A stretch of DNA of 64,000 nt, taken from contig DUPK01000021.1 in the NCBI GenBank assembly GCA_012838345.1, positions 1 to 64,000 of the forward strand, in the 5' to 3' direction. This document shows positions 1 through 64,000 of this stretch, one piece after another (positions within the stretch are counted from its first letter, which is position 1; every line of letters starts with the position of its first letter). Under the pieces are notes generated by a model. That model worked only from the letters and a program-made list of their open reading frames with translations, was not told the origin of the DNA and made no database searches. This stretch comes from Clostridiales bacterium (GTDB taxonomy: Bacteria; Bacillota; Clostridia; Oscillospirales; Oscillospiraceae). Made by a program: the position numbers and the translations under genes.

Positions 1-166
1 TAAGACTTCCCGCAAACGAGCGTATGAACGCGTTGAACTTCTCCTGATTTACCGTCGATATGCTGAGAAGCAGTACAAAGAAGGTTAAAAGCAGCGTGAC
101 CATATCGGCGTATGTGTTGAGCCAGGACTCACCGCCGCCTTCTTCCCCGCCGCGCTTTCTTCTCAT
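1..166 (-). CDS. motB: Flagellar motor protein MotB, N-terminal part (cut by window edge)
   Basis: MotB is the stator subunit that anchors MotA to peptidoglycan and carries the ion-binding aspartate. Only the first 55 codons are present; the OmpA-like peptidoglycan-binding domain lies outside the window. The visible part has a short basic, Gly/Glu-rich start and one membrane helix (about residues 20-37) that begins with the family signature N-T-Y-A-D-M-V-T, with the presumed ion-carrying aspartate at residue 21. The ATG overlaps the motA stop by four bases (ATGA), so the two are translationally coupled. Confidence 0.93.
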   Translation of the reverse strand, partial: MRRKRGGEEGGGESWLNTYADMVTLLLTFFVLLLSISTVNQEKFNAFIRSFAGSL

Positions 167-1074
167 GTTCTCACCCTCTTACCCATTCTGCCCCTGCCCT
201 TGGTCTTGGCGTCCGTCTTGGTTTCAGCCTCGGCCGCGGGGAACCCAGCGGCCGCAACTCTGGCTTCGATTTTCTTCCTTTGGTACTCCGGAAGGATGTT
301 CATGAGCTTATCGTACAAGAGGTTCGGGTTTATACCTGACTGGATGGCCTGAATTCCCTCGTAAATTATGTACATGCAGAAGTATTCCTCGTCATGGCGC
401 ACTTTGAGTTTGTTTGATATGGGCGCAAAAACCACATTGGCAAGAAGCACACCATAAAAGGTGGTGACGAGGGCAACCGCCATATTGGGTCCGAGCGATT
501 CGACGTCCTGCAGTGACTTTAGCATATTGATTAGACCTATCAGGGTACCTATCATACCGAATGCGGGGGCGAGAGAGGCGCCCTTGTCGTAAAACGCACG
601 CTCGTTGGCATGCCTGTCATCAAGACTGTCGAGAGACGATTCGAGCTGGTTTTTTACCTCCTCAGGGTCAACGCCGTCAACAAGCATCTGCAGGCCCTTC
701 TTGAGAAAGGGGTCTGTCATCTCTTCCAAATCCGATTCAAGTGAGAGCAGGCCGTTCATTCGGGCTTTTTTAGCTATCTCGGTCAGCCTGTTTATATAAA
801 TCTCGGGCTTATATTCCCTCGGACTGATAATAATCCTCAAATGCTTGGGTACCTTGGCAAACTGGGACAGCGGAAACATAATCATTAAGGAAGCAATAGT
901 GCCTCCGACGGTTATAAGGATACTGGGAATATGATAAAAGGCTTTAAGGTTTGCAACCACTATATCATATCCCGACATCGGCTCCTGTCTTTGGGTTAGC
1001 GCAATACCAAAGGCTATAAGTCCAAAGCCGAGAATCAGACCCGCTATTGTATTCGGGTCAATTTTACGCCTCAT
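163..1074 (-). CDS. motA: Flagellar motor protein MotA
   Basis: MotA is the four-helix inner-membrane stator subunit that forms the ion channel with MotB and pushes on FliG. The 303-residue protein has two N-terminal membrane segments (about 9-28 and 50-70). A cytoplasmic domain follows, then two C-terminal membrane segments holding the family's A-P-A-F-G-M-I-G-T-L-I-G stretch and a second conserved proline in V-F-A-P. The C-terminus is a basic, low-complexity tail. It overlaps flbD by 11 bases at its start and motB by 4 bases at its end, as expected for the tail of the fla operon. Confidence 0.96.
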   Translation of the reverse strand: MRRKIDPNTIAGLILGFGLIAFGIALTQRQEPMSGYDIVVANLKAFYHIPSILITVGGTIASLMIMFPLSQFAKVPKHLRIIISPREYKPEIYINRLTEIAKKARMNGLLSLESDLEEMTDPFLKKGLQMLVDGVDPEEVKNQLESSLDSLDDRHANERAFYDKGASLAPAFGMIGTLIGLINMLKSLQDVESLGPNMAVALVTTFYGVLLANVVFAPISNKLKVRHDEEYFCMYIIYEGIQAIQSGINPNLLYDKLMNILPEYQRKKIEARVAAAGFPAAEAETKTDAKTKGRGRMGKRVRT

Positions 1075-1294
1075 CTTCCTCGTCCTTTCTGTTTATTGTG
1101 ATACAGTTTATGTTTCCGCATGAGGCTCTCCTGAACTCAATAACCTTTGTAATGACCTCGGTTATACTCTCCTTTACGATGTAAAGCGTCTTGTTCGTAA
1201 GGCGGATAACTGTGTCAGGATTCTCCTCAATAGTCTCGATAAGGTCCGAGTTGAGCGCAAACACGGTTCCGTTCAGCTTTGTAAGCAATATCAT
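1064..1294 (-). CDS. flbD: FlbD/SwrD family flagellar protein
   Basis: A small FlbD-family protein of 76 residues, beginning M-I-L-L-T-K-L-N-G-T and containing the typical I-E-E-N-P-D-T-V-I-R-L-T-N segment. In Bacillus the relative SwrD raises motor torque; the molecular role is not settled. The start at 1294 is chosen because AAAGGATGAG lies just upstream; a longer reading frame up to 1378 would run through a hairpin and lacks family similarity. It sits between flgE and motA, its usual place in Gram-positive fla operons. The C-terminal third (after about residue 60) is not conserved and includes two cysteines. Confidence 0.88.
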   Translation of the reverse strand: MILLTKLNGTVFALNSDLIETIEENPDTVIRLTNKTLYIVKESITEVITKVIEFRRASCGNINCITINRKDEEDEA

Positions 1295-1340
1295 TTTCAA
1301 CTCATCCTTTACGGCAAACATCTGGCATTTATTTTCCGGC

Positions 1341-1404
1341 CATGGGCAGATGGAAAAGTAGTTTTTCCACCTGCCCATGACGATGACTCAAGGTCATCAT
1401 CATG
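1341..1404 (-). repeat. Two abutting hairpins between flgE and flbD
   Basis: Two inverted repeats share an edge. The first (1341-1379) has 17-base arms with one mismatch and a GTAG loop; the second (1376-1404) has 12-base arms with one mismatch and a five-base loop. Each begins and ends in CATG, and the middle CATG is shared. No T-run follows, so this is not a standard terminator. In the flagellar mRNA it could stabilise ends, mark a processing site or separate expression of hook and motor genes; these roles are inference. Confidence 0.6.
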
Positions 1405-1415
1405 GAGAGTAGGGC

Positions 1416-3779
1416 TCAGCGTTTCAGATTGATAAGCTCCTCGAGCATCGTGTCTGAAACCGTAATAATTCGGGTGTTGGCCTGGAAGCCGCGCTGAGTG
1501 GTTATCATATCGGCAAATTCCGAGGAAAGGTCAACGTTCGACATCTCAAGCGCGCTTGTTTTAAGTGCGCCGGTGCCGTCACTGCCGGGGTCGCAGAGCT
1601 TGGGATCGCCGGAGTTTGCCGTCGCTCTGAAGTAATTCGAGCCGTGGGGCGCAAGTCCCGCGGGGTTTGCAAAGCTTGCCAGCGAGATTTTGCCCACCAC
1701 TACGGTTCCCTTCTCGGCATGGTTGACCGAAATCGTACCGTCGGCGCCGATGGCTATGTTCGTAAGCTGGTCAAGAGTTACGACGCCGCCTTCCGTTCCT
1801 CCCTCCAGCACAAAGGCCTTGGTCGAGAAGCCGAGATCCTTCGAGGCCGTTGCGGGTGTGACTGTCAGAATGGTTCCGTCGATATAGGCAACCATTTTGT
1901 CGCCGTCGGCGGGAATACTGCCGAAATTGTCACTCATGGCCTCAAAGCCGGGGTTGGAAACCTTTATGTAGTCGCCCTGGGCGCTCTTGAGAAGTAACGA
2001 GGTCGCAAGAGTATCCTCCCTTATCTGCGCGCTGTAGGTTTTTTCTCCGATTTCCATCGTAACTTCCCAGTAGTCTCCGTCCGGATCGCTGTGGTATATG
2101 GCGTAGAAGCCGTCTCCTCCCAATACGAAGCCCGAACCTGTAAAGTCGGAGCTCGTCCCGAGGAAGGTCATGCCGCCGAAGGCGGGATTGGTCATGCCCT
2201 CAATGCTGCCGGGGATAATACCGAAGTTGCTGCCGGCTATCTGCGCTCCGGTAAGCGGCTCCGTGTACGCAGGCTTGTAATCCACTGTTTTGTAATTGTG
2301 ATTGCCGAGTGTCGCCGCAAGGCCGAAAGGCTCGTCGAGGTCAGCAATATCAATGCCGAGCGCCGCCGCGGCGTTCGCCGCCGAGGGTATATTCATCGTA
2401 ATAGTCCCGTCGGCATCGTTGCTTGTCTTAAGGGTGACTGTGCCTCCTCCTACCGGCACGTCGGCGGAATAGGTAACTCCTCCTATAGTTGCGTTGAGCG
2501 TATAGCTGCCGTCGGCATTTATAGTACCGAGACTGAACGAAACGTCTCCCGCGTACGGGAATGTCGTGCTCACGCCCGTAATTGTCGCGCCGCCGAGCAG
2601 AGGAATATTAAGCGACAGATTCGATATGCTCGCGCCCGAAGCCAGACCGCTGGTAAGCAAGGAGCCGGTTTTTTCAACGCTCAGCGTTATTTCGCCTTCG
2701 GTTCCCGCTCCATCTCCCGTAAGCTTGACGACGGTTCCGGCAACTGCGGCGGGCGAAACCTCGCCCTCGTAGGTAACCGAGCCTATCGTTATGGATATAA
2801 GATAGTTCTGGTTGTCCGGGAGCCCGGGCTGGGTGGCCGAAATGCTTGTTATCGCGCCGAGACCCGTACCGCCTATCCCCGGCTTAAAGCCCTTTATTGA
2901 CAGGGCGCCGCCGAAGAACTGGTCCGGATCAGCCGCCGACAGGGTAGTCTGCAGCGCGTTCGGCGCGCCCGTGAACCCGCCGTTTACCGCGTCCCGCCCG
3001 AAGACGTTCTTGCTGGACGTGATTGTGAATGTGCCCGCAGTATGCTGCTTACCGCCGTTTGCCTCGGTTATCGCCGCGTTTATCGCGTTGTTAAGCTCTG
3101 TTAGAGAGGAGAACTTCTCATAGGCGTTGAGCGAAACCGCTATGGCGCCGGTTGCGGTTATGGTCGCAGCGGCTTTGAGGCCAGCGGGCAGGTCCTCGCT
3201 CGAACTTATCGAAATGGACACGTTTCCGTACTTTGTCGCATTCGAGGCGGTGATGGTATAGGTGATTCCGTTGATGGTTTCAATCGTCGTCGGCTTTCTT
3301 GCCTCAACCGCGCCGACGTTGTCTAGACTTATCTTCTGCGTACCGGGCGTCCCGTCCGCGCTGGTCGCTCCCAGGACAAAATTGCCGTTTATGTCAGTCA
3401 GGTATCCGTTGGAGTCGTAATCGAACAGGCCCGCCTTGGTGTAGAAAATGTTGCCTTCTGCGTCCATGACCTGGAAAAACCCCTCGCCGGTAATCGCGAC
3501 GTCAAGTCCGAATCCCGTGCTCTGAAGGCTGGACTGGGTCATTTGGGTCTGTATCCCCGCGAGCATCGAGCCGTAGCCGACGGTTGAGGGGTTGGTGCCG
3601 CCGCGGTTGGCCGTTCCGGCCGAGGCATCCCTGATTGTCTGGTAGAAAATATCGCTGAAGACGGCGCGCTGTGCTTTGTATCCGTAGGTGTTGACGTTTG
3701 CGATGTTGTTGCCTATGACGTCCATCTTGGTCTGATGTGTCTTAAGTCCGGCCACGCCGGAGAACATAGCTCTGTTCAC
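1416..3779 (-). CDS. flgE: Flagellar hook protein FlgE, enlarged
   Basis: FlgE polymerises into the hook, the universal joint outside the cell. The N-terminal rod/hook domain (1-150: G-N-N-I-A-N-V-N-T-Y-G-Y-K, then G-E-G-F-F-Q-V) and the C-terminal domain (750-787, with T-T-Q-R-G-F-Q-A-N-T-R-I-I) are clear. At 787 residues it is far longer than the common 400-500. The extra length is a threonine/glycine-rich outer region with three related beta units near 325-369, 425-466 and 570-612, each holding an I-G-x-x-T-Y core. A ribosome site (AAAGGAG) precedes the ATG. Confidence 0.95.
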   Translation of the reverse strand: MNRAMFSGVAGLKTHQTKMDVIGNNIANVNTYGYKAQRAVFSDIFYQTIRDASAGTANRGGTNPSTVGYGSMLAGIQTQMTQSSLQSTGFGLDVAITGEGFFQVMDAEGNIFYTKAGLFDYDSNGYLTDINGNFVLGATSADGTPGTQKISLDNVGAVEARKPTTIETINGITYTITASNATKYGNVSISISSSEDLPAGLKAAATITATGAIAVSLNAYEKFSSLTELNNAINAAITEANGGKQHTAGTFTITSSKNVFGRDAVNGGFTGAPNALQTTLSAADPDQFFGGALSIKGFKPGIGGTGLGAITSISATQPGLPDNQNYLISITIGSVTYEGEVSPAAVAGTVVKLTGDGAGTEGEITLSVEKTGSLLTSGLASGASISNLSLNIPLLGGATITGVSTTFPYAGDVSFSLGTINADGSYTLNATIGGVTYSADVPVGGGTVTLKTSNDADGTITMNIPSAANAAAALGIDIADLDEPFGLAATLGNHNYKTVDYKPAYTEPLTGAQIAGSNFGIIPGSIEGMTNPAFGGMTFLGTSSDFTGSGFVLGGDGFYAIYHSDPDGDYWEVTMEIGEKTYSAQIREDTLATSLLLKSAQGDYIKVSNPGFEAMSDNFGSIPADGDKMVAYIDGTILTVTPATASKDLGFSTKAFVLEGGTEGGVVTLDQLTNIAIGADGTISVNHAEKGTVVVGKISLASFANPAGLAPHGSNYFRATANSGDPKLCDPGSDGTGALKTSALEMSNVDLSSEFADMITTQRGFQANTRIITVSDTMLEELINLKR

Positions 3780-3856
3780 AAACTATTCTCCTTTCCCGGA
3801 ACCGCCGCACCCTTCTGTCGTTCGGGGTGCGCTAAGCCTCCTTCGAAAGGTCCAGC

Positions 3857-4258
3857 TTATACTATAACGGTTCCTTCAATATTTGTAAAAACTCTGCCTT
3901 TTGCGCTGCCTTCGCTCAGCGCCGTGATAATCGTGTTGTTCTTCGCGTTTACCAGATAAGCCGTGCCGTCTATCAGGATGAGGGTGTCCCCGAGGTTCTT
4001 TTCGTTTGCCATGCGGATGCCTTCGTTCAGTCTTGCGAGGTTTTCCGCCGTGACCTCTATCTCCCGCCGGGCCGCCCTTTGCACCGCATGTTTTGAAAAG
4101 TTGACCCCGCTGCTCTTTATTGTATCGAGCAGTATTTCCTGGAACGACGGGCCTTCGGTCTGCGAGGCTGTCTTTTCGGAGGCACCCGTTGTCGACCTTA
4201 CCGTGCCGGGGGTTCCCGTAACGACCGGCTTATAGAATTTAAAACGAATGTCATCCAT
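3857..4258 (-). CDS. Flagellar operon protein, flg_new (TIGR02530) type
   Basis: A 133-residue protein of the small 'flagellar operon protein' family that sits between flgD and flgE in Firmicutes. The diagnostic part is F-S-K-H-A-V-Q-R-A-A-R-R near residues 54-65, followed by an alpha/beta C-terminal half with L-I-L-I-D-G-T-A-Y-L-V-N. The first 45 residues are Thr/Ser-rich and poorly conserved. Its role is not firmly known; position and conservation suggest help in hook assembly. It is separated from flgD by 32 bases and from flgE by 77 bases. Confidence 0.85.
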   Translation of the reverse strand: MDDIRFKFYKPVVTGTPGTVRSTTGASEKTASQTEGPSFQEILLDTIKSSGVNFSKHAVQRAARREIEVTAENLARLNEGIRMANEKNLGDTLILIDGTAYLVNAKNNTIITALSEGSAKGRVFTNIEGTVIV

Positions 4259-4290
4259 ATGCCTTACTCCTTAACTTCCGGGTGTTGATT

Positions 4291-4740
4291 CTACTCTGTG
4301 CCGGCAGACCCCTCCTCTGTGCTCTCTTCGCTGCCGGTGCTGACTTCCATAATCTGCTGCAGCGTGTACTTTTTGTCGCCTATGTAGAAGACGTACTCGT
4401 TGTTGACTAGCGAGAGCTTTTCCACAACTCCGGTGGTCGTTTCAAGATTTCCAGAGACGTTAAATCTTGACGCAGTCACCACCTTGCCGACAAGAGACAT
4501 GGCGTAGCTCATTTTTGAGTAGCTTGCCATCTCCTGCATTCTCTGCATGTTGGATATGGTGGCAATCTGGTTGAGCATATCGCTGGTGTCGGCAGGATTG
4601 TAGAAGTCCTGGTTTTGCATCTGAGCGACCATGAGCCTGATGAAGTCCGAGGTCTCCAGCACGGAATTGTCGGTTTTATCCGTGAAAACCGCGTTTATGA
4701 CCCTGGGGGCGCCCATAGAGCGCTCTACGCTGTTGCTCAT
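4291..4740 (-). CDS. flgD: Flagellar hook capping protein FlgD
   Basis: FlgD caps the growing hook so that exported FlgE can polymerise. The 149-residue product has the conserved N-terminal helical region (D-F-I-R-L-M-V-A-Q-M-Q-N-Q-D, D-T-S-D-M-L-N-Q-I-A) and the segment S-L-V-G-K-V-V that opens the core domain. It is short for the family because the C-terminal Ig-like domain is reduced, as is common in Firmicutes. Start 4740 is chosen because GGAG lies seven bases upstream; the ATG six bases earlier is too close to that site. Confidence 0.92.
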   Translation of the reverse strand: MSNSVERSMGAPRVINAVFTDKTDNSVLETSDFIRLMVAQMQNQDFYNPADTSDMLNQIATISNMQRMQEMASYSKMSYAMSLVGKVVTASRFNVSGNLETTTGVVEKLSLVNNEYVFYIGDKKYTLQQIMEVSTGSEESTEEGSAGTE

Positions 4741-4756
4741 AAGCATGCTCCTTTCT

Positions 4757-6082
4757 CTAAACGTACCTGTCAAAGCCCAGGCTTGCTAGGATTGGCCGTG
4801 CCGGCATTTCCTCCGGGTCCGGCTCGAGCTCGTATGCAGGCGGCTCGCTCCTGCCTTTGTTAAAGGGCTGGTTGTTTGCAAACTGCTGCTGTCCGCCCGT
4901 ACCCAGCTGGTAAAAGCCCGGCTGAGACGGTTCGGGCATCGCGGTTACGGCCTCCTGAACCTCGACCTGCATCGGGCCGACGGCCTCCCTCAGCGCCGGA
5001 AGGTCCCTGTTTATAAGCCTTGCGGTCTCCATCCTTGCCGCCTCTATCCTGAGAGTCATCTTTCCGCTCTCCTCAATGAGCTTTACTGTTATAACCCCCA
5101 GCCTCTCGGGTCTGAGCCTCATCGTAAACTCGCTTTTGCCCTCCCGAAGCCGCCGCAGTATGCCGGTTCCGATTTGTTCGGGAATGCCGTAGTTTCGCTG
5201 CGGCGCTTCCGGCTCCTCCACGGCAGGTGCAGTACGCTCGGTTTGCTTTAGGCTTAAGACCTCGGCCGCTTTGATACCCTGCACGGCTTCGTCGGGCAAG
5301 GATTTTTCCTCACGCCCGCGGCTCAAGCGGAACTTGACTTCGCCCACGCTCCTCTGAAGCTCCTCCCAGGGTCTTGCCTCCGAAGCGGTGCCTGTCCTGC
5401 GGAAGCTTACGGAAAGAATCTCGTCCCGCCCTGGGGCTTCAGGCCGCTCGGGAGTTTCAGCCTCATAGTTCTCCTGTGGTTCGGTTATGAGCGGAGCGGC
5501 GGCGGGCTTTGCCGCAATCTCACGCGCAGCTCTCGGCACGGGGCTTTCAACCTGAGTCTCCGGCGCTTGCACAAACAGTGCAGGTTTTGGCTCCGCCGGC
5601 TCCCGTACGGCGGTTACCGCTTCGAAAGCCTGGTCCACAATCTGAACCTGCCGCAAAATGGGCAGCGCCTCGCTTTTAATCCTGTCAAGGAGCCCTGTGT
5701 CCGCAACGGAGCTCAGAAAAAGCTCGATGTCCATCCCCGATTTGACAAGCGTCGCTATCTCGGGCGCCGTCTCCCGGGCAAGGCTTTCATTATTAATAAT
5801 CACAGGATTATTAATAAGCCCGAGATAGCCTAAGACAGCCGGCGCATAGGTTTTAAGAACGCTCTCTTCAGAGCTTGGCTCATCTTCCTTACTCGGAAGC
5901 AAAGTCTCCTGTCCGTCCTGACCGGGATTCATCGGGCCTTTTGCAAAAAGCATCAGCAAGATGTCGGCGAAGGACAGTGCGCCTGTGCCCATCTGAAACG
6001 CACCCCCGGCCTGCCGCCTGTTTACTCCCGCAAGGGCCGCGCCGCCGAACAGGCCGTCGTTGATTACAATCTCGTTCAACAT
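4757..6082 (-). CDS. fliK: Flagellar hook-length control protein FliK
   Basis: FliK is the secreted ruler that measures the hook and switches export to filament substrates. The 441-residue protein has a long, low-conservation, Pro/Glu/Ala-rich middle (about 170-300), as expected for the flexible ruler. The C-terminal Flg_hook domain (about 305-385) holds the hallmark M-R-L-R-P-E-R-L-G-V-I-T-V-K. The tail is Gln/Pro-rich. It lies 16 bases upstream of flgD and 63 bases after fliJ. Name and role rest on the C-terminal domain and gene order. Confidence 0.92.
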   Translation of the reverse strand: MLNEIVINDGLFGGAALAGVNRRQAGGAFQMGTGALSFADILLMLFAKGPMNPGQDGQETLLPSKEDEPSSEESVLKTYAPAVLGYLGLINNPVIINNESLARETAPEIATLVKSGMDIELFLSSVADTGLLDRIKSEALPILRQVQIVDQAFEAVTAVREPAEPKPALFVQAPETQVESPVPRAAREIAAKPAAAPLITEPQENYEAETPERPEAPGRDEILSVSFRRTGTASEARPWEELQRSVGEVKFRLSRGREEKSLPDEAVQGIKAAEVLSLKQTERTAPAVEEPEAPQRNYGIPEQIGTGILRRLREGKSEFTMRLRPERLGVITVKLIEESGKMTLRIEAARMETARLINRDLPALREAVGPMQVEVQEAVTAMPEPSQPGFYQLGTGGQQQFANNQPFNKGRSEPPAYELEPDPEEMPARPILASLGFDRYV

Positions 6083-6145
6083 ATCTCACCCCCTTCCGAT
6101 TAGATTTATATCGATAAGGCTAAAGCCTTTTCGATTTTAAGTAAA

Positions 6146-6592
6146 TCACTGCCCGCCAAAGGCAATCTGGGTGGTCAGGTGCTCCAAAATAATCTCCCTG
6201 CTCTCCTGCATTTCAAGGTATTTGTGCTCTTCGAGTTTTTTCTCCTTGAGCCTGTCAAAGCCGTTGAGCTCCTGCGATTGTCCGATAACCTTCTGCCTTT
6301 GCATTTCGACGGCCTCGGTGGCCTTATTCAGCGCGGCCAAAGCGGCTTCCCTCTGCTCCTTTGCGTTTTCGATTATAAAGCAAAGGGAGTTTATCTCGCT
6401 TACATAGGCCCCCTCGTCCTGCAGCCTCTGAAGCTCTTGGTTTTTTTCTTCGATGTATGTATTAAGCTCCGTGAGCCTCTTTAATATCTCTTCCCTGCGC
6501 CGGCGGAGAGCGGCGAGCCGTATTTTCTCCCTGTCAAGCAGTTGTTCCTTGTAGTCCCTAACTCTTTCGAGCGAAAACACAAAAGGCTTCAA
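6146..6592 (-). CDS. fliJ: Flagellar export chaperone FliJ
   Basis: FliJ is a small coiled-coil protein of the flagellar type III export apparatus that fits into the FliI ATPase ring. The 148 residues are almost wholly charged heptad-like helix (for example R-L-A-A-L-R-R-R-R-E-E-I-L and E-E-K-N-Q-E-L-Q-R-L), with the family start F-x-F-S-L-E-R-V-R-D-Y-K-E. Its length matches FliJ. It begins 15 bases after the fliI stop, in the usual fliI-fliJ-fliK order. Confidence 0.9.
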   Translation of the reverse strand: MKPFVFSLERVRDYKEQLLDREKIRLAALRRRREEILKRLTELNTYIEEKNQELQRLQDEGAYVSEINSLCFIIENAKEQREAALAALNKATEAVEMQRQKVIGQSQELNGFDRLKEKKLEEHKYLEMQESREIILEHLTTQIAFGGQ

Positions 6593-6607
6593 TCCAAAAA
6601 CCCCCGA

Positions 6608-7927
6608 TTACTTTACGGTTTCAATCAAAAGCTGCAATGCCTCCTCAAAGCTGAAAGAGGATTCAATTGACTGAGTTAAAAATTCGTCCATAGACTCCCT
6701 GTGAGCCACTGCATTGTCAAGCTCGGGGCTGTTGCCCGGTTCGTAGGCGCCTATGGAAATCAGATCTTCGTTGTCCTGCAATATCGCGAGCATTTTTCTC
6801 ATCTTGTTTGCAGCCTCCCTGTGTTCCGGCGACACCAGACCAGTCATCAGTCTGCTGACGCTGTTTAGCACGTCGATGGCCGGATAGTGGTTTTTCGAGG
6901 CCAGCTTTCTTGATAAAATGATGTGTCCGTCTATGATTCCGCGCACTGTATCGGAAATCGGCTCGTTGGTGTCGTCACCTTCTACCAGTACTGTATATAT
7001 TCCCGTAATTGACCCTTTTTTAAAGTTCCCGGCGCGCTCAAGCAGCTTTGGAAGGGCGGAATATATCGACGGAGTGTACCCGCGGGCCACCGGAGCCTCC
7101 CCGGAGTTGAGCCCGATGTCCCTCTGGGCCATCGCAAACCTTGTAAGCGAGTCCATCATCAGGAGCACGTCCTTGCCCTGCCTCTGGTGGTACTCCGCTA
7201 TCGCCGTGGCGGTCTGCGCGCATTTGAGTCTCATAAGAGCCGGCTGGTCAGATGTCGCAACGACAAGGACAGAGCGCTTCTTCCCCTCGGGCCCAAGGTC
7301 GCGCTCAATGAATTCCACAACCTCGCGCCCACGCTCGCCTACGAGCGCGATGACGTTGATGTCGGCCCTGACGTTTCGCGCTATCATTCCCATCAGGGTG
7401 CTCTTTCCGACTCCGCTACCGGCGAAAATCCCTATGCGCTGCCCCTTTCCTATTGTGAGAAGTCCGTCTATGGCCTTTACGCCTATCTCCATAATCTCCG
7501 AGATGGGCGGGCGGTCAAGCGGGTTTCCCGGCGAGCCGCCTATTGAAACGGGGACGCCCCCCGCAATCGGAGGCCCGTCGTCTATCGGTATGCCGAGGGC
7601 GTTAATCGTCCTGCCTGTGAGTTCGTCGCTCACTTTAATGGTGAGCTTCTCGCCGCGGGTTGTCACCGGACATCCGTAACCTATACCGTCAACTTCGCAG
7701 TAGGGCATAAGGTAGGTCACCTTGTCGGCTATGCCGACGACTTCGGCCAAAACCGTACCGTTCTCGCCGCCTATGTGAATCTCGCAGACGTCGCCGATGC
7801 TGCACTCAAGGCCTATGGCCTCTATCATCATTCCGGTTACCCTGCTTATCTTCCCTTCAATTGTGTTCAGTTTCAAGCCGCGAAGCAGGTCCCGGTACTT
7901 CGACATATCCCAAAAACTCTGATTCAT
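6608..7927 (-). CDS. fliI: Flagellum-specific ATP synthase FliI
   Basis: FliI is the hexameric ATPase that energises unfolding and delivery of flagellar export substrates; it is related to the F1 beta subunit. In the 439-residue protein the Walker A motif G-S-G-V-G-K-S-T is at 170-177 and the Walker B strand L-L-L-M-M-D-S at about 254-260, followed by L-T-R-F-A-M-A-Q-R. Gly-Glu-Arg-Gly-Arg-Glu (about 197-202) is the family's catalytic-loop signature. GGAG lies eight bases before the ATG at 7927. It follows fliH with a 13-base gap. Confidence 0.97.
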   Translation of the reverse strand: MNQSFWDMSKYRDLLRGLKLNTIEGKISRVTGMMIEAIGLECSIGDVCEIHIGGENGTVLAEVVGIADKVTYLMPYCEVDGIGYGCPVTTRGEKLTIKVSDELTGRTINALGIPIDDGPPIAGGVPVSIGGSPGNPLDRPPISEIMEIGVKAIDGLLTIGKGQRIGIFAGSGVGKSTLMGMIARNVRADINVIALVGERGREVVEFIERDLGPEGKKRSVLVVATSDQPALMRLKCAQTATAIAEYHQRQGKDVLLMMDSLTRFAMAQRDIGLNSGEAPVARGYTPSIYSALPKLLERAGNFKKGSITGIYTVLVEGDDTNEPISDTVRGIIDGHIILSRKLASKNHYPAIDVLNSVSRLMTGLVSPEHREAANKMRKMLAILQDNEDLISIGAYEPGNSPELDNAVAHRESMDEFLTQSIESSFSFEEALQLLIETVK

Positions 7928-7940
7928 TTGGGGGTCTCCT

Positions 7941-8699
7941 TCAATCGTCCGCGCTGTCGGCTTCAGAAAACGCCCTTCTCAGGTTCTCGGCCTGGACGGA
8001 AACCGTCGCAACGGTCGCCCCGCTCTCGGTTACTACACGGCAGGTATCGGGGGGCGCCTCAACCGGTGTTATCATGGCCTGCCCGCGGTATTCGGGCTTA
8101 ATTAGCTCCTCTTTCAAATGCTCAACCAGCTTCGTCAGGTGGTTTGAAACCTCAACCTTAAGCCACTCGGAGCTTAGCGATTCGGACACCGTCTTGAGGA
8201 CGAGCTTCTCGAGTACCATGTCGTCCTCGCTGATTTTTTCCAAAATCAACTTCTCGGCGACATCAATGGCAAGATACTTCAGTTCCCTAATGTACCTTTC
8301 CATATACTGCTCCTGCTCCGAGCGGATTTGCTGAAGCAGAGACTCAACCTCGGCTATACAGCACCTTATTTCGGTCTCCTTTTCCTCCCTTGCGTCTATA
8401 TAGGCTCTTTCCTCGGCCTGCCTGCAGATTTCGGCTATCTCGTCCTTATATATCCGCTCAATATCCTCGCGGGTGAGGGGCGGAGGCTCGATGTACACTT
8501 CTTTAATTATGGTACGGACCTCCGGCTCGGGGCGCTTCTCGGACTCAGGCGGCGCCTCCTGCTCCGCGGTGTCCATTGAAATCTCTTCCTCATCGCAGGG
8601 TGATGTAACCGCCTGATTTTCCGTTTCGTCCTCAGCGTCGGGTATTTCAACCTTTCCGCCGCTGTATATGAAGTAATTAGTCTTAATGACTTCAGGCAA
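7941..8699 (-). CDS. fliH: Flagellar assembly protein FliH
   Basis: FliH binds and regulates the FliI ATPase and links it to the C-ring. The 252-residue product has an acidic, poorly conserved N-terminus, a long charged coiled-coil middle (about 75-140) and a C-terminal domain with the L-A-I-D-V-A-E-K-L-I segment of the FliH/V-ATPase-E family. The start is a TTG that overlaps the end of fliG by eight bases, with GGAGG about 12 bases upstream, so the exact start is less sure than the identity. Confidence 0.88.
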   Translation of the reverse strand: MPEVIKTNYFIYSGGKVEIPDAEDETENQAVTSPCDEEEISMDTAEQEAPPESEKRPEPEVRTIIKEVYIEPPPLTREDIERIYKDEIAEICRQAEERAYIDAREEKETEIRCCIAEVESLLQQIRSEQEQYMERYIRELKYLAIDVAEKLILEKISEDDMVLEKLVLKTVSESLSSEWLKVEVSNHLTKLVEHLKEELIKPEYRGQAMITPVEAPPDTCRVVTESGATVATVSVQAENLRRAFSEADSADD

Positions 8700-9711
8700 T
8701 TATCATATCCTCCTCCCCTCTCGAGATTACGATTTCACCGGACTCCTCCAGGGTCCTGATTACTTCAACAATCTTCTGCTGCGCCCGTTCGACATCCCTC
8801 AGGCGGACATTGCGCAGGTACTCAATATCCGCAAGGATATTCTCTCTGGCCCTCGACGAGACGTTGTTAAGCAGCAGATCCTTGATTTCCTTGCTGGAGC
8901 CCTTGATGGCGACGGCAAGGTCCTGCTGGTCGACTTCGCGAAGGACTCTCTGTATGGTGAGGTCGTCGAGATTTACAATATCCTCGAAGACGAACATCAG
9001 CTTGCGTATCTCGTTGGACAGCTCGGGGTCCGTCTTGTTCAGCTCGTCAAATATGTAGCGCTCGGTCGTGCGGTCGGTATGGTTCATAATCTCGGCAACA
9101 TAGTTTACGCCGCCGATTTCCGTCAAATCGACAGAAATCATGGACGAGAATCTCTTTTCAAGAACTGACTCGACTATTTTCACAATCTCGGGCGAAACGG
9201 AATCGAGCACGGCTATCCTCTTGATGACGTCGAGCTGAAGCTGCTTCGGGAATGAGGATATTACCCTCGAAGCCTGTTCTGCGGTGACGTATGAAAGCAC
9301 AAAGGCTATGGTTTGAGGATGTTCGTTCTGAAGCATCATCGCCAGATTCTTATAATTGGACTTTCTGACAAAGTCAAAGGCGCGCGTCTGCATGGCGTTC
9401 GACACGCGGTTCATGTACGAGGCCGCGAGCTGAGCGCCAAAGGCTCTCTCCAGAATTTCTCTGGCGTAGAGGATACCGCCCTCGGAGATCACTTTATGGG
9501 TCTGGCACAGTCCGTAAAAGTCGTTGACGATTTCCTGTAAATCCGAGGCTGACAGCCGTTCGAGCTTTGCTACCTCGAGAGACAACAGCTCGACCTCTTC
9601 CTCTCTCAGGTGCTTATAGACTTGAGCAGCCTGGTCGGCACCGAGGGCCACAATCAACGCCGCTGCCCTTGCCGTCGGTGACAGCCTTCTTTTTGTAGCC
9701 AAACTACTCAC
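8692..9711 (-). CDS. fliG: Flagellar motor switch protein FliG
   Basis: FliG is the rotor protein on the MS ring that contacts MotA to generate torque. The 339-residue protein has the three FliG layers: an N-terminal FliF-binding region, a middle domain with the E-H-P-Q-T-I-A signature (about 131-137), and a C-terminal domain with the charged torque helix (L-R-E-V-D-Q-Q-D-L-A, L-R-N-V-R-L-R-D-V). The start is a GTG overlapping the fliF stop by eight bases (E-S-E-stop frame), with GGAG just upstream. Expression is therefore coupled to fliF. Confidence 0.96.
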   Translation of the reverse strand: MSSLATKRRLSPTARAAALIVALGADQAAQVYKHLREEEVELLSLEVAKLERLSASDLQEIVNDFYGLCQTHKVISEGGILYAREILERAFGAQLAASYMNRVSNAMQTRAFDFVRKSNYKNLAMMLQNEHPQTIAFVLSYVTAEQASRVISSFPKQLQLDVIKRIAVLDSVSPEIVKIVESVLEKRFSSMISVDLTEIGGVNYVAEIMNHTDRTTERYIFDELNKTDPELSNEIRKLMFVFEDIVNLDDLTIQRVLREVDQQDLAVAIKGSSKEIKDLLLNNVSSRARENILADIEYLRNVRLRDVERAQQKIVEVIRTLEESGEIVISRGEEDMIIA

Positions 9712-11287
9712 TCTCCTTAAGCCACGACCTGATAAGATTTGCGGTTACTTCCGGATGTTCCTTTGCGAAGGTGCGCACGTCATTCAATACTGCTTCATCC
9801 TTGACGTCAATCTCGCTCTTGGCGAGCATTTCAAGCTGCCTCTTGTATTCTTCAATCTCTAACAACTTGTTCTCCTCCGCCTCCTGCTCCTCGGCCAGTT
9901 TCCTAAGGCGTCTGAGCTTACGCTTGCGTCTGGTAACCAAGAATATCACGATAATAGCGACTATAATTAGGAGCAATGCCCCGCCCGCCGCTATAAGCAT
10001 CCATGTCGGCATATCCTCCCAGAAGTACTTTGTACCCGGTTCGGGAACCGGCTCTTCCTCTGGCGCTCCGAAAGAGGAGACATAGATGTATTCGGGATCT
10101 ATATTTACGCTTCTTGCCACCAGGGACACAAGCTCGTTTCTCATCGCCCCGGTGAGGTTTGGCTCCTTCACCATCACGGAAACGGTCGCATGCTCAAGCT
10201 TGGCGTTGCCCTTTTCTATCTGGGTCTTTATGTAGCCGTAATCGTAATTGCGGTTCCACCAGTAGTAGGTCATGCCCTCCTCGTCCTCGGGCTCGTTGTA
10301 TGCGTACTGGGGAATGTCGGTGTTGTTCTCCTCACCGACGATTTCGCCGGCCGGAACTTCCCCGCCTACCGCATACTGGCCCTCGTCGGTTGTTGTATAG
10401 CCCCCACCGTCCGGTTTTTCTATCAGCTCCATGCGCTCGGAAATCATCTTATCGTAGTCTATCGTAACTTTGGCAACCGCGACCACGCCGTCCTGACCGT
10501 AGCGGGGAGTGAGAAGCCTGACTACGTTATCCTCGATCTGGCGCTGCACCATCTGCTCGTACAGCAGGTTCTCGGTGTTTGTTATGCCGTCCTGCTTCTC
10601 CTCGACCTTAAGCTCAAGGCCCGTCAGGGAGTCGACCACCGTCACGTCCTCGGGCGACATGTTGGGCACGCTCGAGGCGACGAGATTCTTTATCGCCGCC
10701 ACCTGCTCGCTTCTGAGCTTGACATCTTTCCCGAGCGTAAGAAGAACACCGGCAGTAGCCTTCTCCTTCGACTCGGCCGTCTGCCAGACCGAGCCGCTGC
10801 TGTCGGGCACATTGATTGTGACCGTCGCATTGGTCACACCGTCAATCCTCATCAGAGTCGCCTGTATCCTGTCCTGAAGCTGGTATATGAGCCACTGCTT
10901 CTTTTCCGACTCCGTAGAGGTCAGCCCGGTGTGACTTGAAAAAATATCATAGGTCAGCGCAGTCCTGGGATAGCCCAGGGCGGCAAGCTGGAATATCCAT
11001 ATGTCATATTCATTTTCCGGGACCATGATTTGTCTATTGGAATTGATTTTCGGCTTTGCTCCCAGCTCCAGAAGGGTCTGATATACCTGCGAGGCTTCCA
11101 GCGGACTTATATCGTTATACAAAACCGTGTATCCGGAGCCGGAACTGCGGAGTACAACCGTCAATACAATCGCCAAAAGCAAAACAGCCCCGGCAGCTAT
11201 AGCAAGAGTCATCCTGCGCCGCTTGGACATCTTTGCAAAATAGGCTTTTACCTTTGCAAAAATATCCTTAAAATTAGCAACACCCAC
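9704..11287 (-). CDS. fliF: Flagellar MS-ring protein FliF
   Basis: FliF forms the membrane MS ring on which the motor and export gate assemble. The 527-residue protein has an N-terminal membrane helix (about 26-46) and a YscJ-like periplasmic domain (Y-T-V-L-Y-N-D-I-S-P onward). A long extracytoplasmic region with an acidic insert follows, then a second membrane helix (about 428-452, before a run of basic residues) and a cytoplasmic C-terminal tail that binds FliG. It follows fliE by 43 bases and overlaps fliG. Confidence 0.96.
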   Translation of the reverse strand: MGVANFKDIFAKVKAYFAKMSKRRRMTLAIAAGAVLLLAIVLTVVLRSSGSGYTVLYNDISPLEASQVYQTLLELGAKPKINSNRQIMVPENEYDIWIFQLAALGYPRTALTYDIFSSHTGLTSTESEKKQWLIYQLQDRIQATLMRIDGVTNATVTINVPDSSGSVWQTAESKEKATAGVLLTLGKDVKLRSEQVAAIKNLVASSVPNMSPEDVTVVDSLTGLELKVEEKQDGITNTENLLYEQMVQRQIEDNVVRLLTPRYGQDGVVAVAKVTIDYDKMISERMELIEKPDGGGYTTTDEGQYAVGGEVPAGEIVGEENNTDIPQYAYNEPEDEEGMTYYWWNRNYDYGYIKTQIEKGNAKLEHATVSVMVKEPNLTGAMRNELVSLVARSVNIDPEYIYVSSFGAPEEEPVPEPGTKYFWEDMPTWMLIAAGGALLLIIVAIIVIFLVTRRKRKLRRLRKLAEEQEAEENKLLEIEEYKRQLEMLAKSEIDVKDEAVLNDVRTFAKEHPEVTANLIRSWLKESE

Positions 11288-11330
11288 AATAATCCTCCGT
11301 CAACATGCAGAATAAAACGCGGTTATTAAT

Positions 11331-11675
11331 TCAAATCTGCATCTGCATTATCTCTTTGTACGCATTAATAACCCTTGATGTAAGCTGAACCGTCGTCTGC
11401 AGGGCGGCCTGAGCTTTGAGGCTGTTTATCTGTATCTGCGCCAAATCGTCCGCGTTTCCCAGAGCCAAATTGATGCTGTCCTCCGCGGCGGCTTTCTCGG
11501 CAGAGGCAAGCTCCTCAATTGTCTCGTTCAAAACGTTCTTAAACGACAAAGGTGCTTCGCCGCTTACCGGTTCCTTGGCTATATTATCCGATACCGAAAA
11601 CTCCATTTTTTTGATAGGTGTAATAGGTGTGAAACTAGAAAAAAGCTCTCCCATATCGGTTGCACTCCCATTCAT
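11331..11675 (-). CDS. fliE: Flagellar hook-basal body protein FliE
   Basis: FliE joins the MS ring to the rod and is among the first rod substrates exported. The 114-residue product has the conserved C-terminal half: an S-F-K-N-V-L-N-E-T-I motif, then Q-I-Q-I-N-S-L-K-A-Q-A-A-L-Q-T-T and V-I-N-A-Y-K-E-I-M-Q-M-Q-I at the very end. The ATG at 11675 has no ribosome site; the ATG at 11654 has GGGAG ten bases upstream and may be the true start. It is the first gene of the operon here, whereas many Firmicutes have flgB-flgC before it. Confidence 0.92.
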   Translation of the reverse strand: MNGSATDMGELFSSFTPITPIKKMEFSVSDNIAKEPVSGEAPLSFKNVLNETIEELASAEKAAAEDSINLALGNADDLAQIQINSLKAQAALQTTVQLTSRVINAYKEIMQMQI

Positions 11676-11696
11676 TTTTTGATATTCTATCGCTGA

Positions 11697-11747
11697 AAGA
11701 CAATTCTCCTGTGCCCGAAGCAGGCACCCGGCGGATTGCTTTGTCTT
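11697..11747 (-). promoter_or_regulatory. Structured leader element upstream of fliE
   Basis: A seven-base closing stem (AAGACAA with TTGTCTT at the two ends) encloses a strong inner hairpin at 11711-11727 (GTGCC/GGCAC arms extended by a G-U and a G-C pair). It lies 22-72 bases before the annotated fliE start and after the terminator of the upstream peptide gene. I compared it by eye with the cyclic-di-GMP-I riboswitch, which controls flagellar operons in some clostridia, and the conserved core is absent. Function unknown. Confidence 0.4.
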
Positions 11748-11810
11748 GGCTTCTTGCTCACGTAACGCGTCTCAGAGGTTAAAATGCTTTTATAGGTCAA
11801 AAGGCATAAT

Positions 11811-11845
11811 AAAAAGAGCAAATCCTATCAAATCTAGGACCGCTC
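11811..11845 (-). terminator. Intrinsic terminator after the cysteine-rich peptide gene
   Basis: On the minus strand GAGC-GG-TCCTA pairs with TAGGA-TTT-GCTC around a seven-base loop and is followed by TTTTTATT. It begins 11 bases after the stop of the 72-aa gene and separates it from fliE. Confidence 0.75.
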
Positions 11846-11855
11846 ATATACTTGC

Positions 11856-12074
11856 TCAGCCGCAGCCTTTCAAGCAGAGGGCGGCAGAGCCCTCACGGCA
11901 AAGCTGAGCTCCACCGTGTGCACAGTATTCTTTTGAGCTGACATGCGCGCAACTTGAAAAGGCAGTATCTCTACCGCACACAACAAGGCTTTCAGAATTG
12001 CCAATACGCCCGACGGACATGCGCTGGACCTGTGACCCGTAATCATATGTATAATAGTAGGTATGCTTCGCCAT
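11856..12074 (-). CDS. Small cysteine-rich peptide, unknown
   Basis: A 72-residue product I do not recognise. The first third is tyrosine-rich (H-T-Y-Y-Y-T-Y-D-Y). The rest carries six cysteines at 33, 42, 51, 59, 67 and 71, spaced 8, 8, 7, 7 and 3 residues apart, with many Gly, Ser and Ala. It has no signal peptide and ends C-G. The gene looks genuine: AAGGA lies nine bases before the ATG, a TTGAAT-17-TATAAT promoter lies upstream, and a terminator follows. The regular cysteine spacing suggests metal binding, disulfides or a modified peptide precursor. It does not match the SCIFF pattern, and no maturation enzyme is adjacent. Confidence 0.65.
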   Translation of the reverse strand: MAKHTYYYTYDYGSQVQRMSVGRIGNSESLVVCGRDTAFSSCAHVSSKEYCAHGGAQLCREGSAALCLKGCG

Positions 12075-12120
12075 TGAATCGCATCCTTGCTAAATTAATT
12101 ACTAAATCGAACGGCCTTGT

Positions 12121-12167
12121 CTTATGCAAAAATAATGTGCTTTTACTTCATATTATTTTTGCTTAAG
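12121..12167. repeat. 16-base inverted repeat in the 5' leader of the peptide gene
   Basis: Arms 12121-12136 and 12152-12167 match over 16 bases with one mismatch (core GCAAAAATAAT / ATTATTTTTGC) around a 15-base spacer. It lies between the promoter and the ATG of the cysteine-rich gene, so it would be transcribed as an AT-rich hairpin, or act as a protein-binding site. Confidence 0.65.
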
Positions 12168-12170
12168 AGT

Positions 12171-12209
12171 TTGTCACATAATGTGATATTTTGTCTAATT
12201 ATGTGACAA
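12171..12209. promoter_or_regulatory. Operator-like inverted repeat just downstream of the peptide promoter
   Basis: Perfect 12-base arms TTGTCACATAAT and ATTATGTGACAA flank a 15-base spacer. A third half-site in the same family (ATGTGAT, 12181-12187) makes TCACATAATGTGA itself palindromic. The repeat begins at the edge of the -10 element and covers the predicted transcription start, as a repressor operator would. Confidence 0.6.
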
Positions 12210-12237
12210 TTATAAAACATATTGGGAAGATATTCAA
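12209..12237 (-). promoter_or_regulatory. SigA-type promoter for the cysteine-rich peptide gene
   Basis: On the minus strand TTGAAT (12232-12237), a 17-base spacer and a consensus TATAAT (12209-12214). Transcription would start near 12202 and give a 5' leader of about 128 bases. It may also feed the flagellar operon by read-through of the terminator at 11811-11845, since no clear promoter was found directly before fliE. Confidence 0.7.
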
Positions 12238-12415
12238 GCCATATTTTTTATTTAGAGGCAAAATTCTAATATACTAAATGGAAAATCGCGGGATTTATTG
12301 TGCATTATTTACATATATTACATTTCGTAGCGCGCGCAAAGAATAAAATGATTAAATAAAGTATCGAAAATGTACGGCAGTAATTCCAGCAGATAATATA
12401 AAATTGGGGGATGAT

Positions 12416-12949
12416 ATGAACTTCTTAGAGCAAAGCGGTATATGGATATACCTGTTTATTTTTGTCGGAAAAATCTGCGAGGTGGCGGTTTCAACCATCA
12501 GAATAGTGCTTATAAACCGGGGCGAGCGGGTAAAGGGCTCGATAATCGCCGTTTTTGAGATGACTCTGTGGCTCTCTGTCACCGGTACCGTCCTGCAGGG
12601 CTTTCAGGACGACATTATCAGGGTGGTTATTTTCGCGCTCGCATTCGCCTTTGGGAACTTTGTCGGCTCATGGATGGAGGACAAGCTCGCCTTTGGGCTG
12701 TGCTCCCTGCAGGTTATTGTGCCCGACAACGAGAAGAGCAGTGAACTGGCGACGCATCTCAGGCAGAAAAACTTCGCCGTGACCGAGCTAAAGGGCAGAG
12801 GCAAGGACGGTGAACGCGAGCTTATGATACTCCACCTCAAACGGAGGCGGATTAAGGAGGCAACGGAAATCATCAAGTCCAACCTCAGTAACGCTGTAAT
12901 TGTCATAACCGATACCAAGGTAATCCAGGGGGGCTTTATAAAGAAATAA
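12416..12949 (+). CDS. UPF0316 / DUF2179 membrane protein
   Basis: A 177-residue protein with three N-terminal hydrophobic segments (about 5-25, 35-60, 67-85). A soluble C-terminal DUF2179-type domain follows, with the terminal V-I-V-I-T-D-T-K-V-I-Q-G-G-F. It resembles the UPF0316 family. DUF2179 domains occur at the ends of several membrane proteins and may bind small ligands; the function is not known. The start is the ATG at 12416 behind GGGGG; a TTG 12 bases earlier is in frame but lies within that ribosome site. It is monocistronic, facing the fla operon divergently. Confidence 0.82.
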   Translation: MNFLEQSGIWIYLFIFVGKICEVAVSTIRIVLINRGERVKGSIIAVFEMTLWLSVTGTVLQGFQDDIIRVVIFALAFAFGNFVGSWMEDKLAFGLCSLQVIVPDNEKSSELATHLRQKNFAVTELKGRGKDGERELMILHLKRRRIKEATEIIKSNLSNAVIVITDTKVIQGGFIKK

Positions 12950-12962
12950 GGTAAAGGATAAC

Positions 12963-12989
12963 ACAGGGCCCGGATACTCCGGGCCCTGT
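12963..12989. terminator. Hairpin between convergent DUF2179 and nrdG genes
   Basis: A perfect 12-base GC-rich stem (arms 12963-12974 and 12978-12989) with a three-base loop lies between two converging genes. The T-run on either side is weak, so it may stop RNA polymerase in both directions only partly. Confidence 0.6.
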
Positions 12990-12992
12990 CGT

Positions 12993-13679
12993 TTATAATT
13001 TCACATTCGGTTGGTATTTCTTCACGGTCTCGGCTAAGGCTTCTATCTGCGCCTGAGTGTAGGGCGGCGCTTCCACCTTCAGCCTGTCCCGGCTTTTATA
13101 CTTCTCCGGTTTGCGGTAGTGGTTGAGAACATAGCGCGGAACGACCGGCAGCTCCCTTGCCATGGTAACAAGCTCCTCCTCGCGAAGCTGCGGGTAAACC
13201 GTCGTTCTCACCTCGAAGTCGGCGCCGCTGTCGAGAAGCAGCCGAACGGTCTCAAGAACCTTGTCCGCCCGCGCCCCGGCGCCGCAGATTCTCGGGTATT
13301 CGGCGCCCGGCGCTTTGTAGTCCACCGCGTAGTAGTCGAAAAGGCGCTCTTTAAGAAGCTCCTTTACGACTTCGGGACGGGAGCCGTTCGTGTCGAGCTT
13401 CAGCTTATAGCCGAGCCCTTTCACAGTCTGCGCGAACTGCTTTAGGTCCGGTTGCAGCGTCGGCTCGCCGCCGGATATTACCACCCCGTCGAGCAGCCCC
13501 GCCCTCTTTTCTAGGAACTCTCTTATATAGACGGGATTTAATACCTCGTAGGGGCCGTCAACGAGCGCCCTGTTATGGCAGTAAAAGCAGTCATAGTTGC
13601 ATCCGGGCACAAACAGCACACAGGATACAAGCCCCGGAAAATCTATGAGCGAGCTTTTTACTATGCCGGAAACTGTCAT
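12993..13679 (-). CDS. nrdG: Anaerobic ribonucleotide reductase activating protein NrdG
   Basis: A radical-SAM activase that uses S-adenosylmethionine and a [4Fe-4S] cluster to form the glycyl radical on NrdD. The cluster motif C-N-Y-D-C-F-Y-C is near residues 27-34, followed by the S-G-G-E-P-T SAM-binding motif near 70-75. At 228 residues, and with the I-V-K-S-S-L-I-D-F-P-G start, it is of the longer NrdG2 type. Its ATG overlaps the nrdD stop by four bases, so the pair is made together. Confidence 0.95.
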   Translation of the reverse strand: MTVSGIVKSSLIDFPGLVSCVLFVPGCNYDCFYCHNRALVDGPYEVLNPVYIREFLEKRAGLLDGVVISGGEPTLQPDLKQFAQTVKGLGYKLKLDTNGSRPEVVKELLKERLFDYYAVDYKAPGAEYPRICGAGARADKVLETVRLLLDSGADFEVRTTVYPQLREEELVTMARELPVVPRYVLNHYRKPEKYKSRDRLKVEAPPYTQAQIEALAETVKKYQPNVKL

Positions 13680-15772
13680 GCAATGTGCTCCTTAATAACG
13701 TACTTCTTGCGCTGGCCGTACTCTTCGCGCTTTCCGGCGTTGTAGTTCTGCACTGGCCTTAAGTAGCCCACGACGCGGCTCCAGACCTCGGTGCTGCGGC
13801 CGCACTCCGGGCAGGTGAAATGCTCGCCCGAGATATAGCCGTGGTCCTGGCACACAGAGAATGTCGGGGTAAATGAGATATAGGGCAGCTGATATTTTGT
13901 GAAAATCTTTTTGATGAGATTCTTGGCCACGCCTGTATCCTTTATCTCCTCGCCTAGATAGAAGTGCAGCACCGTGCCGCCGGTGTACAGCGACTGCAGC
14001 TCATCCTGGAGGTCCAGTGTTTCGAAGATGTCGTCGGTAAATCCGACCGGAAGCTGAGAGGAGTTTGTGTAATACGGCACCTTGTCGCCGGCGGTGATGA
14101 TGTCGGGATAGCGCTCCTTGTCGCGCATCGCAAGGCGATAGCAGGTGCTCTCTGCCGGCGTTGCCTCGAGATTGTAGTAGTGGCCGGTCTCGTCCTGTAT
14201 CTCCGCAATAACCTTGCGCATGTACTTTAGCGCATTAATCGCAAACTCCTGCCCCTCCTTGGTCGTCAGGTCGTGCTCCCTGCCGAGGAGGTTCTGGCAG
14301 GCTTCGTTCATGCCGACAAGCCCTATGGTGTTGAAGTGGTTGTACCAGTAGTGGCCAGTCCTGTTCTTGACGTCCTGGAGGAAATTGGCCGAATAGGGGT
14401 ACAGTCCCCTCTCGGTCTGCTCCTCTATAATCTTGCGCTTTATTTCGAGGCTGGTCTTCGCTATGTTCATCTGCTGCCAGAGCCTTGTCAGAAACTCCGA
14501 TTCGCTCTTTGACAGATAGGCAAGCCTGGGGAGGTTAATCGTGACAACGCCGATTGAGCCTGTCATCGGGTTGGAGCCGAAGAGACCGCCGCCCCTCTTT
14601 CTAAGCTCCGAGGTGTCGAGCCTTAAGCGGCAGCACATCGAGAGTGCGTCCTCGGGCGAGAGGTCGGAATTTATATAGTTGGAGAAGTAGGGTACTCCGT
14701 ATTTGCAGGTTATCTCCATAAACCTCTCGACCACAGGGCTGTCCCAGTCAAAATCCTTTGTGACGTTGATGGTCGGAATCGGGAAAGTAAAGACCCTGCC
14801 CTTCGCGTCCCCCTCCATCATCACATCGCAGAAGGCCATGTTGAACATGTCCATCTCCTTCTGGAACTCGCCGTAGGTCTCGGGCATTATCTTACCGCCC
14901 CAGATGACATGCTCGTCCTTCAGGGTGCGCGGCGGCACTATATCAAAGGTGAGGTTTGAAAACGGGCACTGGAAGCCCACCCTCGTCGGCACGTTCAGGT
15001 TGAAAATAAACTCCTGGAGGGCCTGCTTTACCGTCTTGTAGTCGAGATTGTCGTATCTTATAAAGGGTGCGCAGTAGGTGTCAAAGGAGGACCAGGCCTG
15101 GGCGCCGGCACTCTCGCCCTGGGTTGTAAACGTTGAGTTTACAATCTGCCCCAGGAATGAGCGCAGGTGCTTGGGCGGCTTGGACTCTACTTTTCCGGGC
15201 ACTCCGCCGAAGCCGTTCATTAGGAGCTGCCTTAAATCCCAGCCGGCGCAGTACGGGCCGAAAAAGCCGAGGTCATGGATGTGAATATCTCCGGAGAGAT
15301 GCGCGTTTCTGACCTCCTCGGGGTATATCTCGTGCAGCCAATAATTCTTGGTAAAGGCCTCGCGCACATAGTTGTTAAGGCCGTTGATGGACTTCTGGGT
15401 ATTGGCGTTTTCGTTTATCTGCCAGTCACGGTCGTTGAGGTATTCCGTGAACATATTTATCGTCGCGCCTATAAGGGCGTTTGCCTCGCGCGCCGAGCGC
15501 CTCTTTTCGCGGTAGAGTATATACGCCTTCGCCGTTCTGGCATGTCCGTTTTCTATGAGGACCTTTTCAACTATATCCTGTATGCCCTCAACCTCGGCAA
15601 CGCCGTCTGGGTAGCGCTCCTCCGCGATTTTTACCACCTCGTCGGCAAGTCTCTCGGAGGTGGCAAAGTCATTGCCGCCAACGGCAGTTGCCGCCTTGAA
15701 GATGGCAAGCACTATTTTCTCCTTTTTAAACGGAACACAGGAGCGATCCCTTTTTATTATCTGTTTCAACAT
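13676..15772 (-). CDS. nrdD: Anaerobic ribonucleoside-triphosphate reductase NrdD
   Basis: A class III reductase that makes dNTPs without oxygen. The 698-residue protein starts with an ATP-cone allosteric domain (about 1-95, R-D-R-S-C-V-P-F-K-K-E-K). The catalytic barrel follows (N-T-Q-K-S-I-N-G-L-N-N-Y; D-I-H-I-H-D-L-G). At the C-terminus a cysteine-pair zinc site (C-Q-D-H-G ... C-P-E-C-G) precedes V-V-G-Y-L-R-P-V-Q-N-Y-N, which holds the glycyl radical glycine. Paired NrdR boxes upstream indicate control by NrdR. Confidence 0.97.
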   Translation of the reverse strand: MLKQIIKRDRSCVPFKKEKIVLAIFKAATAVGGNDFATSERLADEVVKIAEERYPDGVAEVEGIQDIVEKVLIENGHARTAKAYILYREKRRSAREANALIGATINMFTEYLNDRDWQINENANTQKSINGLNNYVREAFTKNYWLHEIYPEEVRNAHLSGDIHIHDLGFFGPYCAGWDLRQLLMNGFGGVPGKVESKPPKHLRSFLGQIVNSTFTTQGESAGAQAWSSFDTYCAPFIRYDNLDYKTVKQALQEFIFNLNVPTRVGFQCPFSNLTFDIVPPRTLKDEHVIWGGKIMPETYGEFQKEMDMFNMAFCDVMMEGDAKGRVFTFPIPTINVTKDFDWDSPVVERFMEITCKYGVPYFSNYINSDLSPEDALSMCCRLRLDTSELRKRGGGLFGSNPMTGSIGVVTINLPRLAYLSKSESEFLTRLWQQMNIAKTSLEIKRKIIEEQTERGLYPYSANFLQDVKNRTGHYWYNHFNTIGLVGMNEACQNLLGREHDLTTKEGQEFAINALKYMRKVIAEIQDETGHYYNLEATPAESTCYRLAMRDKERYPDIITAGDKVPYYTNSSQLPVGFTDDIFETLDLQDELQSLYTGGTVLHFYLGEEIKDTGVAKNLIKKIFTKYQLPYISFTPTFSVCQDHGYISGEHFTCPECGRSTEVWSRVVGYLRPVQNYNAGKREEYGQRKKYVIKEHIA

Positions 15773-15808
15773 AATACCAGCCCGCCTTTACAGTTATTCC
15801 CGTATTTA

Positions 15809-15857
15809 ACACAATATATACGGTCTTGCCTCAGTAGGAGGTACAATATATATTATA
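15809..15857 (-). promoter_or_regulatory. Paired NrdR boxes overlapping the nrdDG promoter
   Basis: Two copies of an ACACAATATATA-like sequence (15809-15821 and 15841-15857) stand 32 bases apart, three helical turns. This spacing and sequence fit NrdR boxes, the ATP/dATP-sensing repressor sites of ribonucleotide reductase genes. The distal box covers the TATAAT at 15852-15857, so bound NrdR would block RNA polymerase. Confidence 0.85.
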
Positions 15858-15878
15858 CCCGCGTTTTCTCTTTGTCAA
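15852..15878 (-). promoter_or_regulatory. SigA-type promoter of nrdDG
   Basis: On the minus strand TTGACA (15873-15878) is followed by TATAAT (15852-15857) at 15 bases, or by the overlapping TAATAT at 17 bases. The leader to the nrdD ATG is about 75 bases. Confidence 0.7.
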
Positions 15879-15906
15879 TAGAAAGCGGATAAAATTGGAC
15901 ATAAAA

Positions 15907-15935
15907 TTGACATGTCTTGCTAAGGGTTATAAAAT
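15907..15935 (+). promoter_or_regulatory. SigA-type promoter for the C_GCAxxG_C_C gene
   Basis: TTGACA (15907-15912), a 17-base spacer and TAAAAT (15930-15935), about 78 bases before the ATG at 16013. It is back to back with the nrdDG promoter. Confidence 0.6.
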
Positions 15936-16012
15936 GTACATATCTATGCTTTCCCCAGCCCGGGGCGCGTATAATTTTTGGGCGCGACAGCGTATAACGG
16001 AGGTAAATAATT

Positions 16013-16453
16013 ATGAAGAACCGTACACAGCGGACACAGGAGATCTTCGACAACGGGTACAACTGCGCGCAGGCGGTGTTTGGAGCTTTCTGCGAGGAGC
16101 TCGGAATGGATTTTGAGACGGGCATGCGGCTGATGAGCTCCTTCGGCGGCGGAATCGGCGGCCTTCACGAGGTCTGCGGTGCCGTGTCGGGCATGGCGGC
16201 GGCGGCGGGCCTTGCTTTCGCCAGCTCCGCCCCCTCCGATACAAGCGCAAAGGAAAGGCACTATGAGCTCATAAGGGAAATGGCAGGTAAGTTTAAAGAC
16301 AGGAACGGCTTTCTGATTTGCAGGGAGCTTCTCGCCCCTCTGGGAGAAAACCCCGAACCCGAGGAAAGGCACCGGCACTGCCTGAGTTTTGTAAAATGCG
16401 CGGCTGAAATTTTGGAAAATGAGCTGCGCTCGGCGGAAAAGGATGACGCCTAA
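16013..16453 (+). CDS. C_GCAxxG_C_C family protein
   Basis: A 146-residue member of the C_GCAxxG_C_C family (also called split-soret-like or redox-active small proteins). Visible signatures are the N-C-A-Q-A-V-F-G-A-F-C stretch near residues 17-27, G-G-G-I-G-G-L-H-E-V-C-G-A-V-S-G near 43-58, and F-V-K-C-A-A near 127-132. The conserved cysteines suggest a metal or redox cofactor, but the biochemical role is unknown. GGAGG lies nine bases before the ATG. It has its own promoter and stands alone. Confidence 0.88.
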   Translation: MKNRTQRTQEIFDNGYNCAQAVFGAFCEELGMDFETGMRLMSSFGGGIGGLHEVCGAVSGMAAAAGLAFASSAPSDTSAKERHYELIREMAGKFKDRNGFLICRELLAPLGENPEPEERHRHCLSFVKCAAEILENELRSAEKDDA

Positions 16454-16690
16454 ATCCAAGGCGCCCATGCTCCGCGCGCCGGGTATAGACACAAAACCAG
16501 GTCAATATTTTTTACGAGGCGAAGGGCTTATCTTTAACAAAAAGGCCTTTCGCTTTTATTTTAGGGCCTCCCGTGATAAAATAGCCGCGGCGAAGCAATA
16601 TTGAGCACAAGTGAACAGTATTGGGAGCGCTACGGTTAATTAATACACAAGGCGGGCATACGGGACCGATATATTTAAGGAGGTATCTCT

Positions 16691-17116
16691 GTGCGAATTT
16701 ACAATTCAATACATCTTGTCAAGGGCGAGGACCTAAACCACCACGGCACCTTGTTCGCGGCGAGGACGGCAGCGTGGTACGTCGAGTCCGCCTTTGTCGC
16801 GGCGGCGGCATCAAACAAAAATTCAAGCGAGATAGTCTGCCGGAACATACACGGAATGTCCTTTGGTGTACCGGTTGAAAAGGGCGATGTGGTCTGCTTT
16901 TCAAGCCGCGTGGCGAGGGTAGGGCGCACAAGCATAACCGTCCATGTCTCCGTCCGCTCCGAACTCACCGGAGTTGAGCAGGTTAGCGGTTTTGTAACCT
17001 TCGTCACGGTGGACGAGGAAGGCAGAAAAAAGCCCCACGGCATAGCGCTCGACGAGTCTGAGGACGATATGGAGAGGCAGATAAGGGAGCTTGCAGACAA
17101 GCTGTTTGAGAAGTAA
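16691..17116 (+). CDS. Hotdog-fold acyl-CoA thioesterase
   Basis: A 141-residue protein resembling single-hotdog acyl-CoA thioesterases of the BFIT/BACH type. These hydrolyse acyl-CoA to free acid and CoA. The family pattern is visible as L-N-H-H-G-T-L-F-A-A-R (residues 15-25, the site of the substrate-binding asparagine/histidine), V-P-V-E-K-G-D-V-V and a final beta strand F-V-T-F-V-T-V-D. The start is GTG, seven bases after AAGGAGG. It stands alone; chain-length specificity cannot be read from the sequence. Confidence 0.8.
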   Translation: MRIYNSIHLVKGEDLNHHGTLFAARTAAWYVESAFVAAAASNKNSSEIVCRNIHGMSFGVPVEKGDVVCFSSRVARVGRTSITVHVSVRSELTGVEQVSGFVTFVTVDEEGRKKPHGIALDESEDDMERQIRELADKLFEK

Positions 17117-17259
17117 GCTTAGTCTTGGAAAAGCTCCTAAAACATGCTTTTTCTCGGCTTTCTTACCGCACCTTGTTCGTTAATTTCAACATAAAACATG
17201 CGCATAATTTGTGATTATTATGTAATAGGCTGAATTACTTTTTAGCAGACTTTCAAAGC

Positions 17260-17289
17260 TTGATTGTCTTTGAAAACGCATGATATACT
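17260..17289 (+). promoter_or_regulatory. Promoter of the purine operon
   Basis: TTGATT (17260-17265), an 18-base spacer and TATACT (17284-17289). Transcription would start near 17296, leaving a leader of about 180 bases before purE. Confidence 0.55.
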
Positions 17290-17295
17290 TACGGT

Positions 17296-17463
17296 GTGAT
17301 TACTGCCGAAAGGGTGGTCTCCGTGCTGAAGAGGATTGGGTTTTCTTCACATTTCCCGGGCATAGGTATGCGCGGGGGGGCCCTTTGCGGGGATTTTGCG
17401 ACCAAAATTGTGAATAAAGAAACTTCAAGGGCGTAGTGCAAGACACTACGCCTATTCTTTTTC
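17296..17463 (+). promoter_or_regulatory. Attenuated leader of the purine operon
   Basis: A structured leader ends in an intrinsic terminator immediately before the purE ribosome site, so the operon is very likely controlled by transcription attenuation. Visible pieces include a GAAGA/TCTTC hairpin near 17320-17350, an ATTTTG/CAAAAT hairpin near 17394-17409, and a TTCACA segment near 17348 that could pair either with TGTGA near 17296 or with TTGTGAA near 17409. I could not match purine, PRPP/ykkC or ZTP riboswitch consensus sequences, so the ligand or protein sensed is unknown. Confidence 0.5.
17429..17463 (+). terminator. Attenuator hairpin before purE
   Basis: A perfect nine-base stem GGCGTAGTG / CACTACGCC (17430-17438 and 17444-17452) with a five-base loop, extended by a G-U pair and followed by ATTCTTTTT. 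It ends a few bases before the GGGGAGG ribosome site of purE. Confidence 0.8.
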
Positions 17464-17477
17464 GGGGAGGAATGGCA

Positions 17478-17975
17478 GTGAAAAAGGTCGGACTTGTAAT
17501 GGGCAGCATCAGCGACCTTGACGCGGTGAAGCCCGCAATCGATTTGCTAAAGGAGCTTGGCATCCCCTTCAAGGCGCATGTCTATTCGGCGCACCGCAGC
17601 CCTGCCGAGGCGGCGGACTTTGCCAGAAGCGCAGCATCGAACGGCTTTGGTGTTATCATAGCCGCGGCGGGCAAGGCGGCGCACTTAGCCGGCGCTATCG
17701 CCGCGCAGACCACTTTGCCGGTCATCGGCATACCAGTTAAATCTTCAACGCTCGACGGGCTTGACGCTCTGCTCTCAACCGTTCAGATGCCCTCGGGCCT
17801 GCCGGTCGCAACCGTAGCGATAGACGGAGCCTACAACGCGGCGATGCTGGCAGCCGAGATACTTGCGCTTTCCGACGCCTCGCTCTCGGAAAAGCTCCTT
17901 AATATGAGGGAGAAGATGCGCGAATCGGTCCTTCAAAAGGATAAAGAGCTCCAGGACAAACTGGCCGACATATAA
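17478..17975 (+). CDS. purE: N5-carboxyaminoimidazole ribonucleotide mutase PurE
   Basis: PurE rearranges N5-CAIR to CAIR in purine synthesis. The 165-residue product has the class I hallmarks M-G-S-I-S-D-L near its start and Y-S-A-H-R-S-P for substrate binding. The GTG at 17478 is chosen because GGAGG lies seven bases upstream and because family members begin K-K-V-G; the ATG at 17472 is almost on top of the ribosome site. No purK is in the operon, so N5-CAIR must be made by a gene elsewhere, or the carboxylation is non-enzymatic at high CO2. Confidence 0.94.
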
Positions 17976-18009
17976 ACTTTTCACACATACCGGATATGGA
18001 GGGAAAACT

Positions 18010-18723
18010 ATGAAAAAGGAAATGCTCTATGAGGGCAAGGCAAAGAAGGTCTTTGCCACCGAGGACCCAAATCTCTGCATTGTCGACTACAAGGACGACG
18101 CGACGGCCTTCAACGGTCTGAAGAAAGGCTCGATAGTCGGAAAGGGCGTTGTAAACAACCGCCTTACAAACCATTTCATGCGCCTTCTGGATAAAGAGGG
18201 CATACCTACCCACTTCGTCGAGGAGCTCAGCGAGCGCGAAACCCTAGTTAAGCGCGTCACCATAATCCCGCTTGAGGTAATCGTGAGAAACATCGCGGCA
18301 GGCTCACTTGCAAAACGTTTGGGCCTTGAAGAAGGCCATGTGATGAGCCGCCCCGTGATTGAGTACTGCTATAAGGACGACTCGCTCGGCGACCCGATGG
18401 TCAACGACTACCACATCCTCGCGATGAACATAGCAACCGCTGAGGAGCTTAACACAATTTCAGGCTACTCGCTGAAAATTAACGAGTACCTCAGGGACTA
18501 TCTTCTAAAGCACGGCATTGTGCTTGTCGATTTTAAGCTCGAGTTCGGGAAACTTCCCGACGGGACAATAGTCCTCGCCGATGAGATTTCGCCGGACACC
18601 TGCCGCTTCTGGGACAGCGAGTCGAACGAGAAGCTCGACAAGGACCGCTTCCGCCGCGACCTCGGCGGCGTCGAGGAGGCTTATCAGGAAGTCTACCGCA
18701 GAATTCTCGGCGAAGGGAATTGA
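18010..18723 (+). CDS. purC: SAICAR synthetase PurC
   Basis: PurC joins aspartate to CAIR with ATP to give SAICAR. The 237-residue protein opens with the family pattern [10 protein letters not shown] and holds [10 protein letters not shown] near residues 92-101 and the catalytic [14 protein letters not shown] near 190-203. Its length is standard. It follows purE by 34 bases and has GGAGG upstream of the ATG. Confidence 0.97.
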
Positions 18724-18790
18724 GCTTCAGCGTTCGCACCGGCTTTAAGCCTTGACTCAAGGCAAATTAATTAATGGAAGGACAGCGCAT

Positions 18791-20227
18791 ATGTTTGGTA
18801 ATATCCATGAGGAGTGCGGCGTATTCGGCATATACGGCAGGGACACCGCCGATGTCGCATCGGATGCCTATTACGGTCTCTTTGCGCTCCAGCACAGGGG
18901 GCAGGAGAGCTGCGGCATAGCGGTCAACGACTGCGGCCTTATAACGGTTTACAAGGACGTGGGGATTGTAAACGACGTCTTCACGAAGGAGTCTCTTGCC
19001 TCCCTCGGCACAGGGCAGATGGCCATCGGCCATGTCCGCTACGGCACGACGGGGGGCCTCAGCCGCAGAAACGCCCAGCCGCTTGTAATTAACCATATTA
19101 AGGGCTCGATGGCCCTTGCACACAACGGCAACCTCACAAACGCAGCGGCTCTCAGAAGGGAGCTTGAGCTGGAAGGCTCAATCTTTCACACGACTAGCGA
19201 CACCGAAGTCATAGCCTACACCATCACAAAGTGCCGCCTGAACACAGGCTCTATTGAGGAGGCTCTGTCCGCCGCGATGAAGCGGCTGCAGGGGGCATAC
19301 TCCATCGTCCTCATGTCGCCGCAAAAGCTCATCGGTGCAAGGGACCCTTTGGGCTTTCGCCCTCTCTCGATAGGCCTAAGGGGCGATAATGAGTATGTCT
19401 TGGCCTCCGAAACCTGCGCGCTCGACGCGGTGGGGGCGACCTTCCTGCGGGATGTGGAGCCCGGCGAGATTGTGGTCATAGATTCGGGCGGCCTGCGCTC
19501 CATTAAGAACAACTGCGCGGGCGGCAAAAAGGCGCTCTGCGTCTTCGAGTACATCTACTTCTCCCGCCCCGACTCGGTTGTGGAAGGGACTTCGGTGCAC
19601 GAGGCAAGGCGCCGCGCCGGCGCGCTTCTGGCGCTCAGGCACCCCGTTGAAGCCGACGTCGTAATAGGCGTGCCGGACTCGGGGATAGACGCCGCCATCG
19701 GCTACTCGCAACAGTCGGGAATACCCTATGAAATAGGCTTTATTAAGAACAAATATATAGGCAGGACCTTCATACAGCCCGACCAGAAAGAGCGCGAGGA
19801 TAGAGTCAGGATAAAGCTGAACGTCGTCGGCTCCGTCGTCAAGGATAAGCGCGTCGTCATGATAGACGACTCCATAGTGAGGGGCACAACCAGCGCAAGG
19901 ATAGTAACACTCCTGCGTGAGGCGGGGGCAAGAGAGATACACATGCGGGTTTCTGCCCCGCCCTTCCTCTACCCCTGCTACTTTGGAACCGACATAGATT
20001 CGCAGGAAAACCTCATCGCCAACCGCCATACGGTGGATGAAATCGCAAGGATAATCGGCGTAGATTCGCTCGGCTACCTCAGCGTATCGGACCTGGGAAG
20101 TCTCGTGAGCGACAGCTGCGCAGGGCTTTGCGATGCCTGCTTCACCGGCAATTACGCGGTGGACGTCTCGGGCGTCTCCGAGAAGTCCAGGTTCGACCGG
20201 AAAATATGTGAACACAAGGAGGACTGA
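18791..20227 (+). CDS. purF: Amidophosphoribosyltransferase PurF
   Basis: PurF carries out the first committed step, making phosphoribosylamine from PRPP and glutamine. The protein is of the Bacillus type: a short propeptide precedes the nucleophile Cys9 (H-E-E-C-G-V-F-G), which would be exposed by processing. The PRPP-binding [13 protein letters not shown] is near residue 357. C-terminal cysteines ([13 protein letters not shown]) plus an internal one fit the oxygen-sensitive [4Fe-4S] cluster. The ATG at 18791 follows GGAAGGA; 478 residues. Confidence 0.97.
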
Positions 20228-20229
20228 GG

Positions 20230-21267
20230 ATGTCTAAGAGCTTCAGCGAGAGCTACAAGTCCGCGGGGGTTGACATAACCGCAGGTTACGCGGCGGTGGA
20301 GCTTATGAAGTCACACATCGCCCGCACGAAGACAGAGGGCGTTGTGTCCGACATAGGCGGCTTCGGCGGCCTGTTCATGCCCGATTTAACTGGGATGAAG
20401 GCGCCCGTTCTCGTCAGCGGGACCGACGGCGTCGGCACGAAGCTCAAAATTGCCTTCCTTTTGGATAAGCACGACACCGTGGGCATTGACTGCGTCGCCA
20501 TGTGCGTAAACGACATAGTCTGCAGCGGCGCAACCCCCTTGTTCTTCCTCGATTATATAGCGCTCGGCAAAAACATCCCCGAGAAGGTCGCCGCGATTGT
20601 GTCGGGCGTTGCCGAGGGCTGCGTCATGGCAGGCGCCGCGCTTATCGGCGGGGAGACCGCCGAGATGCCGGGCTTTTATCCTGAGGATGAGTACGACCTT
20701 GCCGGCTTTTCCGTCGGCATAGTCGACAGGGATAAGATAATAGACGGTAGCAAGGCCGCAAAGGGCGATATTTTGATTGCGCTCCCCTCCTCCGGGGTGC
20801 ACTCAAACGGCTTTTCGCTTGTGAGGAAGGTTTTTGACGTTGAAAAAAGCGACATCAAGGCGTATTCAGCCGAGCTTGGCGTCTCGATAGGCGAGACTCT
20901 CCTCACGCCGACAAGGATATACGTCAAGCCCGTGCTCGCGCTAATTAAAGAGGTCAATGTAAAGGGCATTTCACATATCACAGGCGGCGGCTTCTACGAG
21001 AACATTCCGCGCAGTTTGCCGAAGGGCCTCAGTGCAAAAATAGATGAAAAGTCGCTTAAAATCCCGCCCATATTCAGCCTTATTCAGAGGGTTGGGAACA
21101 TACCGAAGCGCGATATGTTCAACACCTTCAACATGGGCGTGGGGATGTGCATAACCGTCTCGAAAGAGGATGCCGACAGGGCTCTTTCTATCCTGCGCGC
21201 AAACGGTGAAGACGCCTATGTCATAGGCGAAATCACAAGGGGCGACGAGGAGATGGTTATATGCTGA
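20230..21267 (+). CDS. purM: Phosphoribosylformylglycinamidine cyclo-ligase PurM
   Basis: PurM closes the imidazole ring, turning FGAM into aminoimidazole ribotide with ATP. The 345-residue protein has the A-G-V-D-I start, the G-T-D-G-V-G-T-K nucleotide loop (about 65-72), the G-G-E-T-A-E-M-P-G motif (about 140-148) and H-I-T-G-G-G. It begins two bases after purF and overlaps purN by seven bases. Confidence 0.97.
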
Positions 21268-21869
21268 AAAAACGCGTGGCCGTGCTTGTTTCCGGCGGCG
21301 GGACCAACCTCCAGGCCATACTGGACGCCGAAAAGAGCGGTTTGATAAAAAGCGCCAAAACCGTGCTTGTGATTTCTAATGTCGCCGACGCCTACGCCCT
21401 GAAGCGCGCCGAAAAGCACGGGGTAAAGACCGCAGTGGTGCTTAAAAAGGAATGCGGCGGGCAGGGGCCCTTCGAGGCCAAGATTGCGAAAATTCTCGAG
21501 GCGGAGAATATTGACCTCATCGTGCTCGCAGGCTTCATGTCGATACTCAGCGAAAGCTTTACAAAGCGCTTCGAGGGCAAAATTATAAACATACACCCCT
21601 CCCTTATCCCCTCCTTCTGCGGCAAGGGCTTCTACGGCCTGCGCGTGCACGAGGCCGCGCTAAATTACGGCGTCAAGGTGACGGGAGCTACAGTCCACTT
21701 TGTGAACGAGATTCCCGACGGGGGCGAAATCATAATGCAGAAGGCCGTGGACGTTTTGCCCGGCGACACGCCCGAGACGCTCCAAAGGCGCGTAATGGAG
21801 CAGGCGGAATGGCTAATCCTGCCCCGGGCGATTGAATACATCTGCTCAGGCGAGTATCAGAAAACCTAA
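21261..21869 (+). CDS. purN: Phosphoribosylglycinamide formyltransferase PurN
   Basis: PurN transfers a formyl group from 10-formyl-tetrahydrofolate to GAR. The 202-residue protein starts with [15 protein letters not shown] and holds the catalytic [10 protein letters not shown] near residues 112-121, with the aspartate of I-P-D-G-G-E completing the active site. Its start lies inside the end of purM (ATGCTGA), so translation is coupled. The formate donor links this operon to the folate genes farther right. Confidence 0.96.
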
Positions 21870-21891
21870 AAGCAGTGAAAGGAAAGGCTCT

Positions 21892-22611
21892 ATGGAACAG
21901 CTTGCAACTTATCTTGGCTCAAACCCCTATCCCGGACGAGGCATAATCATAGGCAAAAGCCCAGAGGGCAGAAACGCCGTAATAGCCTATTTCATCATGG
22001 GGCGCAGCGAAAACAGCCGCAACCGCGTGTTTAAAAGAAACAACGGCGGCATAAGGACCGAGGCCTATGACCCGGCAAAGCTGAAGGACCCCTCTCTCAT
22101 AATCTACTCTCCGGTCCGGATTTACGAGGATACTACTATAGTCACAAACGGCGACCAGACAGACACTATATACGAGTTTTTAAAGGCGGGAAAGACCTTC
22201 GAAGAGGCGCTCCGGACGCGATCTTTCGAGCCGGACGCTCCCAACTTCACGCCGCGCATCAGCGGCATTGTCACCGTAACAGGAAACAGTTTCAGCTATA
22301 AGCTGAGCATACTGAAAAGCGACCGCGGAAACGAAGACCAGTGCCTTCGATTCTTCTACGAATACGAAAACCCGATTAAAGGCGAGGGGCACATTATCCA
22401 CACCTACGAGGGCGACGGCGACCCCCTCCCCTCCTTCACGGGCGAGCCGCGCTGCGTCTGCATAGGCAACGACATAGAAAGCTTCACCAGGAATATCTGG
22501 CTAAGCCTCAACGAGGACAACAAGGTCTCGCTCTTTGTAAGATACATCGACCTTCTCACCGGCATTGCCGACACACGGATTGTAAACAAAAACGGAGGTA
22601 AGAAAAAATGA
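21892..22611 (+). CDS. IMP cyclohydrolase, stand-alone
   Basis: A 239-residue protein of the IMP cyclohydrolase family related to archaeal PurO (PF07826 type), which closes FAICAR to IMP. Visible family features are [13 protein letters not shown] near the N-terminus and [14 protein letters not shown] near residues 33-46. It replaces the N-terminal half of the usual bifunctional PurH. The ATG at 21892 is preceded by GGAAAGG, and the end overlaps the next gene by four bases (ATGA), which fits a two-protein substitute for PurH. Confidence 0.88.
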
Positions 22612-23783
22612 ACGAATTCGCCCTCAAATACGGCTGCAACCCGAACCAGAAGCCGGCCAGAATCTTTATGGCGAACGGCTTAAACCTCCCGCTTGAGGTT
22701 TTGAACGGCAGGCCGGGCTATATAAACTTCATGGACGCCTTAAACTCCTGGCAGCTCGTGCGCGAGCTTAAAGAGGCGCTAAAGCTCCCCGCCGCAGCCT
22801 CGTTCAAGCACGTAAGCCCCGCCGGTGCAGCTGCCGGCCTCCCCCTTTCGGACGTTCTAAAAAAGATATACTTTGTCGAGGGCAAGGAGCTGACTCCCCT
22901 AGCCTGCGCCTACGCAAGGGCAAGGGGTGCCGACAGGATGTCCTCCTTTGGCGACTGGATAGCGCTGAGCGACGTTTGCGACGCCGCCACCGCAAAACTC
23001 ATCGCAGCAGAGGTTTCAGACGGAGTCATAGCACCGGGCTACGAGCCGGAGGCCTTTGAAATTCTCAGCAGAAAGAAGAAGGGCGAATATAACATTATCA
23101 GAATTGACCTCGATTACGTCCCCGAACAGCTAGAGCGCAGGCAGATTTTTGGGATTACCTTCGAGCAGGGGCGAAACGAGGTCAGAATAGATGAAAATCT
23201 GTTTACAAATATAGTCACAAAGAACAGTAATCTGCCTGAAAGCGCGAAGCGCGACCTGATCATCTCGCTGATTACGCTCAAGTACACGCAGTCAAACTCG
23301 GTCTGCTACGCAAAGGACGGACAGGCCATAGGCATAGGCGCGGGTCAGCAGTCTAGAGTGCATTGCACCCGCCTTGCCGGCGACAAAGCCGACAACTGGC
23401 ACCTGCGCCAGCACCCGAAGGTGCTCGCACTGCCGTTTAGGGACGATATTGGCAGGGCCGACAGGGACAACGCCATAGACGTGTATATTTCTAGAACGCC
23501 TGAGGATATTCTCGGCGAGGGGGCGTGGCAGCGCGTATTCAGAGAGCGCCCCGAGCCTTTGACCGAGGAAGAAAAGAGAGAGTGGCTTAGTAAGGTTACC
23601 GGCGTTTCGCTTGGCAGCGATGCCTTCTTCCCCTTCGGCGACAACGTTGAGCGCGCGTATAAGAGCGGGGTTAAGTACATCGCCCAGCCGGGCGGCTCGG
23701 TCCGCGACGACCTTGTAATCGAAACCTGCGACAGGTTCGGCATGGTCATGGCCTTTACCGGGCTCAGGCTCTTCCACCACTGA
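22608..23783 (+). CDS. AICAR formyltransferase, stand-alone
   Basis: A 391-residue protein resembling the transformylase half of PurH; it formylates AICAR with 10-formyl-tetrahydrofolate. It begins [11 protein letters not shown] and holds [10 protein letters not shown] near residues 67-76, where the catalytic K-H pair is found in the family. The [12 protein letters not shown] and Q-P-G-G-S-V-R-D motifs follow. The IMP cyclohydrolase domain is missing and is supplied by the preceding gene. It is shorter than full PurH (about 510 residues). Confidence 0.92.
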
Positions 23784-23805
23784 TTTAGCGGAGGTGCTTA
23801 AGTTA

Positions 23806-25080
23806 ATGAAAATTCTTGTAGTCGGCGGAGGCGGCCGCGAGCACGCGATAATAAAAAAGCTGCGCGAAAACCTCGAGGTCAGGGAAGTTTATGCGCTCCC
23901 CGGAAACGGCGGCATCTCCCTTGAGGCCGTTTGCAAGCCCATAGGAGCGAAGGAGCTTGAGAAAATCCGCGATTTCGCTGTCTCAAAGGCCGTCGATTTC
24001 GCCGTTGTCGCGCCCGACGACCCGCTCGTGCTCGGCTGCGTGGATATTTTGGAGGCTGCCGGCATCCCCTGCTTCGGGCCGGGCAAGGCGGCGGCGATAA
24101 TCGAGGGTAGCAAGGTCTTTGCCAAGTGGCTAATGAAAAAGTACGGCATCCCGACCGCAAGCTATGAAGTTTTCGGGAGCGCGGAGGAGGCCGTTAAATA
24201 CGCAGAGAGCTGCGAGACCTTCCCGATGGTCATAAAGGCCGACGGGCTTGCGCTCGGCAAGGGCGTCATAATCGCAGAAACTAAGGCCGAGGCGCTTGAC
24301 GCCATACGCTCCATCATGCTTGATAGGGTCTTCGGAGAGAGCGGCAGCCGCGTCGTCATAGAGGAGTTCCTCACCGGCCCAGAGGTAACTGTGCTCTCCT
24401 TTACGGACGGAAAGACAATCGTCCCGATGGTCTCCTCTATGGACCACAAGCGGGCTCTCGACGGCGACAAGGGGCTCAACACAGGCGGCATGGGCACGAT
24501 AGCGCCGAATCCCTTCTACACGAAGGAAGTCGCCCAAAGATGTATGGAGGAGATTTTTCTCCCGACGATAAGGGCAATGAACGCCGAGGGGCGCACCTTC
24601 AAGGGCTGCCTCTACTTCGGGCTCATGCTCACCGAAAAAGGTCCCAAGGTAATTGAATACAACTGCCGCTTCGGGGACCCGGAGGCGCAGGTCGTGCTCC
24701 CGCTCCTCGAAACCGACCTTCTCACGATAATGAGAGCCGTGCGGGATGGCACTCTCGATAAGGTGGATGTCAGGTTTTCCTCAAAAAGCGCCTGCTGCGT
24801 AATCATGGCTTCCGGCGGCTACCCACAGGAGTATGAAAAGGGCAAGGAAATCACTTTCTCCGACGTAAAGGACGCGATAATCTACCACGCGGGCACGAAA
24901 CTCGAAAATGGCAAAATGCTCACAAACGGCGGGCGGGTCCTTGGCATCACGGCCACGGCGGACAGCCTCCCCGAGGCCATTAAAAAAGCCTATGAAGCGG
25001 TAGAAGGCGTGAGCTTTGAGGGCGCGCACTACCGCCGGGACATAGGCGCGAGGGCACTTCAGATACTAAATCAAAAATGA
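23806..25080 (+). CDS. purD: Phosphoribosylamine-glycine ligase PurD
   Basis: PurD couples glycine to phosphoribosylamine with ATP, forming GAR. The 424-residue ATP-grasp enzyme has V-V-G-G-G-G-R-E-H-A-I at its start, P-D-D-P-L in the N domain, M-V-I-K-A-D-G-L-A-L-G-K-G-V in the ATP-binding fold and N-C-R-F-G-D-P-E-A-Q near residue 285. The ATG at 23806 is preferred over an in-frame GTG at 23794 that overlaps the GGAGG site. Confidence 0.96.
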   Translation: MKILVVGGGGREHAIIKKLRENLEVREVYALPGNGGISLEAVCKPIGAKELEKIRDFAVSKAVDFAVVAPDDPLVLGCVDILEAAGIPCFGPGKAAAIIEGSKVFAKWLMKKYGIPTASYEVFGSAEEAVKYAESCETFPMVIKADGLALGKGVIIAETKAEALDAIRSIMLDRVFGESGSRVVIEEFLTGPEVTVLSFTDGKTIVPMVSSMDHKRALDGDKGLNTGGMGTIAPNPFYTKEVAQRCMEEIFLPTIRAMNAEGRTFKGCLYFGLMLTEKGPKVIEYNCRFGDPEAQVVLPLLETDLLTIMRAVRDGTLDKVDVRFSSKSACCVIMASGGYPQEYEKGKEITFSDVKDAIIYHAGTKLENGKMLTNGGRVLGITATADSLPEAIKKAYEAVEGVSFEGAHYRRDIGARALQILNQK

Positions 25081-25090
25081 GGGTTGTGCT

Positions 25091-28000
25091 ATGGTTTACA
25101 GGATATACACCGAACGGAAAGAGGGTTTCGAAGCCGAGGCCAGGGCGCTGCTTGCGGAAATCCGGGAGTTTCTGCTGATTAAGTCCGTCTCCTCGCTTCG
25201 CGTTTTAAACCGCTATGACGTGGAAAACATAGACAAAGATGTTTTCCACGCCTGCATCAGCACGGTCTTCTCGGAGCCTCAGACCGACAAGGTGCTTTTC
25301 GAGCTCCCCGAGGGCGGCCATGTCTTCGCGGTGGAATACCTGCCGGGGCAGTTTGACCAGCGCGCGGACTCCTGTGCCCAGTGCATTCAGTTTGTCTCCG
25401 GCGGCGAAAGGCCGCTCGTCCGCACCGCGAAGGTCTATATCCTAGAGGGCAATATCTCCGAAGACGAGCTAAGTACGATAAAAAAATACCTTATAAACCC
25501 TGTAGAGAGCAGGGAGGCTTCGCTGGAGCTGCCCGCGACACTCGATATTCCCTATGAGTTTCCCGCCGATGTTCCGGTTCTGGACGGATTTCTCGACCTT
25601 GATGAAGATGGCCTTCGCTCGTTTATCTCGGATTACGGCCTTGCGATGGATTTTGAGGACATAAAGTTCTGCCAGCAGTATTTCAGGGAAGAAGGGCGCT
25701 GCCCCACTCTCACCGAGATACGCATGATAGACACCTACTGGTCGGACCACTGCCGCCACACGACATTTTTGACGAAGATAGACAGCGTGGATATAGAGGA
25801 CGAGGACGTCAAGGCGGGCTTCGAGCGCTATCTTTCGATACGCTCAGAGCTTGGGAGCGAAAAGCCGATTACGCTCATGGACATCGCTACCATCGGCGCA
25901 AAGTACCTGAAAAAAACAGGCTACCTTGACAAGCTCGACGAGTCCGACGAGATAAACGCCTGTACAGTCAAAATTAAAGTGGAGGTTGACGGCAAGGAGG
26001 AAGACTGGCTCCTGCTCTTTAAGAACGAAACCCACAACCACCCGACTGAGATTGAACCCTTCGGCGGCGCGGCTACCTGCATAGGAGGCGCCATCCGCGA
26101 CCCGCTTTCGGGGCGCGCCTACGTCTACCAGGCAATGCGCGTAACCGGCGCGGGCGACCCGACGGTGCCGATTTCTGAAACCCTGCCGGGAAAGCTCCCC
26201 CAGCGCAAGATAGTCACAACCGCTGCTGCGGGCTATTCTTCCTACGGCAACCAGGTCGGGCTTGCAACCGGCCTTGTAGACGAGATATACCACAAGGGCT
26301 TTGTCGCCAAACGCATGGAGATTGGCGCCGTGGTCGGCGCGGCCCCGCAAAGGAACGTGCTTAGGGAAAAGCCCATGCCCGGCGACCTTGTTTTGCTCAT
26401 CGGAGGCAGAACGGGGCGCGACGGCTGTGGCGGGGCCACCGGCTCCTCAAAATCCCACAGCCTCGAGTCGCTTGAAAGCTGCGGTGCGGAGGTGCAAAAG
26501 GGCAACGCCCCCGAGGAGAGGAAGCTCCAGCGCCTTTTCAGAAACGGCGAGGCGGCGCGGCTTATTAAGCGCTGCAACGACTTCGGAGCCGGCGGCGTGT
26601 CGGTAGCAATCGGAGAGCTAGCCGATGGGCTAATGATAAACCTCGACGCCGTACCCAAAAAGTACGAGGGACTCGACGGCACCGAGCTTGCGATAAGCGA
26701 GTCACAGGAGCGCATGGCCGTGGTCCTCGATAGAAACAACGTAAAGCGCTTCATGGAGCTTGCAGAGAGCGAGAATCTCGAGGCGACCGTCGTTGCCGAG
26801 GTGCAGGAAGAGCCCCGCCTTGTGATGACCTGGCGCGGGAAAACCATAGTAGATATTTCGCGAAAGTTTTTAAACTCCAACGGCGCTGAAAAGCGCACCA
26901 CAGTGTCAGTTAAGCCCGGAGAAATCCCCAAAAAGCGCTTAACGCCCGGCGGTTTTAAAGAGCGCATGCTTTCCCTCGCGGGAGAGCTCAACGTCTGCTC
27001 AAAGCGCGGGATGGTAGAGCGCTTTGACTCGACCATAGGCGCGGGGACCGTGCTCATGCCCTTCGGCGGCAGGTACCAGCGCACGCCGATTCAGAGCATG
27101 GTCGCGAAAATCCCCCTGGCCGAGGGTGAGACCTCTACCTGCTCGGTCATGGCCTACGGCTACAACCCCTATATCTCGGAGGAAAACCAGTATGCGGGCG
27201 CCTATCTCGCTGTCGTCGAGTCGGTTTCAAAGCTCGTAGCCGCGGGCGCGACGCTGGATGACTGCTACCTCAGCTTCCAGGAGTATTTTGAAAAGCTGGG
27301 AAACGACCCGCAGCGCTGGGGCAAGCCCTTCTCCGCCCTACTCGGAGCATTGTCGGCACAGCTTGATTTGAAGCTTGCCTCCATCGGTGGCAAGGACTCC
27401 ATGAGCGGCAGCTTCGAGGACATAGACGTTCCCCCGACGCTCGTTTCGTTTGCGGTTTCAGTCTGCAGCGCCGAGAACATCATCTCGCCCGAGTTTAAAA
27501 AAGGCGGCAGCACCGTCTGCCTGCTTCTCCCCGAATACGGCAAAAACGGGCTGCCGAAGCCTGAGAGCCTGCTTAGAAATTTTTCGCTCGTCAAGGAGCT
27601 TATAGAAAAGAAGCAAATTGTAAGCGCATACACGCCAACCTACGGCGGCGTCGCCGAGGGTATCATGAAAATGTGCCTCGGAAACCGCCTCGGCTTTGAA
27701 TTTGACGCAGGAATCGACGAGGATGCGCTCTTTGGCTACCGCTACGGCGCGTTTATACTCGAGACAGGGGGCGGAATCGTCGGTAAGCTGCTCGGCTGCA
27801 CAAGGGATGCCTACACTTTGATTTACAAGGGCGAGACTGTATCAATGGACGAGCTTGAGAGAGTTTACGAGGGCCGCCTTGAGAAGGTTTTCCCCAGCGG
27901 CATCGAAAGCGGCGGTGAACCCGTCAAAGCCTTCGCCTACGATAAGCGCTCGGTTCTGGTGCCTGCCGTGAAAATCGCAAGGCCCCGGGTACTTATTCCG

Positions 28001-28777
28001 GTCTTCCCCGGCACGAACTGCGAATACGACACGGCAAGGGCATTTGAAAAGGCGGACGCCGAGCCGACGATAATCGTCATTAAAAACCTCAGACCCTCGG
28101 ACATCGCCGAGTCGGTCGAGAGGATGGTTCGGGAGATAGAGCGCTCGCAGATAATAATGATACCCGGCGGCTTCTCGGGCGGCGACGAGCCGGACGGCTC
28201 CGGGAAGTTCATCACCGCCTTCTTCAGAAATCCAAGGATAAAGGACGCGGTGCACGAGCTGCTCTATTCTCGCGACGGGCTCATCGGAGGCATATGCAAC
28301 GGCTTCCAGGCGCTTATAAAGACAGGTCTTCTTCCCTACGGCCGGATTACCGACGTGGGCGAAAGCTCCCCGACTCTAACATACAACACCATAGGCCGCC
28401 ACCAGTCGAAGATAGTGAGGACGCGCGTTGCCTCGGCAAAATCACCCTGGCTTTCGGCCTGCTCCGTCGGAGATATACACTCGGTTCCAATCTCACACGG
28501 CGAGGGGCGCTTTGTCTGCTCGGAAGAACTCCTTAAATCACTTGAGGAGAACGGCCAGATAGCCACGCAGTATGTGGACCTTGAGGGAATGCCCACGATG
28601 GACATCCAGTTTAACCCCAACGGCTCGCTCTGTGCAATCGAGGGCATCACCTCACCGGACGGCAGGGTGTTCGGGAAGATGGGCCACTCCGAGCGCGCAG
28701 GCATGTACCTCTATAAAAACGTACCCGGAAACTACGACAATGGGATGTTCAAAAGCGCGGTAAATTACTTCAAATAA
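25091..28777 (+). CDS. purL: Phosphoribosylformylglycinamidine synthase PurL, single-chain clostridial type
   Basis: This enzyme converts FGAR to FGAM using glutamine and ATP. At 1228 residues it joins the synthetase and glutaminase in one chain, as in many clostridia, instead of purS-purQ-purL. The synthetase half has S-D-H-C-R-H-T-T-F (about 218-226) and F-K-N-E-T-H-N-H-P-T near 312. The C-terminal glutaminase (from about 965) has P-G-T-N-C-E-Y-D and the nucleophile in G-G-I-C-N-G-F-Q, with H-G-E-G-R-F downstream. It is the last gene of the operon and is followed by a hairpin. Confidence 0.97.
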   Translation: MVYRIYTERKEGFEAEARALLAEIREFLLIKSVSSLRVLNRYDVENIDKDVFHACISTVFSEPQTDKVLFELPEGGHVFAVEYLPGQFDQRADSCAQCIQFVSGGERPLVRTAKVYILEGNISEDELSTIKKYLINPVESREASLELPATLDIPYEFPADVPVLDGFLDLDEDGLRSFISDYGLAMDFEDIKFCQQYFREEGRCPTLTEIRMIDTYWSDHCRHTTFLTKIDSVDIEDEDVKAGFERYLSIRSELGSEKPITLMDIATIGAKYLKKTGYLDKLDESDEINACTVKIKVEVDGKEEDWLLLFKNETHNHPTEIEPFGGAATCIGGAIRDPLSGRAYVYQAMRVTGAGDPTVPISETLPGKLPQRKIVTTAAAGYSSYGNQVGLATGLVDEIYHKGFVAKRMEIGAVVGAAPQRNVLREKPMPGDLVLLIGGRTGRDGCGGATGSSKSHSLESLESCGAEVQKGNAPEERKLQRLFRNGEAARLIKRCNDFGAGGVSVAIGELADGLMINLDAVPKKYEGLDGTELAISESQERMAVVLDRNNVKRFMELAESENLEATVVAEVQEEPRLVMTWRGKTIVDISRKFLNSNGAEKRTTVSVKPGEIPKKRLTPGGFKERMLSLAGELNVCSKRGMVERFDSTIGAGTVLMPFGGRYQRTPIQSMVAKIPLAEGETSTCSVMAYGYNPYISEENQYAGAYLAVVESVSKLVAAGATLDDCYLSFQEYFEKLGNDPQRWGKPFSALLGALSAQLDLKLASIGGKDSMSGSFEDIDVPPTLVSFAVSVCSAENIISPEFKKGGSTVCLLLPEYGKNGLPKPESLLRNFSLVKELIEKKQIVSAYTPTYGGVAEGIMKMCLGNRLGFEFDAGIDEDALFGYRYGAFILETGGGIVGKLLGCTRDAYTLIYKGETVSMDELERVYEGRLEKVFPSGIESGGEPVKAFAYDKRSVLVPAVKIARPRVLIPVFPGTNCEYDTARAFEKADAEPTIIVIKNLRPSDIAESVERMVREIERSQIIMIPGGFSGGDEPDGSGKFITAFFRNPRIKDAVHELLYSRDGLIGGICNGFQALIKTGLLPYGRITDVGESSPTLTYNTIGRHQSKIVRTRVASAKSPWLSACSVGDIHSVPISHGEGRFVCSEELLKSLEENGQIATQYVDLEGMPTMDIQFNPNGSLCAIEGITSPDGRVFGKMGHSERAGMYLYKNVPGNYDNGMFKSAVNYFK

Positions 28778-28781
28778 AGAT

Positions 28782-28809
28782 CAAGGGGCGGCTTGAGTGC
28801 CGCCCCTTG
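28782..28809 (+). terminator. Hairpin ending the purine operon
   Basis: A perfect 11-base stem (CAAGGGGCGGC / GCCGCCCCTTG) with a six-base loop, five bases after the purL stop. The following T-run is poor (TGTACGCTT), so termination may be incomplete. Confidence 0.7.
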
Positions 28810-28880
28810 TGTACGCTTGCCTGTCAGCTTTATGTTGTGCTATAATCTGGCTTACTTATATTCAAGGGGGGGAAAGCGCT

Positions 28881-29438
28881 TTGGATATATCGGAAGTTCT
28901 CCGCAAGCTCGACGCCCTCGCTTCCCGGAACAAAACTGTGCTCGTCGCAATAGACGGCGGCAGCGGCAAGACGACGCTCGCCTCGCTCCTGGCTGGGGAA
29001 TGCGACTTAAACGTCTTTCATATGGACGACTTCTTCCTCCGTCCCTTCCAGAGGACCGAGGAAAGGCTTTCTGAGATAGGCGGCTATACCGACTATGAGC
29101 GTTTTAAGGCCGAGGTTCTGGACAAAATCGCTGAGGGCAAACCCTTCAGCTACCGCCCGTACGACCGCAAAACCGAGTCTTTTTCGACAGTCGGCGTTTC
29201 CCCAAAGACAATCAACATCGTCGAAGGAGCGTACAGTCTGCATCCCTTCTACGGCGATGTCTGGGACCTCAGAATTTTTGTAACCGCTCCCATCGGGCTC
29301 AGGCTCTCACGGATAAGAGAGCGCGCCGGCGATACGCTCTTTGAGCGCTTCGTGAGCGACTGGATACCCCGCGAGGACGCATATTTCAGAAAATTCCGGA
29401 TAAAAGAAAAAAGCGACGTCGTAATCCTGAACGATTAA
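28881..29438 (+). CDS. Uridine-kinase-like P-loop nucleoside kinase
   Basis: A 185-residue P-loop kinase of the uridine kinase/phosphoribulokinase superfamily. The Walker A motif A-I-D-G-G-S-G-K-T-T is near residues 25-34; V-F-H-M-D-D-F-F (about 48-55) carries the catalytic aspartates and is followed by the lid arginines in R-I-R-E-R. It probably phosphorylates a nucleoside or related small alcohol; the substrate cannot be told. The start is a TTG preceded by an unusually G-rich ribosome site (GGGGGGGAAAG). It lies after the purine operon terminator but may receive read-through. Confidence 0.82.
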   Translation: MDISEVLRKLDALASRNKTVLVAIDGGSGKTTLASLLAGECDLNVFHMDDFFLRPFQRTEERLSEIGGYTDYERFKAEVLDKIAEGKPFSYRPYDRKTESFSTVGVSPKTINIVEGAYSLHPFYGDVWDLRIFVTAPIGLRLSRIRERAGDTLFERFVSDWIPREDAYFRKFRIKEKSDVVILND

Positions 29439-29552
29439 GGCTTAAGTAAAATTGCTTTACAGCTATAACTCTTAATTTCCAAGCGGTATGGCAATAGCGT
29501 AAGGCTAATATACTTGCCGGAATTAATTCAAGACAGAGAGGTATATACAGGC

Positions 29553-29759
29553 ATGGAACAGTCGAAAATCGACAGAATTAACGAGCTTGCCCGCAAATCG
29601 AGAATTGCACCACTCACGGAGGAGGAGCTTGCCGAGCAAAAGCGCCTCAGGGAGGAGTATGTCAGTGCCTTCAGGCGCTCGCTCGAAGCCCAGCTCGACA
29701 GAATTTATATAATAGACGAAAAGGGGCAAAAGAGAAAGCTAAGGGAAAACGACTGCTGA
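29553..29759 (+). CDS. DUF896 / YnzC family protein
   Basis: A 68-residue protein of the YnzC/UPF0291 family, typical of Firmicutes. It has the family's helical hairpin start I-D-R-I-N-E-L-A-R-K-S-R and T-E-E-E-L-A-E-Q-K-R-L-R-E-E-Y, then a D-x-x-G basic tail. The Bacillus member is SOS-linked; the function is unknown. The ATG at 29553 is 11 bases after AGAGAGG. It is monocistronic. Confidence 0.88.
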   Translation: MEQSKIDRINELARKSRIAPLTEEELAEQKRLREEYVSAFRRSLEAQLDRIYIIDEKGQKRKLRENDC

Positions 29760-29881
29760 ACTTCGCGGCACAGGCTGAAGGCCGGGGCCAGCGTCTCAGT
29801 CAGCCTGCGGCAAATCGCCTATTTTTTATTGAAATCCAAACTGCTAAAGAGTTTTTCAAGTTAGCCCACAATAAACCAACA

Positions 29882-29906
29882 GAGCGCGGACTGTATGTCC
29901 GCGCTC
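29882..29906. terminator. Bidirectional terminator between DUF896 and a P-loop gene
   Basis: A perfect ten-base stem (GAGCGCGGAC / GTCCGCGCTC) with a five-base loop between two convergent genes; GAATTTT follows on the plus strand and TGTTGGTTT on the minus strand. The 29760-29881 gap before it holds nothing else I can identify. Confidence 0.72.
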
Positions 29907-29918
29907 GAATTTTCAATA

Positions 29919-30326
29919 TTAAGCGTATTTTTTCATTACTTCCGTTGCGTCAGCCGCGTCTATGCTCAAAGTTAGCGTAAAGTTTATGTTCTCCTGGGTG
30001 CCAATCTTGTCAAGCCACTGCAGAAACTCGTCAACGGCTCCCGTGTCGCCGCCGTCGACTATTTTAAATAATCCGTCGATAAATATATCGGTAATGTCAT
30101 AATTGCCCGCATGAAGTCCGCATATCAGGCCCTTTAAAAAGTCAATGCCCTTCTGGCCGTAATCACTGGTACAGACGTGTCTTACCTTAGTCGGGATATT
30201 GAACCTAAGTTTCGCATCCTTCTCAATACACACAGCGTATCTGTCTTCCTGAGCCGCTTTGTGAACCAGATCAATAAGCTGCTTGGTTTTTCCCGAGCCC
30301 TTGAGGCCCAAAATTACCTTAACCAT
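29919..30326 (-). CDS. Small P-loop NTP-binding protein, unknown
   Basis: A 135-residue protein with an N-terminal Walker A motif, L-G-L-K-G-S-G-K-T-K, at residues 6-15, and a possible Walker B strand D-I-T-D-I-F-I-D-G-L near residue 80. It resembles small ATP-binding proteins conserved in clostridia, but I cannot assign a function. The ATG at 30326 is chosen because GGGAG stands ten bases upstream and the P-loop then falls close to the N-terminus; the frame could be read from 30347. It is monocistronic. Confidence 0.7.
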   Translation of the reverse strand: MVKVILGLKGSGKTKQLIDLVHKAAQEDRYAVCIEKDAKLRFNIPTKVRHVCTSDYGQKGIDFLKGLICGLHAGNYDITDIFIDGLFKIVDGGDTGAVDEFLQWLDKIGTQENINFTLTLSIDAADATEVMKKYA

Positions 30327-30441
30327 GTTGACCACGCTCCCAGTCATTTATTGCAGGCCTATGTCCCGCTTAAGTATACTTTAACATTTTTGGGTAAGCT
30401 GTGCAATCGATATTTTTAAAATTAAAGAATTATTCAAAAAC

Positions 30442-31734
30442 TCAAAAACCGGGTTTGCCAAGCAGCCGGAACATGTTTCGCTTGTACTCCTCCACGCCCG
30501 GCTGGTCAAAGGGGTTGACCCCGCCCATGTAGCCTGATAGCCCGCAGGCAAACTCAAAGAAGTATACCAGCGCGCCGAAGGTCTCCTCGTTGATTTCCCC
30601 GGTGCTTAGCTCTATACAGGGCACGCCACCTTTAATATGCGCCTCTTTTGTAGCCTTGAGCGCCGCCCTGTTTATATCCGAAAGGCTGCGACCAGTCAGG
30701 TAATTGAGCCCGTCTAAGTTTTTGCCATCCCCGGGCATCTTTAGCTCATCCTTTGAATCGAAGGACACGAAGGTCTCAAGGAGCAGTCTCTCCCCGTCCT
30801 GAACGTATTGGCCCATCGAGTGCAAATCCGCCGTATACTCGACGCTCGCCGGAAAAAGCCCCTTTCCGTTTTTCCCCTCGCTCTCGCCGAATAGCTGCTT
30901 CCACCATTCGGCCATATAGCGAAACTCAGGCTCAAAGCACGCGAGGATTTCAATTTTCTTCCCCGAACGGTAGAGCGCCTGACGCGCCATAGCGTAGCGC
31001 CAGGCATCGTTTTTTTCGCTTCTTTCGGACAGCGCTTCCCTTTCAAGCCGGGCTCCCTTAAGAATCCTTTTAATATCAATGCCCGCAGCGGCAATCGGGA
31101 GCAGCCCCACCGCCGTGAGTACGCTATATCTCCCGCCGATGTCTTCGGGCACGGCGAAGGTTTCATACCCCGCGCCATCCGCCATCTTTCTCAGCGCACC
31201 GTGCGACCTGTCGGTTGTAGCGAATATGCGCTCTCTTGCCCCCGCAGCGCCGTATTTTTCCACAAGGAGCTCTCTGAAAAACCTGAAGGCCACCGCCGGC
31301 TCGGTCGTCGTCCCCGATTTGGAGATTACGTTTACGCTGAAATCCCTGTCGTACGCGAAGTCGAGCATTCTCTTAAGGTAAGAGCCAGAGAGGTTGTTCC
31401 CCGCGAAAATGACGGTTGGAGCGTCCTTTTTAACGAGGTTGTGCTCCGGGCTATTTAACAGCTCAATCGCTGCTCTCGCGCCCAGATACGAGCCGCCGAT
31501 TCCGATGACGACCAGGGTGTCCGAGCTTTTCTTTATCCTTTCAGCAGCTGTTAAAATGCGCTCAAGCTCCCCGGTATCGGTTTTTTCGGGCAGGCGCACC
31601 CAGCCGGCGTACTCCCCGCCCGCCCCGCTCCCGCTTTCAAGAAGCTCATGGGCGCGACTGGCCTCCTTGCTCAGCAAGAAAACCTCGTCCTCGCTTATAA
31701 ACGGAAAAATACCGGAAATATCACTTCTTACCAT
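30442..31734 (-). CDS. pgi: Glucose-6-phosphate isomerase
   Basis: Pgi interconverts glucose-6-phosphate and fructose-6-phosphate in glycolysis. The 430-residue protein is the short bacterial form. Family signatures are V-V-I-G-I-G-G-S-Y-L-G-A-R (about 75-87), V-I-S-K-S-G-T-T-T-E-P-A (about 137-148), D-I-G-G-R-Y-S-V-L-T-A-V-G (about 199-211) and, near the C-terminus, F-D-Q-P-G-V-E-E-Y-K containing the catalytic lysine. No obvious terminator follows. Confidence 0.96.
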   Translation of the reverse strand: MVRSDISGIFPFISEDEVFLLSKEASRAHELLESGSGAGGEYAGWVRLPEKTDTGELERILTAAERIKKSSDTLVVIGIGGSYLGARAAIELLNSPEHNLVKKDAPTVIFAGNNLSGSYLKRMLDFAYDRDFSVNVISKSGTTTEPAVAFRFFRELLVEKYGAAGARERIFATTDRSHGALRKMADGAGYETFAVPEDIGGRYSVLTAVGLLPIAAAGIDIKRILKGARLEREALSERSEKNDAWRYAMARQALYRSGKKIEILACFEPEFRYMAEWWKQLFGESEGKNGKGLFPASVEYTADLHSMGQYVQDGERLLLETFVSFDSKDELKMPGDGKNLDGLNYLTGRSLSDINRAALKATKEAHIKGGVPCIELSTGEINEETFGALVYFFEFACGLSGYMGGVNPFDQPGVEEYKRNMFRLLGKPGF

Positions 31735-31771
31735 ATATTATCTCCTTTAGCCGCCGCCAATAAACAAGAAC

Positions 31772-31797
31772 GGCCATGTACTTTATCGTACATGGCC
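31772..31797 (-). terminator. Hairpin after the D,D-carboxypeptidase gene
   Basis: A perfect ten-base inverted repeat (GGCCATGTAC / GTACATGGCC) with a six-base loop, 24 bases beyond the stop on the minus strand; GTTCTTGTTT follows. Confidence 0.6.
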
Positions 31798-31820
31798 ATT
31801 TTACCCCATTCAGCCTGTTT

Positions 31821-33011
31821 TTACAAGCTGCCGGTTACCATAAGCAGTATATATTTAGTAAATATTTCCCACCAGTTAAGTTTCCCGACCTCGTCCGCCG
31901 CAACTAGCGGCAGCTCTTTTATTATTTTGCCGTCCTTGCCGCGCACGGTCAGGGTCCCGAGCTTCTGCCCTGCGGCCACGGGCGCTTCCACGTCTTTAAC
32001 AAGCTCAACCTCCTTCGCAATCCCTGTGGCATCTGACTTTCTAATTAGAATGGAGGTTTCGCCCTCTATGACCGGCTGGATATAGGATACCTTGCCAAGC
32101 TTTACGGGCACTGGCGGCAGGACCTCGCCGGGCCTTGCGTCCTGAAGCGTATAGGTTGCAAAGGCGTAATTAAGGAGCGATTTTGCCGCCTCAAAGCGTA
32201 TGTCGGAGGTCTCTGCGTGCATGACAACCGCGATAAATTCAACTCCCTCGCGCTCGGCTGTCGCGGAAAGGCAGTACATGGCCTCCTCCGTAAAGCCCGT
32301 TTTGAGTCCCGTCGTGCCGTTAAAAAAGCGCACAAGCCTGTTGGTGTTCGTGATGCCGAACTCACCGTTTCGAACCGTGTCCATCCAGATAGTGGTGTAC
32401 TTTTTCACCATGTCGTGCTTTATAAGCGCGCGGGACATAAGGGCGACGTCATGGGCGGAGGTCAGGTGCTCCTCCTTAGTCGGAAGTCCGGTGCAGTTTG
32501 CAAAGACCGTGTCCTTCATCCCCAGCTCGGCGGCGCGGTTGTTCATCATCTCGACAAAGGCCGCCTCGCTGCCCGCAAGGTGTTCGGCAAGCGCGACCGA
32601 GCCGTCGTTTGCGGAGCAGACGATGACCGCTTTAAGTATCTCCTCAAGGCTCATCTGCTCGCCCTCCTCCAGATATATCTGCGAGCCGCCCATCTTGGCC
32701 GCGTGTGAACTGACTGTGACCGTCTCGTCGAGCTTTAGCGTGCCGTTTTCTATCGCCTCGACGATGAGCAGAATCGTCATAATCTTGGTGATGCTCGCGG
32801 GGGCAAGGCGCTGATGCGAGTTGTGCTCGTAGAGGATTTGACCGGTGCTCTTCTCCATCAGGATTGCGGAAGGCACGGCGACCTTAATATTGTCCATGGT
32901 TACCACCGCCTCCACGGCGGGCTGCCATGTTATGTCGTCCCAGGACTCCATGGCAAAGGCCGAACCGACAAGCAAAATGCAAGCAAGGATAAAGGCCAGA
33001 ACTTTTTTCAC
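31821..33011 (-). CDS. D-alanyl-D-alanine carboxypeptidase (DacA/DacF type)
   Basis: A secreted penicillin-binding protein that trims the last D-alanine from peptidoglycan stem peptides. An N-terminal signal peptide (M-K-K-V-L-A-F-I-L-A-C, cleaved after A-F-A near residue 20) precedes the S11 peptidase domain with the three active-site motifs S-I-T-K, S-A-N and K-T-G in order. A C-terminal beta domain follows from about residue 280. A GTG start at 33011 is chosen: AAAGGG is nine bases upstream and the signal peptide then begins correctly; an in-frame ATG at 33020 overlaps that site. 396 residues. Confidence 0.95.
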   Translation of the reverse strand: MKKVLAFILACILLVGSAFAMESWDDITWQPAVEAVVTMDNIKVAVPSAILMEKSTGQILYEHNSHQRLAPASITKIMTILLIVEAIENGTLKLDETVTVSSHAAKMGGSQIYLEEGEQMSLEEILKAVIVCSANDGSVALAEHLAGSEAAFVEMMNNRAAELGMKDTVFANCTGLPTKEEHLTSAHDVALMSRALIKHDMVKKYTTIWMDTVRNGEFGITNTNRLVRFFNGTTGLKTGFTEEAMYCLSATAEREGVEFIAVVMHAETSDIRFEAAKSLLNYAFATYTLQDARPGEVLPPVPVKLGKVSYIQPVIEGETSILIRKSDATGIAKEVELVKDVEAPVAAGQKLGTLTVRGKDGKIIKELPLVAADEVGKLNWWEIFTKYILLMVTGSL

Positions 33012-33136
33012 AGAAATCATCCCTTTCGCCGATAACTCGTTCATTCAGATAATATGAAGCTCGGACGACTTATATAACAGTTTGGCCCACCGGCCTGCCT
33101 CTTTTTATTTTAATTTCGCCAGCCCGGGCAAGCAAT

Positions 33137-33166
33137 AACGCACACCCCAACAAAGGGGTGTGCGTT
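33137..33166 (-). terminator. Terminator of the metV-rnfC2 operon
   Basis: A perfect 12-base stem (AACGCACACCCC / GGGGTGTGCGTT) with a six-base loop, about 30 bases past the metF stop on the minus strand, with ATT following. It also has TTGATTT on the plus strand. Confidence 0.7.
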
Positions 33167-33197
33167 TTGATTTATGGCTTTTAACGGTTCTTTAGGC

Positions 33198-34079
33198 TTA
33201 CAGGCCTGCCAGCTTGAGGATGTCGGGAATCTTGGACTCCCAGCCGAGTGCCATGATGTGCACGCCCTGGCAGTAGTCCTTGCATTCCCTGATTATGCGG
33301 GCGGAAATCTCAACGCCCGTGATGCCGGCCTTCGTCTTTTCCTTATCGGCCTTGAGCTCTTCAATCATCTCCGGCGGAACATGTATGCCGGCAACGTTAT
33401 CGTTCATGTATCTGACCATGCCGACATTCTTCGGAATGACTATTCCAAGCTGCACCGGAACGCCGAACTGCTTTGCCTTTTCCATGAACTTTATAAATTT
33501 CTCGGGCTCGTAGACCGCCTGGGTCTGGAAGTACTGGGCTCCGGCCTTGACCTTTGCCTCCATCTTTGCAAGCTGCACGTCGACCGAGTCGCTGCAGGGC
33601 GACACGACGGCGCCTTTGCAGAACGAAGGAGCTTCGCCGTCAAGAGGGTTGCCGGCCATGTCTTCGCCGGACTCAAGCTTCCCTACCATTTGAAGGAGGG
33701 ATACTGAATCCAAATCAAAGACGGGCTTTGCCTGGGGGTTATCACCGAGCGTTGTGTGGTCGCCGGTGAGGCAGAGCAGGTTTTCAATGCCGAACAGCGC
33801 CGCGCTCAGTATGTCAGACTGCAGGGCTATGCGGTTTCTGTCGCGGCAGGTTATCTGGAAGATTGCATCCACGCCGATGTCCTTCAGGGCTTTGCACATG
33901 GCAAGGGAACCGAGGCGCATAACCGAGGACTGATTGTCGGTAACATTGATGGCATGGATTCTGCCCTTTAAATAGGTCTCTACCTCGTGAAGCAAATGCT
34001 CAATATGAAATCCCTTTGGGGGGCCTACCTCCGCGGTAACTACAAATTCGCCACGCTGAAACAATTCGGTAAGTTTCAT
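33198..34079 (-). CDS. metF: Methylenetetrahydrofolate reductase MetF, acetogen-type operon
   Basis: MetF reduces methylene-THF to methyl-THF. The 293-residue TIM-barrel flavoprotein has the family features V-T-A-E-V-G-P-P-K-G near its start, A-I-N-V-T-D-N-Q, L-C-L-T-G-D-H near residue 105 and the F-Q-T-Q-A-V-Y strand near 190. It diverges from the typical Met-pathway MetF at 42568 and is the last gene of an operon with metV and a MetV-RnfC2 fusion, as in acetogens where MetF works in a complex with MetV. The direction of use in vivo is not shown by the sequence. Confidence 0.93.
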   Translation of the reverse strand: MKLTELFQRGEFVVTAEVGPPKGFHIEHLLHEVETYLKGRIHAINVTDNQSSVMRLGSLAMCKALKDIGVDAIFQITCRDRNRIALQSDILSAALFGIENLLCLTGDHTTLGDNPQAKPVFDLDSVSLLQMVGKLESGEDMAGNPLDGEAPSFCKGAVVSPCSDSVDVQLAKMEAKVKAGAQYFQTQAVYEPEKFIKFMEKAKQFGVPVQLGIVIPKNVGMVRYMNDNVAGIHVPPEMIEELKADKEKTKAGITGVEISARIIRECKDYCQGVHIMALGWESKIPDILKLAGL

Positions 34080-34091
34080 ATCTATCGCTCC

Positions 34092-34712
34092 TTATTTTTC
34101 TTCTTTGAAAGGCTTAGAGTAATCGCGTACTTGTGTCGGGTATTTCAGCGTATCAAGCTTACCCAGCTTTTCAAGCTTGCGGTAAATGCGTTCCCAGCCG
34201 CAGTCCATATCCTTGTCAACTTCGCACTTGCCGTTTTTTGAGCCGCCGCACTGACCGTTGACCAAGCTCTTTGAGCAGGCGGTAATCGGACAAATTCCGC
34301 CGGTGTAGTTGAGGTAGCACTCGCCGCACTGGCCGCAGTCAAACTCCAGCGGGGTGACGCCCTGGAAGCCGGGCAGCGGGCAGGTGTCGCAGCAGGCGTA
34401 GACTCTTTTGTCGTCAAGATACGCTGCCACGGTCTGGACGCCTACGCCGCAGGAAAACACGAGTATCGTGTCCGCTTCCTTGATTTTTTCTTCAAACTTC
34501 TTAAGCTGCAGGCGCAGATTTTCCGGGTTGCATATGTAGTCCCTGGTGGTAATCTCCGTCACGTCCGCTTTGGCCTTAAGCTCCTTCTGAAGCTCATCAG
34601 CCTCAGGTTCCGGGAAATAGACCTCCTTGCAGCCGTGGCAGTTTATTATAAAGACCTTTCCTTTTGCCAGGGCTTCAATTGTGTCCTTCGATTTCAGTTG
34701 GGTAATTAACAT
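34092..34712 (-). CDS. metV: MetV, zinc/cysteine-rich partner of MetF
   Basis: A 206-residue protein of the methylene-THF reductase C-terminal family (MetV), a cysteine-rich partner that helps MetF accept electrons. Cysteines lie in clusters: I-I-N-C-H-G-C near the N-terminus, then F-D-C-G-Q-C-G-E-C-Y-L-N, G-G-I-C-P-I-T-A-C, and N-G-Q-C-G-G-S-K-N-G-K-C-E-V-D in the second half. The gene lies between the fusion gene (its ATG directly follows the fusion's stop) and metF (12-base gap), which implies joint translation. Confidence 0.9.
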   Translation of the reverse strand: MLITQLKSKDTIEALAKGKVFIINCHGCKEVYFPEPEADELQKELKAKADVTEITTRDYICNPENLRLQLKKFEEKIKEADTILVFSCGVGVQTVAAYLDDKRVYACCDTCPLPGFQGVTPLEFDCGQCGECYLNYTGGICPITACSKSLVNGQCGGSKNGKCEVDKDMDCGWERIYRKLEKLGKLDTLKYPTQVRDYSKPFKEEK

Positions 34713-36683
34713 TTACTTACCCTCCCTTATAGCTTGTTTTCCGATTTTTATCATCGTGACGATGGGAATCTTGGAAGAACAGATGGTCTGGCAGCACCCG
34801 CACTCGATGCAGTCCATAACATTCTGCTCCTTGAAGCCCTGCCAGTTCTGCATACCCGCATACTTTGTGAAGTAAAGCGGCTTTAGCTCCATCGGGCAGA
34901 CATCGACGCAGCGGCCGCACTTGATGCAGTTGTTCGGCTCGGATTCTACCGTTTCGACGGCAATGACGCCGTTTGTGGCCTTAAGAACCGGGACGTTGAG
35001 GTCGCTGAGCACAAAGCCCATCTGCGGACCGCCCATTTTGATAGTGGTATCGTCGCCCGTTATGCCGCCGCAGTAATCAATAAGCTCTTTTACCGAGGTG
35101 CCTACCTTGACTATGTAGTTGCCCGGATTCTTAATCCTCTCGCCGGTCACCGTGACAACGCGCTCGACAAGCGGCATTCCCTTCTGGATTGCATCGGAGA
35201 TTGCCTTGACGGTGCTGACGTTGCTGACAACGGCTCCGGCGTCGGCGGGAAGCCCTCCCGAGGGAACGGTGCGCCCGAGCACACGCTTAATCAGCATCTT
35301 TTCAGCGCCCTGCGGGTACTTTGTCTTTACGGCGACGACCTCTATATTGTCTAGGCCTTCGGTTTTTGCCTTCAGCGCTTCAATCGCGTCGGGCTTATTG
35401 TCCTCGACGGCGATTATGCCCCTATCTGCTCCGGTCGCTTTGAGCATGGCCTTGAGCCCGAAAATTATGTCGTCTGCATACTCAAGCATCACGCGGTGGT
35501 CCGCTGTGAGTAGCGGCTCGCACTCGCAGCCGTTGAGGAGCACGGTGTCAACCGGCTTCGGCGGCTTGAGCTTAACGGAGGTCGGGAAGCCGGCGCCGCC
35601 CATGCCGACGATGCCCGCTTCGCGGACGATGTTCACGATGTCGTCGGGCGTGAGGCTCTCAAGGTCTCCTGCGGGTTTGACCGACTCGTGCAGGGCGTTC
35701 TTGCCGTCGGAGTCAATCACGACGGACATGACCATCGCCCCTGAAATCGGGTGCAGGCGCGGCTCTACGGCCGTGACCGTACCGCTGACGCTCGAATGAA
35801 TCGGGCTGCTTATAAAGCCCTTCGCCTCGCCGATTTTCTGGCCGAGCTTGACGTAATCGCCCACGGCGACTTTCGGCTCGGCAGGAGCACCCGCGTGCAT
35901 CGACATTGGTATTACGACGGTCTTCGGCTCGGGGAACCTGACCAGAGCCAGATGCTCGCTTAGCTCCTTGCGCTCCGTCGGATGGATTCCGCCGTAGTAG
36001 CCTTCAAACCTCTGCTCGCGTATGGCTTTGACGTAATTACTGATGAGCTTGTAGTTTACCTTCGAATAATCCCTGACCTGAACTGGCTGGCCGAGCATCT
36101 CGTCAAGGCGCCCCTGCATCTTGAGCCTCTGATATATCTTTTCCCAGGCGCAGTCCTTAGTTTTGTCCACTTCGCATTTGCCGTTCTTGGACCCGCCGCA
36201 CTGGCCGTTTATAAGGCTCTTGGCGCAGTCCACGATGGGACAGATGCCTCCCGTAATGTTCAGGTAGCACTGGTTGCAGGCCTCGCAGCGGGTCACCGTC
36301 AGGGCCATGCCGTGGCGCCCTCTGTAGGCGATGGAATCGCTTGCGGCGTAAACGGGCTTTTCAAGTAAATCGGCAACCGTTTGAATTCCCAAACCGCAGG
36401 ATATTACAAATACGTTTTCCGCCTCCTCCGGCAGAACCGACTCAAGCAGTTTGGCTGTCGCAGTTTTGTTGCACAAAAAGTCAGCCCTCGCAGAACCGAC
36501 GATGCTCTTTCCCTGTTCGTCCGCTATTTTCTTAAACTCATCGTATTCCGGCTCAACCGCAATTTCAAATTCCTTGAAGCACTTGTTGCAGGAGATGACA
36601 AAAAGCTTGTCCTTGTCCTCAAGAAACGGTGCGAGTTCTTCCGTTCTTTTTAGCTTAAACTTGGTATAATCCTCCAAAACCAT
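34713..36683 (-). CDS. MetV-RnfC2 fusion protein
   Basis: A 656-residue two-part protein. Residues 1-205 are a second MetV-like cysteine-rich module (C32, C35, C71, C96, then C133-C136-C139, C148, C153, C162, C170, C178). Residues 230-656 resemble RnfC: a barrel-sandwich part, the NADH/FMN site G-M-G-G-A-G-F-P-T-S (about 360-369), and two ferredoxin motifs at C586-C589-C592-C596 and C625-C628-C631-C635. In Acetobacterium a separate RnfC2 gives MetF/MetV access to NADH; here RnfC2 is fused to an extra MetV. It likely oxidises NADH for the reductase. First gene of the operon. Confidence 0.9.
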   Translation of the reverse strand: MVLEDYTKFKLKRTEELAPFLEDKDKLFVISCNKCFKEFEIAVEPEYDEFKKIADEQGKSIVGSARADFLCNKTATAKLLESVLPEEAENVFVISCGLGIQTVADLLEKPVYAASDSIAYRGRHGMALTVTRCEACNQCYLNITGGICPIVDCAKSLINGQCGGSKNGKCEVDKTKDCAWEKIYQRLKMQGRLDEMLGQPVQVRDYSKVNYKLISNYVKAIREQRFEGYYGGIHPTERKELSEHLALVRFPEPKTVVIPMSMHAGAPAEPKVAVGDYVKLGQKIGEAKGFISSPIHSSVSGTVTAVEPRLHPISGAMVMSVVIDSDGKNALHESVKPAGDLESLTPDDIVNIVREAGIVGMGGAGFPTSVKLKPPKPVDTVLLNGCECEPLLTADHRVMLEYADDIIFGLKAMLKATGADRGIIAVEDNKPDAIEALKAKTEGLDNIEVVAVKTKYPQGAEKMLIKRVLGRTVPSGGLPADAGAVVSNVSTVKAISDAIQKGMPLVERVVTVTGERIKNPGNYIVKVGTSVKELIDYCGGITGDDTTIKMGGPQMGFVLSDLNVPVLKATNGVIAVETVESEPNNCIKCGRCVDVCPMELKPLYFTKYAGMQNWQGFKEQNVMDCIECGCCQTICSSKIPIVTMIKIGKQAIREGK

Positions 36684-36974
36684 TCTCCCCCCTACAGTAA
36701 AATAACAATAGAAAATTGAAAATCTGGAAACCTCTGGCCGAAAAAGCGCAAAATATCACTCAGTTTATACATTAAACATTTTTATCACAGAACTTAAGTT
36801 TTTTCTAGTCAAATTTAACGTTTATTATGAAGATATTTTAATCATCATTTTAATTCATAAATTTATGCAAAACTAACAAACCTAAGCAACAAATAGTAAT
36901 TATATAGCCTTTGCAAAACCACCGTGGTAGAATTGTATAAAGAAAATCGCTGTCAGGTGTATGTCGGAGGAAAT
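36684..36974. other. AT-rich divergent intergenic region
   Basis: About 290 bases between the MetV-RnfC2 operon (minus) and pit (plus). It is strongly AT-rich and should hold two divergent promoters; a TTGACT-17-TGTGAT candidate for the minus operon is weak. No riboswitch, tRNA or open reading frame was identified. Confidence 0.5.
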
Positions 36975-38027
36975 ATGACGATTTCATTGGTTGAGTTTCT
37001 GGGACAAGTGATTTCAAATCCTGCCCTTCTATTCATTACCGCCCTGACTCTCGGCGTCATTCTGGTTAACGGCTGGACCGATGCGCCGAACGCAATCGCG
37101 ACCTGCATCTCGACAAGGTCCATCACACCGAAAAACGCAATTTTGATGGCCACCGTCTTTAACTTTCTGGGCGTTCTTGTGATGACGATGTTTAACGCCA
37201 CGGTCGCACAGACAATTTACAAAATGGTCGATTTCGGCGGGAACGCGCACAACTCCCTCGTCGCCTTATGCGCCGCTCTGGTGGCAATCGTCCTCTGGGC
37301 GACCACGGCCTGGTATTTCGGCATTCCGACTAGCGAAAGCCACGCGTTAATCGCCGGAATATCCGGCGCCGCCATTGCCGTCCAGAGGGGCTTTTCGGGC
37401 ATCAACCCCGACGAGTGGGTAAAGGTTATATACGGCCTGTTCCTGTCCACAATCATCGGCTTCGGGCTCGGCTATGTGGTTGTAAAGCTGATAGGTTTTC
37501 TATTTCGGAAGGCCGATAAGCGGAAAACCAGGGCGCTTTTCTCCAAGGCCCAGGTTGCGGGCGGAGCCGCCATGGCCTTTATGCACGGCGCCCAGGACGG
37601 CCAAAAGTTCATGGGAGTCTTTCTGCTCGGTATCTTCCTGGCCAGGGGCGAGGGCAGCGCGGACAGCTTTGTCATCCCGATTTGGCTTATGATTCTGTGC
37701 TCGGCAATCATGGCCCTGGGCACCTCAATCGGGGGCCTGAGGATAATAAAAACCGTAGGACTCGGCATGGTTAAGCTGGAGACTTACCAGGGATTTTCGG
37801 CGGATCTCGCCGGGGCGCTCAGTCTGCTTCTCGCTTCCGTTTTGGGTATTCCCGTAAGCACGACGCACACCAAAACGACCGCTATCATGGGAGTCGGCAC
37901 TGCAAAATCGCTTTCAGCGGTAAACTGGAGCATAGTCAGGGAAATGGTCGCGGCGTGGATTCTAACCTTCCCCGGTTGCGGGGTTTTGGGATACTTGATG
38001 GCCCTTATTTTTATGGCAATATTCTAG
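36975..38027 (+). CDS. pit: Low-affinity inorganic phosphate transporter, Pit family
   Basis: A proton- or cation-coupled phosphate permease with about ten membrane segments over 350 residues. Two inverted Pit repeats are visible: N-G-W-T-D-A-P-N-A-I-A-T near residues 36-47 and A-F-M-H-G-A-Q-D-G-Q-K near 202-212. The V-S-T-T-H-T-K-T-T-A-I-M-G-V-G stretch near 295 is also typical. The ATG at 36975 follows CGGAGG. It is paired with the DUF47 gene 28 bases downstream, the usual partner that controls Pit transporters. Confidence 0.95.
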   Translation: MTISLVEFLGQVISNPALLFITALTLGVILVNGWTDAPNAIATCISTRSITPKNAILMATVFNFLGVLVMTMFNATVAQTIYKMVDFGGNAHNSLVALCAALVAIVLWATTAWYFGIPTSESHALIAGISGAAIAVQRGFSGINPDEWVKVIYGLFLSTIIGFGLGYVVVKLIGFLFRKADKRKTRALFSKAQVAGGAAMAFMHGAQDGQKFMGVFLLGIFLARGEGSADSFVIPIWLMILCSAIMALGTSIGGLRIIKTVGLGMVKLETYQGFSADLAGALSLLLASVLGIPVSTTHTKTTAIMGVGTAKSLSAVNWSIVREMVAAWILTFPGCGVLGYLMALIFMAIF

Positions 38028-38055
38028 AATGTTCTTGCTGGAGGACTAAAAAGAT

Positions 38056-38679
38056 ATGAGAAAAAAGAGAGGATACTCGTATTTCACCGCCTTTGTCGAG
38101 CTGGCAAAGTACTCTTTAAAAGCATGCGAAGTATTAAACCATACGCTTAATCAGTTTGATTCAATAGACCTCGACGAGCAGCTCAAAATAATGCACGAAG
38201 TGGAGCACTCCGCGGACAAGGCCAAACACGACCTGTTCAACCGGCTTGCCAAGGAATTCCTGCCGCCGATTGACCGCGAGGACATTATTCAGCTTTCAGA
38301 AATCATAGACGACGTGACGGATTTTATCGAGGATGTCCTTATCAATATCAGTATTTTCAATTTTAAGTTCATCCCACAGGAGTTCATCGAGTTCTCCGAG
38401 GTTCTTGAAAACTGCTGTAAGGCTTTGATTTCCTCCCTCATTGAATTTGAAAACCATAATAAGTCCAGGACACTGCACGAGAGCATTATTGAAGTCAACA
38501 GGCTGGAAGAGCAGGCGGACAGCCTCTACATGAACGGGGTCAGGAATCTTTTCGGCACCACGATTGACCCGATTAAAATAATGGTCTGGAAGGAAGTCTA
38601 CGACAGCTTTGAAAAATGCTGCGACGCCTGCGAGGACGCCGCTAACTTCATTGAGAATATAGTGATGAAGATTTCATAA
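38056..38679 (+). CDS. DUF47 / PhoU-like Pit accessory protein
   Basis: A 207-residue, all-helical PhoU-like protein (DUF47, YkaA type) that accompanies Pit phosphate transporters and probably adjusts their activity. Family features include repeated helices with conserved acidic pairs that bind metal in PhoU relatives: H-E-V-E-H-S-A-D-K-A-K-H near residues 49-60, I-D-R-E-D-I-I-Q-L-S near 74-83, and L-E-E-Q-A-D near 152. It is cotranscribed with pit. Confidence 0.92.
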   Translation: MRKKRGYSYFTAFVELAKYSLKACEVLNHTLNQFDSIDLDEQLKIMHEVEHSADKAKHDLFNRLAKEFLPPIDREDIIQLSEIIDDVTDFIEDVLINISIFNFKFIPQEFIEFSEVLENCCKALISSLIEFENHNKSRTLHESIIEVNRLEEQADSLYMNGVRNLFGTTIDPIKIMVWKEVYDSFEKCCDACEDAANFIENIVMKIS

Positions 38680-38757
38680 AAGTAAGCTCATAATTAAGGG
38701 CAAGGTTTAAAATGTTAATTTGTGGATAGCATAACGCTGTGGATTTTAAATTTTCTA

Positions 38758-38785
38758 TTGAAATTTTCTATCGTTGTGCTATAAT
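38758..38785 (+). promoter_or_regulatory. Promoter of tRNA-Gly
   Basis: TTGAAA (38758-38763), a 16-base spacer and consensus TATAAT (38780-38785), 11 bases before the tRNA 5' end. Confidence 0.65.
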
Positions 38786-38796
38786 CACACTTGCCT

Positions 38797-38870
38797 GCGG
38801 GTGTAGTTCAATGGCAGAACATCAGCTTCCCAAGCTGAATACGAGGGTTCGATTCCCTTCACCCGCTCCA
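38797..38870 (+). tRNA. tRNA-Gly (anticodon CCC)
   Basis: A complete cloverleaf of 74 bases with encoded CCA. The acceptor stem is GCGGGTG / CACCCGC, the discriminator base is T, the anticodon stem is TCAGC / GCTGA around the loop TTCCCAA (anticodon CCC at positions 34-36), and the T arm is GAGGG-TTCGATT-CCCTT. It reads the GGG glycine codon. It is a single gene with its own promoter and a strong terminator. Confidence 0.95.
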
Positions 38871-38876
38871 GAATAG

Positions 38877-38924
38877 AAAAGCCCGCAAAGCCTGATATTT
38901 CAAGGCTTTGCGGGCTTTTTTCTT
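38877..38924 (+). terminator. Strong terminator after tRNA-Gly
   Basis: A perfect 17-base stem (38877-38893 and 38903-38919) with a nine-base loop, followed by further T residues. The rest of the gap to 39159 is AT-rich with short TTAAAAAATGG direct repeats and no gene that I can see. Confidence 0.9.
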
Positions 38925-39159
38925 TTCGGTTATTGAGCATTTTTGATTTGAATTTATGTTCGTTATTGAGGGTTTTTTACCGTATCAATGGTTAAAAAAT
39001 GGTTAAAAAATTCAATCCGCATGAAACAAAAAAGCCGGAGGAATAAACCTCGCAGGGAACCCTGCAATCTTAATTTTTATAACCTTTGCGCTCGCGCGTC
39101 AATAATCAGCGGCCTGCAGCCTGGTTTCAGCGCGCTGCAAACCGGGCGACACTGACCAA

Positions 39160-39896
39160 TTAGCTTGCCAGTAAACCAAGCTGCTTTCTGATGCCTTGCC
39201 CTCTTTCCCTTAGGTACTCTATCTCTCTTTCCAGCTCGTTTATATAGATTCCGGCCGCCAAAGCCGGTCTGGAGTAGTCGTAATACAGCCCCTTATAGAA
39301 GTTCGGCTGGTCGTAGGCGGCAAAATCGATGTGCGGTTCAAGCCTCGAGAGCATTTCGCTTAGTGAAGAGTCAAGCTCCCTGATTTCCCTCATATTTGTA
39401 TTCGAAAGCAGTTTAGTGCGAAGCGTTCCGAAAGGAAGTCCCACAACCGGAATAAAGCCAAAAACATCTACGATATTCGCCGCACGAACTTTTTTTGCGG
39501 CCTTATCAAGCATACCCGACATCTTAAGACACTGCTTCTGCAGGCCGTCCTTTAGCTCCGCGTCTATCAGGCCAGGCAGCGCGTTTCCGACCTTCGCGCC
39601 TAGCTCAAATACATTCTGCGCCTCTTTCAGCTCCGACTGAGAGAGGAGACTTCTCAAAGCGGGGTAGCCGTCCAGCTCCCTGACATGCTCCTCGACCGTG
39701 TCCGCTATCGTTTCAGGATTTTTATGCATCGCCTCTATCCGGTCAAGGCTGAAGCGGGCCATCAGCAAATAGACAAGCTGCTTTAATCTATAGCGTCCTG
39801 ATTACCTTCCGGCAAATTCAGAAGGCCTTTGCTGCAGATGGCTTTGACAAGTTTTTTCGGCAACCCGGTTTTCCGAATCACTTTTTTCACCGTCAT
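39160..39896 (-). pseudogene. MerR-like regulator split by a -1 frameshift
   Basis: Two adjacent frames together look like one MerR-type protein. The first starts at 39896 (ATG, GGGGG eight bases upstream) and reads a helix-turn-helix-like K-K-V-I-R-K-T-G-L-P-K-K-L then S-K-G-L-L, ending D-A-I-D at a TAA (39783-39785). The second frame, overlapping by one base, continues L-K-Q-L-V-Y-L-L-M-A-R-F-S-L-D-R-I, the usual end of a MerR DNA-binding domain, then about 190 residues of helical C-terminus. The second part alone has only a TTG/ATG start without ribosome site. One missing base, a sequence error, or programmed -1 shifting are possible. Confidence 0.6.
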
Positions 39897-39984
39897 TCGA
39901 TAATCCCCCTGCATCTGTTTTTTTGTCGGTAAGAAAGAGCTTGCCGCGCTTAGCTTTTGGCTTATCGCTTTATTTATATTTGCT

Positions 39985-40161
39985 CTAGAGATGAGCACCT
40001 GCCTTCTTAAAGCATTTCGGAGGCTCCGTAGCAAGCACGGCGAGCGTATCTCCAAGCTGACTAAACAAGAGACTTAAAAACGCAATTTCCTCCTCGGTTT
40101 TGCCCTTTGCAATCGTAATCGCCAGTGCGGTAATAAACGTGGCCCATTCGCAGGAACGCAT
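39985..40161 (-). CDS. Small DUF6774-like protein
   Basis: A 58-residue protein beginning M-R-S-C-E-W-A-T-F-I and continuing with A-L-A-I-T-I-A-K-G-K-T-E-E-E-I-A-F-L and F-S-Q-L-G-D-T-L-A-V-L-A. It resembles the small DUF6774 proteins of clostridia, whose function is unknown. A ribosome site (GGGGGTGG) stands before the ATG. It lies just upstream of the split MerR-like gene in the same direction and may share its transcript. Confidence 0.65.
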   Translation of the reverse strand: MRSCEWATFITALAITIAKGKTEEEIAFLSLLFSQLGDTLAVLATEPPKCFKKAGAHL

Positions 40162-40219
40162 CAAACCACCCCCAGTTTAAGATATGTCATCAAAAACCGT
40201 GTGTGATTGATGAGTTAAG

Positions 40220-40246
40220 GCGGCACCCGTCCGGGCGCCGCTTTTT
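40220..40246. terminator. Hairpin after the repeat-protease lipoprotein gene
   Basis: A GC-rich hairpin (GCGGCACCCG / CGGGCGCCGC, one mismatch, two-base loop at 40220-40241) flanked by T-run on the plus side and A-run on the minus side, six bases past the stop of the minus-strand gene. As a minus-strand terminator the tail is weak; it may act in both directions. Confidence 0.5.
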
Positions 40247-40251
40247 CCACG

Positions 40252-42276
40252 TCAATTAGGCTTTAAATAAACAAACAAATCGTAATTCGGGGTCACCATG
40301 TTCCCGTAGTCGTCCTTCAGGAAGCAGCAGACATATATGTTTTTCGCATCGCTTTTTACGTTGAAAAACAGGACCTGAATAACATTGCCGCCTGTGAGCT
40401 GGACAACATCCGCAATCGCCAGTATTCCGCCGTTATCATCGAGCAGGACGCAGTACATTTTTTCTATGTCCGAGGGCATTTCCGTTGCCATAAGCACGGT
40501 CAGCCTCCCGCCGACAGTCACCCTGTACCTGTAGTAGTCTATGTCCGAGTCCGAAGAAATCCAGCCGTTGATGGTCTGCCCGTTGGAGGTTATGAGCTGA
40601 GCGGAGGTCATGGAGTTGTTCGGCTCCACCTCGGGCCTGTTGTCGTCGTATATCCACATTTGATAATACGCGGTCTTCAGGTAAAACTGCTCGATTGTGA
40701 TGGGGGACGATGTGTCCACCGCAGCAAGCTCCTTTATATTTACTGCAAAGTTTATATTCTGGCCGGTGGTCAGCGTAAGGCTGTTTACGCCTATTACCTC
40801 TCCGTAAATATTGAGAAGCGGTCCGCCGCTGTTCCCCGTTGAAATCGGGGCCGTTATCTGTATGCAGTTTATCCCTTCGACAAGCCTGGAGGCGGACGAG
40901 ACGATGCCGTTTGAGAAGGTGCCTGTCAGCCCCTTGGAGCTGCCCAGGGCATAGACGGTCTCGCCGGTTTTTATCTCACGGCCTGATATTTTAAGGAAGG
41001 GCGTGTCGCTCTTTTCAATTTTAACTACCGCAAGATCTCTCGACTCATCGTATCCGAGCACATGGGTGACCTCGTATACGCTGCCGTCGCTTAAGGTCGC
41101 GGTTATGCGGTAAGCGCTTTCAATGACATGGTAGTTGGTCGCAATAGTGCCGTTTTCGTCTATGAAGAAGCCTGAACCCAGAGACTCGGCAACCCCGCTT
41201 TTGTTGTATACCGTAAGCTCCACGGTCGCGGGAGCCGCCAGAGTGTATATCTCCGTCGAGGTATATGTCGCGGTGCTCCACTGCGCGACAACCGTAATGT
41301 CCGAGCGCACGTCGTTGAAGGGAACGCTCCAGCCCATGAATTCGTAGCCGCTTCTCGTGCAGGCCGGCGCAACCGCCGCCTCCCCTTCCTTAACGGTCTG
41401 CACCAGAACGCCTTCCGTAAGTGTGCCTCCGTTTAAGTCGAAGGTGACCGTGTACGCCTTCGCCCAAATGGCCTTAACCGTTACGTCCTCTGTGACGTTC
41501 TCATACGAGCCCGTCCAGCCGTCCAGCACATACCCATCTCGCCTTACTTCGGGCGGGATGGCGCTGCTCCCGCTTCTGACGCTTTGCGCGGCGTAGCCGG
41601 ATACAAGGCTCCCTCCGTCAAGGTCGAAGGTGACTATATAGGCCTTGCTCCAAAGCGCTTTTACGGTCATATCCTGTGTTACGTTTGAAAAGTCCATATC
41701 CCAGCCGTCAAAGAGGTAGCCGCTCCTTGCGACTGTGGGCGCCTCGGCCGCAGAACCATCCTTAACTATCTGAACAAGCTCGCCCTCGGCCAAGCCGCCA
41801 TTCGGGTCAAAGGTCACGGTATGTAGTTTAAGCCACTTTGCCGTGACCGTCATCGTATATTTAACCTCCAGGAAATCCCTGTCCCAGCCGTCGAAGATAT
41901 AACCCTCGCGCTCCACAATAGGCGCAAAGGCGTATCCCCCGTCTGGCACTATTTGCTCGCTCTCGCCGCTCACAACAGTCCCTCCGGCAGGGTCGAAAGT
42001 AACCGTATGTACCTTTTCCCAGATAGCGGAGACGGTTTTGTCACTGTATATCGGGGAGATAACATCGTTCCAGGACACAAATCTGTAGCCGGTTTTTTCG
42101 ACAATCGGAGGAACAGCGCTCCCGCCTTCCTCAACCTTCTGCTGCAGCTCCCCGCCGCCAGTCCTCATGCCGCCGTTGGTATCGAAGGTCACGGTATATG
42201 TCTTACTGCAGGCTGTAAGAAATATTAATAACAGGGCCGCCCACACCGCTATCAACACTGACTTTTTATTTATCAT
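40252..42276 (-). CDS. Surface lipoprotein with five InlB-type repeats and a trypsin-like protease domain
   Basis: A 674-residue predicted lipoprotein. The signal peptide ends in the lipobox L-T-A-C (Cys23). Five InlB B-repeat (Listeria-Bacteroides) modules follow over about 26-335, each with T-V-T-F-D-x-x-G-G at the start and G-Y-x-F-x-G-W near the end. Residues 350-520 form an S1C/HtrA-like protease with His383 (N-Y-H-V), Asp414 (S-R-D-L-A-V) and Ser483 (G-N-S-G-G-P-L). Residues 548-672 resemble a pre-peptidase C-terminal (PPC) domain (E-P-N-N-S-M). No PDZ domain is seen. Probably anchored outside the membrane; the substrate is unknown. Confidence 0.85.
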   Translation of the reverse strand: MINKKSVLIAVWAALLLIFLTACSKTYTVTFDTNGGMRTGGGELQQKVEEGGSAVPPIVEKTGYRFVSWNDVISPIYSDKTVSAIWEKVHTVTFDPAGGTVVSGESEQIVPDGGYAFAPIVEREGYIFDGWDRDFLEVKYTMTVTAKWLKLHTVTFDPNGGLAEGELVQIVKDGSAAEAPTVARSGYLFDGWDMDFSNVTQDMTVKALWSKAYIVTFDLDGGSLVSGYAAQSVRSGSSAIPPEVRRDGYVLDGWTGSYENVTEDVTVKAIWAKAYTVTFDLNGGTLTEGVLVQTVKEGEAAVAPACTRSGYEFMGWSVPFNDVRSDITVVAQWSTATYTSTEIYTLAAPATVELTVYNKSGVAESLGSGFFIDENGTIATNYHVIESAYRITATLSDGSVYEVTHVLGYDESRDLAVVKIEKSDTPFLKISGREIKTGETVYALGSSKGLTGTFSNGIVSSASRLVEGINCIQITAPISTGNSGGPLLNIYGEVIGVNSLTLTTGQNINFAVNIKELAAVDTSSPITIEQFYLKTAYYQMWIYDDNRPEVEPNNSMTSAQLITSNGQTINGWISSDSDIDYYRYRVTVGGRLTVLMATEMPSDIEKMYCVLLDDNGGILAIADVVQLTGGNVIQVLFFNVKSDAKNIYVCCFLKDDYGNMVTPNYDLFVYLKPN

Positions 42277-42493
42277 ATCAGGGCATACTCCTAAGTTACA
42301 ATATAGCTCTTCTCTCTCAATTTAAGCTCGATTTAAGTTCTATTCTATAATACCGGATATGGAAATGCAACATTAATCGAACTCTTTGGGTTCCAATAAT
42401 TATAGACGTAATTTTTGTATATTTGTTCTATTTTTCCAATAAATATATCGATAATAAAACGGTTATTAATATAGATACGTAAATCCGAGTCCG
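42277..42493. other. AT-rich divergent gap between the lipoprotein and metF genes
   Basis: About 215 AT-rich bases before the metF leader. It must hold promoters for both divergent genes, but no unambiguous -35/-10 pair could be chosen. AGGAG stands 11 bases before the lipoprotein ATG. Confidence 0.4.
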
Positions 42494-42542
42494 GCGCATG
42501 ATATTAGAGCCTTATGCGTAACATGCGCTGCACAAGCTCTAA
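42492..42542 (+). promoter_or_regulatory. Possible H-type pseudoknot in the metF leader
   Basis: Two interleaved complementary pairs lie directly before the metF ribosome site. CGGCGCATG (42492-42500) pairs with CATGCGCTG (42522-42530) over nine bases with one G-U; TTAGAGC (42504-42510) pairs with GCTCTAA (42536-42542) over seven. The order A-B-A'-B' is that of an H-type pseudoknot. It ends 13 bases before GGAGG, so folding could control translation. It does not match the SAM, SAH or THF riboswitch consensus that I know. Confidence 0.45.
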
Positions 42543-42567
42543 ATCCACAAAAGACGGAGGCATAATT

Positions 42568-43437
42568 ATGAAAATAACGGAACTTTTTAAGAAAAAAATG
42601 ACCTTCTCCTTTGAAGTGTTCCCGCCCAAAATTGAACAGCCGATGGAGCCGCTTTTTGAGACGCTTGAGCATCTTTACAGGTATAACCCGGACTTTATTA
42701 GCTGCACCTACGGAGCGGGCGGCACGAATGTCGGGCGAAATCTTGAAATATGCAAGGCGATACACGACTCCGGCAAAAGTATTGCCCTTACTCACTTTAC
42801 CTGCATAGGGAACACAAGGGAGAGCATAAGAGAGCAGCTTAAGACCTATCTTGACAGCGGCATAGACCACATACTCGCCATGCGCGGCGACCTGCCCAAG
42901 GGCTGGGAAGGTACGCGGGGTGACTTTAAGTACGCAAACGAGCTTGTAGAGTTTATTAAGCAAAGCTTCCCGCAGTTTGCGATAGCCGTCGCGGGCTACC
43001 CCGAAAAGCACATCCAGGCAAACAGCTTCGCCGAGGATATTGCACATCTCAAAATAAAGGTGGACGCCGGCGCCGAGTTTATCATGACCCAGCTATGCCA
43101 CGACGTCGACAAGTATTCGCGCTGGGTCGATAAAATCCGCAGGGCGAATATCAACCTCCCCATAGTGGTTGGCGTTATGCCGGTCCTAGCAAAGGACGCG
43201 ACGATACGCATGGCTGTATCAAACGGCAGCTCAATCCCCGGCGACCTTGCCGAAGTCATAGGGCGCTGGGGCGAAAGCCCCGAGAATTTCAAAAAGGCGG
43301 GGAAGGAGTATACGATTAAACAGATTTTCCGCTATATAGACGCGGGCATCGACGGGCTGCACATCTACACGCTCAACAAGTGGAAGGATGTAAGCGAGAT
43401 TTTGAACAACTCAGGCATCCGCGTCAGCGGGGACTGA
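42568..43437 (+). CDS. metF: Methylenetetrahydrofolate reductase MetF, stand-alone
   Basis: A second MetF, 289 residues, of the ordinary methionine-pathway type; it reduces methylene-THF to methyl-THF. Signatures are F-S-F-E-V-F-P-P-K near residues 13-21, S-C-T-Y-G-A-G-G near 47-54, A-L-T-H-F-T-C-I-G-N near 74-83, L-A-M-R-G-D-L-P near 107-114 and F-I-M-T-Q-L-C-H-D near 171. It lies alone, without metV or rnfC2, and its leader may be structured. The ATG at 42568 has GGAGG seven bases upstream. A terminator follows. Confidence 0.95.
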   Translation: MKITELFKKKMTFSFEVFPPKIEQPMEPLFETLEHLYRYNPDFISCTYGAGGTNVGRNLEICKAIHDSGKSIALTHFTCIGNTRESIREQLKTYLDSGIDHILAMRGDLPKGWEGTRGDFKYANELVEFIKQSFPQFAIAVAGYPEKHIQANSFAEDIAHLKIKVDAGAEFIMTQLCHDVDKYSRWVDKIRRANINLPIVVGVMPVLAKDATIRMAVSNGSSIPGDLAEVIGRWGESPENFKKAGKEYTIKQIFRYIDAGIDGLHIYTLNKWKDVSEILNNSGIRVSGD

Positions 43438-43460
43438 GCAGTATATCTTAATAAATACGA

Positions 43461-43491
43461 AGCCCCTGCCAGCTTCGGCGGGGGCTGTTTT
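43461..43491 (+). terminator. Terminator after stand-alone metF
   Basis: A ten-base stem (AGCCCCTGCC / GGCGGGGGCT, one T-G pair) with a six-base loop and the tail GTTTT, 24 bases past the stop. Confidence 0.8.
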
Positions 43492-43565
43492 CCCATCGGA
43501 AATCCAAATACATAATTGTGTCGACCCTATCTTTGTGCTAAAATCCTCAGAAAGGAGGTTCTTTG

Positions 43566-44447
43566 ATGCCAAAAAAGAAGACAGCCGCCGGAAAGAAGCG
43601 AAACCACCTTTTTAAGCGTATTTACGAGGACTTTAAAAAACAACCGTTTATGTTTATGACATATTTCATTCTTCGTTTTCTGGTTATCGTCATTATGGTA
43701 ACCCAGTTCTATAACGAGGCCTATGACTCCGTATTCTTATGTTTGCTTACGCTTTTGCTCTTTACACTTCCGTCCTTCGTGGAAAAGCGTCTTAAAATCG
43801 ACGTGCCGAACACGCTTGAAGTGCTCATTTTGCTCTTTATTTTCGCGGCGGAAATACTGGGCGAGATACGCGAATATTATATCATATATGCGTATTGGGA
43901 TGCCCTGCTGCACACAGTCAACGGCTTTCTCTGCGCTGCAATCGGCCTTGCGCTGATAGACATACTCAACCAGAGCGACCGCTTTGCCTTTCGCCTGTCG
44001 CCGCTGTTTGCGGCGATGGTGGCCTTCTGCTTTTCAATGACCATTGGCGTGCTGTGGGAGTTCTTTGAATTTGCCATGGATATGTTCTTTGGCATGGATA
44101 TGCAAAAGGACACGATAATTCCCGTCCTCAGGTCCGTCCTGCTCCACCCCGAGGGGAGAAACATCCCCGTGGCCGTTGCAATCGAGAGCGTGGTAGTAAA
44201 CGGAGTGGAGTGGGACTTCGGCGGTTATCTGGACATAGGTCTTATCGACACCATGATGGATTTGTTTGTCAACTTTATCGGGGCCGCCGTTTTCTCTGTA
44301 ATAGGCTATTTCTACATAAAAAACCGAGGCAAGGGTAAGGGCCGTTTCGTAACAGGCCTATTACCTAAAAAAATACGTGAAACCATAGCCGAGGAGCTTG
44401 AGAGCAGCCAGACCGGATTTACGGACGACGAGCACGGCAAAACCTAA
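43566..44447 (+). CDS. YjdF/DUF2238-like membrane protein
   Basis: A 293-residue integral membrane protein with six or seven hydrophobic segments between about residues 30 and 265. Central helices carry the motif W-D-A-L-L-H-T-V-N-G-F-L near 115-126 and W-E-F-F-E-F-A-M-D near 163-171, as in the YjdF (DUF2238) group, whose histidine and glutamates may bind metal. The N-terminus is basic (K-K-K-T-A-A-G-K-K). No function is known. GGAGG lies seven bases before the ATG at 43566. Monocistronic. Confidence 0.72.
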   Translation: MPKKKTAAGKKRNHLFKRIYEDFKKQPFMFMTYFILRFLVIVIMVTQFYNEAYDSVFLCLLTLLLFTLPSFVEKRLKIDVPNTLEVLILLFIFAAEILGEIREYYIIYAYWDALLHTVNGFLCAAIGLALIDILNQSDRFAFRLSPLFAAMVAFCFSMTIGVLWEFFEFAMDMFFGMDMQKDTIIPVLRSVLLHPEGRNIPVAVAIESVVVNGVEWDFGGYLDIGLIDTMMDLFVNFIGAAVFSVIGYFYIKNRGKGKGRFVTGLLPKKIRETIAEELESSQTGFTDDEHGKT

Positions 44448-44451
44448 CAAG

Positions 44452-44481
44452 CAGGCGGCGGATCTTCCCTGCTGCCTGTTT
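44452..44481 (+). terminator. Hairpin after the YjdF-like gene
   Basis: A ten-base stem (CAGGCGGCGG with CTGCTGCCTG written on the plus strand, two G-U pairs) and a seven-base loop, directly after the stop, with TTT following. Confidence 0.55.
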
Positions 44482-44762
44482 AGTGATACTCTCCTCCCGA
44501 AAAGAGAAAGCTCAAGACGCTCCCAATCGGCCGTTTTACCCTCCGGGCACCCCGGCGCAAATATAGTACTGCCCGGGGCTGAGGGATTACGAGTTTATTT
44601 TTAATTAATCATCATAATCAGGTATTATTTTCTATTAAGTGGAAATTATTAACATCTCCAACACAGTTATCCACACTGTTCTGCCGAGATTTGGCGAAAT
44701 CGCTCGCAAACCACCCGCCAGGGCGCTTATTTGGACAAAGAGATGGCGAAGATAAGCAAATT
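44482..44762. other. Intergenic stretch without a recognised gene
   Basis: About 280 bases between two genes whose ends converge. It contains one perfect DnaA-box sequence (TTATCCACA, 44667-44675) and AT-rich tracts, but no convincing reading frame or RNA. Confidence 0.4.
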
Positions 44763-44788
44763 CAGCCGACAGGTTTCCCTGCCGGCTG
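44763..44788 (-). terminator. Hairpin after the stomatin-like gene
   Basis: An 11-base stem with one mismatch (CAGCCGACAGG / CCTGCCGGCTG) and a four-base loop, 19 bases past the stop on the minus strand. The T-run is weak. Confidence 0.5.
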
Positions 44789-44806
44789 TTTCTGGTTCTG
44801 CCTATT

Positions 44807-45739
44807 TTATGCTTTCTTCTCCTTCTCCGTAGGGGTGGCTATGATTTCCTTAAGGCCCGTCGCCAGGCCCGCTATTGCCTGTATCTCGGAGGGTATTATA
44901 ATCTTTGTAGCCTTGCCGTCAGCCGCGGCAGTAAAGGCCTCCAGTGAGCGGATTTTTATGAAGGCATCCGAGGGATTTGCCTCGTTAATCAGCTTAATTC
45001 CCTCTGCGACCGCCCTTTGCACCGTCAAAATCGCCTCCGCCTGTCCGGTTGCCTCGAGAATCTGCGCCTGCTTCCTAGCTTCAGCCTTCAGAATCTGGGA
45101 TTCCCTCTCGCCCTCGGCGACGAGGATTGCAGAGCGCTTTTCACCCTCGGCGCGCAGTATCGCCTCGCGGCGCTCACGCTCGGCCTTCATCTGCTTTTCC
45201 ATGGCTTCCTGAATTTCTCTCGGCGGGATAATGTTCTTAAGCTCCACGCGGTTGACGCGGATGCCCCAAGGGTCAGTCGCCTCGTCGAGGATTATTCTCA
45301 TCTTGCTGTTTATTGTGTCTCTGGAAGTAAGGGTCTGGTCAAGCTCCATATCGCCTATGATATTTCGCAGCGTCGTGGTCGCAAGGTTTTCAAGCGCAAG
45401 CATCGGGTGCTCCACGCCGTATGTGTAGAGCTTCGGGTCGGTAATTTCAAAATAAACAACCGTGTCTATCTGCATGGTTACGTTATCCTTTGTGATAACG
45501 GGCTGGGGCTTGAAATCCGCGACCTGCTCCTTTAGGGACACGACCTTCGCCACCCGCTCGATAAGCGGTATTTTGAAATGCAGTCCGACCGTCCAGGTTG
45601 TGTGGTAGGCGCCAAGCCGCTCGATAACAAAGGCTTTCGCCTGCTGAACTATGCAGATGTTCTTAATAATAATCAGCAGGATTAAAACTATAAAAACAAC
45701 AATTGCGGCTGAACCAATTAAATTCTCAAATTTCGGCAT
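44807..45739 (-). CDS. Stomatin/SPFH (Band 7) membrane protein, QmcA-like
   Basis: A 310-residue protein with one N-terminal membrane helix (about 8-28), an SPFH domain (E-R-L-G-A-Y-H ... D-N-V-T-M-Q-I-D-T-V-V-Y-F-E-I-T-D-P) and a long Ala/Glu/Arg-rich coiled coil (about 185-250). A-T-G-Q-A-E-A-I-L and a C-terminal oligomerisation part follow. Such proteins form large membrane-microdomain assemblies and often control proteases. It follows its NfeD partner by 11 bases, the standard stomatin-NfeD pair. Confidence 0.94.
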   Translation of the reverse strand: MPKFENLIGSAAIVVFIVLILLIIIKNICIVQQAKAFVIERLGAYHTTWTVGLHFKIPLIERVAKVVSLKEQVADFKPQPVITKDNVTMQIDTVVYFEITDPKLYTYGVEHPMLALENLATTTLRNIIGDMELDQTLTSRDTINSKMRIILDEATDPWGIRVNRVELKNIIPPREIQEAMEKQMKAERERREAILRAEGEKRSAILVAEGERESQILKAEARKQAQILEATGQAEAILTVQRAVAEGIKLINEANPSDAFIKIRSLEAFTAAADGKATKIIIPSEIQAIAGLATGLKEIIATPTEKEKKA

Positions 45740-45750
45740 GTTCTACCTCC

Positions 45751-46206
45751 TTATTCTATAGTTCCCGTTACGGTCTCGGTTGAGCTCAGCTTTTCGACGA
45801 TAAGCTTTACGCCTTCAATGCGAATTGAGCGGACCTTTTCCCCCTTCTCGATTATCTCGCCGCTTTCTGAGCGGGCGCGCCAGAGCTTTCCGCCGACCTG
45901 GACAGCGCCGCTGTCGCTGAGATTATCAATGCGCTCAGAGACAATACCAACCATGTTCAATACCCGGTCCGCATTCGTAGGCATGTACTTCGACGACAGG
46001 AGCTTCTTCGCGAGCGGGCGTGTGACGATAATCGTAAGCGCCGTAAACACGACAAAGCAGGCTATCTGCAGCCAGATTTTCACCCTCAAAAGCGCGCTTA
46101 TAAAGGCGGCGAACGCTCCGACAGCAAACCATATCGAAACGAGCCCTACTGTTGCGGCCTCAACAACGATAAAAACAATAAGAGCGATAAGCCATACTAC
46201 TATCAA
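45751..46206 (-). CDS. NfeD-family membrane protein
   Basis: A 151-residue short-form NfeD protein: three or four hydrophobic segments in the first 70 residues, then a soluble OB-fold domain (G-I-V-S-E-R-I-D-N-L-S-D-S-G-A-V-Q-V-G-G-K-L-W-R-A-R) with the E-K-G-E-K-V-R end. Short NfeD proteins lack the ClpP-like protease domain of long forms and work with stomatins in membrane organisation. First gene of the pair. Confidence 0.93.
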   Translation of the reverse strand: MIVVWLIALIVFIVVEAATVGLVSIWFAVGAFAAFISALLRVKIWLQIACFVVFTALTIIVTRPLAKKLLSSKYMPTNADRVLNMVGIVSERIDNLSDSGAVQVGGKLWRARSESGEIIEKGEKVRSIRIEGVKLIVEKLSSTETVTGTIE

Positions 46207-46492
46207 AACACAGCCCTCCTTTCCACAGCATAAAAGATAAGTGCCTCCGGAGAAAAAGAACGCGTATCCGGCGGGTCTGCTCTAAGAACTTATACGGCGC
46301 TCTCTTATAAGATTAGACGAAGTTTTACAAATCATGTTCCTTCGGCCGCGCTTAATAATTCAGTCCCGGCCTGCATTTGTATTTTATTGTTTCAATTTCA
46401 TTATATTACATATTTGCCAAAACCAGATTGTTGCTAAAGTATATCATGCCGCAGTTTTAATGTAAATAAATAAAAACTGGCTCTGTATATTG
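46207..46492. other. AT-rich upstream region of the nfeD operon
   Basis: Close to 290 bases with an AT-rich half (46380-46480). It should hold the promoter of the nfeD-stomatin pair; TATAAT-like sequences are present but no -35 at proper spacing was found. No gene seen. Confidence 0.4.
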
Positions 46493-46526
46493 AAAAGGTG
46501 TCCCCCTCTTCAGGGCGACACCTTTT
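46493..46526 (-). terminator. Terminator overlapping the end of the fumarase-beta gene
   Basis: AAAAGGTGTC pairs with GACACCTTTT around an inner CCCT/AGGG stem (one G-G mismatch, GAAG loop). The 5' arm encodes the last residues of the preceding gene and the stop codon (46510-46512) lies in the hairpin. Confidence 0.7.
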
Positions 46527-47064
46527 TTAAATGGTCGTAAATACTTAAGCCCCCCGAGTCTATACCTACGGTGAGCGGGAGGTCCTCAATGGTCATGCGC
46601 TTTACGGACTCGCAGCCGAGCTCCGGGAAAGCCACGACCTCCGAAGATTTTATGTGCTTTGCTATAAGGGCGCCCGCGCCACCGACCGCGCAAAAGTAGA
46701 CGGCACCGTTTCTGACAATGGCGGAAACAACCTCCCGGCTGCGCTCCCCCTTGCCTATCATGCCGATAAGGCCGAGGTCCAGGAGGCGGGGCGTGAAGGC
46801 GTCCATCCTTCCCGAAGTCGTCGGTCCGCAGGAGCCGACAGCCATGCCCTCCCTTGCGGGAGTGGGCCCTGCGTAATAGATAACAGAGCCGCGGATTTCA
46901 AAGGGCGGCTCCTTCCCGCTGTCAAGCAATTCAAATATCCTCTTGTGGGCGGCATCCCTTGCCGTATATATAATACCGGAGAGAAGCACTCTGTCTCCGG
47001 CCCTAAGCTCGGGTATCATCGTTTTAAGCTCAGATGTATTGATTTTATATATTCTCTGCGCCAT
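46510..47064 (-). CDS. Fumarate hydratase class I beta subunit-like (Fe-S hydro-lyase)
   Basis: A 184-residue protein matching the C-terminal/beta part of class I fumarase and L-tartrate dehydratase (FumB/TtdB). Features are D-R-V-L-L-S-G-I-I-Y-T-A-R-D-A-A-H-K-R near residues 24-42, the Y-Y-A-G-P-T-P-A loop near 63-70, the G-S-C-G-P-T-T-S-G-R-M-D substrate motif near 77-88, and G-K-G near 103. The alpha subunit that carries the [4Fe-4S] cluster is not in this window, so the partner is encoded elsewhere. The C-terminus is written into a terminator hairpin. Confidence 0.9.
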   Translation of the reverse strand: MAQRIYKINTSELKTMIPELRAGDRVLLSGIIYTARDAAHKRIFELLDSGKEPPFEIRGSVIYYAGPTPAREGMAVGSCGPTTSGRMDAFTPRLLDLGLIGMIGKGERSREVVSAIVRNGAVYFCAVGGAGALIAKHIKSSEVVAFPELGCESVKRMTIEDLPLTVGIDSGGLSIYDHLKKVSP

Positions 47065-47133
47065 TTCATACCTCCAGTATTTTGGACGGGCCTTGAGTTA
47101 ATCGGAGTCAAAGAAACGAATACGGAAACCTTT

Positions 47134-47766
47134 CTACTCTGCCGAATCCTTATCCTTTTTTATCAGGCAATCGAGGCTTTCAAGGTCGTCGGCGGTCTTT
47201 TCAAGCACCGTGTTTACAAGGCTTATGCGCTCGCCCATGCGGTTTATCTCCCCGCGCAGATGCGCCGCCGTGACCTCGGTCCCCGCTCTTATTTCCTCGT
47301 ACTCGTTCTTTAAAGAGGCGATTATCTCGCCGACTCTGTTCATTATCCTCTCGTACTCGGACATGGCGCGGGCCTCGATCTCCTGCGCCCTCTTTAGAGC
47401 TTCTACCTCAAGCTCGGAGAGCTTTCTTTTCATCCTATCGTAACCCGATATTATCTCGGCGTCGCTGTCAATCCTGGCCTGCATGGAGGCTATGGTTTCC
47501 TTAAGGCGGCCGTTCTCCTCGCACTGGGCTTTGAGCCTTTCAAGCTCGCCGTTTAGCTCCTCGTTTTGAGCGCCTAATTCAGACACCTGACGGGTGAGCT
47601 CTTCGATTTTAATCTTCAGCTCAGAATTCTCCGTCTTGAGCTTTGAGCACTCCTCTTTGAACTCGTTTGCCTCCCTGGCAAGCTTGCTTATATAGGCGGC
47701 AACGTCCTTGCGGTTGAAGCCGCCGAAAAGACTGCCTCTGAACTTCCTGTTATTATTTTCGGCCAT
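47134..47766 (-). CDS. DivIVA-like coiled-coil protein
   Basis: A 210-residue protein whose N-terminus (F-R-G-S-L-F-G-G-F-N-R-K-D-V-A-A-Y-I-S-K-L) resembles the DivIVA/GpsB membrane-binding start, although a typical DivIVA reads F-x-x-x-x-x-G-Y-x-x-x-x-V. The rest is almost wholly charged coiled coil (about 25-200) with heptad patterns. It may act in pole marking or cell-wall positioning. Upstream AAGGCGGGG precedes the ATG. It has no clear operon partner. Confidence 0.75.
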   Translation of the reverse strand: MAENNNRKFRGSLFGGFNRKDVAAYISKLAREANEFKEECSKLKTENSELKIKIEELTRQVSELGAQNEELNGELERLKAQCEENGRLKETIASMQARIDSDAEIISGYDRMKRKLSELEVEALKRAQEIEARAMSEYERIMNRVGEIIASLKNEYEEIRAGTEVTAAHLRGEINRMGERISLVNTVLEKTADDLESLDCLIKKDKDSAE

Positions 47767-48319
47767 AATACCCCGCCTTTCGTCTCAGGTATAACGCTTT
47801 TTATGTAGTTTAAGAATATTGCGATGCCGGGCATTTACTGCGTAAAGCGCATATCCCGATTGGTATATGCGCACATTTATTGAACCTTTGCAGAAAATAT
47901 TAATTTACCCAAAGATTTCGCCACTTTCCCCCGCCACTCCGTAAGCGGCGGGAAAATTACTAAAAAAACTTCATCCGCGCCTTACTTAAGGCGGGCGATA
48001 CGCTCGATATAATAATTATTTTGTGGTTATTTTATCACAGCTTATTATTTATGGCAATAAAATCTACAAAAACCCCTGTCCCGTGCAGGGATAAAAAAAT
48101 AATAAGTTTTTATGTTCAGTTATGTTTAGTTATGTAATATTCACCTGTATTGAATAACTGACAACCATTTTTATCCCGCGAAAACCTTGAAATACTCAAA
48201 GTTGTACACATTTTCCACAGAGTTATCCACAATGATTATGTTAACCAAAGATAGAAAATATACATTTGGGGTTTACATAAAAACAAAAACTGCCTATTCA
48301 ATTTTTTGTAAAAACCCTC
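47767..48319. other. Long AT-rich intergenic region with DnaA-box-like cluster
   Basis: More than 500 bases without a convincing gene. It includes GC-rich inverted repeats near 47934 and 47980, a CCCTG/CAGGG hairpin near 48068-48084 flanked by A/T runs, tandem AGTTATGT repeats near 48117-48140 and, at 48202-48231, three DnaA-box-like nonamers in tandem (TTGTACACA, TTTTCCACA, TTATCCACA). It lies between the divergent divIVA-like gene and the T-box promoter. Confidence 0.5.
48202..48231 (+). promoter_or_regulatory. Cluster of three DnaA-box-like motifs
   Basis: TTGTACACA (48202), TTTTCCACA (48211) and a consensus TTATCCACA (48223) follow each other within 30 bases in the same direction, beside a long AT-rich tract (48000-48180). 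It could titrate DnaA or control a nearby promoter. No dnaA or dnaN is in the window. Confidence 0.45.
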
Positions 48320-48348
48320 TTGACAACATAATATTTCCAATATATAAT
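48320..48348 (+). promoter_or_regulatory. Consensus promoter of the T-box leader
   Basis: TTGACA (48320-48325), a 17-base spacer and TATAAT (48343-48348): a full consensus SigA promoter. Transcription would begin near 48355. Confidence 0.85.
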
Positions 48349-48354
48349 TGCCCC

Positions 48355-48633
48355 TAATAAACCGTTGAGTGGGAGTAGTAGCTGCAGGTAGAACGTCAAA
48401 GAGAGCCGCGGTCGGTGAAAAGCGGTACGGTATCCGGCAGTGAATGGGCCCACGAGGGCAAACCGAAAGATTTATCGAGTAGGGGCGACGGAGTGGCTCT
48501 TCGTTAAAAAAGCCGGCACATGTCAGTGTGCGCAGAGTGGGCGCAATAAATGCGTCAAGCCGGGTGGCACCGCAGGAGCTAAGGCTCTTGTCCCAGCAAC
48601 TATTACGTTGGGGACAAGAGCATTTTTGTTGCC
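48355..48633 (+). promoter_or_regulatory. Tryptophan T-box riboswitch
   Basis: A tRNA-sensing leader. The stem I base is formed by GTGGG (48369-48373) and CCCAC (48449-48453), with the specifier TGG (48445-48447) just before the 3' arm; an AGAGAG motif lies in stem I. The T-box sequence GGGTGGCACCGC (48562-48573) carries the TGGC that pairs with the uncharged tRNA 3' end; its C fits the G discriminator of tRNA-Trp. It controls the TrpB-like gene by antitermination when tRNA-Trp is uncharged. Confidence 0.93.
48584..48629 (+). terminator. T-box terminator
   Basis: GCTCTTGTCCC (48584-48594) pairs perfectly with GGGACAAGAGC (48611-48621), followed by ATTTTTGTT. Competing antiterminator pairing involves the T-box sequence just upstream. 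Confidence 0.92.
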
Positions 48634-48663
48634 TGTCCCCAGAAATAGAAAGGGGTAAATAAA

Positions 48664-50046
48664 ATGGCAAAAGAAATTCCGTACAAGATTTATCTCACTG
48701 AGGCAGAGCTGCCCAAAGCCTGGTACAATGTCCGCGCGGATATGAAGACGGACCACCGTCCCATCCTGCACCCAGGCACCTTAAAGCCCGTGGCGGCGGA
48801 GGACCTCACTCCCGTATTCTGCGAGGAGCTGGTAAAGCAGGAGCTCAATTCAACTGACAGGTACATCGAGATTCCCGAGGAGATACGCGACTTTTACAAG
48901 ATGTACCGCCCCTCCCCGCTGGTTCGCGCCTACTGCCTTGAAAAGGCGCTGGGCACTCCCGCGAAGATTTACTACAAGTATGAGGGCGGCAACACCTCGG
49001 GTAGCCACAAGCTCAATTCTGCCATCGCCCAGGCGTATTACGCCAAGAAGCAGGGCCTCAAGGGCGTGACGACCGAGACCGGGGCCGGCCAATGGGGAAC
49101 GGCAGTGTCCATGGCCTGCAGCTACTTCGGGCTGGACCTGCGCGTTTATATGGTAAAGGTCTCCTATGAGCAAAAGCCCTACCGCAAGGCGGTAATGGAG
49201 ACCTACGGCGCTAAAATATTCGCCTCGCCCTCGAATACCACCGAGGCGGGCAGAAAGATACTCGCCGAATTTCCCGACACTACGGGCAGCCTCGGCTGCG
49301 CCATCTCCGAGGCCGTCGAGGCGGCACTCACGACCGAGGGCTATCGCTATGTGCTCGGAAGCGTTCTAAACCAGGTCCTTCTCCACCAGTCTATAATCGG
49401 CCTTGAGGCCAAGACCGCCATGCTCAAGTACGACGAATACCCGGACATAGTAATCGGTTCGGCCGGCGGCGGTTCAAACCTCGGGGGACTTATGGCCCCG
49501 TTTATGGAGGATAAGCTCGCGGGAAGACGCGCCCCGCACTTCATTGCGGTCGAGCCCGCCTCCTGCCCCTCAATGACCAGGGGAAAATTTGCCTACGACT
49601 TCTGCGACACCGGAAAGGTGACGCCGCTAGCCAAGATGTACACGCTCGGCTCGGCCTTCATCCCGTCGGCCAACCACGCCGGCGGACTGCGCTACCACGG
49701 CATGAGCCCGATACTCTCACAGCTATACCACGACGGCTTCCTCGACGAGGCGAGAGCCGTGGAACAGACCTCGGTGTTCGACGCAGCAGTCCAGTTTGCA
49801 AGGGTTGAGGGCATACTTCCCGCGCCTGAGAGCGCACATGCAATCCGAGTGGCTATCGACGAGGCGATTAAGTGCAAAGAGAGCGGCGAAGAAAAGACCA
49901 TACTCTTCGGCCTGACCGGAACCGGCTACTTCGACCTTTCCGCCTACATGGCCTACAATGAGGGAAAAATGTCCGACTACATCCCCACGGACGAGGACCT
50001 CGAAAGGGGCTTTGCGAGCATTCCTTCGCTCCCGGGCATTCAGTAA
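48664..50046 (+). CDS. trpB: TrpB2-type tryptophan synthase beta-like PLP enzyme
   Basis: A 460-residue PLP enzyme of the TrpB2 (TIGR01415) group, longer than ordinary TrpB; it can make tryptophan from indole and serine. The PLP lysine lies in G-N-T-S-G-S-H-K-L-N-S-A (about 109-120), the phosphate-binding loop is G-S-A-G-G-G-S-N-L-G-G near 271-281, and E-T-G-A-G-Q-W-G-T-A near 139-148 is the catalytic glutamate loop. No trpA or other trp gene is nearby. Control by a Trp T-box supports a tryptophan-related role, probably indole salvage or a free-standing beta reaction. Confidence 0.92.
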   Translation: MAKEIPYKIYLTEAELPKAWYNVRADMKTDHRPILHPGTLKPVAAEDLTPVFCEELVKQELNSTDRYIEIPEEIRDFYKMYRPSPLVRAYCLEKALGTPAKIYYKYEGGNTSGSHKLNSAIAQAYYAKKQGLKGVTTETGAGQWGTAVSMACSYFGLDLRVYMVKVSYEQKPYRKAVMETYGAKIFASPSNTTEAGRKILAEFPDTTGSLGCAISEAVEAALTTEGYRYVLGSVLNQVLLHQSIIGLEAKTAMLKYDEYPDIVIGSAGGGSNLGGLMAPFMEDKLAGRRAPHFIAVEPASCPSMTRGKFAYDFCDTGKVTPLAKMYTLGSAFIPSANHAGGLRYHGMSPILSQLYHDGFLDEARAVEQTSVFDAAVQFARVEGILPAPESAHAIRVAIDEAIKCKESGEEKTILFGLTGTGYFDLSAYMAYNEGKMSDYIPTDEDLERGFASIPSLPGIQ

Positions 50047-50064
50047 TAATAAAACCAAAGCAAG

Positions 50065-50098
50065 AGGTGACGGGTGGTAAATCCCGTCACCTGATTTT
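50065..50098 (+). terminator. Terminator after trpB
   Basis: A perfect ten-base stem (AGGTGACGGG / CCCGTCACCT) with an eight-base loop and a GATTTTTTC tail. Confidence 0.9.
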
Positions 50099-50229
50099 TT
50101 CTTTTATTACTATTTATTACTTTTTTCTTCGTCATAAGGATGCTATAATGTGCATAATATGTCCATCGTAGCTCGCCTGAACACAGTATAAATCAAAGGC
50201 AAAATAACTGAATGAAAGGATAATGTGAG

Positions 50230-51270
50230 TTGAAAAGAAAAGTATTATCACTGCTGCTCTGCGCGCTCCTGATTGCCGGTCTAACCTTCGGATGCGCGAA
50301 CAAGAAAGCGCCGCCCCTCAAGGATACGTTTTTTGAAATCGCCGATAGCGTCAGCAAGCTCGAGGAAATCGGCTTTGACGCCTCGCTCAGCATGAGCATC
50401 CCCACTGATTCCGAGAGCAATTATACAAGCATTATGGGCGATATTACCGATGCAAAGCTGAGCATAAGCGGCAGCTCCTCAAAGTTCTTTAACCAGTTTG
50501 CATGCGAAATCGTGGCCACGGTAAGGGGCTCGCAGGGCGAATCCACACTGAAGGTCACGGACATACTTTTCGACGATAGCGGACTGTATATTAACCTGCG
50601 CACGCTTTTCAACCTGTTAAGCTTAAGTCAGGGCATCGGAGGCCCCTACGATGCTCTGTTTAATTCGGACTATCTGGGGATAACACCCGAGGACCTGTCA
50701 GCATTTACCGGAATGCCTTTGTCCAATCTGCAAGACAAGGAGAATCTGCCGAAGAACCAGGAACTCAACAACCACATGCTCAAGGTGTTTAGAGACTCCC
50801 TGAAGGCTGAGAACTTTAAAGAAGAGGGCGGCATTTACACCCTGACCCTGAACTCATCTGATTTGGCCGAGATTGCAAAGGCCTTTGCCTCCGACGTGGA
50901 AACCAACGCCGGCATATATGCCGACGCCCTGCTCGAAACGGCGGCTGTAAGCCCGGGGTATCTCGCTATATTAGGGCTTGAGAAGGAAAACCCAAGCCGC
51001 GACGAGGTTATTGCCTTCGTAAAAGAAAAGGCGGCCGAGCTGTCTTCAGATTTGGCGCAGGATACGAGCATAGGTACTTCCAGCCTGCTCATCTCGCTCG
51101 GCAAGGGCAAGGCCGACAAGTCCTACGACATACGAGTGTCGCTCACGGCTCCCGAAGAAGATATTGACATAAAAGCCGACATCTCTCTTGCCGAGGTCGG
51201 AACGGAGAAAATAACACCGCCCACAGATTACGTTAAATTTGACGATTTTTTGTCTATCTTTTTGATGTAA
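50230..51270 (+). CDS. Predicted lipoprotein, unknown
   Basis: A 346-residue protein with a lipoprotein signal (basic start, hydrophobic core, lipobox ending F-G-C at Cys22). The mature part is acidic and mixes helices with beta-strands such as L-Y-I-N-L-R-T-L and I-Y-T-L-T-L-N-S. It resembles the many uncharacterised clostridial lipoproteins with a two-lobed beta fold; I cannot name a family. The start is TTG with AAAGGA about nine bases upstream; no ATG lies in a better place. It stands alone between two terminators. Confidence 0.72.
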   Translation: MKRKVLSLLLCALLIAGLTFGCANKKAPPLKDTFFEIADSVSKLEEIGFDASLSMSIPTDSESNYTSIMGDITDAKLSISGSSSKFFNQFACEIVATVRGSQGESTLKVTDILFDDSGLYINLRTLFNLLSLSQGIGGPYDALFNSDYLGITPEDLSAFTGMPLSNLQDKENLPKNQELNNHMLKVFRDSLKAENFKEEGGIYTLTLNSSDLAEIAKAFASDVETNAGIYADALLETAAVSPGYLAILGLEKENPSRDEVIAFVKEKAAELSSDLAQDTSIGTSSLLISLGKGKADKSYDIRVSLTAPEEDIDIKADISLAEVGTEKITPPTDYVKFDDFLSIFLM

Positions 51271-51302
51271 GCTAAACCCCACACCGGTTTAAATTAAAAA
51301 TT

Positions 51303-51351
51303 AAGCCCCAATTGCAGGGCGGCTTTTCGCCGGCTGGCATTGGGGTTTTTT
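51303..51351. terminator. Bidirectional terminator between lipoprotein and mutL genes
   Basis: CCCCAAT (51306-51312) pairs with ATTGGGG (51339-51345) and encloses an inner GGCGG/CCGGC-type stem; TTTTTT follows on the plus strand. It reaches the mutL stop. Confidence 0.75.
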
Positions 51352-53200
51352 ATATGCGCTTAAAGCTCTTATCGAGAGTGTTCTTCGTAAGTTCGACCGA
51401 CACGGGCCTGCCGTGCGGGCAGTATTTTATCTCGCCCGACATAACGGCGGAAACAAGGGGCTGGTACTCCTCGGGCTGCGAGAGCTTCCCCGCCTTTATT
51501 GCGGCCTTGCAGGCTATGCTCGCTAGTATCTCGTCCCTGACGCCTAAACTCCCCGGCCTTTTTCCCAGCCTTATCTCCTCGCAGATTTCGGTCAGCAGCG
51601 CCGTTATGTCCGAAATCTCGATTCCTTCCGGCGCGCTGTTTACGGCCAAAGCCCCGCCGCCATAATCCTCAATCTCAAAGCCCATTTCATTGAGCAGCTC
51701 GCGACTACACAGAAGCTCCGAGGCTTCCTCGCGCCCCACCCGGGCGATATAGGGCGTAAGCAGGGTCTGCGTCATCACCCCTGCCCCGCTTGCTTTGAGG
51801 CGGTCGAAGAGCATCCGCTCGTGGGCTGCGTGCTTGTCGATAAGAAAGAGGCTCTCGCCACGCTCTGCGATTATGTATGAGCCCATCGCCTCGCCGATTA
51901 TGCGAAAGGGGGTTTTTTCGGGCGCGGGCTCCCCTTCCGGCGGCGCTTCTTCGACGGGTTCTTCCTCCTGTGTTTTAGCCACGCCGTAGAGTATTTTAAT
52001 CTGCTCAAAGGTCTCTGGCTGCAAAGGCTTGCTGCTCTCAGGCGGCCTAATACTTGTCTTAAAAGTAACGCCCGCGTTATAGGGCGTTTCTCTGACCTTA
52101 TCCTCATGCTCACCCAAGGCGGGCGGCGTTACTTCCTTCATTGCCTCCGTTGCAGGCTTTGTAGTGGAAGACTCGTGGCGCGAGGGCCCTATTTCCACCC
52201 GGGGAACCATCGTCTCGCCGTCGAGCGCGGCCTTCACGGCGTAATGCACGGTATCGAAAACCTGGCGCTCGCTTAAGAACTTAACTTCCGTCTTGGCGGG
52301 GTGGACGTTTACGTCGACCGCGGCAGGGTTTATGTTTATGTAGAGAACGCAGGAGGGAAAGCGCACTGTGAAAATCCTGCTTTTGTAAGCCTGCTCGAGC
52401 GCCGCCTGAAGTAGCGCGGATTTTACGAATCTCCCGTTTATAAAGAAAAACTGGTGGCTCCTGTTGCCCCGCGCCGCCTCGGGCGAGCAGACATAGCCAT
52501 GGGCGGAGATGCCCTCGCCAGAAAACCGCGCTTCAAGCAGGGAGCTGGCAAACCCGCGCCCAAGCACGGAGTAGATGCAGGAATCCACCCGACCGTCCCC
52601 TGGGGTTTGGAACTCCTCCTTGTCGTCCTTTATAAAACGCAGCGAGACCTCGGGGTGCGACAGGGCGCAGCGCACAACTGCAGCCGACACCGCGGCGGCT
52701 TCGGCAGAATCCTTCTTCATGAACTTCAGCCTGGCCGGGGTGTTGAAAAACAGGTCGCGGATGATTATCGTCGTGCCCTCGGGGCAGCCGACCGGCGAAA
52801 TGTCGAGGACCTTGCCGCCCTCGAGAGAAATATATGTGCCCTCGCCGGCCCCCCGCTCCCTTGTAAACATCTCCACGCGGGACACCGCCGCTATGGCGGC
52901 GAGGGCTTCGCCGCGAAAGCCGAGGGTCTTTATTGAAGAAAGTTCCTCCTCTCTCAGGAGCTTGCTCGTTGCGTGCCGCAAAAAGGCGGTGGGAACGTCC
53001 TCCGGGGCTATCCCGCAGCCGTTGTCGGTCACGCGTATATAGGTCATACCGCCGTTTTTTATCTCCACCGTCACGGCACTTGCGCCCGCGTCAATCGAGT
53101 TTTCGCACAGCTCCTTGACCACCGAGGCGGGGCGCTCTACCACCTCTCCCGCGGCAATCAGGTCCGCCATATGCTGCGGCATTTCAAATATTTTTGCCAT
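51350..53200 (-). CDS. mutL: DNA mismatch repair protein MutL
   Basis: MutL links mismatch recognition by MutS to strand removal. The 616-residue protein has the GHKL ATPase motifs A-G-E-V-V-E-R-P-A-S-V-V-K-E-L, D-N-G-C-G-I and T-L-G-F-R-G-E-A-L. After a proline/glutamate-rich linker comes a C-terminal domain of the endonuclease type, with D-K-H-A-A-H-E-R (DQHA-like; the last acidic position is D, not E) and C-P-H-G-R-P. The ATG at 53200 follows GGAGG. In this region mutL and mutS are on opposite strands, separated by two genes. Confidence 0.96.
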   Translation of the reverse strand: MAKIFEMPQHMADLIAAGEVVERPASVVKELCENSIDAGASAVTVEIKNGGMTYIRVTDNGCGIAPEDVPTAFLRHATSKLLREEELSSIKTLGFRGEALAAIAAVSRVEMFTRERGAGEGTYISLEGGKVLDISPVGCPEGTTIIIRDLFFNTPARLKFMKKDSAEAAAVSAAVVRCALSHPEVSLRFIKDDKEEFQTPGDGRVDSCIYSVLGRGFASSLLEARFSGEGISAHGYVCSPEAARGNRSHQFFFINGRFVKSALLQAALEQAYKSRIFTVRFPSCVLYININPAAVDVNVHPAKTEVKFLSERQVFDTVHYAVKAALDGETMVPRVEIGPSRHESSTTKPATEAMKEVTPPALGEHEDKVRETPYNAGVTFKTSIRPPESSKPLQPETFEQIKILYGVAKTQEEEPVEEAPPEGEPAPEKTPFRIIGEAMGSYIIAERGESLFLIDKHAAHERMLFDRLKASGAGVMTQTLLTPYIARVGREEASELLCSRELLNEMGFEIEDYGGGALAVNSAPEGIEISDITALLTEICEEIRLGKRPGSLGVRDEILASIACKAAIKAGKLSQPEEYQPLVSAVMSGEIKYCPHGRPVSVELTKNTLDKSFKRI

Positions 53201-53234
53201 CTTATCCTCCAAACCGGGGAAAACTAATTGCTGC

Positions 53235-54326
53235 TTATCTGTAGCTTATCTCTAGGCCCTTTGCAAGGCGGGGGTCCACGTCTATCCTCACCTTGTCGCC
53301 GTTTTGGCTGTCGGTGGACGTGACATTTATAACCATGAAGTTCATGCCGACTCCGCCCATAATCCTTGCCCTTTCCGGGCCAATCTTTACAACAGGCCTG
53401 TTTTGCTTAAGCCGCCTGCCTATGAGGGCGGCAAGGCGCGAGAACGGCCCCCTGAGGCTTACGTCGGAGCAGTCGGGACCAAGGCCGACACCGTTGTACC
53501 AGCCCACCGGCACCACGGCGGTTTTCAGGGGCTTTTTGATTTTCCGCCCGCCGCCCGCGCCTATTTTCCCGCCGGCCGGATGCCATTTTACCTCCTCGAG
53601 CCCTGCTTCGATATAACCGACCTTCCTGAGCCCGAAGTTCTCCTTGCCGGAAAGCCTCCCGATAAGGGCGCTGCCGGGGCAGACCGCGTCAAGGTTGCAA
53701 AAATCGTACCTGAATAGCGCGACGGAGTCGGCGGCGTGGGCAATGCCGGTTTCAAAGCCGGCCTCGTTGATTTTGGCTATGACCTCCCGAAAGCCTTCAA
53801 GCTCTTCCCGCGCCTGCTTCTCCTTTTTCAGGGCGTCCGAAAAGCGCATGTAAATGCCGGACACCGCGAGGTTTGACATATAGTTGTATATCGAAAGAAT
53901 CTTGTCAATCTCGTTCGGGCGGAAGCCGTAATGCCCGAGGCCCATATCAACTTTTACATGCACCTCCGCCACCATGCCCAGACTCTCGGCTATGCCGTTA
54001 ATGGCAGCCGCGGCCTCGTGGGAGCCGCAGGTCAAAATGGCCCTGTTTTCAATAAGCTTTTTAATCTCCGTTGGGTCGAGAGTGGAGCGCAGCATGAGAA
54101 TATTTTCCTCCTCAAAGCCCTCGTCACGCAAAGACACAACGTCCCCTGTCTCCGATACCGCGAAGGAGCCAATACCCTCCTCGCGCAAAAGCCTTGCCGC
54201 CTCCAAAAGGCCCATGCCCTGGGCGTTGGCGCTAAGATTTGCGATTATCTGGGCACCGTCCGCCCTCTGCTTAATAAGCTGCAAGTTGAATGTGACATCC
54301 TGCCTGTCAATGACCAGTGTCTTCAT
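53235..54326 (-). CDS. Alanine racemase-like protein lacking the PLP lysine
   Basis: A 363-residue protein with the alanine-racemase fold pattern: an N-terminal barrel (V-I-D-R-Q-D-V-T-F-N-L-Q-L-I; V-H-V-K-V-D-M-G-L-G-H-Y-G-F near 125-138; H-A-A-D-S-V-A near 196) and a C-terminal beta domain (V-V-P-V-G-W-Y-N-G-V near 270). Where Alr has V-K-A-N-A-Y-G-H-G, this reads L-S-A-N-A-Q-G-M-G near residue 37, so the PLP-binding lysine is Ser and the next tyrosine is Gln. It is unlikely to racemise alanine and may be a binding or regulatory paralogue. Start at 54326 behind GGGG. Confidence 0.78.
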   Translation of the reverse strand: MKTLVIDRQDVTFNLQLIKQRADGAQIIANLSANAQGMGLLEAARLLREEGIGSFAVSETGDVVSLRDEGFEEENILMLRSTLDPTEIKKLIENRAILTCGSHEAAAAINGIAESLGMVAEVHVKVDMGLGHYGFRPNEIDKILSIYNYMSNLAVSGIYMRFSDALKKEKQAREELEGFREVIAKINEAGFETGIAHAADSVALFRYDFCNLDAVCPGSALIGRLSGKENFGLRKVGYIEAGLEEVKWHPAGGKIGAGGGRKIKKPLKTAVVPVGWYNGVGLGPDCSDVSLRGPFSRLAALIGRRLKQNRPVVKIGPERARIMGGVGMNFMVINVTSTDSQNGDKVRIDVDPRLAKGLEISYR

Positions 54327-54485
54327 AGGCGCAGCCCCTTTTTTCAAAGTTATTTTCCAAAGTTTATTAGTTTCGGCTTTCTTCTACCAGTATAACTACT
54401 TCCCGACAATTCGTCAAACACCGGTTGTATATTTCCCTCTAAAATGTTAAAATAGTGTACTATTATGTGATCGGAGAAACTTACC

Positions 54486-55898
54486 TTGAAACGCATGGAA
54501 GCATCTGAATACGAATTTGAGAGCCAAGTTGATATAATGGACAAAATAGCGGCGAGAAACAGCCTGCTCCCCTCGCCTCCGAAAGCCTATGTGGATACCT
54601 ACGGCTGCCAGCAGAACGAGGCGGACAGCGAGCGGCTGCGCGGAATGCTCAGCCGCATGGGATACGTGTTCACTCAGAACGAATTTGAAGCCGACGTGGC
54701 GCTTATCAACACCTGCGCGGTTCGCGAGCACGCCGAGATGCGCATTCTCGGCAACGTCGGCGCGCTCGTCCACGCCAAGAAAGCGCGAAAGGACATGATT
54801 ATAGCAGTCTGCGGCTGTATGGTCCAGCAGGAGCACATGGCTGAGAAGATAAAAAAATCCTACCCGCATGTGGACCTAGTGTTCGGGACACACGAGCTGC
54901 AAAACTTCCCGGAGCTGCTTGAGCGCCTGCTTCTTGCGCCCAAGCGCAGGCGGGTCTTCGCAGTCAGCGACTCGGAAGGGCGCATATCAGAGGGGCTCCC
55001 CGTCCACAGGGACAGGGGCGTCAAGTCCTGGCTGCCTGTAATGTACGGCTGCAACAACTTCTGCTCCTACTGCATCGTGCCCTATGTGCGCGGCAGGGAG
55101 CGAAGCCGCCTGCCCGAGAACGTAATCGCCGAGGCAAGGGAAATCATAGCCTCAGGCTACAAGGACATCACACTTCTGGGCCAGAACGTAAACTCCTACG
55201 GCAAAGACCTCGGAACAGGCGTCGATTTTGCCTACCTCATTGAGGAAATAAACAAAATCGAGGGCGAGTTCGTCATACGCTTTATGACCAGCCACCCGAA
55301 GGACGCGACAAGGCGGCTTTTCGAGACGATGGCGGCCTGCGAGAAGGCCGCAAGGCATATCCACCTGCCCTTCCAGGCGGGCAATACCCGCGTCCTCAAG
55401 GCGATGAACCGCGGCTATACAAAGGAGCAGTATCTAGACCTCATTGCAATGGCAAAGGAGATAATACCCGACATCGTGCTTACAAGCGACGTAATCGTTG
55501 GCTTCCCCGGGGAGACCGACGAGGAGTTTGAGGACACTCTGGACGTCATCAGGAAAGTGCGCTTTGATTCGCTGTTTACGTTTATATATTCAAAGAGAAA
55601 AGGCACCCCCGCCGCCGAAATGCCCGACCCGTTCACAAGGGAGGAAAAGCAAAAGCGCTTTGACAGGCTCCTTGAGCTTCAAAACGCCATCTCCTCCGAA
55701 AAGCACGCCGAGTATGTAGGCAAAACCATGCAAGTGCTTGTCGACGGCGAGGGCGAAGGCGGAGAGTACAACCTGACCGCGCGCACCTCGGGGGGCAGGC
55801 TTGTCCATCTCGCGGGCGACAGGGCGCTTATCGGCTCCTTCACCGACGTCGAGATAACAGGCAGCACGAACTGGGCGCTGTTCGGAAAAATCAAGTAG
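54486..55898 (+). CDS. miaB: tRNA-2-methylthio-N6-dimethylallyladenosine synthase MiaB
   Basis: MiaB is a radical-SAM methylthiotransferase that modifies A37 of tRNAs reading UNN codons. The 470-residue protein has the N-terminal methylthio domain (T-Y-G-C-Q-Q-N-E-A-D, plus later cysteines for the second cluster), the SAM cluster motif C-N-N-F-C-S-Y-C-I-V-P near 188-198, G-Q-N-V-N-S-Y-G, and a C-terminal TRAM domain. The TTG start at 54486 is chosen because GGAG is nine bases upstream. It begins the plus-strand block miaB-mutS-CPBP. Confidence 0.96.
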   Translation: MKRMEASEYEFESQVDIMDKIAARNSLLPSPPKAYVDTYGCQQNEADSERLRGMLSRMGYVFTQNEFEADVALINTCAVREHAEMRILGNVGALVHAKKARKDMIIAVCGCMVQQEHMAEKIKKSYPHVDLVFGTHELQNFPELLERLLLAPKRRRVFAVSDSEGRISEGLPVHRDRGVKSWLPVMYGCNNFCSYCIVPYVRGRERSRLPENVIAEAREIIASGYKDITLLGQNVNSYGKDLGTGVDFAYLIEEINKIEGEFVIRFMTSHPKDATRRLFETMAACEKAARHIHLPFQAGNTRVLKAMNRGYTKEQYLDLIAMAKEIIPDIVLTSDVIVGFPGETDEEFEDTLDVIRKVRFDSLFTFIYSKRKGTPAAEMPDPFTREEKQKRFDRLLELQNAISSEKHAEYVGKTMQVLVDGEGEGGEYNLTARTSGGRLVHLAGDRALIGSFTDVEITGSTNWALFGKIK

Positions 55899-55908
55899 GA
55901 GGTGCCGC

Positions 55909-58512
55909 ATGGCGGAACTGACACCTATGATGAGGCAGTACAGGGAGATAAAGAGCCGGACCCCGGACTGCATCTTGTTTTTCAGGCTCGGCGATTTCTA
56001 CGAGATGTTCGACGAGGACGCCAAGACAGCCTCAAGGGAGCTTGATTTGACGCTCACGACAAGGGACAGGGGCAAGGAACCCGAGGACCAGACACCCATG
56101 TGCGGCGTGCCCTACCACTCGAGCGAGGCCTATATAGCAAGGCTGCTTGCCAAGGGTTATAAGGTAGCCATCTGCGAGCAGATGGAGGACCCCGCCCTCG
56201 CCAAAGGGCTTGTGTCCCGCGAGGTCGTGCGAATAATTACACCCGGGACCGTTATAGACAGCTCCATGCTCGATGAAAACAAGCCCAACTATATTGCCTC
56301 CGTCTATCTTGACTCAAGGGGCGGCGCCGTATGCTTTGCCGATATTTCCACCGGAGAGTTTTCGCTCGCGGAGTTCTCACAGAAGGCCGAATCGCATATA
56401 GTAAACGAGCTTAGTCGCTACCGTCCCGCCGAGGCTGTTATTAACTCCGGCGCGGCGCAAAGCTCCGCCGTGACCGGGACAATCAAGGCTCTTCCGAGCT
56501 GTCCCTTCCAGGTATCGGACGAGCGCTTCGATTTTATGTTGGGCGCGGCGAGAATATGCGAACAGTTTTCCGCCTCCGACCTTGACGAGCTCGGCCTAGG
56601 CAGTAAGCACTCCGCGGTCTGCGCGGCGGGAGCGCTGCTGTCCTACATACACGAAACGCAGAAAACCGACCTTACGCATATAAACACGATAAACCTGTAC
56701 ACATCCGGGCGCTACATGGAGCTTGACATGCAGACAAGGCGCAATCTGGAGCTGACCGAAACCCTGCGCATGGGGGAAAAGAAGGGCAGCCTTTTATGGG
56801 TCATTGACAAGACTAAAACCCCGATGGGCGGAAGGCTCCTGCGCTCCTGGCTCGAAAAGCCGCTGCTCACGCCCGCTGTCATCAAGCGCCGCCTCAACGC
56901 GGTAGACGAGCTTTGCAGGGAAAACATAGCAAGAAACGAAATCATGCTTAATCTGCGTGAAATCGGGGACATCGAGCGCCTTATCAGCAGGATTGTCTAC
57001 GGCACAGCCAACTGCCGCGACCTCGTTGCGCTCTCGTCCTCCGTGGCAAAGCTTCCTGTAATAAAGAAGCTCCTTTCCCCGATGAAGTCCTTGGCACTCA
57101 GAGAGCTCTCAGCGCTTGACACGCTCGAGGACATAGGCGCGAAAATCGACCGCGCCATTGTCGACGACCCACCTTTTTCCGTTCGCGAGGGTGGTATGAT
57201 ACGCCCGGGATACAGCGAGGAAGTCGACCGCCTGCGCCGCCTTACCGAAAATGTAAGCAGCGAAATCGAGTCGATAGCCCTTTCCGAGCGGGAGAAGACG
57301 GGAATAAAAAAACTCAAAGTCGGCTACAACAAAGTGTTCGGCTATTACATCGAAATCCCCCGCTCTCAGAGCTCCGAGGCGCCCGAGAGCTATGTGCGCA
57401 AGCAGACGCTTGCCAACTGCGAGCGCTTTATCACACAGGAGCTCAAAGAGCTTGAGGCTTCAATCCTGACAGCACACGAGCGCCTTAAGACCCTCGAATA
57501 CGAGCTCTTTACCGAGCTGCGCGAGGGCATAGCCGCCGAGGTTGTCCGCATTCAGAAGACAGCGGCGGCGGTGGCTGAGGCCGACGTGCTGGCTTCCCTG
57601 GCCGAAACGGCAGTCAGAAACAACTACTGCATGCCCGAGGTGGACCTTTCGGACGTAATCGACATTAAGGAGGGCCGCCACCCTGTTGTTGAGCGCACCC
57701 ACACAGGCGGGCTTTTTGTACCCAACGACGTCTACCTCGACTGCGGCTCAAACCGCACACTCATTATAACCGGCCCCAACATGGCAGGAAAATCCACCTA
57801 CATGCGCCAGACCGCGCTTATCGTGCTTATGGCGCAGATAGGCAGCTTCGTCCCCGCGAAATCCGCGCGCATAGGCATTGTCGACAGGATATTCACTCGC
57901 ATAGGCGCTTCGGACGACCTTGCCGCGGGGCAGTCGACCTTCATGGTGGAGATGCATGAAGTGGCCCAGATTCTCAAAAACGCAAGCCCGAAAAGCCTGC
58001 TCGTCCTCGACGAGATTGGCCGCGGGACCTCGACCTTCGACGGTATGGCTATAGCCCGGGCAGTCATGGAATACTGCAACGACAAGACCAGGCTCGGCGC
58101 AAAAACCATGTTTGCCACGCACTACCATGAGCTGACGGTCCTGGAAAACGAGCTTGAGGGCGTAAAAAACTATAATATTTCCGCGAAAAAGCGCGGGGAC
58201 GAGGTCATATTCTTACGGAAAATAGTGCCCGGCGGCGCCGACGACAGCTTCGGAATTGAGGTCGCAAAGCTTGCCGGGGTCCCCGACTACGTCATACGCA
58301 GGGCTAAGACCGTGCTTGCCTCCCTCGAGGGCGACGCGCCCAGGGGTAAGAAGAAGCTTTTGCCGATTTTAGAGGGCGATAGCGGCCAGCTTTCGCTTGA
58401 GAATATGGCCGCCGACGCCATAGCCGAGCGCCTTCGAATGACGGACCTTGACACTATTACTCCACTGGAGGCAATGAACCTGCTCTACGAGCTGAAACGG
58501 AGTGTGGAATAA
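55909..58512 (+). CDS. mutS: DNA mismatch repair protein MutS
   Basis: MutS recognises mispairs and small loops. The 867-residue protein opens with P-M-M-R-Q-Y and the mismatch-probing motif G-D-F-Y-E-M-F near residues 27-33. The ATPase domain has Walker A G-P-N-M-A-G-K-S-T near 621-629, Walker B V-L-D-E-I-G-R-G-T-S-T near 701-711 and the conserved F-A-T-H-Y-H-E-L. A C-terminal dimerisation helix is present. GGAGG stands before the ATG, ten bases after miaB. Confidence 0.97.
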   Translation: MAELTPMMRQYREIKSRTPDCILFFRLGDFYEMFDEDAKTASRELDLTLTTRDRGKEPEDQTPMCGVPYHSSEAYIARLLAKGYKVAICEQMEDPALAKGLVSREVVRIITPGTVIDSSMLDENKPNYIASVYLDSRGGAVCFADISTGEFSLAEFSQKAESHIVNELSRYRPAEAVINSGAAQSSAVTGTIKALPSCPFQVSDERFDFMLGAARICEQFSASDLDELGLGSKHSAVCAAGALLSYIHETQKTDLTHINTINLYTSGRYMELDMQTRRNLELTETLRMGEKKGSLLWVIDKTKTPMGGRLLRSWLEKPLLTPAVIKRRLNAVDELCRENIARNEIMLNLREIGDIERLISRIVYGTANCRDLVALSSSVAKLPVIKKLLSPMKSLALRELSALDTLEDIGAKIDRAIVDDPPFSVREGGMIRPGYSEEVDRLRRLTENVSSEIESIALSEREKTGIKKLKVGYNKVFGYYIEIPRSQSSEAPESYVRKQTLANCERFITQELKELEASILTAHERLKTLEYELFTELREGIAAEVVRIQKTAAAVAEADVLASLAETAVRNNYCMPEVDLSDVIDIKEGRHPVVERTHTGGLFVPNDVYLDCGSNRTLIITGPNMAGKSTYMRQTALIVLMAQIGSFVPAKSARIGIVDRIFTRIGASDDLAAGQSTFMVEMHEVAQILKNASPKSLLVLDEIGRGTSTFDGMAIARAVMEYCNDKTRLGAKTMFATHYHELTVLENELEGVKNYNISAKKRGDEVIFLRKIVPGGADDSFGIEVAKLAGVPDYVIRRAKTVLASLEGDAPRGKKKLLPILEGDSGQLSLENMAADAIAERLRMTDLDTITPLEAMNLLYELKRSVE

Positions 58513-58513
58513 T

Positions 58514-59212
58514 TTGAATCATGTCCAACCTATAGGCAAAAAGGAGCTGATATTCGGGCTTATCTTCCTTCCCATATACATTTTCGTCCTGCCAGTGGCG
58601 ATAGGATATGCCTCCTTAGATTTTTTCGAGTTTTTCAAAATCAGCCCCTCGGCCGCCCATGTCACGCTGCTGTACTATTTCGTCTCCCTAATATTCATTC
58701 TAATCATCCTGGGTTCATTTCTCAAGGAGTCCTTTTTTGCCTTTTTCGGAAGATTGGGCAGCTCCCTGCACGCTACATTTATGGGCTATATGATTTACGT
58801 CGCGCTATTATACGCCGTGTCAATTCTTATATCAATCCTCATCATACAGCAGACCCCCAATCCCAACAACGAGGCCGTCCAGAACCTGCTGCAGCAAAAC
58901 TCCAGAGCCATGATGATGTCCTCTCTACTCCTTGCCCCGATAGTGGAGGAGACACTCTTCCGCGGTTTGGTTTTCGCACCCCTGCTAAAGGTAAACCGCA
59001 TTGCCGCATATGCGCTGTCCTTTCTGATTTTCGCCTTTTACCACATCTGGCAGTACGTTCTCTCAGGGCTGACGCCGCAGTTTTTCATCTATCTCCTCCA
59101 ATACCTGCCCGGCTCAATCGTTCTTTCATGGTCCTATGAAAAAAGCGGAACCATATGGTCGCCAATTCTGCTGCATGCGCTTATAAACGCTGCGGCCATA
59201 CGCTCCTTTTAA
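58514..59212 (+). CDS. CPBP-family intramembrane protease
   Basis: A 232-residue integral membrane protein with about seven hydrophobic segments. The CPBP/Abi signature is complete: E-E-T-L-F-R-G near residues 148-154, F-A-F-Y-H-I-W near 177-183, and a final H-A-L-I-N helix near 222-226. These form the glutamate/histidine active site of intramembrane proteases related to CAAX prenyl endopeptidase. A TTG at 58514, with GGAG 11 bases upstream, is preferred to a GTG at 58502 that overlaps mutS. The substrate is unknown. Confidence 0.85.
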   Translation: MNHVQPIGKKELIFGLIFLPIYIFVLPVAIGYASLDFFEFFKISPSAAHVTLLYYFVSLIFILIILGSFLKESFFAFFGRLGSSLHATFMGYMIYVALLYAVSILISILIIQQTPNPNNEAVQNLLQQNSRAMMMSSLLLAPIVEETLFRGLVFAPLLKVNRIAAYALSFLIFAFYHIWQYVLSGLTPQFFIYLLQYLPGSIVLSWSYEKSGTIWSPILLHALINAAAIRSF

Positions 59213-59324
59213 TATAATTGTCTAAACTTATCTAAATTTGAACTAATTTTTGACCTTTTTTGGACTATATATAGAAATTGCTTTTTCCCGCTTGTTAGAA
59301 GTTAAGTCATATGCTATATTTTGT

Positions 59325-59357
59325 GATGTTCGGCCACCGAACATCATTTTATTTTTT
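59325..59357 (+). terminator. Terminator after the CPBP gene
   Basis: A perfect nine-base stem (GATGTTCGG / CCGAACATC) with a three-base loop and ATTTTATTTTTT following. It lies over 100 bases past the stop and just ahead of the symporter gene. Confidence 0.85.
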
Positions 59358-59420
59358 ATATGATATATCTTATAAGATATTTTATGTAATAATTATTCAA
59401 TTAAGAGGGGCCATCGTTAA

Positions 59421-60830
59421 ATGGAAAATCTCAAGACACGCAAGGATTTAAAAAGCATAATCTCTTTCTTTGCAGCGGTATTCTTAGTCTTTCTCTCCCG
59501 AATACTCCCACTGCCCGAAGGGCTTACGCGGGAAGGCCTAACGTCCATCGTACTGCTCGTTGCGGCCATAGTGCTCTGGGTCACCGAGGCGATGGACCTT
59601 GCAGCAATCACGATAATGATTGTTGCGACTATTCCTTTCTTTAAAATTATGCCCGCCAGCAGCATGTTCTCAAGTTTTGCCGGCAGCGTGTTTTTCTTCG
59701 TGCTTGCGACCTTTGCCCTTACAGCGGCTCTTGCAAGCAGCACATTGCCTACACGCATAGCTGGCCTCATACTACGCTGGTCAGGCCAGAACTCCAAGAA
59801 GCTTGTAATCGGCTTTACACTGGGTACGGCCATCCTTTCGGCCATCATGTCCAACGTACCTACCTGTGCTCTTTTCGCCTCCCTTGCCATAGCCATTCTC
59901 AAGACGGACGGGGACCCCAAGCCCGGCACGTCCAGGCTCGGCAAGGCGCTGATGATAGGCGTTCCCGCGGGCTCGGTAATCGGCGGATTTATCACCCCCG
60001 CCGGCGGCCCCACGAACGTTCTGGCCATTGAAATACTTGAAAAAACCGGTTATAACGTCACCTTCCTTGACTGGATGATAATAGGGCTTCCGCTTGCGCT
60101 AATAAGCTGCATAATTGTCTCTGTCTGGCTCGGGATAGTCTTCCGCCCGGAGCCCATATCCGAGGAAGCGCTTGAAAAGGCGAAGCAGATGGTTAAAGAT
60201 GCGGGCCCCATGTCCGCCCGTGAAAAGAAGATGCTTGTAATCATCTTCCTTATGTTCGTATTCTGGATTTCCAGCACATGGGTTCCTGCCTTTAACACCA
60301 CTCTCATCGCCCTGCTCGGCATGTGCGCTTTCTTCCTGCCCGGCGTCAGGGTTCTCACCTGGGACCAGTTCACGAAAAACTCAAGCTGGGACGCGCTGTT
60401 CATGATAGGCGGCGTAGGCGCTCTTGCCCAGGCAATCTTGGACAGCGGGGCGGCCACCTGGCTTGTAAACACCCTGCTTTCAGGCGCAGCTTCCTGGTCT
60501 CCTGTGGTAGTCTACATAGTAATCTCAGCAGTTATCTGCGTACTGCACATCCTGATTCCCTCGGGGCCTGCGGTTGCCGGCCTTGCTGTTATGCCCATGA
60601 TACTTTTTGCGGAAAGCGCCGGCGTAAATCCCATCGCGGCAGCGGTCCTTACGGCCTTCTGGGGCGGAGTTACCTTTATGCTTCCGATGGACGCCGTGCC
60701 CATGCTGACTTACGGTTACGGGTATTACAAGATACCCGACATGCTCAAATTCGGGTGGCTGCCGAGCATTGTGATAATAGTTATCGCCGGTCTTTTCATC
60801 CCCTTTGCGCTTGGAATCCTGGGTTATTAA
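59421..60830 (+). CDS. DASS-family divalent anion:Na+ symporter (SLC13/CitT type)
   Basis: A 469-residue permease with 11-13 membrane segments, of the DASS family that imports dicarboxylates or sulfate with sodium. Two inverted repeats with the substrate/sodium hairpin motifs are seen: S-N-V-P-T near 134-138, F-I-T-P-A-G-G-P-T-N near 192-201 (an SNT-like motif with a PTN variant), and L-I-P-S-G-P-A-V near 378-385. The substrate cannot be read from sequence; the fumarase-beta gene makes a C4-dicarboxylate plausible. GAGGGG precedes the ATG. Confidence 0.88.
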   Translation: MENLKTRKDLKSIISFFAAVFLVFLSRILPLPEGLTREGLTSIVLLVAAIVLWVTEAMDLAAITIMIVATIPFFKIMPASSMFSSFAGSVFFFVLATFALTAALASSTLPTRIAGLILRWSGQNSKKLVIGFTLGTAILSAIMSNVPTCALFASLAIAILKTDGDPKPGTSRLGKALMIGVPAGSVIGGFITPAGGPTNVLAIEILEKTGYNVTFLDWMIIGLPLALISCIIVSVWLGIVFRPEPISEEALEKAKQMVKDAGPMSAREKKMLVIIFLMFVFWISSTWVPAFNTTLIALLGMCAFFLPGVRVLTWDQFTKNSSWDALFMIGGVGALAQAILDSGAATWLVNTLLSGAASWSPVVVYIVISAVICVLHILIPSGPAVAGLAVMPMILFAESAGVNPIAAAVLTAFWGGVTFMLPMDAVPMLTYGYGYYKIPDMLKFGWLPSIVIIVIAGLFIPFALGILGY

Positions 60831-60847
60831 TTAACAGCAATACAAAA

Positions 60848-60880
60848 AATCCCCCGTCCTTTTGGTCGGGGGATTGTCTT
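60848..60880. terminator. Bidirectional terminator between symporter and clpC
   Basis: AATCCCCCG pairs with CGGGGGATT (nine bases, ten-base loop); TGTCTTTT follows on the plus strand and TTTTTTGT on the minus strand. It serves two converging genes. Confidence 0.85.
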
Positions 60881-60893
60881 TTCGGCAAAACGA

Positions 60894-63356
<2,463 letters not shown>

Positions 63357-63433
63357 AAATTATGAGCCTCCTTTCGTAAATAAACGCATAATGCGGCCTA
63401 ACGGGCCTCAAATGCACGTTTTTGCTAGCCCAA

Positions 63434-63499
63434 AAGCGGGTTTTCCCGCTGAAAGTGTCCGTTTTAAAACCCGGGGACGGGTTGTTCGCCCGTCCCGGG
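63434..63499 (-). terminator. Double hairpin between mcsA and clpC
   Basis: On the minus strand a long GC-rich stem (63470-63499, CCCGGGACGGG paired with CCCGTCCCCGGG) is followed by TTTTAAAA, and then a second hairpin (AGCGGG-AAAA-CCCGCT, 63435-63450) is followed by TTTT. Together they could end or weaken transcription before clpC. No CtsR box or CIRCE element was seen in this gap. Confidence 0.6.
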
Positions 63500-63514
63500 A
63501 AATTTCGCTTAGGT

Positions 63515-64000
63515 TTAATCCTTCTTCTTCTCCAGCTCACGAATCTGATCGCGGAGCTCCGCAGCCCTCTCGTATTCCTCCGCCTTAACGGCATTGTTCA
63601 GCTGCTCGCGCAGGGCGTTGAGCTCGCGACGGCGGCTGAGCTCAGCGTCCGGAGTTGCGGTGACCTTCTCCTTCCCGGCCTCCTCGTCGCTGCGAACGAA
63701 CATCTCCACCATCGACGGCCCGATAGCAGGCATCACAAATCCGTTAAAGTCGGAGAAGAAGCCCCGGGTCATCGGTGTAAAGAAGTTGGAGAACATGGTA
63801 TCGAACATGCTTCCGAAACCGTTTCCGAGCATGCCGCCACCAAACAGACTGTTTCCGAACATGCTCTTTCCAAAAAACTCGTTTCCGAACACGCTGTTTC
63901 CAAAAAGTTTTTCCGCCGTAATACCAGCCTTCTGGGCGCACTCAGCGCACAGATGTGTCTCGGTTATCTGTCCGTTAATATTTGCCTTGTAGTGAAAAGT
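63515..64000 (-). CDS. mcsA: McsA-like protein with UVR motif (N-terminus outside window)
   Basis: The last 161 codons of an McsA-like protein, in Bacillus the activator of the McsB arginine kinase in the ClpC stress system. Visible are a second zinc-binding pair (H-L-C-A-E-C-A) and, at the C-terminus, a UVR motif (E-E-Y-E-R-A-A-E-L-R-D-Q-I-R-E-L-E). Between them lies an unusual run of F-G-N-S/E-F-G type repeats (about 63800-63910), then a phenylalanine-rich segment. The first zinc pair is beyond the right edge. No mcsB follows; clpC is next. Confidence 0.85.
   Translation of the reverse strand, partial: TFHYKANINGQITETHLCAECAQKAGITAEKLFGNSVFGNEFFGKSMFGNSLFGGGMLGNGFGSMFDTMFSNFFTPMTRGFFSDFNGFVMPAIGPSMVEMFVRSDEEAGKEKVTATPDAELSRRRELNALREQLNNAVKAEEYERAAELRDQIRELEKKKD

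Follow-up and report, generated by a model that had tools for sequence, protein, structure and literature searches.

Directly before the flagellar operon in a 64,000-nt stretch of Clostridiales DNA (the window), a short open reading frame would specify a 72-residue peptide with a conspicuous series of cysteines. Is this a gene, and if so, what kind of peptide does it encode? The frame lies on the minus strand between fliE and a divergent gene for a DUF5698/DUF2179 protein, and the promoter, ribosome-binding site (RBS) and terminator that an earlier note had described are all present around it (Table 1). The six cysteines (residues 33, 42, 51, 59, 67 and 71) are packed into 39 residues at near-even spacings of 8, 8, 7, 7 and 3, just as that note had counted them; it took the product to be a metal-binding or modified peptide, perhaps tied to motility or redox. 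By itself the frame is weak evidence for a gene, because 6.5% of sequences obtained by dinucleotide shuffling of the 400-nt transcript contain an ORF of 72 aa or longer on the same strand. On the evidence below we lean towards a fast-evolving, stand-alone candidate small-protein gene, derived from a zinc-ribbon family and expressed from its own promoter.

Table 1. Features at the 72-aa ORF locus and riboswitches of related genomes (positions refer to the window unless a genome is named).
Feature	Position	Strand	Remarks
Promoter TTGAAT-17-TATAAT	12209-12237	minus	10/12 consensus matches
Two direct 20-nt repeats, TCACATAATTAGACAAAATA and TCACATTATGTGACAAACTC	12167-12206	minus	just 3' of the -10 element
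5'-UTR hairpin	12121-12168	minus	z = -5.4 for 12115-12175; sequence not kept in G001
RBS AAGGA	12084-12088	minus	ends 9 nt 5' of the ATG; GAGGA in G001
72-aa ORF	11856-12074	minus	ATG 12074-12072, TGA 11858-11856; peptide MAKHTYYYTYDYGSQVQRMSVGRIGNSESLVVCGRDTAFSSCAHVSSKEYCAHGGAQLCREGSAALCLKGCG
39-aa core, residues 28-66	11877-11993	minus	ungapped alignment to the C-x2-C-x25-C-x2-C family
Intrinsic terminator	11811-11845	minus	stem-loop 11845-11816, U-run 11815-11811
fliE	11331-11654	minus	probable true start ATG 11654 (MGELFSS); first gene of the flagellar operon
DUF5698/DUF2179 protein gene	12419-12949	plus	divergent; same neighbour in G001
c-di-GMP-I riboswitch, G007	L043:1747-1831		before fliE
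c-di-GMP-I riboswitches, G003	G003:C11:52769-52853 and 53448-53532		before flgB

Stronger evidence than the frame alone comes from a sister species, in which an ORF of equal length and start recurs at the same place. When 60 related genomes were searched at the protein level, no convincing homologue emerged; the counterpart was reached by searching with DNA and through the genes on either side, in a Clostridiales MAG of the same genus (JAAYOL010000140.1, here G001) that is the sole syntenic relative found. Its ORF in the same gap is exactly 72 aa long, VKKQAYYIDNCIPAGNADVEYCALRRSRVTVPGGTRVGFGDYDVYGGGQLCRGRFAALYSLAAAGQNFYELF, with a GTG start (L028:1619-1837). The position before fliE is shared with G001 and not with G007 or G003, where none was seen upstream of fliE or flgB, and a profile run against 400 genomes of the same taxonomic family gave none either. 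As in G001 and G007, fliE itself probably begins at the ATG at 11654 rather than at the first ATG at 11675. Among the flagellar genes of the window, we also observed a FlgE-like hook protein (1416-3779) that at 787 aa is long for a hook protein.

The signals that flank the frame are conserved between the two species. A 36-nt promoter block, spacer included, is identical at 32 of 36 positions, as against about 47% in the adjacent non-coding blocks (Fisher p = 2e-6 for the excess). Both 20-nt repeats are retained in G001, directly after the -10 element, and have almost no further matches in either genome; the second contains the palindrome TCACATTATGTGA, and the pair looks operator-like. A regulon built on this repeat was rejected, since nearly all matches lie at the 72-aa ORF locus; those in G003 and G004 lie where a valS-like gene ends. 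The terminator folds at -12.9 kcal/mol (shuffle mean -6.1; 0 of 200 shuffles as low) and was missed by a consensus scan because its stem has a bulge. Pairing in its 11-bp stem has survived two double and two single changes between the species, and the stop codon, which in the window precedes the stem by 10 nt, lies inside the stem in G001. Because promoter, repeats, RBS, start and terminator stem are all conserved, we regard the transcription unit as real.

The amino-acid sequence has diverged in another manner. Over the 39-codon core, the window and G001 differ at 18, 13 and 16 first, second and third codon positions; 27 codons have changed non-synonymously and 3 synonymously. The corresponding counts are 77/53/233 for fliF, 16/4/34 for the C-terminus of fliE and 30/15/77 for the DUF2179 gene, so that the neighbours show the usual protein constraint whereas the ORF, with its flat distribution, shows none. 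Nor did the cysteine spacing survive the comparison: the G001 peptide has three cysteines (C11, C22 and C51), of which one, that of the QLC motif, is common to the window peptide. The six-cysteine pattern is therefore not one that the family shares.

The near-even spacing in the window species had pointed to a genuine peptide of six cysteines that binds metal or is modified in the manner of a RiPP; this orthologue largely refutes that reading, to which we give hardly any credence. The earlier note rightly saw no modification enzyme adjacent to the frame: the neighbours are the DUF2179 gene, NrdG-like and NrdD genes and the fliE operon. The nearby radical-SAM protein (12993-13679) is encoded immediately downstream of a class III ribonucleotide reductase, whose activase it most likely is, which leaves the supposed modified peptide without an adjacent maturase. 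With SCIFF and other clostridial cysteine-rich modified peptides the 72-aa peptide has its shortness and its many cysteines in common; unlike them, it has no conserved cysteine pattern and no maturase (the comparison drew on NCBIfam and Pfam scans and, for the remainder, on general knowledge). No Pfam, NCBIfam or PHROGs model matches it, and the note had recognised no family in it, but it does fit an uncatalogued one.

A profile of the window and G001 peptides matched a 94-aa protein of G140 (E = 1.7e-4 per genome over 400 genomes, with about 0.07 matches of this grade expected by chance); the other weak matches in the taxonomic family were at chance level. Because the G140 match could also have been chance, it was re-tested with G140 left out, and the window peptide then scored 18.0 bits against at most 11.1 for shuffles, the G001 peptide 11.5 against at most 9.5 (5000 shuffles each). 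A single 39-residue register aligns both peptides to the zinc-ribbon family with no gap, and it exceeds the next best by more than 55 points in each (45.0 versus -22.5 in the window, 34.4 versus -21.3 in G001). The discovery profile had placed the first part of the G001 peptide in a different alignment; at the fixed register the upstream half of that peptide gives p = 0.003. In six-frame searches with 10 intact family members, G140 and the window peptide not among them, the ORF came first in the 2-Mb genome that carries it (E = 0.0048; runner-up 0.19) and second in G001, although none of the family E-values is strong when taken singly, and the match statistics are partly circular, because the family was reached via the best match among 400 genomes. 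Taken together, these alignments make it very probable that the 72-aa peptide descends from this mini zinc-ribbon family.

Intact members are small free-standing proteins (for example G140:C18, G573:C6, G562:C86 and G723:C82) with the motif E-x-C-x2-C-G-x2-T ... Y-x-x-G-x-G-Q-L-C-x2-C, in which two CxxC knuckles stand 25 residues apart. No Pfam, NCBIfam or PHROG model covers the family, no solved structure matched it convincingly, nothing on it was found in the literature, and neither the window peptide nor an intact member had a plasmid or phage homologue. Its members are sparse across the taxonomic family, order and class, with a patchy, accessory-looking distribution; one other copy, in G062, has an internal stop, and G573 holds two copies 0.8 kb apart. 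Genes next to intact members include those for camelysin/SipW-type proteins, sortase, bacterial sugar transferases, polysaccharide synthesis, HA-domain helicases, DUF4379 and S-layer proteins. Surface, exopolysaccharide, HA-helicase and DUF4379 neighbours recur at G573:C6, G562:C86, G705:C5, G320:C4 and G676:C22. These neighbourhoods suggest a role of the intact family around cell-surface gene sets; the 72-aa ORF, in contrast, adjoins flagellar genes. The proposed tie to motility nonetheless finds no backing, as the ORF has its own promoter and terminator, neither G007 nor G003 showed a counterpart before fliE or flgB, and intact family members neighbour surface and exopolysaccharide genes.

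Within the shared register, E1, G27, Q30 and C32 of the family occur in both 72-aa peptides, while C6 and T10 are kept in the window peptide alone and C3 and G29 in that of G001 alone. The ligand positions read L30, C33, C59 and G62 in the window (L-x2-C ... C-x2-G) and C, R, C and R in G001 (C-x2-R ... C-x2-R). Neither peptide, then, has four cysteines in two CxxC knuckles, and because two of the four ligands are lost in each species there is no canonical four-cysteine zinc site; what both retain is similarity over the 39-residue core at the fixed register. P17 and R21, invariant in the 10 intact members, are replaced by H44 and K48 in the window and by R36 and G40 in G001, and each peptide keeps 4 of the 9 positions that are invariant in those members. 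An AlphaFold model, with the two-sequence alignment as input, has a mean pLDDT of 46.2, too low to inform on a zinc-ribbon fold. The idea of a metal-binding peptide is thus supported as regards ancestry, through the ungapped zinc-ribbon match; that the even spacing of the six cysteines is functional finds no support. Judged from the residues present, metal binding today is in doubt.

Zinc ligands lost from positions that coincide only in part between the window and G001 peptides, together with flat codon-position differences and many non-synonymous changes, would also fit a former zinc-ribbon gene that has become useless, its promoter and terminator still recognisable and its frame open by luck. 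The patchy, accessory-looking occurrence of intact members and the internal stop in G062 point the same way. We think such decay unlikely, though it deserves serious consideration: the promoter is far better conserved than its flanks, compensatory changes have kept the terminator stem, and both 72-codon frames are open despite in-frame length changes, where a 72-aa ORF appears in 6.5% and 9.5% of shuffles. A small regulatory RNA of about 400 nt with a chance open frame could explain why promoter and terminator are better conserved than the protein, and over 57 nt towards the 3' end the window and G001 are 74% identical, the changes being evenly distributed among codon positions. This is highly doubtful, however, given that RBS, start codon and frame are conserved, that both peptides fit one protein family in the same ungapped register, and that the whole transcripts fold no better than shuffles (z = -0.47 and -1.32).

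The unit might instead be a regulatory leader of the fliE operon, its promoter, about 555 nt upstream, also serving fliE and the leader deciding between termination and read-through; in one variant the ORF is possibly a leader peptide with its stop codon beside the terminator. A c-di-GMP-I riboswitch occupies the same place before fliE in G007 (89.5 bits), two precede flgB in G003, and a leader of this kind has been reported for flgB of C. difficile (PMC7446863). As in those systems, promoter, leader and terminator precede the first flagellar gene; unlike them, the 72-aa ORF locus has no c-di-GMP-I aptamer (RF01051) and has an ORF with its own RBS instead. No such riboswitch precedes fliE in the window species or G001, so the relatives differ in their flagellar-operon leader, and the four c-di-GMP-I elements of the window species lie elsewhere in its genome. 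One, L091 (G000:C28:31182), precedes a prepilin-peptidase/Flp-type pilin locus, and at L105 (G000:C9:45977-46192) two tandem aptamers precede a camelysin/SipW-like pair (genes named by eye in both cases). Consistent with a leader, the interval from terminator to fliE yielded no sigma-A-like promoter in a consensus scan of both species, and the stop codon lies close to the stem or within it. We nevertheless consider a leader improbable, for the transcripts show no structure beyond chance, no alternative antiterminator was seen, and an Rfam search found no riboswitch or other known RNA at the locus, only chance-level matches; the zinc-ribbon ancestry, moreover, implies a protein gene. The 60 nt just before fliE (window 11656-11715), identical to G001 at 49 of 60 positions, GGCACAGG-GAATTGTC...GATAGAATA, also speak against a leader, for they may themselves be a promoter outside the sigma-A class, one that by eye faintly resembles the sigma-H type. 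A combined scheme, in which a protein-coding leader replaced the c-di-GMP-I riboswitch and translation of the former zinc-ribbon peptide up to its terminator-side stop controls read-through into fliE, strikes us as quite improbable. Elsewhere in the window (48356-48598), a T-box leader scored just over its gathering threshold.

The candidate small-protein gene that we prefer would be transcribed from its own sigma-A-type promoter, carry the operator-like repeat pair where transcription starts and end at its own terminator, forming an independent and probably repressible unit. Its ORF would be translated into a peptide that has kept its frame, its length and a G-G-x-Q-L-C-R turn while losing half of the zinc ligands, and that may do without zinc or recruit other cysteines for it. 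The surface-gene neighbourhoods of the intact family hint at a small adaptor or regulator. Conservation of the promoter, the operator-like repeats, the RBS, the start, the frame and the terminator argues that the unit is being maintained; because the amino-acid sequence is so loose, either only a small part of the peptide, the GGxQLCR turn and its flanks, would matter, or the gene is on its way out. Against this explanation, there is one orthologue only, and the flat codon-position divergence equally fits decay or a non-coding role.

If the leader reading were true, related species would control the same flagellar operon through different leader elements. More generally, the divergence of a zinc ribbon can yield, as a side effect, a cysteine pattern that catches the eye, and the locus points to an uncatalogued family of small zinc-ribbon proteins whose genes, in Clostridia, lie next to those for SipW/camelysin, sortase, exopolysaccharide and S-layer functions.
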